34,376 bases of DNA from an uncultured beta proteobacterium (GTDB lineage: Bacteria; Pseudomonadota; Gammaproteobacteria; Burkholderiales; Casimicrobiaceae), in NCBI GenBank assembly GCA_903912485.1, contig CAIWHR010000396.1, positions 1 to 34,376 on the forward strand. Direction: 5' to 3'. Shown one piece after another: positions 1-34,376 of this stretch (within the stretch, counting starts at the first letter, position 1; each line of letters opens with the position of its first letter). The notes beneath the pieces are model-generated. The model was not told where the DNA came from, searched no databases, and saw only the letters and a program-made list of their open reading frames with translations. A program made the position numbers and the translations under genes.

Positions 1-1773
<1,773 letters not shown>

Positions 1774-1851
1774 TCGGAGGTCACGTTACGCCAAAGCGGG
1801 GCACCGGGCAACACACGTTCGCTCGGCCCGTCACCCGGCCCGTCGCCGCAG

Positions 1852-2745
1852 TCAGTCGCCGCGGCGGGACATCGCTGCGGCGAGGGTATCCATCAGCACC
1901 CGCACCCGGTGCGGGACGTGCCGGTTGCTCGGCAGCATCGCGTAGATGCCGAGTTCGGGCACGGGAAAGCCCGCGAGAATGGTCTCGACGCGGCCGGCCG
2001 CCAGGAAATCCTCGACGATGAAATCGGGCTGGCAGGCGATGCCCAGACCGTGCGCGGCGGCTTCGGTCAGCACGATGCCGTTGTTGGCGTTGATGCGGCT
2101 GCGCACCGGAAAATTCTCGATCCGGCCGTCGATCACGAACTGCCAGGTCTGACTGCCCGAGGCGCCGGTGTAGCCGAGGCATTCGTGATGCACGAGCTCC
2201 GCCGGATGCTGCGGGCGGCCGTGCCGGTCGAGGTAGTCCGGCGAGGCGACGACCCGCAGCTGGCTGCTGCCGATCTTTCGCGCGATGTCGCCCGCCGCGA
2301 GGCGGCTGGTGATGCGGATCGACAGGTCGATGCCCTCCTCGATCAGCTTGACGCGACGGTCGGTGTAATCCATGTCCAGCGCGACTTCCGGATGGCGTTG
2401 CGAGAAATCGAGCAGGAGCTGCGACAGGCGCTGCAGCCCGAAATGCAGCGGCAGGCTGATGCGGATCTTGCCGCGCGGCGTCAGGCGCTCCTGCGCCACG
2501 TCCGTTTCCGCGGATTCGACCAGATTCAGGATCACCCGGCACTTTTCCAGGTACGCGGTGCCGGCGGAGGTCAGCGCCAGCCGGCGCGTGCTGCGCGCCA
2601 TCAGCTTGACGCCGAGGTGCGCTTCCAGCGCTGCGATCTGCCGCGTGACCGCCGAGCGCGCCACGTCGAGCTGCTGCGCCACGGCCGAGAAGCTGCCCAG
2701 CTCGGCCACCCGAACGAAAAGATGCATGGCTTGAAGTCTGTCCAT
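1852..2745 (-). CDS. LysR-family transcriptional regulator
   Basis: 297 aa; N-terminal HTH MDRLQAMHLFVRVAELGSFSAVAQQLDVARSAVTRQIAALEAHLGVKLMARSTRRLALTSAGTAYLEKC and LysR substrate-binding domain. Confidence 0.95.
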   Translation of the reverse strand: MDRLQAMHLFVRVAELGSFSAVAQQLDVARSAVTRQIAALEAHLGVKLMARSTRRLALTSAGTAYLEKCRVILNLVESAETDVAQERLTPRGKIRISLPLHFGLQRLSQLLLDFSQRHPEVALDMDYTDRRVKLIEEGIDLSIRITSRLAAGDIARKIGSSQLRVVASPDYLDRHGRPQHPAELVHHECLGYTGASGSQTWQFVIDGRIENFPVRSRINANNGIVLTEAAAHGLGIACQPDFIVEDFLAAGRVETILAGFPVPELGIYAMLPSNRHVPHRVRVLMDTLAAAMSRRGD

Positions 2746-2765
2746 TGTTGCTCATGATGCAACAA
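2745..2765. promoter_or_regulatory. Candidate LysR operator (TTGTTGC-N7-GCAACAA)
   Basis: Perfect 7-bp inverted repeat TTGTTGC TCATGAT GCAACAA in the divergent lysR/dioxygenase intergenic region; fits the T-N11-A LysR-box pattern. Confidence 0.65.
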
Positions 2766-2840
2766 AGTATTCATGATTGGCTACTATTTCGACGCCAAAT
2801 GCGCGGTTACAGTACGCACCTCGCTGCAGGAGTCGCCCCA

Positions 2841-3635
2841 ATGACCCACACCCAACCCGCCCTTTTCGTTCCCCACGGCGCGCCGACCTTCGCGCTGCGC
2901 CCGGGTGCGGCCGGCGCGGCGATCGCCGAGGCGGCGCGCAGCCTGACGCTGCCGCGCGCCATCGTCGTCGTCAGCGCGCACTGGGACACCGCGGTGCCCA
3001 GCGTCGGCTTTGCCGCCCGCCCGGAGACCATTCACGATTTCGGCGGCTTTCCCGACGAGCTCTACACGCTGCGCTACCCGGCCACCGGCTGCCGCGAGGC
3101 GGCCGGCGAGGTGGTGAGCGCGATCACCGCCGCCGGCCTGCCGGTGCAGGCGGTCGCCGATCGCGGCCTCGATCACGGCGCCTGGGTGCCGCTGCGCCTG
3201 ATGTTCCCGGACGCCGACGTGCCCGTCATTCCGCTGTCCATCCAGAGCGCCGGCGGCCCGGAGCAGGCGTACCGCCTCGGGCGCGCGCTGGCGCCGCTGG
3301 CGGCCAAAGGCTTCCTGGTGATCGCTTCGGGCAACCTCACGCACAACCTGCGCGATTACCAGACGGCGGCACGCAACGGCGGCCGGATACCGGCCTACGT
3401 GCGCGAGTTCGCCGACTGGCTGGCGAGCCGCCTCAATGCGGGCGACCTTCCCGCGCTGCTCGATTACCGGCGACAGGCGCCGGGCGCCGTGCAGGCGCAT
3501 CCGACCGACGAACATCTGCTGCCGCTGTACGTCGCCCTCGGCGCCGGCGGCGAGAACGCCGAGGTCAGCCGCCTGCACGCCGGCGTCGACGACTACGTCC
3601 TTGCGATGGACGCCTACGCGTTCCAGCCCCGATAA
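2841..3635 (+). CDS. DODA-type (LigB superfamily) extradiol ring-cleavage dioxygenase, YgiD-like
   Basis: From ATG 2841: MTHTQPALFVPHGAPTFALRPG...AIVVVSAHWDT...FGGFPDELYTLRYPATG...DRGLDHGAWVPLRLMFPDADVPVIPLSIQ...VIASGNLTHNLRDY...DEHLLPLYVALGAGGE; the upstream ORF extension overlaps the lysR operator. Confidence 0.9.
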   Translation: MTHTQPALFVPHGAPTFALRPGAAGAAIAEAARSLTLPRAIVVVSAHWDTAVPSVGFAARPETIHDFGGFPDELYTLRYPATGCREAAGEVVSAITAAGLPVQAVADRGLDHGAWVPLRLMFPDADVPVIPLSIQSAGGPEQAYRLGRALAPLAAKGFLVIASGNLTHNLRDYQTAARNGGRIPAYVREFADWLASRLNAGDLPALLDYRRQAPGAVQAHPTDEHLLPLYVALGAGGENAEVSRLHAGVDDYVLAMDAYAFQPR

Positions 3636-3647
3636 GGAGCCCTGCCC

Positions 3648-4190
3648 ATGACCACGCACTACACCGCCACCGCCAAGGGGCTGCACTGGCTGATGGCCAT
3701 CCTGCTCTTCGGCCTGCTCGCGCTCGGCTTCTACATGAGCGACCTGCCGCTGTCGCCGCAGAAGCTGAAGCTCTACTCGTGGCACAAGTGGGCGGGCGTC
3801 ACCGCCTTCCTGCTGGTTGCCTTGCGGCTGCTGTGGCGCGCGGCCCAACGGCCGCCGGCGCTGCCCGACAGCATGTCGAAGATCCTGCAGCGAGCGAGCC
3901 AGGCCGGACATCTGGCCCTGTACCTCCTGATGATCGCCATCCCGGTTTCCGGCTGGCTGATGAGCTCGGCCAAGGGCTTCCAGACCGTCTGGTTCGGCGT
4001 GCTGCCGATCCCCGACCTCATCGGCAGGAACAGGGAACTGGGCGACTTGCTGGCGCTCGTTCACCAGGCGCTGGCGCTGCTGCTCGCGGCGCTCGTTGCC
4101 GGCCACGTCGCGGCGGCGCTGAAGCACCACTTTTTCGACCAGATCGACATCCTCACGCGGATGTCGCCCCTTCACCGTCCGGAGAACTGA
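3648..4190 (+). CDS. Cytochrome b561 family protein
   Basis: 180 aa: MTTHYTATAKGLHWLMAILLFGLLALGFYMSDLPLSPQKLKLYSWHKWAGVTAFLLVALRLLWR, four hydrophobic helices with conserved His residues. Confidence 0.92.
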   Translation: MTTHYTATAKGLHWLMAILLFGLLALGFYMSDLPLSPQKLKLYSWHKWAGVTAFLLVALRLLWRAAQRPPALPDSMSKILQRASQAGHLALYLLMIAIPVSGWLMSSAKGFQTVWFGVLPIPDLIGRNRELGDLLALVHQALALLLAALVAGHVAAALKHHFFDQIDILTRMSPLHRPEN

Positions 4191-4191
4191 C

Positions 4192-4758
4192 TTGAATCGT
4201 TTCGCCCCAGCTCTGGCCCTCGCGCTGACGTCAGCGCTGCCGCTCGCGGCCCACGCCGTCGAATACAACCAGATCCACGCCGACCGCAGCGCCATCGACT
4301 TTTCCTACCAGCAGATGGGCGTCACCATGGACGGCAAGTTCCGCAAGTTCGCGACGCAGCTCAATTTCGACCCGGCGAAGCCGGCCGCCGCCAGGGCCGC
4401 TTTCGACGTCGACCTCGCCAGCATAGACACCGGTTCCGGCGAAGCCGACCAGGAAGCCGCCGGCAAGCTGTGGTTCAACACCAAGGCGTTCCCGGTCGCC
4501 CGCTTCGCGTCCAGCAGCGTCAAGGCGCTCGGCGGCAACCGCTTCGAGGTCGCCGGCAAGCTGACGATCAAGGGCCGCACGCAGGACGTCGTCGCCCCCG
4601 TCACGTTCACGACGCAGGGGAACCAGGGCGCTTTCGACGGCGCGTTCAGCTTCAAGCGCGCCGATTTCGCCATCGGCGAGGGTCCCTGGGCAGCCTTCGA
4701 CACCGTCGCCAACGAAATCCGGATCAAGTTCCACGTCATCGCCGCCACCGGCAAGTAA
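4192..4758 (+). CDS. YceI family periplasmic protein (TTG start)
   Basis: 188 aa with signal peptide (MNRFAPALALALTSALPLAAHA) and YceI lipocalin-like pattern; GKLTIKGRTQDVVAPVTF. Confidence 0.88.
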   Translation: MNRFAPALALALTSALPLAAHAVEYNQIHADRSAIDFSYQQMGVTMDGKFRKFATQLNFDPAKPAAARAAFDVDLASIDTGSGEADQEAAGKLWFNTKAFPVARFASSSVKALGGNRFEVAGKLTIKGRTQDVVAPVTFTTQGNQGAFDGAFSFKRADFAIGEGPWAAFDTVANEIRIKFHVIAATGK

Positions 4759-4783
4759 TCCCAAGCTCACCAGGAGACTCACC

Positions 4784-5362
4784 ATGAACAAGCTCACCCG
4801 CCTCGGCGCCGCCGTCCTGCTCGCGACTGCCGCCGCCACGCCGGCGCTGGCCGCGCCGGAGACGTACACCATCGACGGCAGCCACACTTTCCCGCGCTTC
4901 TCGTACAGCCATTTCGGCTACTCGACGCAGTTGAGCCGCTTCGACCGGACGACCGGCAAGATCGTCTTCGACAAGGCGGCCCGGACGGGATCGGTCGACA
5001 TCGTGATCGACGCCAAGTCGGTCAGCACCGGCTCCACGACCTTCGACGGGCACATCCAGGGCGAGGACTTCCTCGACACCGCGCAGTTCCCGACGGCCAC
5101 GTTCAAGTCGACCAAGGTGGTCTTCGACGGCGACAAGCCGGTCGCGGTCGAGGGCAAGCTGACGCTGAAGGGAGTCACCCGGCCGGTCACTCTGGCGCTG
5201 ACCTCGTTCCAGGCGATGCCGCACCCGATGCTGAAGAAGGACGCCATCGGGGCCAACGGCAACGTCACCGTCAAGCGCTCCGACTTCAACGCCGGCAAGT
5301 ACGCGCCGTACGTCGGCGACGACGTGAGGATCGACATCGCGGTCGAAGCGATCAGGGATTGA
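4784..5362 (+). CDS. YceI family periplasmic protein (second copy)
   Basis: 192 aa; signal peptide then [58 protein letters not shown]...; classic YceI. Confidence 0.94.
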
Positions 5363-5427
5363 GCCTGGACCGCGCCGCGCCGCGCGCGCATCCTGAACGA
5401 CCGGACAACGCATTCGAGGAGATGGCA

Positions 5428-6060
5428 ATGAGCAAGCGATTGAGTGACGAAGGGCGGGACCTGCTGTTCCGTGCCGCGCGCACGCACGGCGCCTGGCTCG
5501 ACCGGCCGGTGGCCGACGAGACGCTGCGCGAACTCTACGACCTGATGAAGTGGGGGCCGACCAGCGTCAACAGCAGCCCGGCGCGGATCGTGTTCCTGCG
5601 CACGCCCGAGGCGAAGGAGCGCCTGCGGCCGGCGCTGGCGCCGGGCAACGTGGACAAGACCATGGCGGCGCCGGTCACCGCGATCATCGCCTACGACGTG
5701 AAGTTCTACGAACGGCTGCCGAAGCTGTTTCCGCACGCCGACGCGCGCGCCTGGTTCGCCGACACGCCCGAACTGGCCGAATCGACGGCGCGGCGCAACA
5801 GTTCGCTGCAGGGGGCGTACCTGATGATCGCCGCCCGCGCCGTGGGGCTGGACTGCGGACCGATGTCCGGCTTCGACAACGCCAAGGTGGACCACGAATT
5901 CTTTCCCGCGGGCGCGGCCCGCGGCGAGTTCGCCCAGGAGTACTTTGCCGACAGCCACATCAAGAGCAACTTCCTCTGCAACCTGGGCTACGGCGATCCG
6001 GTCAAGCTGTTTCCCCGCGGCCCGCGGCTGGATTTCGACGAGGCCTGCCAGCTGCTCTGA
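5428..6060 (+). CDS. Nitroreductase family protein, malonic semialdehyde reductase (RutE/HadB)-like
   Basis: 210 aa from ATG 5428: [57 protein letters not shown]...; RutE-type N-terminus and [25 protein letters not shown]-terminus. Confidence 0.9.
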
Positions 6061-6065
6061 AGACG

Positions 6066-6761
6066 TCCCGCAACCCGGGCAGCGGCACGCTGTCGGGCAC
6101 CAAGACGGTGGCGGCGGTCAACGGCACGGCGACGTTTGCCAATCTGTCGGTCGACAAGTCCGGCATCGGCTACACGCTGGTCGCATCGAGCGGAGCGCTG
6201 TCGCCCGCGACGTCGACGCCGTTCGAGATCACGACACGCCTGCTCGTCGCTGCGTTGCCGACCACTGGCGCTGTCACCGTCGCGATGGCGGGAGGAGGCG
6301 CCGCCTGCACCTTCGCCGCGGGCGGCTATGTGCCGGTGACGGGCGGCGCGGCGTCGCCGCCTGCCGGCAGCGCGCCCTCCGGTTACGCGTTCCCGTACGG
6401 ACTCGTCAATTTCACCGCGACCTCCTGCACCGGCACGATCACGCTGACCTACACGTTCCCCGGCCCGCTGCTGCCGGATGCGGTGTTCTGGAAGTACGGG
6501 CCGACGGAACTGCAGCAGGATTCGCACTGGTACGTGATGCCCGCGGTCATCAGCGGCAACACGTTGACCGTCACCATCGCCGACGGCGGACTGGGCGACG
6601 ACGACCTCAAGGTGAACGGAACCATCGTCGATCCGGCCGGCGTGGGCTTCGCGATCGTCGACGCGACCCCGGTCCCGACGCTCCGGTGGCCTGCGCTGCT
6701 GCTGCTGGCGCTGCTGTTGACCGCGGCATCCACGTTCGCGTTGTCGCGGAAGCCACGCTGA
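6066..6761 (+). pseudogene. 5'-truncated remnant of an Ig-like / choice-of-anchor U / IPTL-CTERM surface protein
   Basis: Open frame without a credible start or signal peptide: Ig-like NPGSGTLSGTKTVAAVNGTATFANLSVDKSGIGYTLVASSG, anchor-like VFWKYGPTELQQDSHWYVMPAVISGNTLTVTIADGGLGDDDLKVNGTIVDPAGVGF, and C-terminal VPTLRWPALLLLALLLTAASTFALSRKPR (IPTL-CTERM-like). Begins directly after the nitroreductase stop. Confidence 0.8.
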
Positions 6762-6782
6762 TGTGTCCGAAATCCTGCCGAT

Positions 6783-6811
6783 TTGCCCCGGGCGCCGCTC
6801 CCCCGTAAAAT
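6783..6811 (+). promoter_or_regulatory. Sigma70-like promoter for tRNA-Gly
   Basis: TTGCCC (6783-6788), 17-bp spacer, TAAAAT (6806-6811), 10 bp upstream of the tRNA 5' end. Confidence 0.55.
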
Positions 6812-6821
6812 CACCGGCGCC

Positions 6822-6895
6822 GCGGGTGTAGCTCAATGGCAGAGCAGAAGCTTCCCAAGCTTACGACGAGGGTTCGATTCCCTTCACCCGCTCCA
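6822..6895 (+). tRNA. tRNA-Gly (anticodon CCC), CCA encoded
   Basis: GCGGGTG TA GCTC AATGGCA GAGC A GAAGC TTCCCAA GCTTA ... GAGGG TTCGATT CCCTT CACCCGC TCCA; cloverleaf folds by eye; anticodon loop TTCCCAA; closely matches bacterial glyU-type tRNA. Confidence 0.95.
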
Positions 6896-6956
6896 ACGCT
6901 CCGTATCGGCCACGCGGGTCGGGCGTCTCCGCAAGCCCGGTGATCCGGCTTCACCG

Positions 6957-8546
6957 ATGACCATCTACGACGAGCTTCCCTACCCGGTCCTTTCGTACTC
7001 GCGGACGCACCCGGCCGAACTGGCCACGCTCGCCACGTTGCACGGCATGAGGCCTGCCCCCGTACAGCGGTGCCGCGTGCTGGAAGTCGGCTGCGCCCGG
7101 GGCGGCAACATCATCCCGATGGCGCTTGGCTTGCCCGGCAGCAGCTTCGTGGGCATCGACCTTTCGCGTCGTCAGATCGAAGAAGGCCGCCGGTACGTCG
7201 AACGGCTGGGGCTCACGAACCTGCGTCTGGAGGCTCGGGATCTGATGGATTTCGACGACTCGTTCGGCGAGTTCGATTACGTCATCGCGCATGGACTCTA
7301 CTCGTGGGTCCCCCCGGCAGTGCGCGACAGGCTGTTCGACGTCTGTCGGCGCCAGCTTGCTCCGCAGGGGGTCGCCTTCATCAGTTTCAATGCCTATCCC
7401 GGATGGCGGGCGATGAGCGCCATCCGCGACATGCTGCTGTATCGGGTCAGGGGCATCGAGGCGCCACGGCTGCGGGCCGAAAAAGCCCGCGAGTTCCTGG
7501 CGCTGCTGTCCGACGTGGCCGGCAAGTCGGTCGGCATCGCGTCGGAGCTGCCGCAGGCCTATGCCCGGTTCCTGCAGAAGACGCCCGGCTTCGCAGCCCA
7601 GGGCCACGACGACTACCTCCTCTACGACCTCGTCGCGGAGACCAACGATCCGGTCTATTTTCACGAGTTCGCCGCCCAGGCCGCTCGCCATGGGCTGCAG
7701 TGCCTGTGCGATTCGGATTTCCGCGCCTCGCTGCTCCACGGCCTTGCCCCCGACGCGGTCGAACGGGTCGGCAGCATGGCCGGCGATCGCATCGAACGGG
7801 AACAGTACTGCGACTTTCTCTCCAACCGGATGTTCCGGCAAAGCCTCGTCTGTCGCGCCGGCTTGCCGGTCGGCTTCGAGCCCGGGGTCGAGGCCTTGCA
7901 CGCGTTTCGCTACGGCTCCAGCGCCAGCGCCGAAGGCACGGTCGGCGTCGGGGAAGTCGCCGTGCAGAGGTTCGTCAGCAGCGACCAAGCCTCGCTGTCC
8001 ACCGATCATCCGCTGAGCAAGGCGGCGCTGCATCACCTGATCGGGCTCCGGCCGCACACCTGTACGTTCGCCAACCTTCTGGAAGCGGCGAGTCGGCGCC
8101 TGAACATCGGCGAACCGGACCCCGCCAGCGCCGACGACGATATCCGGATGCTGGCGAGCAACCTGCTCAGCGGATTCACCCACAGCGACCGGCTGGTGTC
8201 GCTCTCGGTCTTCGAGCCGGACTTTGCCGACACGGTCAGTGCGCATCCGCTGGCGAGCGCCTGGGCGCGGATGCAGGCCGAGTGGGATGCGTCCGTCACC
8301 ACCTTGCGCCACGAACGCCACGTCCTTGCGCCGCACGAACGGATTCTGTTGCCGCTGCTGGACGGCAGGCGCGACGTCCCGGCGTTGATCGAGGCGCTGC
8401 TCGCCGGACCCGTCGCCAGCGGCGAACTGGTTCTGAAATACCAGGATCGGCCCGTCAGCGATCCGGCCGAACTGCGCGGCCTGCTGCAGGACGGCGTCGA
8501 AAAGGCACTGGCCGCCTTCGCCGCCGCGCCCCTGCTGCTGGCCTGA
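6957..8546 (+). CDS. Class I SAM-dependent methyltransferase with methyltransferase regulatory domain
   Basis: 529 aa from ATG 6957: MTIYDELPYPVLSYSRTHPAELATLATLHGMRP...VLEVGCARGGNIIPMALGLPGSSFVGIDLSRRQIEEG...DYVIAHGLYSWVP; long regulatory C-terminal part of the PF10119 type. Confidence 0.9.
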   Translation: MTIYDELPYPVLSYSRTHPAELATLATLHGMRPAPVQRCRVLEVGCARGGNIIPMALGLPGSSFVGIDLSRRQIEEGRRYVERLGLTNLRLEARDLMDFDDSFGEFDYVIAHGLYSWVPPAVRDRLFDVCRRQLAPQGVAFISFNAYPGWRAMSAIRDMLLYRVRGIEAPRLRAEKAREFLALLSDVAGKSVGIASELPQAYARFLQKTPGFAAQGHDDYLLYDLVAETNDPVYFHEFAAQAARHGLQCLCDSDFRASLLHGLAPDAVERVGSMAGDRIEREQYCDFLSNRMFRQSLVCRAGLPVGFEPGVEALHAFRYGSSASAEGTVGVGEVAVQRFVSSDQASLSTDHPLSKAALHHLIGLRPHTCTFANLLEAASRRLNIGEPDPASADDDIRMLASNLLSGFTHSDRLVSLSVFEPDFADTVSAHPLASAWARMQAEWDASVTTLRHERHVLAPHERILLPLLDGRRDVPALIEALLAGPVASGELVLKYQDRPVSDPAELRGLLQDGVEKALAAFAAAPLLLA

Positions 8547-8617
8547 GCAGGGTGACCGGTGCACCCTTGGCGCTCACCGCCGACCCCGATGCCGGCTCCT
8601 GCCCGGCGCCCGACGGG

Positions 8618-9364
8618 TCAGGGTCGGCAATACCTGTTGCCGGTGGCGTACACGCAGAACGTCTGATGCGATGTCAACGAACCTGCGCCGGCGACGCCCT
8701 GCGGTCCCGTGTCGCCGGTCGGCCCCGTCGCGCCGGTCACCCCGGTCGTGCCCTGCGGTCCTGCACCGCCGGTCGCCCCCGTCGCCCCCGGGAGGCCCTG
8801 AATTCCCTGCGCGCCGGTGGAACCTGTTGCCCCGGTCGCTCCGGTAGCGCCCGTGATGCCCTGAATCCCCTGCGCGCCGGTGGAACCTGTCGCGCCGGTT
8901 GCTCCGGTCGCCCCCGTGACGCCCTGAATCCCCTGGGCGCCGGTGGAACCTGTCGCGCCGGTCGCCCCGGTCGCGCCAGCCGCCCCGGTCGCGCCGGTCG
9001 CACCGGTCGCACCGGTCGCCCCCGGGATGCCCTGAATCCCCTGCGCGCCGGTGGAACCCGCCGCTCCGGCCGCTCCGGTAGCGCCCGTGGCTCCCGCCGG
9101 CACGGCCGTGCACTTGGTCAACTGGCCATTGGCGTCGTGGCAGACGAACGCGCCGTTGGCGGCGGTGCCCGGCAGGCCCGGCACGTGCACTTCGCCGGAA
9201 TCCCTGACCTGAAACTGCGGCGTCCCCCCCGCATTCTTCACGACGAAGGAGCCGCCGCTGTTCGGCGTCACCTCGACGTCCGCCGCGCCCAGGGCGCCGC
9301 CCGTCGCTGCCGCGACCAGGGCCAGCACCAAGGTCGGCATCCGGCGTTGTCGTCTGCTTCTCAT
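8618..9364 (-). CDS. Exported collagen-like (Gly-X-Y) repeat protein
   Basis: From ATG 9364: [27 protein letters not shown] signal peptide, short N-domain, then about 46 uninterrupted G-X-Y triplets ([19 protein letters not shown]...) and a short C-terminal [20 protein letters not shown]. Confidence 0.9.
8690..9090. repeat. Imperfect 63-bp tandem repeat inside the collagen-like gene
   Basis: The CCCTGAAT(T/C)CCCTG motif recurs at 8796, 8859 and 8922 (63-bp spacing) and again at 9030 (108 bp), encoding the 21-aa unit [21 protein letters not shown]. Confidence 0.85.
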
Positions 9365-9699
9365 TGCCTGCTCTCCGTTCGTTCGTCGATTCCGGCCCTG
9401 CGCTCGTCCGTCAACGGCCCCCGCACTGTCGGTCGCGGCCGCGAAGGCGCCCATGTCGTCGCTCCAAGCACTCACCCTTGCGATGAATCTTTCATAACTA
9501 CCACGCGTGCCCGCAGCCGTGCAAGAAGCCGACACTCCGGCAGGATCATGCCTCGAGAAAGCGACGGTTGCCGCGCCCGGCTCAAGGGTGAGTAAAATGC
9601 CTTCTACGGGGCGAAGTGAATCGAAGTGAATTCCACGCCGCCCGGCAGGGGATTTCCGAACCTTGGGATCCCGGGACCCGAATGACGGAGGTGCACCGC

Positions 9700-10386
9700 A
9701 TGGCGCAGGAAAAGAATGGCGAGCAGGACCAGGGCCCCGGAGCCGGCCGCCCCGGGGTGACGCGAAGGGATTTCCTCGACGGCGCGGCGCTCGCCACGGC
9801 CGGCACTGCGGCGGCAGTGATCGCGGGCCTCATTCCCCGCGACGCCTCGGCCGCCGAAAGCGCCGTCGCGGCACCCAAGCCTTCCCCGAAGGCGGCCGTG
9901 GTTGCCGCCGGGGTTTCCTTCCAGTTCGGCCTCGACGTCGGGGGCAAGACGGTCGGCTATTTCCAGGAATGCACGGGCATCGGTTCCGAGACCGAAGTCG
10001 TCGAGCAGAAGTTCGTTGACGGGAACGGGATCGAGACCACGAAGAAGATCCCCGGCCGGTTGAAATACAACGACGTCACCCTCGCGCGCGGCATCACCGG
10101 CGACAAATTCGTATGGACCTGGCGCAGGCAGGTCGAGGTAGGCAAGATGAACGACGCTCGCACCAATTGTTCGATCTCGATGCTCAATCAGGCGCTCGAG
10201 CCGGTCGCGACGTGGGACCTGGCCAATACCTGGCCGAGCAAGGTGTCCGGGCCCGCGCTGGGAGTCGACGGCGACTACGGGGTCGAGGCGGTCGTCCTGA
10301 CTTGCGAAGGGATGATCAGGACCTTGTTACCTGCTCGCGAGCGTCACCGCCTTCAGCGGGCCGCCGAGCAGACATCCTTGACGTGA
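9700..10386 (+). CDS. Phage/eCIS tail-tube (gp19-like, TIGR02241-type) protein with N-terminal Tat signal
   Basis: ATG 9700 preceded by GGAGGT at 7-nt spacing. Tat motif [34 protein letters not shown]; then tail-tube pattern [74 protein letters not shown]...[32 protein letters not shown]...[15 protein letters not shown]. Confidence 0.85.
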
Positions 10387-10680
10387 CCGCGCAGCCAGCG
10401 ATGCGCGGAATCGGCATCCAGCCTTGGATGCCAGAGCATTGAAACGGTGATCTCCGGCGTGGCGACCGGAAGAGGGAAGCCATGCATTTCGGCGCGCAGG
10501 CTTCCGGTGTGCCGTTCGGGAACGCTGGCGATCATATCCGAGGCCCGGGCCAGCGCCAGCGCGGTCGAAAAGCCGGCGACGATCGTGACGATCTTCCGTT
10601 CCAACCCGAATCGCCTCAGCGCTTCATCGATCGGGCTCTTGTCCAGACCCTGTCGCGAGACGCAGACGTGCCTGCCTGAG
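10353..10680 (-). pseudogene. C-terminal remnant of a LysR-family regulator (HTH missing)
   Basis: Reverse frame [107 protein letters not shown] is a LysR effector-domain C-terminus; no HTH upstream, where the GT61 ORF occupies the opposite strand. Confidence 0.85.
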
Positions 10681-10689
10681 ATGCGCGCC

Positions 10690-11667
10690 ATGAAGCTGCT
10701 CGTCAGCCATTCCACCGACATTCACAACATATTCCATATTTTCGCGCGTGAGATCCACGCGATATGGGAATCGACGCGGGCGATCGAGAGCGCGGCAGGA
10801 CCCGATGCCGAAGTCGGCATCGTGTTGACCCATTACGAAGACACTCCCAGCAATCGATGGCGGCGCGACCTGTTGACGAGCACGTACCGGAACGTGTGGA
10901 TTCGTTATTACGCGCCCGCAGGCTCTGGTCCTGGAGTCGGAGCGGGGGCTGCCGCCAGGGTCGACCGGCGGCATATCCTCCGATACACGCAATCCCCTGC
11001 GTGGATGGTCGACCCGTGGACGTTTCGCGCGTACGAGCCGGTGCCGGCGCTGATGGAAATGGCGGCGAAGGTGAGGCAGGCTTTGGCGCTGCGGGCCGGG
11101 TCGGCTTCGACGAGCGCGACCGGCGGGACCCGAGTCGTCTTCGTGGAACGCAGGCACAGTCGCGTGGCGTACGACGCGAGGACGCGCCTGCCGTTGGCCG
11201 GCGTGCTGGAGGCGATGTTGTCGCGATGCGGCGTCCCGTTCGAGAGTGTCTGCTTCGACGAAGGCGTTTCGCTGGAAATGCAGGCGCGATGCCTGGCGAA
11301 TGCCCGCATCATGATTTCGGTGCACGGCGCAGCCAACACCAATCTGTTCCTGCTCCCCGAAGGCGCGTCCCTGTTCGAGATCAACTTCCGCAAGCACTGG
11401 TATTGCGACCCCGTATGCGCTCGCCACAGGTCGGCGCAGATCCCCTATGCCACCCGGTGTGACGGACCGCTGACCTTTCGACCGCATTTTCACAAGGCGG
11501 ACTATCACAACCTGGCACAGGTCTTCGGCGTGAAGTACAGGGAATTCGAAATCCTGGACGCCGAGCGCTTTCTCGATGCCAATCCGATCAACCTGGAGCG
11601 GCTTTACGTGGACGCCGAGCGTCTGGCTTCGTCGGTCGTAGGCGAACTGGGCCTGGGCCGGGCGTAG
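10690..11667 (+). CDS. Glycosyltransferase family 61 (DUF563)-like protein
   Basis: MKLLVSHSTDIHNIFHIFAREIHAIWESTRAIES...; FVERRHSR, RCLANARIMISVHGAANTNLFLLPEGASLFEINF resembles the GT61 signature. In-frame alternative ATG at 10681. Confidence 0.7.
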   Translation: MKLLVSHSTDIHNIFHIFAREIHAIWESTRAIESAAGPDAEVGIVLTHYEDTPSNRWRRDLLTSTYRNVWIRYYAPAGSGPGVGAGAAARVDRRHILRYTQSPAWMVDPWTFRAYEPVPALMEMAAKVRQALALRAGSASTSATGGTRVVFVERRHSRVAYDARTRLPLAGVLEAMLSRCGVPFESVCFDEGVSLEMQARCLANARIMISVHGAANTNLFLLPEGASLFEINFRKHWYCDPVCARHRSAQIPYATRCDGPLTFRPHFHKADYHNLAQVFGVKYREFEILDAERFLDANPINLERLYVDAERLASSVVGELGLGRA

Positions 11668-11763
11668 GTCGATCTGACGCGGACCGTCCCCCAGGGGGTG
11701 CGAACCCCGGCGGAGCCGGCCGCATTGCCGCGTCGGGGCTCGATGGGCAGGTTCCCGCGTCGG

Positions 11764-13482
11764 TCACCTGGGCGGCTTGCGAAGCGGGTGGGAATCGATC
11801 TCTTGCGTCCGCCGGTCGAGCTTCGCGACCATCTCGGCCAGTTTGCCCGGGTTGAACCAGTCGACGTTGGCGGGGCTGCCCATGTTGTGCAGTTCCAGCG
11901 GGTCGTCGACGAGGTCGTACAGTTCGAACTGCGACCGCTCGCCGCCCGTCGGGTCGAAGTACTCGACGACCTTCCAGTCCGCTTCGCGCAGGCAGCGCAG
12001 GTGACTGGGCTGCCCCACGATCTTCTCTCCCAGCGTCTCGTCGGTGGTGAAGTAGATCGAGTCCTGCACCGTCCGGGCGGGGTGTCCCGGGTGGGCGATC
12101 GCATCCTGGATGATCGGTGTGAGGTCCTTGCCCATGAACACGTACCGCCTGCGGTCTTGCACGCCGGCGAAGCTGGCCACGGTGGGCATCAGGTCGATGA
12201 GCGACGCCAGCGCAGCGGTGCGGACGGGGCCCGCGAACATCGTCGGGTTGGACACGACCAGCGGCACGTGGATGGTTTCCTCGTAGGCGTTGTACGCCTT
12301 CTCGCGCATTCCACCGTGGGCGAGACCCATCTCGCCGTGGTCGGAAAGCGCAAACACGACGGTCTTGTCGCGCAGGCCGGCGTTGCACTCCAGCGCGTCG
12401 AGCACGGTTCCGAAGTGCCGGTCCGACTCCCGGGTCAACCAGGCGTAGAAGTTGACGTAATCGAGCTTCGACCGCAGCGACGGCAGCGGCCCCAGTCCCT
12501 TGGCCCACATCAGCGTGGACCGTGCCTGTGCCGGCGGCTTGTGATTCCCGAACGGCGGCTCCCTCGCGGTGGAGGGAAGGTCGATGCCCTGACGGAAGCA
12601 GCGCGGCGCGTCCTTTCCGTAGTTGTTCGAGCCCTCGTAGGGCGGAATGTCGCTGTAGCTGGGCTCATCCCAGGTGCTGGGATAGCCCATCAGGTCGTGG
12701 GGGTTGGCGAAGCAGACGAAGAGCGCGAAGGGCCTGGCCGAGTTCGCGTCGGCGCTTTCGAGGAAGTGCGCGGCCTGCGCGGCGTACTCGGTGTCGTAAT
12801 CGGTGTCGCCGCCGCCGAACACGGCCGCCGCCTGATCGGTCCCGGCCTCGGGCGGAATCCATCCGTGGAAGCCGTAATGCGCGAGGTCGCGGGGGCTCTG
12901 GACCGGCAGCGTGCCGGTGGGGTCCTTGCTCAGGTGCCACTTGCCCCGGTATTGCACGTCGTAGCCCGCGTCGAGCAGCATGCGGCCCATGTTCTGGAGC
13001 CCGGGCTGGAGCGTGGTCTGCGCGGTGTTCCCCGGCGTCCCGTCGTCGTTGGGGCCGCCGTACTGGAGCACCTGCATCACCCGGTGCTGCGCCGCAAACA
13101 GCCCGGTGACCAGCGTCGCGCGGCTGGGCGTGCACATCGCCGCATTGCAGTAGTGCCGGGTGAAGGTGAGCCCGCGATCGGCGAGGCGCTTGCGGTTGGG
13201 CAGGTGCGTCTCGGCCCAGCCTTCCGGCCAGTGCTGCGGATAGCGTTCCTGGTCGGTGATCAGGAAGAGGAGATTCGGGCGATGCCAGGGCCGCGCGCGG
13301 GCTTCCGCCGACTCCGGCGCGCTCCCGTAGTCGGCGCCGCAGCGCTCCCTCGCGGTCGCGAGGGAACCGGTGGAAGCGAGCGCCGCTCCGGAGGCCAGTG
13401 CGGCGCTACCCCTTGCCACGAAGGTCCGCCGGCCGATGTCGACGCCAGCAGGCGCCGGTTTTTCGGATGGACTCTTTGCCAT
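11764..13482 (-). CDS. Sulfatase (Cys-type, formylglycine-dependent) with Tat-like signal
   Basis: From ATG 13482: MAKSPSEKPAPAGVDIGRRTFVARGSAALASGAALAS...RPNLLFLITDQERYPQHWPEGW...HYCNAAMCTPSRATLVTGL (C-x-P-x-R motif)...KWHL...FALSDHGEMGLAHG. Confidence 0.93.
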   Translation of the reverse strand: MAKSPSEKPAPAGVDIGRRTFVARGSAALASGAALASTGSLATARERCGADYGSAPESAEARARPWHRPNLLFLITDQERYPQHWPEGWAETHLPNRKRLADRGLTFTRHYCNAAMCTPSRATLVTGLFAAQHRVMQVLQYGGPNDDGTPGNTAQTTLQPGLQNMGRMLLDAGYDVQYRGKWHLSKDPTGTLPVQSPRDLAHYGFHGWIPPEAGTDQAAAVFGGGDTDYDTEYAAQAAHFLESADANSARPFALFVCFANPHDLMGYPSTWDEPSYSDIPPYEGSNNYGKDAPRCFRQGIDLPSTAREPPFGNHKPPAQARSTLMWAKGLGPLPSLRSKLDYVNFYAWLTRESDRHFGTVLDALECNAGLRDKTVVFALSDHGEMGLAHGGMREKAYNAYEETIHVPLVVSNPTMFAGPVRTAALASLIDLMPTVASFAGVQDRRRYVFMGKDLTPIIQDAIAHPGHPARTVQDSIYFTTDETLGEKIVGQPSHLRCLREADWKVVEYFDPTGGERSQFELYDLVDDPLELHNMGSPANVDWFNPGKLAEMVAKLDRRTQEIDSHPLRKPPR

Positions 13483-13834
13483 GGCATCTCTCCCCAATGG
13501 CAGACGCATACGCACGCTGCGCGCGCCTACGTCACGCGCACCCCTCTGCGTGTCGTCAGCTTCGGCCAGTCGCACCAACCTTCCCCCTATCATCGTCCCC
13601 TCAGCACTCGACGCGGTTCTTGATCTCCGTCAACGGCGCAGATGCCGCGAGCGCGCGCTGCCGGTAGCCGGCGAACGGACCGAACAGCGAGGTTTTCGCG
13701 GGGAGCACTCACGCTCCCCATCGAGAACGAATCGCATGTAGACTAGCGCCCGGATCTCAGCGCAGACCCCCGCGTTCCCCGCCACCGCGTCGCGGGCAAG
13801 GTTTTCACGCAGTCGCGGTAGGTCGGAGCGGAAC

Positions 13835-19342
<5,508 letters not shown>

Positions 19343-19345
<3 letters not shown>

Positions 19346-19509
19346 CCACCGGGCAGCGTCCGCGGATCGTCGCGATGACCGCCAACGCCATGCAGGGCGA
19401 CCGCGACATGTGCCTCGCCGCGGGCATGGACGACTATCTGACCAAGCCGATCCGCGTCGAGCGGCTGGTCGAGGCGCTGCATCTGGCGCATCAGCGCGAG
19501 GGCCACTGA
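19343..19509 (+). pseudogene. Out-of-frame C-terminal half of the kinase's final receiver domain
   Basis: In the -1 frame the sequence continues [55 protein letters not shown], exactly the missing beta4-alpha5 part of REC2. Confidence 0.9.
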
Positions 19510-19510
19510 A

Positions 19511-19858
19511 ATGCCGCAACCCGTGATCGATCCCGCCGCGTTCGCACAGCTGCAGGAGACCGCCGGCGCCGAGTTCGTGGTCGAGCTGGTGGATACCTTT
19601 CTCGTCGAGGCGCCGCTGATGCTGGCGGACCTCGAAAGCGCGCTGGCGGTGGGCGACACCGACCGCTTCCGGCGCGCCGCGCATTCGCTGAAGTCCAACG
19701 GCAACACTTTCGGCGCGCTGACGTTGGGCGCGCTGGCGCGGGAACTGGAACTGACCGGCCTCGAACCCGCGCGTCGGGCCGGCGGCGCGACGCTCGCGGC
19801 GCTGGCGCTCGAGTACGCGCGCGTGGCGGCGGCGCTGACGGAATTGCGTCATGCGTGA
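19511..19858 (+). CDS. Histidine phosphotransfer (Hpt) domain protein
   Basis: 115 aa; LVDTFLVEAPLMLADLESALAVGDTDRFRRAAHSLKSNGNTFGALTLGALARELE matches the Hpt AHSLKSxxxxxG motif. Confidence 0.93.
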   Translation: MPQPVIDPAAFAQLQETAGAEFVVELVDTFLVEAPLMLADLESALAVGDTDRFRRAAHSLKSNGNTFGALTLGALARELELTGLEPARRAGGATLAALALEYARVAAALTELRHA

Positions 19859-20894
19859 CGTCCGCCACCGCGCGGCGCGCCTGCTGGTGGTCGACGACAA
19901 CAAGGTCAACCGGCTGCTGCTCGCGCGCAACCTGGAACTGCAGGGCCACTCGGTGGCGTTGGCGGAAAACGGCCGCGTGGCGCTGGAAATGCTTCGCCGC
20001 GAGCGCTTCGACCTGCTGCTGCTGGACATGGAAATGCCCGAGATGGACGGCTTCCAGGTGCTGGAGCAGCTGGTCGGCGACCTGCAGTTGCGCGACCTCC
20101 CGGTCATCGTCACGTCGTCGCTGGAGGGCATCCACAACGTGGTGCGCTGCATCGAGCTCGGGGCCGAGGACTACCTGACCAAGCCGGTCAACCCGGTGCT
20201 GCTGAAGGCGCGCATCGGGGCGAGCCTGGAGAAGAAGTGGCTGCGCGACCAGCAGAAGGACCTGGTGCGCCGCTTTGCCACGCCCGAGGTCGCGCAGCAC
20301 CTGCAGGAATCCGGCTTCGCGCTGGGCGGCACGCGCGTGCGCGCGTCGGTGCTGTTCTCCGACATCCGCGACTTCACGCCGCTGGCCGAATCGCAGCCGC
20401 CCGAGGAGACGATCGAGCTCCTGAACACCTACTACACGCTGATGTTCGACGCCATCAGCGACCACGGCGGCATCGTCAGCATGATGATGGGCGACGGCCT
20501 GATGGCGATCTTCGGCGCGCCGGTGCCGCTGCCCGACCATTGCGCGAGCGCGGCGCGCGCGGCGCTGGAGATGGTGCAGCTGGTGGAGCTGTTCAACGTC
20601 GAACGCGCGGCCGCCGCCAAGCCGCAGATCCGGATCGGCATCGGCATCGCGTCCGGCGAGATGGTCGCCGGCTACACCGGCACCAACGACCGGGCGACCT
20701 ACACCTGCATCGGCAACACCGTCAACCGGGCGGCGCGGCTCGAAGCGCACACCAAGATCGCGTTGCGGACGATCCTGATCGACGACGACACGCGGGCGGG
20801 CCTTTCCGCGGACATCCGATCGGAGGCGCTCGGGAGCCTCGCGCTGAAGGGCATGGTCGCGCCCGTCGACGTGTTCGCGGTGGCCGGCGGCTGA
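19851..20894 (+). CDS. Response regulator with class III nucleotidyl cyclase output
   Basis: 347 aa: [18 protein letters not shown]...LLLLDMEMPEMDGF...DYLTKPVNP, then cyclase ASVLFSDIRDFTPLAE...SMMMGDGLMAIFGAP...TYTCIGNTVNRAARLEAHTK. Start overlaps hpt by 8 bp. Confidence 0.94.
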   Translation: MRDVRHRAARLLVVDDNKVNRLLLARNLELQGHSVALAENGRVALEMLRRERFDLLLLDMEMPEMDGFQVLEQLVGDLQLRDLPVIVTSSLEGIHNVVRCIELGAEDYLTKPVNPVLLKARIGASLEKKWLRDQQKDLVRRFATPEVAQHLQESGFALGGTRVRASVLFSDIRDFTPLAESQPPEETIELLNTYYTLMFDAISDHGGIVSMMMGDGLMAIFGAPVPLPDHCASAARAALEMVQLVELFNVERAAAAKPQIRIGIGIASGEMVAGYTGTNDRATYTCIGNTVNRAARLEAHTKIALRTILIDDDTRAGLSADIRSEALGSLALKGMVAPVDVFAVAGG

Positions 20895-20921
20895 AGCCCT
20901 CGCGCCGGCGCTGACCGACGC

Positions 20922-22742
20922 CTAGCTCTTGGCGCGGTCCGCCAGCGCCACCGCTTCGCGAAAGAAGCGCTCGAACTCGCGCACGACCTGCGGATCCTCG
21001 AACAGCGCGCCGCTGCGACGCCGGATTTCCTCGCTGACGGCGCGGCGGTGCACGCCGTCGGTGCCGAGGCGGACGGCACGCGCGATGTAGTCGGCGGCGT
21101 CGGCGGCGATGCCTTCGGTCATGCCCATCTTGCGATACATCGCCTGCGTGTGGCGGCCGCGCTGGAATTCCCCCGGCAGCGTCACGATCGGCACGCCGAC
21201 GGAGATCGCTTCCAGCGAGGTGTTCATGCCGTTGAAGTGCACCGTGTCGAGCATGACGTCGGCGATCGCGATCAGGTTGAGGTAGTCCTGCGGGGCCTGG
21301 CGCGGCAGGAAGACGATGCGGTCCGCGACGTCCGGCATCGCTGCCGCCCAGCGTGCGCGCATCAGGTCGGTCCAGTGCCCGATCCGGCCCTCGATCACGA
21401 CCAGCCTGCCCTGGACGTCGCGGCGCAGGATGCCGGCGATGAGTTCGTCCATGTCGGGGTGGAACTTGAACAGGTTCTGCGGGCAGATGTAGAGGTGATC
21501 GACGTCGCGCAGCCCGAAGTCGGCGCGGCGCTTGGCCGGCTGCGGCAATTGGGGGCGATCGTAGTAGGCCAGCGTGCCCAGATCGCGGAGCAGGAACAGC
21601 CGCTCGCTGTAGTGCGCGGCCGCCCCCGGCAGCTCGTAGAGGTCGTTCGAGACGAAGTAGTCCATCGTCGGAATGCCGGTGGTGTCGGGGTGCCCGTACG
21701 ACACGCACTGCACCGGCGCGAGACGCGAAAAGGCGAGGAAGTAGGTGAACGGCTCCATGCCGATGTCCTGGTAGAACAGCACGTCGAGCTTCAGGTCGCC
21801 GATCAGGCGCCTCGCCTGTGCCAGGTCCTGCGGGACCACCAGACTGTGCTCGGCGCGTTCGCGGATGAAGCGCGAGTACGCGTCGTCGACGACCGGCGCG
21901 ACGAAGATCGCGGTGACCTCGAAATCGGCGCGCGCGAGCTGGGCGAACAGGCCGCGGCTGGTGCGCCCGATGCTGTGCTCGCAGAAGAACTTCGACAGCA
22001 GGCCGACGCGGATCCGCGCGCCCGCCGGCCGCGGCTGTCCGCAGTGCGGCGCGACGTGATCGAGCGCCGGGCAGACGCGGCGATAGAGCGTCGCGTACCT
22101 GACCTGCAGCGCGCGATCGTCGGCGCCGTGAAACGCGAGGTAGAAGTTCGACCACAGCGCCGCCTGCATCGGGTCGTCGACGTGGAGCGTCGGGTCCGCG
22201 AGCAGCGCGTCGAGCTCGGCCTCGAGGCGGGCGCGTTCGGCGGTGAGCGCCTCGCGCGATCGCATCAGCGGCGACACCAGCGTCGCGAGCCGGATCCGCG
22301 TGCCGGCGCCGGGTGCCAGCCGGTACGCGCGCCGGTAGCAGTCGGCCGCGGCGTCGATGTCGCCCAGCGCCTGCCGGGCGATGCCGAGGCGTTCCCAGCC
22401 GACGCTGTCGTGCGGGCGCAGGTCGCAGGCAAGCTGGTATTGCTCCGCCGCCTGCCCGATGCGCCCCTGGTCCTGCAGGGCGCCGGCGTACTGATCGCGG
22501 CACTCCGGCGCGTCCGGTGCGAGTTCGACCGCGCGCGCCAGCATCCGGATCGCGGCATCGACCATGCCGACCTGTCGCGCCAGCGTGCCGAGGCCCAGCC
22601 AGGCTGCGGGCAGCGCCGGCGCCACGGCCAGCGTCTCCTGGTACAGCGCCTTGGCTTCGGCGAGGCGGTTCGCACGGTGCATCGCCTGCGCCTGCTGCAG
22701 CAGCGCATCGCTCCCGGCCGTCCTGCGCTTCTTCTCCCCCAC
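20922..22742 (-). CDS. TPR protein with GT41 (SPINDLY / O-GlcNAc transferase-like) glycosyltransferase domain
   Basis: 606 aa; N-terminal TPRs, then IRVGLLSKFFCEHSIGRTSRGLFAQL...VQCVSYGHPDTTGIPTMDYFVSND...YICPQNLFKFHPDMDELIAGIL...DVMLDTVHFNGMNTSLEAISVGVPIVTLPGEFQRGRHT. Confidence 0.9.
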   Translation of the reverse strand: MGEKKRRTAGSDALLQQAQAMHRANRLAEAKALYQETLAVAPALPAAWLGLGTLARQVGMVDAAIRMLARAVELAPDAPECRDQYAGALQDQGRIGQAAEQYQLACDLRPHDSVGWERLGIARQALGDIDAAADCYRRAYRLAPGAGTRIRLATLVSPLMRSREALTAERARLEAELDALLADPTLHVDDPMQAALWSNFYLAFHGADDRALQVRYATLYRRVCPALDHVAPHCGQPRPAGARIRVGLLSKFFCEHSIGRTSRGLFAQLARADFEVTAIFVAPVVDDAYSRFIRERAEHSLVVPQDLAQARRLIGDLKLDVLFYQDIGMEPFTYFLAFSRLAPVQCVSYGHPDTTGIPTMDYFVSNDLYELPGAAAHYSERLFLLRDLGTLAYYDRPQLPQPAKRRADFGLRDVDHLYICPQNLFKFHPDMDELIAGILRRDVQGRLVVIEGRIGHWTDLMRARWAAAMPDVADRIVFLPRQAPQDYLNLIAIADVMLDTVHFNGMNTSLEAISVGVPIVTLPGEFQRGRHTQAMYRKMGMTEGIAADAADYIARAVRLGTDGVHRRAVSEEIRRRSGALFEDPQVVREFERFFREAVALADRAKS

Positions 22743-22822
22743 GCTGGCCTCCCTGCGCTACGCCTGCCGGCGCCACCCGAGAACGCCGGCGGCCGCGGCC
22801 GCCGGGCGCCGGCGGCGGACGT

Positions 22823-23575
22823 TCAGGTCCACCGGATGAAGTGATGCCGAATCTGCGGCAGCGGCCGGCCGTCCTCGGCAGAGGCGCCGGATCGCGTCTC
22901 GACCGTCTCGAACCGGAGGCTCGACAGGCCGTCGGCGAGATGCCGGTCGGCCGGGCCCGTGGCCTTTTCCTCGAACAGCGCCGCGGTGGCGCGGGCTTCG
23001 TCGGTCAGGCCGCCGTCGGTCCGGAAGCCGCGATGCTCGTGCGGCAGCGGCTGGTAGGTTCCGTCGCGATGGTCGATCGCAAGCCCCGCGCGCAGGCACC
23101 GCCGGTGCAGGTCGGTGTCCTCGAAGCCCCATCCCCAGTAGTCGTTGCTGAATCCGTTCACGCGCTCGAAGTCGGCGCAGTTGAACGCCGTCACCGCACC
23201 GAAAAACTGGTCGTAATTCTCCCGCAGCGCGAGGCCGTACCAGATCAGGCGGGTCGGGCGCCGGACGTACGAGTAGTCGGCCCAGATCGGCAGGTAGTCG
23301 ACGTCGTGGAAGGCGACGTAATCCGCGTCCGGACGCGCCAGCCGGAAGCCGGCGTTGTTGAGCCGCCCGCGGTTGAAGCGCTCGGTGCCGAGCTGCTCGA
23401 CGACGTGAATCGTGTAGCGGAGGTGGCGGTCGAGCTTGTCGCGCCTGAAATAGGCCTCCATGTGCGGCAGGAAGCGCGCGAGATGCGCGGCGCGATCGCG
23501 GTACGGGACGATGATCGCAAGCGACTTGCTGTAGGCGGCCGGCTGGTAGGGCCAGTCGGTGAGCGGGGCATCCAC
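22823..23575 (-). CDS. GT7 family (beta-1,4-galactosyltransferase-like) glycosyltransferase, proposed GTG start
   Basis: SLAIIVPYRDRAAHLARFLPHMEAYF...YTIHVVEQLGTERFNRGRLNNAGFRLARPDADYVAFHDVDYLPIWADYSY...YDQFFGAVTAFNCADFERVNGFSNDYWGWGFEDTDLHRRCLRAGL carries beta4GalT hallmarks (VVEQ, FNR, HDVD, NGFSNxYWGWGxED). Confidence 0.9.
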   Translation of the reverse strand: MDAPLTDWPYQPAAYSKSLAIIVPYRDRAAHLARFLPHMEAYFRRDKLDRHLRYTIHVVEQLGTERFNRGRLNNAGFRLARPDADYVAFHDVDYLPIWADYSYVRRPTRLIWYGLALRENYDQFFGAVTAFNCADFERVNGFSNDYWGWGFEDTDLHRRCLRAGLAIDHRDGTYQPLPHEHRGFRTDGGLTDEARATAALFEEKATGPADRHLADGLSSLRFETVETRSGASAEDGRPLPQIRHHFIRWT

Positions 23576-23581
23576 CGCGCA

Positions 23582-23611
23582 ATTATAGTCGGCGAACGGG
23601 CAGCGTTCGCC
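23582..23611 (-). promoter_or_regulatory. Candidate promoter/operator of the GT7 gene (TATAAT plus GGCGAAC-N7-GTTCGCC)
   Basis: Minus-strand TATAAT at 23582-23587, 6 nt before the proposed GTG; perfect 7-bp inverted repeat 23591-23597 / 23605-23611 directly upstream. Confidence 0.5.
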
Positions 23612-23702
23612 GCCGCCGCCGGCCGCCGCGATGCGCGCGTCGTGATCCCCCGCGCGAATTCGCACAGGACTGCCCGGCAGCGCACTAGAATGGCAGCCTG
23701 TG

Positions 23703-24620
23703 ATGAGTACGCTGCGATCTCCCGGGCACGTCCCGCTCTCCGCGGTGCTTCTGGTCGTCAGCGCGGTCGCCTGTTTCGCGACGTCCGACGCCATCGTCAA
23801 GTTTCTGACGCAGCGCTATCCGGTGCCGCTGCTGGTGTTCACGCGCTTCGGGCTGCAGGCGCTGGCAACGTTCGTCTGGCTCGCGCCGACGTTGCGCTGG
23901 GGCCTGTGGCGGACGCCGCAGCGGGGACTGCAGATACTCCGCGGCACGGTGCTGTTGGGGTCGTCGCTGTGCTTCGTCAACGCGCTGCACTGGCTGCCGC
24001 TGGCCGACGCGACGGCGATCAATTTCACGACGCCGATCCTGGTCGTCCTGCTGTCGGTCGGGCTGCTGAAGGAGCGGATGACGCGATCGCGCTGGGCGTT
24101 CGTCGCCGTCGGCTTCGCGGGCATGCTGCTGATCGTGCGGCCGGGAGCGTCGATCCTGCACGGCGCCGCGCTGCTCGCCCTGGGTTCGGCCGGCTTCTAT
24201 GCGGCCTTCCAGATCCTGACGCGCAAGCTGCGTGCCGCCGATCCCCGCGTGACGCTGTTCTACTCGGGGCTCTGCGGCACCGTGCTGATGACGCTGCTGC
24301 TGCCGTTTCTCGATTACCGCGCGGACATGCCGTGGGCGCATGTCGCGCTGGTGGTGACGTTCGGTGCGGTGGCGACGTTCGGCCATTTCCTGTTCATCCT
24401 CGCGTTCCGTCACGCGCCGGCGTCGGCGCTGACGCCGTTCACGTACGTTCAGCTCATGTGGGCGGTGGTGCTGGGCTGGCTCGTCTATGGATACTTTCCG
24501 GACGGCTACTCACTGACCGGCATCGCGGTCATCGCCGCCAGCGGCCTGCTGCTCGCGTGGCACGAGCGTCGGCGCGGGCAGGGCGCGGTCGCCACCGGCG
24601 AGCCGCCGGCAGTGGACTGA
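23703..24620 (+). CDS. EamA/DMT family transporter
   Basis: 305 aa, about 10 hydrophobic helices; MSTLRSPGHVPLSAVLLVVSAVACFATSDAIVKFLTQRYPVPLLVFTRFG...ALHWLPLADATAINFTTPILVVLLSVGLLKERM typical of EamA. Confidence 0.93.
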   Translation: MSTLRSPGHVPLSAVLLVVSAVACFATSDAIVKFLTQRYPVPLLVFTRFGLQALATFVWLAPTLRWGLWRTPQRGLQILRGTVLLGSSLCFVNALHWLPLADATAINFTTPILVVLLSVGLLKERMTRSRWAFVAVGFAGMLLIVRPGASILHGAALLALGSAGFYAAFQILTRKLRAADPRVTLFYSGLCGTVLMTLLLPFLDYRADMPWAHVALVVTFGAVATFGHFLFILAFRHAPASALTPFTYVQLMWAVVLGWLVYGYFPDGYSLTGIAVIAASGLLLAWHERRRGQGAVATGEPPAVD

Positions 24621-24677
24621 GCCGCCGCGCTACAATCGGATCGTCATTTCCTTCGCATGCACAAGGGGAACACCGCA

Positions 24678-25604
24678 ATGAACGCAACGGCGGCGAAGCC
24701 GCGCATCGGCTTTATCGGGCTGGGTCTCATGGGACACGGCATCGCGAAGAACCTCGTCGGCAAGGGATTCCCGCTCACGGTGCGCGTGCATCGGAACCGC
24801 CGGCCGCTCGAGGACATCCTCGCTGCCGGGGCTGCCGAAGTCGCGACCAACGCCGACGTGGCGCGGGCGTCGGACATCGTGTTCCTTTGCGTGACCGGCA
24901 CGCCGCAGGTCGAGGCGGTCGTCTACGAAGCGGACGGGTTGCTCGGCGCCGCGCGCGAGGGCCTGATCGTCGTCGACACGTCGACCGCCGAACCCGCGTC
25001 GACGGCGGCGATTCGCGCCGACTTCCGGGTGAAACACGCGGAATTCGTCGACGCGCCGCTGGCGCGCACGCCGAAGGAGGCCGAGGAAGGCCGCCTCAAC
25101 ATCATGGTCGGCGCCGAGGACGCCGTGTTCGAGCGCCTGAAGCCGGTGCTCGGCGCCTTCTGCGAGAACATCATCCACGCCGGCCCGCCCGGGCACGGCC
25201 ACACCATCAAGCTGATCAACAACTTCCTCGCGATGTCGATCGCCACGTCCACCGCCGAGGCGATGGCCACGGCGGCCAAGGCGGGGGTTTCGCTGCCCAA
25301 GCTGCACGAGGTGATCTCGGCCGGCGCCGTCAATTCCGGCATCTTCCAGTTGCTGGTCGGCAGGATGCTCGCCGACGGCGACCTCGCCGGCCTCAAGTTC
25401 ACGCTGGTCAACGCGATGAAGGACCTGCGCTATTACACGCATCTGGCCGAATCGCTGCCGACGTCGGCGCTGCTCGGCGAGGCCGTGCACCAGACGATGG
25501 TGCAGGCGAACCTGCTGGGGTTCGGCGACCGCTACATCGCGTCGCTGCTCGAAGCGCAGGAGAAGCTGGCCGGCGTGAAGATCGTGCCGCGCGGCAATCC
25601 GTAG
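24678..25604 (+). CDS. NAD(P)-dependent beta-hydroxyacid dehydrogenase (3-hydroxyisobutyrate dehydrogenase family)
   Basis: KPRIGFIGLGLMGHGIAKNLVGKGF Rossmann start, VDTSTAEPAST, FVDAPLARTPKEAEEGRLNIMVG, GHGHTIKLINNFLAMS; RBS-like AAGGGG upstream. Confidence 0.93.
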   Translation: MNATAAKPRIGFIGLGLMGHGIAKNLVGKGFPLTVRVHRNRRPLEDILAAGAAEVATNADVARASDIVFLCVTGTPQVEAVVYEADGLLGAAREGLIVVDTSTAEPASTAAIRADFRVKHAEFVDAPLARTPKEAEEGRLNIMVGAEDAVFERLKPVLGAFCENIIHAGPPGHGHTIKLINNFLAMSIATSTAEAMATAAKAGVSLPKLHEVISAGAVNSGIFQLLVGRMLADGDLAGLKFTLVNAMKDLRYYTHLAESLPTSALLGEAVHQTMVQANLLGFGDRYIASLLEAQEKLAGVKIVPRGNP

Positions 25605-25623
25605 CCGGGTGGCGCGCACGAGC

Positions 25624-26418
25624 ATGACGACACCGCGCAACGCCGAGTTCCTCGACTTCGCCCACGCGCTGGCCGTGGCGGCGGGCCGCGACATCCTGCC
25701 GCACTTTCGCGTCGCGCTCGACATCGAGGACAAGGGCAGCCCGGCCGGCTACGACCCGGTGACGGTCGCCGACCGCGCGGCCGAGACGGTGATCCGCACC
25801 GGGATCGCGCGGGCCTACCCGGGGCACGGTATCCGCGGCGAGGAGCACGGCTGGGAAAGAGGGTCGTCCAACTACACCTGGGTGATCGACCCCATCGACG
25901 GCACCAAGAGCTTCATCCTCGGCCAGCTGCACTGGGCGACGCTGATCGCGCTGAACGACGGGGAACGCGTCGTCGTGGGCGTCGCGCACCAGCCGTACGT
26001 CGGCGAGTCGTTCGTCGCCACCGCCGACGGCACCGCGCAATGGCGTCGCGGCGGCGAGCGGCGGACGCTGCGCACGCGCGGCTGCAGCAGGCTCGGCGAC
26101 GCCATCGTGGCGTGCACGCATCCGTCGATGTTCCGTACGCCGCAGGACCGCGCGGCGTTCGACCGCGTCGCCGACCGCGCGCGCCTGACGCGCTGGGGCG
26201 GCGACTGCTACGCCTACTGCCTGCTGGCGATGGGCCTGATCGACATCGTGGTCGAGGCCTCGCTGCAGGCCTACGACGTGCAGGCGCTGATGCCGATCAT
26301 CGAGTCGGCCGGCGGCGTGATCACGTCGTGGACCGGCGGCGCCTGCGACGAGGGCGGGAGCGTGGTCGCCTGCGGCGATCGCGCGCTGCACGCCGAGGTG
26401 CTCGAGCTCCTCGCGTAG
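25624..26418 (+). CDS. Inositol-monophosphatase superfamily phosphatase, histidinol-phosphatase (HisN)-like
   Basis: GYDPVTVADRAAETVIRTGIARAYPGHGIRGEEHG...TWVIDPIDGTKSFILGQLHWATLIAL...RWGGDCYAYCLLAMGLIDIVVEASLQAYDVQALMPIIESAGG. Confidence 0.92.
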   Translation: MTTPRNAEFLDFAHALAVAAGRDILPHFRVALDIEDKGSPAGYDPVTVADRAAETVIRTGIARAYPGHGIRGEEHGWERGSSNYTWVIDPIDGTKSFILGQLHWATLIALNDGERVVVGVAHQPYVGESFVATADGTAQWRRGGERRTLRTRGCSRLGDAIVACTHPSMFRTPQDRAAFDRVADRARLTRWGGDCYAYCLLAMGLIDIVVEASLQAYDVQALMPIIESAGGVITSWTGGACDEGGSVVACGDRALHAEVLELLA

Positions 26419-26480
26419 CCCGGGCTGCACCGCCACCACGTCGATCGAAGTCCCAGGCATTTCCCGGGGCAGCCCGGGCA
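26415..26480. repeat. REP-like element: GTAGCCCGGG head with 11-bp inverted repeat
   Basis: GCCCGGGCTGC (26418-26428) and GCAGCCCGGGC (26469-26479) form a perfect 11-bp stem; the GTAG head contains the stop codon of the upstream CDS. Confidence 0.65.
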
Positions 26481-26580
26481 CGCGGTGACGTACGAAATTC
26501 CCGGCAACGCGGCGCAGCGGTTTCCCGTTCGTCGCCCCGCTCGTGTACCATCCGAATGACTTACATCCTCACGTTGATAA

Positions 26581-27585
26581 GTGCTCACTCCGCTCGGAAT
26601 GTCGCTGCTGCGCCAACTGGCCGACGGGAATTTTCTGTCTGGCGAGGAGCTCGCGGCCAACGCGGGCCTCACCCGCGCCCGCGTGTCGCAGGTATTGAAG
26701 GATGCCGAGACCGCAGGCCTCGCGCTGGAGCGGATCAGGGGCCGGGGCTACCGGCTGCTCGAGCCGCCCAATTTTCTCGACCCGGCGGCGTTCAAGGCGC
26801 GCCTCGCCACGCTCGACGCGGAGCGCGGCATCGCCACGCCGGTCACCATCGAGGTCGTCGACGAGATCGACTCGACGTCGTCGGAACTCATGCGCCGGAT
26901 GCCGCGGCGCGACGTTCACGGCGTCGTTCTTGCGGCGGAATGGCAGACCGCGGGACGCGGCCGGCGCGGGCGCACGTGGACCGGGGTTTTCGGCGGCAGC
27001 CTGACGTTCTCGCTTGGCTGGCGATTCGAGCAGGGTGCCGGCTTCCTGGCCGGACTCTCGCTCGCCGTCGGCGTCGGCGTCGCCCGCGCGCTCGAGGCCG
27101 AGGGTTTCGCCAAGGTCGCGCTCAAGTGGCCCAACGACCTCATTCATCGCCATCTGAAGTTCGGCGGCATCCTGATCGAGCTGAACGGCGACGCGCTCGG
27201 CCCCTCGGCCACCGTGATCGGCGTCGGGCTCAACGTCCGCCTGCCCGCCAGCGCCCGGAAGGACATCCCGCAGCCGGTCACCGACCTCGCGACCATCGCC
27301 GGCAAAAAGGCGCCCGCGATCGACCGCAACCGGCTGCTCGCGCGGCTGGTCGCCGAGCTTTCCGACGTGCTCCGGCGCTACGCCAGCGAGGGCTTCCCGC
27401 CGTTTGCCGCCGAATGGCAGCATCGTCACGCGTATCAGGGCAAGGTCGTGCGCCTGCTGCTGCCCGACGGCGCCACGGTCACCGGCAAGGTCGCAGGCGT
27501 CGACGCCAGCGGCGCGCTGGTGCTGGCCGACGGACCGCGCCGCGCGCGCTTCCTCTCCGGCGAGATCTCGCTGCGCAGGGCCTGA
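26581..27585 (+). CDS. birA: Bifunctional biotin--[acetyl-CoA-carboxylase] ligase / biotin operon repressor BirA
   Basis: 334 aa: N-terminal winged HTH (MSLLRQLADGNFLSGEELAANAGLTRARVSQVLKDAETAGLALERIRGRGYRLLEPPNFLD), then EVVDEIDSTSSELMRR, AAEWQTAGRGRRGRTWTGVFGGSLTFSLGW, ALKWPNDL, GGILIEL. Confidence 0.95.
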   Translation: MLTPLGMSLLRQLADGNFLSGEELAANAGLTRARVSQVLKDAETAGLALERIRGRGYRLLEPPNFLDPAAFKARLATLDAERGIATPVTIEVVDEIDSTSSELMRRMPRRDVHGVVLAAEWQTAGRGRRGRTWTGVFGGSLTFSLGWRFEQGAGFLAGLSLAVGVGVARALEAEGFAKVALKWPNDLIHRHLKFGGILIELNGDALGPSATVIGVGLNVRLPASARKDIPQPVTDLATIAGKKAPAIDRNRLLARLVAELSDVLRRYASEGFPPFAAEWQHRHAYQGKVVRLLLPDGATVTGKVAGVDASGALVLADGPRRARFLSGEISLRRA

Positions 27586-27622
27586 TGCGAAGGGCCGCGA
27601 GCAGCGCCAAGGCTGCGCAGTC

Positions 27623-28372
27623 ATGAGCCGCACGCTGGTCCTCGACGCCGGCAACAGCCGGACCAAGTGGGGCCTGCACGCGGTGCGCGGCTGGATGTCG
27701 TTCGGGGCGATCCCCAACGGCGAGATCGGAACGCTCGCGCTGCGCGAGTGGCAGAACCTGCCGCGTCCGGACCGCATCGTCGGCGTCAACGTCGCCGGCG
27801 AGGCGGCGCGGATGCGCATCGAAGCGCAGCTCGCCCGCTGGCGTGTCCCGCCGCGGTGGCTGACGGCGACCGCCGCCGCTGCCGGCGTCGTCAACAGCTA
27901 CGCGCAGCCCGCGCAGCTCGGCGCCGACCGGTGGGCCGCGCTGGTGGCGGCACGCAAGCGCGCGCTGGCGATGGAGCTCTTCCCGCCGCCGGTCGTCGTG
28001 GTCAACGCCGGCACGGCGGTCACCGTCGACGCGCTGGATGCCGAAGGCGTGTTCCGCGGCGGCGTCATCCTGCCGGGGCTGCGCCTGATGCTGCAGGCGC
28101 TGGCCGAACACACGGCCGGACTCAAGTCCATGCCGGGCAGCTATCGCGACTTTCCGACCAATACCGGCGACGCGCTGTATTCGGGCGCGGTGCAGGCGAT
28201 CACCGGCGCCATCGGCGAAATGCGGGCGCGGCTCGCCGGCGACGCGAACTCGGTCCGGTGCCTGCTGGCCGGAGGCGCCGCGCAGGACATCGCGCCGCAC
28301 CTCGGCGGCCCGCTCGAGGTCGTCGACAGCCTGGTGCTCGAAGGCGTGTTGGCGCTGGCGGATGCCGGTTGA
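27623..28372 (+). CDS. coaX: Type III pantothenate kinase
   Basis: MSRTLVLDAGNSRTKWGL, GVNVAGE, QPAQLGADRWAALVAAR, VVVNAGTAVTVDALDAEGVFRGGVILPGLRLMLQAL, NTGDALYSGAVQAITGAI, LLAGGAA; adjacent to birA as commonly seen. Confidence 0.95.
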   Translation: MSRTLVLDAGNSRTKWGLHAVRGWMSFGAIPNGEIGTLALREWQNLPRPDRIVGVNVAGEAARMRIEAQLARWRVPPRWLTATAAAAGVVNSYAQPAQLGADRWAALVAARKRALAMELFPPPVVVVNAGTAVTVDALDAEGVFRGGVILPGLRLMLQALAEHTAGLKSMPGSYRDFPTNTGDALYSGAVQAITGAIGEMRARLAGDANSVRCLLAGGAAQDIAPHLGGPLEVVDSLVLEGVLALADAG

Positions 28373-28395
28373 CGGCGTGCCCCCCTCGGCCGCTC

Positions 28396-29046
28396 ATGCG
28401 CACCCTATTCCTCCTGCTGCTGCTCGCCAACGTCACGTTCTTCGCCTACACGCGGCTCGACCGCGCCGGCGGCGGCGAAGCGTCGCGCCTGGCCGAGCAG
28501 GTGCAGCCGAACAAGATCCGGCTGCTGACGCCGCAGCAGGTGGCCGCGCTCGGGCCGGCCAAGGTCGCGGCGCTGGCCGACGTCTGCCTGGAGTGGGGAC
28601 CTTTCAACGATGCCGACAGGGCGCGCGCGCTCGCCGAACTGGAATCGTCCGGCCTCGGCCGGCTGCTGACGCAAAAGCGGGTCGAGCAGACCACGACCTT
28701 CTGGGTGTACCTGCCGCGCTCGGCGAACAAGGCCGCGATCGACCGGCGCATTGCGGACCTGAAGGCCGCCGGCGTCAGGGACGTCGCCGTCCTCGACACG
28801 GGCGCGCAGCGTTACACCATTTCGCTCGGCGTCTTTCGCACCGAGGACGCCGCGCGGGCGCGAGTGGCCGATCTCGCCCGCCAGGGCGTCACCGATGCGC
28901 AGGCCGGTCCGCGGCAGCAGACGCTGGTCCAGACGTCGCTCGTCATCCGCGACCCGGAAGCGCAGGTCGTCGCCCGCGTGCGCGCGGCGCAGCCCGCGTA
29001 CCCGGGCACCGACATCGCGATCGGCGCCTGCGACAAGGGCGGCTGA
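28396..29046 (+). CDS. SPOR-domain-like membrane-anchored protein
   Basis: N-terminal TM MRTLFLLLLLANVTFFAYTRLD; C-terminal TFWVYLPRSANKAAIDRRIADLKAAGVRDVAVLDTGAQRYTISLGVFRTEDAARARVADLARQGV resembles SPOR. Confidence 0.8.
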   Translation: MRTLFLLLLLANVTFFAYTRLDRAGGGEASRLAEQVQPNKIRLLTPQQVAALGPAKVAALADVCLEWGPFNDADRARALAELESSGLGRLLTQKRVEQTTTFWVYLPRSANKAAIDRRIADLKAAGVRDVAVLDTGAQRYTISLGVFRTEDAARARVADLARQGVTDAQAGPRQQTLVQTSLVIRDPEAQVVARVRAAQPAYPGTDIAIGACDKGG

Positions 29047-29143
29047 CGCGCCGGCTTGGCGTTTCGCGCAGGCGCGTCGTACCATTCCCGTGCACTTGCG
29101 CGCGCCGTGACCACGGCGCGCACGCCGCAACGGGGACCGTCCA

Positions 29144-29794
29144 GTGTTTCTGAACCGGGCCGACATCGAATCCATCGACGCGCGCATCGCGACCATCGAA
29201 GCCGCGACCGGCGTCGAGATCGTCACCGCGGTGATCGGCAAGGCCGACGCCTATCCCGAACTGCCGTGGACCGCCTTCGCGGCGGGCGCGTCGCTCGCCG
29301 CGCTGGGGACCGTCGCCGCCGACGCGCTGCGGCCCGACTGGACGTCGGCGCACGCGGCGCTGGTCGCGGCGGTCACGATCCTGGGTGCCGGCGGCGCCTG
29401 CGCGCTCGCGGCGATCTTCGTGCCGGCGTTCGCGCGGCTGTTCCTGCGCGCGGCGCGCCGCGACGCCGAGGTCCTGCAGTACGCGCGCGCGCTGTTCCTC
29501 GAGCGCGAGCTGTTCCGGACCCGGCGGCGCACCGGCATCCTGCTCCTGGTCAGCCTGTTCGAGCGGCGGATCGAACTCCTGCCCGACGTCGGATTCGGCG
29601 ACCGGATCGAGGCTGCCGACTGGCATCGGGTGGTGGCATCGATGATGCCGGCGCTGGCCGACCGGCGTCCGGCGGCGGCGCTGCTCGAAGGCCTCGACGG
29701 CGTTGCCGACCTCCTCGCGCGCAGCGGCTGCAGCGCCGGCGCCGACGACGTCAACGAGCTTCCCGACCAACCCATCGAGTTGAAGGGCGAATGA
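29144..29794 (+). CDS. TPM-domain (YgcG/TLP18.3-type) membrane protein
   Basis: GTG start; FLNRADIESIDARIATIEAATGVEIVTAVIGKADAYPELPWTAFAAGAS, two TM segments, then ERRIELLPDVGFGDRI. Confidence 0.78.
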   Translation: MFLNRADIESIDARIATIEAATGVEIVTAVIGKADAYPELPWTAFAAGASLAALGTVAADALRPDWTSAHAALVAAVTILGAGGACALAAIFVPAFARLFLRAARRDAEVLQYARALFLERELFRTRRRTGILLLVSLFERRIELLPDVGFGDRIEAADWHRVVASMMPALADRRPAAALLEGLDGVADLLARSGCSAGADDVNELPDQPIELKGE

Positions 29795-30759
29795 CCGCGA
29801 TCTGTCGCTGGCTGGCGTTGCTGCCGCTGCTCGTCGCCGGCGCATGGTCGGCGCCGCTGCGCGCCGCCGACGTGCCCTACCTCAGCGGCCGCGTCGTCGA
29901 TCACGCCGAGATCCTTTCGCCGGCGACGCGCGAACGGCTCACCGCGGCGCTGAAGGCGCACGAGGACGCGACCGGCGACCAGGTCGCGGTGCTCACCGTT
30001 CCGACGATAGGCGGCGAGGGCATCGAGGCCTACGCGACCCGGGTGTTCGAGAGCTGGAAGCTGGGCCGGAACGGCAAGGACAACGGCGTGCTGGTGGTGG
30101 TCGTGCCGCAGGACCGCAAGATGCGCATCGAGGTCGGCTACGGGCTCGAAGGCACGCTCACCGACGTCGCCAGCAGCCGCATCATCCGCAACGTGATGAC
30201 GCCGCAGTTCAAGGACGGCAACTACGACCGGGGCATCGCCGACGGGGTGCTGGCGGTGATCGCGCAGCTCGAGGGCAAGCCGGGAGTCGCCGACGCGACG
30301 CCCGCGGCAGCCGGCACGGGAAGCGGCGCGACGTCGATCACCATCGACACGCCCGACATGCCGTGGCCGATGCGCATCCTGCTGGGGGCATTCATCTTCG
30401 GGATCATCGGCCTGTTCACGTTCATCGGCATCATGACGCCGGGCGTGGGCTGGTTCCTCTACGTTTTCCTGATCCCGTTCTGGGCGATGTTTCCGCTGAT
30501 GATCATCGGCATGAACGCGACCGTCGCCGTCTTCGTCGTCTACGTCGTCGGCTATCCGATCGCCAAGCTGCTGCTGGCGCGCAGCGCGTGGTACCGGAAG
30601 GCGGCGCAGGATCTCAGGACCAAGGGGCGCGCGACCATCGGCGGCTTCACGATGACGAGTTCGGGCGGGTCGTCCGGGTCTTCGTCGTCGGGCGGCGGCG
30701 GCGGTTTCTCGGGCGGCGGCGGCAGTTCCGGCGGCGGCGGCGCGTCGGGGAGCTGGTGA
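29791..30759 (+). CDS. TPM-domain (YgcG family) protein with Gly/Ser-rich C-terminus
   Basis: Signal peptide then VPYLSGRVVDHAEILSPATRERLTAALKAHEDATGDQVAVLTVPTIGGEGIEAYATRVFESWKLGRNGKDNGVLVVVVPQDRKMRIEVGYGLEGTLTD..., ends GGGGGFSGGGGSSGGGGASGSW. ATGA overlap with preceding gene. Confidence 0.93.
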   Translation: MTAICRWLALLPLLVAGAWSAPLRAADVPYLSGRVVDHAEILSPATRERLTAALKAHEDATGDQVAVLTVPTIGGEGIEAYATRVFESWKLGRNGKDNGVLVVVVPQDRKMRIEVGYGLEGTLTDVASSRIIRNVMTPQFKDGNYDRGIADGVLAVIAQLEGKPGVADATPAAAGTGSGATSITIDTPDMPWPMRILLGAFIFGIIGLFTFIGIMTPGVGWFLYVFLIPFWAMFPLMIIGMNATVAVFVVYVVGYPIAKLLLARSAWYRKAAQDLRTKGRATIGGFTMTSSGGSSGSSSSGGGGGFSGGGGSSGGGGASGSW

Positions 30760-30769
30760 TTGCAACCTC

Positions 30770-31244
30770 GTAGCCCGGGTTCCGCGTCCAGGTAGGCCCG
30801 ACGCGAGCCTCGCGCGCGTCCGGCGGAACCCGGGTTGCGCGGCCACGACGAGCGCCGTAGCCCGGGTTCCGCGTCCAGGTAGGCCCGACGCGAGCCTCCC
30901 GCGCGTCCGGGCGGAACCCGGGTTGCGCGGCCACGACGAGCGCCGTAGCCCGGGTTCCGCGGCCACGACGAGCGCCGTAGCCCGGGTTCCGCGGCCACGA
31001 CGAGCGCCGTAGCCGGATGCGCCGCGCCGCGCAACCCGGGGGGGTGCGCCCAACGAAGCGCCGGCCCCGGGTTTCGCGCTTCAACCGCAGGGGCCGACGT
31101 CGGGCGCGGGCGGGCGCGAAGCCCCGGGCTTCGCGCTTCAAGGACAGGGGCCACGTCGGGCGCGGGCGGGCGCGAAGCCCCGGGCTTCGCGCTTCAGGGA
31201 CAGGGGCCGACGTCGGGCGCGGGCGGGCGCGAAGCCCGGGCTAC
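30770..31244. repeat. Compound intergenic repeat array bounded by GTAGCCCGGG ... CCCGGGCTAC
   Basis: GTAGCC(C)GG heads at 30770, 30857, 30945, 30977, 31009 (spacings 87, 88, 32, 32), followed by three units of about 57 bp beginning CCCCGGG at 31065, 31122, 31178; closes with CCCGGGCTAC at 31235-31244. Confidence 0.9.
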
Positions 31245-31308
31245 GTTTCAACCGCAGGAGATGACGCGGGGGGCCGCGGTGTCCCGGGCGCGAGGGCTCA
31301 AGCCCGGA

Positions 31309-31695
31309 TCAGGACTGTTCCCACGGCAGGCCTTCGGTCCGCCAGCCGGAGACGGTGTTGCGGTGATGGTCGTCGTCGAGCGGGCCTTCGAAGCCCTCGA
31401 GCACGTTGTAGACCTCGGAAAACCCGGCCCGCTCCAGCGCCTGGCCGGCGCTGATCGAGCGCTGGCCGCTGCGGCAGATGATCAGCACCGGGCGATCGAC
31501 GCTCGCGATCTTGCGCACCTGGCCGACGAAATGCGGGTTGATCTCCCAGTCCGGGCCGTCGTTCCACGAGACGTGCAGCGCGCCGACCGGATGGCCGACG
31601 AACAGGTATTCCATCTCGCTGCGGCAGTCGATGAACACCGCCTGCGGGTGTTCGTGGAGGAATTCGAAGGCCTGTCGGGGTTTGAGATGTTCCAT
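31309..31695 (-). CDS. Rhodanese-like domain protein
   Basis: 128 aa: MEHLKPRQAFEFLHEHPQAVFIDCRSEMEYLFVGHPVGALHVSWNDGPDWEINPHFVGQVRKIASVDRPVLIICRSGQRSISAGQALERAGFSEVYNVLEGFEG; catalytic loop CRSGQRS. Confidence 0.95.
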   Translation of the reverse strand: MEHLKPRQAFEFLHEHPQAVFIDCRSEMEYLFVGHPVGALHVSWNDGPDWEINPHFVGQVRKIASVDRPVLIICRSGQRSISAGQALERAGFSEVYNVLEGFEGPLDDDHHRNTVSGWRTEGLPWEQS

Positions 31696-31847
31696 CGGCG
31701 AAACTCTAGCACGGCGCCGCGCGCGCCGTTATGCCGATGCGTGCGCAGGATATAACCGGGGGCAAGCACGGCGGCCTGCACGACAGGCGCCGTCGGGCGA
31801 CGGGCGATGTCGCGATGGGCGCGACGGGCGCGACGGGCGACGTGCGA

Positions 31848-31876
31848 TTGACAATTGCCGCGCCAGACTTTACCTT
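31848..31876 (+). promoter_or_regulatory. Possible sigma70 promoter for the metH leader (TTGACA-N17-TACCTT)
   Basis: Perfect -35 hexamer TTGACA at 31848-31853; weak -10 TACCTT at 31871-31876; positioned just upstream of the riboswitch. Confidence 0.45.
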
Positions 31877-31883
31877 TCACCTC

Positions 31884-31937
31884 CAGCGCCGATTTGAATC
31901 CTAGCTTGCGGGCGCTCAATAAATGCAGCTAAAGCGG
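31884..31937 (+). promoter_or_regulatory. SAM-II riboswitch upstream of metH
   Basis: CAGCGCCGATTTGAATCCTAGCTTGCGGGCGCTCAATAAATGCAGCTAAAGCGG: P1 AGCGCC (31885-31890)/GGCGCT (31911-31916); conserved GATTTG, GCTTGC and GCTAAA(G) elements of SAM-II; possible pseudoknot TAGCT (31902-31906)/AGCTA (31927-31931). Confidence 0.87.
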
Positions 31938-31947
31938 CCTTCGACGG

Positions 31948-31981
31948 AAACCCGTTCGGCGGCGAGCTGACCGGGTTTTTT
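31948..31981 (+). terminator. Intrinsic terminator/attenuator between SAM-II aptamer and metH
   Basis: AAACCCG (31948-31954) pairs with CGGGTTT (31972-31978), followed by a T run to 31981. Confidence 0.75.
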
Positions 31982-32005
31982 CATTTCCCCGATTCGATCC
32001 CTACG

Positions 32006-33058
<1,053 letters not shown>

Positions 33059-33066
33059 CCCCGCCC

Positions 33067-34376
<1,310 letters not shown>

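Follow-up and report, generated by a model that had tools for sequence, protein, structure and literature searches.

A TPR-GT41 gene beside a B4GALT-fold GT7 gene in a beta proteobacterium: a recurrent pair and candidate two-step glycosylation module

Introduction

GT7 and GT41, the families to which the animal enzymes of milk-sugar synthesis and protein sugar-tagging belong, are encoded by neighbouring genes in an uncultured beta proteobacterium of the Casimicrobiaceae (GenBank assembly GCA_903912485.1, contig CAIWHR010000396.1). Do the two enzymes act in sequence on one acceptor, or do their genes simply lie side by side? An earlier note on the 34,376-nucleotide stretch that we analysed, here called the window, had suggested that the pair could build a protein-linked sugar by sequential addition. 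Natural cytosolic GT41 glycosylation with an elongating partner is represented by very few systems. The one we found is the ngt-agt operon of Actinobacillus pleuropneumoniae, in which a GT41 NGT is encoded with an elongating alpha-1,6-glucosyltransferase (PMC5303269). Searches of the open-licence literature gave no account of GT41 paired with GT7.

Results

The pair lies between two conserved gene blocks

Both genes are on the minus strand, the GT7 gene (22823..23575, 250 aa, GTG start) ahead of the TPR-GT41 gene (20922..22742, 606 aa, GTG start). Read from the sequence, the gap between them (22743..22822) is exactly 80 bp, as the earlier note had stated, and it contains a ribosome-binding-like site, AGGGAGG, 5 nt ahead of the GT41 GTG. 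The GT41 gene is convergent with a plus-strand response regulator-adenylate/guanylate cyclase gene (19851..20894, PF00072 and PF00211), the last of a histidine-kinase cassette. The GT7 gene is divergent from a plus-strand EamA transporter gene (23700..24620, PF00892), the first of a conserved EamA-NAD dehydrogenase-HisN-BirA-CoaX cluster. Since both flanking genes lie outside the pair and bound it in this way, the pair would form a two-gene transcription unit. A promoter scan scored no full sigma-70 site for it. The intergenic region between GT7 and EamA (23576..23699, read from the sequence) has a TATAAT 6 nt ahead of the GT7 GTG, which could indicate a leaderless start. The GT7 start is uncertain because no stop interrupts the frame upstream as far as 23800; the N-termini of relatives agree with the GTG at 23575. 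GC and third-position GC of both genes (GC3 90% and 93%) equal those of neighbouring genes. We found one GT7 copy in the source genome and about eight GT41 copies (14 PF13844 stretches).

The histidine-kinase cassette (13835-20894, plus strand) encodes a TPR-multi-GAF hybrid histidine kinase, an Hpt-like protein and the response-regulator/cyclase, and is conserved as one unit in several genomes of the family. Elsewhere in the window, minus-strand frames between genes at ~30750-31250 have recurring 'RRSSWPRNPG'-like units, a pattern that suggests a short tandem or dispersed DNA repeat. An exported-looking protein with long GAT/GPQ-type collagen-like repeats is encoded at 8618-9535 (minus strand), ~12 kb from the pair with unrelated genes between. 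The earlier note had named it as a possible substrate; it is unlinked to the pair and nothing supports that role. No substrate or acceptor gene linked to the pair was found in the window, nor was there a flagellin gene nearby.

The GT7 protein has the motifs and fold of B4GALT enzymes

The product of the first gene combines the N- and C-terminal GT7 Pfam domains (PF13733, 67.3 bits, cut-off 27; PF02709, 67.9 bits, cut-off 23) with the DxD, GWGxED and metal-ligand His motifs and a B4GALT fold. The top match in a PDB sequence search was Drosophila B4GALT7 (7.7e-29), followed by B4GALT1, and the AlphaFold2 model (pLDDT 87) matched B4GALT1 and B4GALT7 in Foldseek (4.5e-19, TM 0.72-0.78). For both enzymes of the pair, statements on motifs rest on alignments and the models were used for fold matching. 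All the B4GALT-type motifs that had been quoted for this gene are present, among them HDVD (90-93), WGWGFED (147-153) and H179/H181. HDVD and ED are invariant in 16 aligned sequences and H179 is nearly so; H181, found in 5/7 close sequences, gives an HxH arrangement aligned with B4GALT7. Phe124 occupies the site of the B4GALT1 donor-gate tyrosine, which we take to be bovine position 289, and Drosophila B4GALT7 also has Phe there in the PDB-match alignment. Alike in fold, HDVD and GWGxED motif, the window GT7 differs from animal B4GALT7 and B4GALT1 in being bacterial, only 26-28% identical and without a membrane anchor: the catalytic domain starts ~16 residues after the N-terminus, and no signal peptide or transmembrane segment is apparent in the sequence. 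It matched no NCBIfam or PHROG family and no phage record.

GT7 relatives are also encoded by 283/461 pattern-matched stretches of IMG/VR viral contigs (L055-L134), and the 80 kept are 35-49% identical. One viral type has frames of ~470-490 aa resembling two tandem GT7 domains. Another, on contigs of 4-10 kb, has frames that lack an upstream start, as if post-intron, and is possibly eukaryotic or large-virus DNA. No GT41 gene was found within the stretch around each of the 80 viral GT7 loci.

The GT41 protein belongs to a divergent TPR-GT41 clade

The second gene product scored 72.7 bits against PF13844 (cut-off 25) and has about four TPR units (~residues 10-145) ahead of a catalytic GT-B region (~236-606). 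Its AlphaFold2 model (pLDDT 94) matched human OGT (1e-29), XcOGT of Xanthomonas campestris (TM 0.65-0.76) and SPINDLY in Foldseek. As the catalytic signature of GT41 enzymes we took the active-site His and the essential Lys (XcOGT H218/K388, SPY H495/K665). H256 aligns with XcOGT H218 and K426 with XcOGT K388, and position 426 is K or R in 20/20 aligned sequences. The ApNGT equivalent of K426 is presumably K441. Both SPY (PMC9715652) and ApNGT (PMC5303269) require this Lys. TPR and GT-B regions, active-site His and essential Lys are thus common to the window GT41 and to XcOGT, Thermobaculum OGT, human OGT and plant SPINDLY. The family calls of the earlier note, GT7 and TPR-GT41, were therefore correct, with Pfam scores above the curated cut-offs; the catalytic motifs of both enzymes are intact in the alignments, and the models fold like B4GALT1/7 and OGT/XcOGT.

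The donor site sets the window GT41 apart from these relatives. An OGT proper would have an HTT motif and a small donor-gate residue, whereas here the HTT position reads M506-N507-T508, E511 replaces an Asp and F503 stands at the gate. The gate residue, which is Cys917 in human OGT, Tyr in SPY, XcOGT and TtOGT and Phe517 in HMW1C, has been proposed to set donor size (PMC9715652). With a Phe gate and the HTT motif absent, one would not expect UDP-GlcNAc to be the donor, and the label 'OGT-like' that the gene had been given is too specific. Nor does the protein fit the NGT/HMW1C group: it scored 68.7-70.9 bits against a cut-off of 1000 with NF049992, the NCBIfam equivalog model of NGT/HMW1C, UDP-Glc:protein N-glucosyltransferase, and it has TPRs and not the AAD. 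Its catalytic domain scores almost alike with the GT41 Pfam model (74.6 bits) and the NGT model (70.9 bits); the values for the Azospirillum GT41 described below are 298 and 31 bits. The profile of the window GT41 clade favours OGT-type over NGT structures. By sequence, we assign the window enzyme to a divergent TPR-GT41 clade, outside both OGT proper and NGT proper.

The pairing is absent from close relatives and recurs in other lineages

GT7 is present in 6/149 related genomes, the source genome included, and GT41 in 78/149, often in several copies, so that the description of the two families as best known from eukaryotes holds for their fame and not for the occurrence of GT41. Adjacency is not kept within the family: in the stretch examined around each GT7, 0/5 other family genomes with the gene have a GT41 beside it. 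GT7 comes immediately after recN in four sister-genus genomes and close to dapF in the same-genus G003. Nor is there a GT7 near the closest GT41 relatives (68%, 49%, 42% and 41% identical); none adjoins the GT41 of the nearest, G035 at 68%. The kinase-cyclase cassette and the EamA-BirA-CoaX cluster are each conserved in relatives, next to other genes and without the pair, which places the pair at a genome-specific junction. A scan of genome contigs with the single GT7 sequence as query found only one relative.

Outside the family, GT7 and GT41 adjoin in three further lineages, each time on the same strand and with a 4-bp ATGA overlap in place of the 80-bp gap. The alphaproteobacterium G1146 has GT7 then GT41, the order of the window, and its GT7 is 54% identical to that of the window. 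Another alphaproteobacterium, G1212, has GT41 then GT7. Azospirillum also has GT41 then GT7, in seven plasmid records (L178 and six more), where a GT10 fucosyltransferase gene (PF18025, PF00852) and a gene for a protein without Pfam match that carries a WLWKPW motif lie ahead of the unit. This four-gene cluster (L178:5778-10771, NZ_CP012915.1) is complete in 7/7 records, and the GT41/GT7 region is unannotated in the plasmid collection records. The donor-gate residue is Phe, Tyr, His or Cys across the four paired GT41s, and the pairs may accordingly start with different sugars. We had read the pair as not conserved and hence due to chance; the Azospirillum, G1146 and G1212 pairs overturned that reading.

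The other 17/21 GT7 loci, among them all five others of the window's own family, have no adjoining GT41. Most stand alone amid housekeeping genes such as recN. A GT41 is not a prerequisite for GT7, which can have other targets: in three of the genomes that carry it (G651, G819 and G1029) no GT41 match was found. The GT7 gene of G651 (L054:4741-13960) lies by coaD-like, heptosyltransferase (GT9), GT2, GT4, epimerase-like and UDP-galactopyranose mutase genes, a locus that looks LPS-core-like. A TPR protein with a weak GT9-like glycosyltransferase domain is encoded 71 bp from the GT7 gene of G1030, in divergent orientation. A weakly GT10-like gene directly precedes GT7 in G157 (L053:7723-9265), not far upstream of a flagellar flg cluster. 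At L190:7899-10494 and L191:9262-11067, GT7 adjoins a conserved gene whose ~275-aa product has 'AGRTGTAW' at its N-terminus, looks sulfotransferase-like by eye and has no Pfam match; GT7 is tandemly duplicated in L190.

Phylogenies indicate about four origins of the pair

The label 'paired' changed four times on the GT7 tree (28 rows), at least three of the changes being forced by strongly supported branches, and four times on the GT41 catalytic-domain tree (35 rows), all four being forced. On the latter, the paired GT41s fall in at least three deep clades, each amid unpaired GT41s. Since both trees separate the pairs, the adjacency arose about four times. The 4/21 paired GT7 loci compare with ~0.08 expected by chance (Poisson P ~1.5e-6), an expectation that uses approximate GT41 copy numbers and ignores the general clustering of glycosylation genes; if glycosyltransferase genes cluster tenfold over random, P = 9e-3. 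We take repeated independent adjacency, in three cases with translational-coupling overlaps, as a good argument for joint function that falls short of proof. The functional pair that had been proposed is thus favoured by adjacency in at least three other lineages, independent by both trees and with ATGA overlaps, and disfavoured by its absence from the five family genomes with GT7.

Discussion

Gene order, the integrity of the motifs, the folds and the repeated, independent pairing are what we observed; from them we infer, as the leading explanation, a module in which both enzymes are active and share an acceptor that is a protein. The TPR-GT41 would add the first sugar in the cytosol and GT7 would extend it, a proposal for which we judge the case evenly balanced. 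The two genes would then be a small operon for sequential protein glycosylation. Client proteins may be held in the TPR groove of GT41, which would use a nucleotide sugar to put the first monosaccharide on a side chain. Because of the bulky Phe in the donor gate, the donor is predicted to have no 2-N-acetyl group and may be glucose-like or fucose-like. GT7, metal-dependent and inverting, would then add a beta-linked hexose onto that sugar, most likely a 1,4-linked galactose.

The closest natural system is ngt-agt. There, as in the window, a GT41 gene adjoins a second glycosyltransferase gene on the same strand; the cytosolic GT41 starts the protein-linked sugar and the neighbouring enzyme elongates it, as is predicted for the window pair. 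It differs in that the NGT has the AAD domain and not TPRs, and that the elongating enzyme is a polymerising alpha-glucosyltransferase and not a GT7 (PMC5303269).

In chemistry, GlycoPRIME comes closest: priming, beta-1,4-galactosyl extension and fucosylation are the steps suggested by the Azospirillum GT10-x-GT41-GT7 cluster. GlycoPRIME is engineered, with enzymes from unrelated organisms, and its galactosyltransferase LgtB belongs to GT25, not GT7. Combining ApNGT, the beta-4-galactosyltransferase NmLgtB and the fucosyltransferase HpFutA, it yielded N-linked (fucosyl)lactose, which shows that a beta-1,4-galactosyltransferase can act on a sugar attached by a GT41 and that fucose can follow; bovine B4GALT1, a GT7 enzyme, was tried as an alternative and not adopted (PMC6881289). 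The flagellin glycosylation islands of Enterobacteriaceae resemble the window in having a bacterial GT41, there of SPINDLY type and within a protein-modification cluster; glycosyltransferase families were reported to be mutually exclusive in them, with no mention of a GT7 (PMC4875605). The polar flagellin of A. brasilense is a glycoprotein whose reported repeat glycan resembles O-antigen (PMC3958885), and this glycan is not obviously the product of the Azospirillum cluster.

Three other explanations have to be set against sequential protein glycosylation. The most serious, which we still hold to be rather unlikely, is that GT7 is an independent beta-galactosyl- or GalNAc-transferase for a surface glycan (LPS core or exopolysaccharide), and that its adjacency to GT41 is incidental or reflects a loose clustering of glycosylation genes. 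It stays alive through the GT7 genomes without GT41 and through G651, where GT7 is beside GT4, GT2 and GT9 heptosyltransferase genes and near one for UDP-galactopyranose mutase; the solitary GT7 genes in housekeeping surroundings agree with it. The G651 GT7, however, is a long-branch relative, 31% identical, and three independent ATGA-overlapping couples together with the window pair exceed random adjacency. That only the window pair is a product of chance, two unrelated glycosyltransferase genes having been inserted at a variable junction of conserved blocks while the other pairs are functional, seems to us the least probable explanation. The genome-specific junction and the 80-bp gap, where the other three pairs overlap, would fit it. 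Against it, strand and order are those of G1146, with its 54% identical GT7, the ribosome-binding site is good and codon composition is normal.

The third explanation retains the sequence of GT41 and GT7 and replaces the protein by a small molecule, glycolipid or polysaccharide. It gains from the remoteness of the window GT41 clade from characterised members, with its near-equal scores for the GT41 and NGT models, and we know of no substrate for most bacterial TPR-GT41 paralogues. OGT, SPY and HMW1C/NGT, on the other hand, act on polypeptides (PMC9715652, PMC3983070), and the window GT41 has a TPR region. We consider a non-protein acceptor improbable.

A protein-directed GT41-GT7 module may be part of something wider, which we put forward tentatively and think doubtful as a whole: a natural pathway, evolved repeatedly, that starts with a cytosolic TPR-GT41 placing one sugar on proteins; GT7 would cap this sugar with beta-galactose and, in Azospirillum, a GT10 fucosyltransferase would extend it. 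Working stepwise in the bacterial cytosol and without a lipid carrier, such a pathway would yield an animal-like protein glycan of (fucosyl)lactose or Lewis type. If the proposal is true, the recurrent couple would add a beta-galactosyl-type version to cytosolic GT41 glycosylation, give many orphan bacterial TPR-GT41 genes a concrete partner and a testable acceptor, and supply natural enzymes with which bacteria could be made to produce defined glycoproteins. Azospirillum brasilense is a cultivated model that carries the GT41-GT7 couple.
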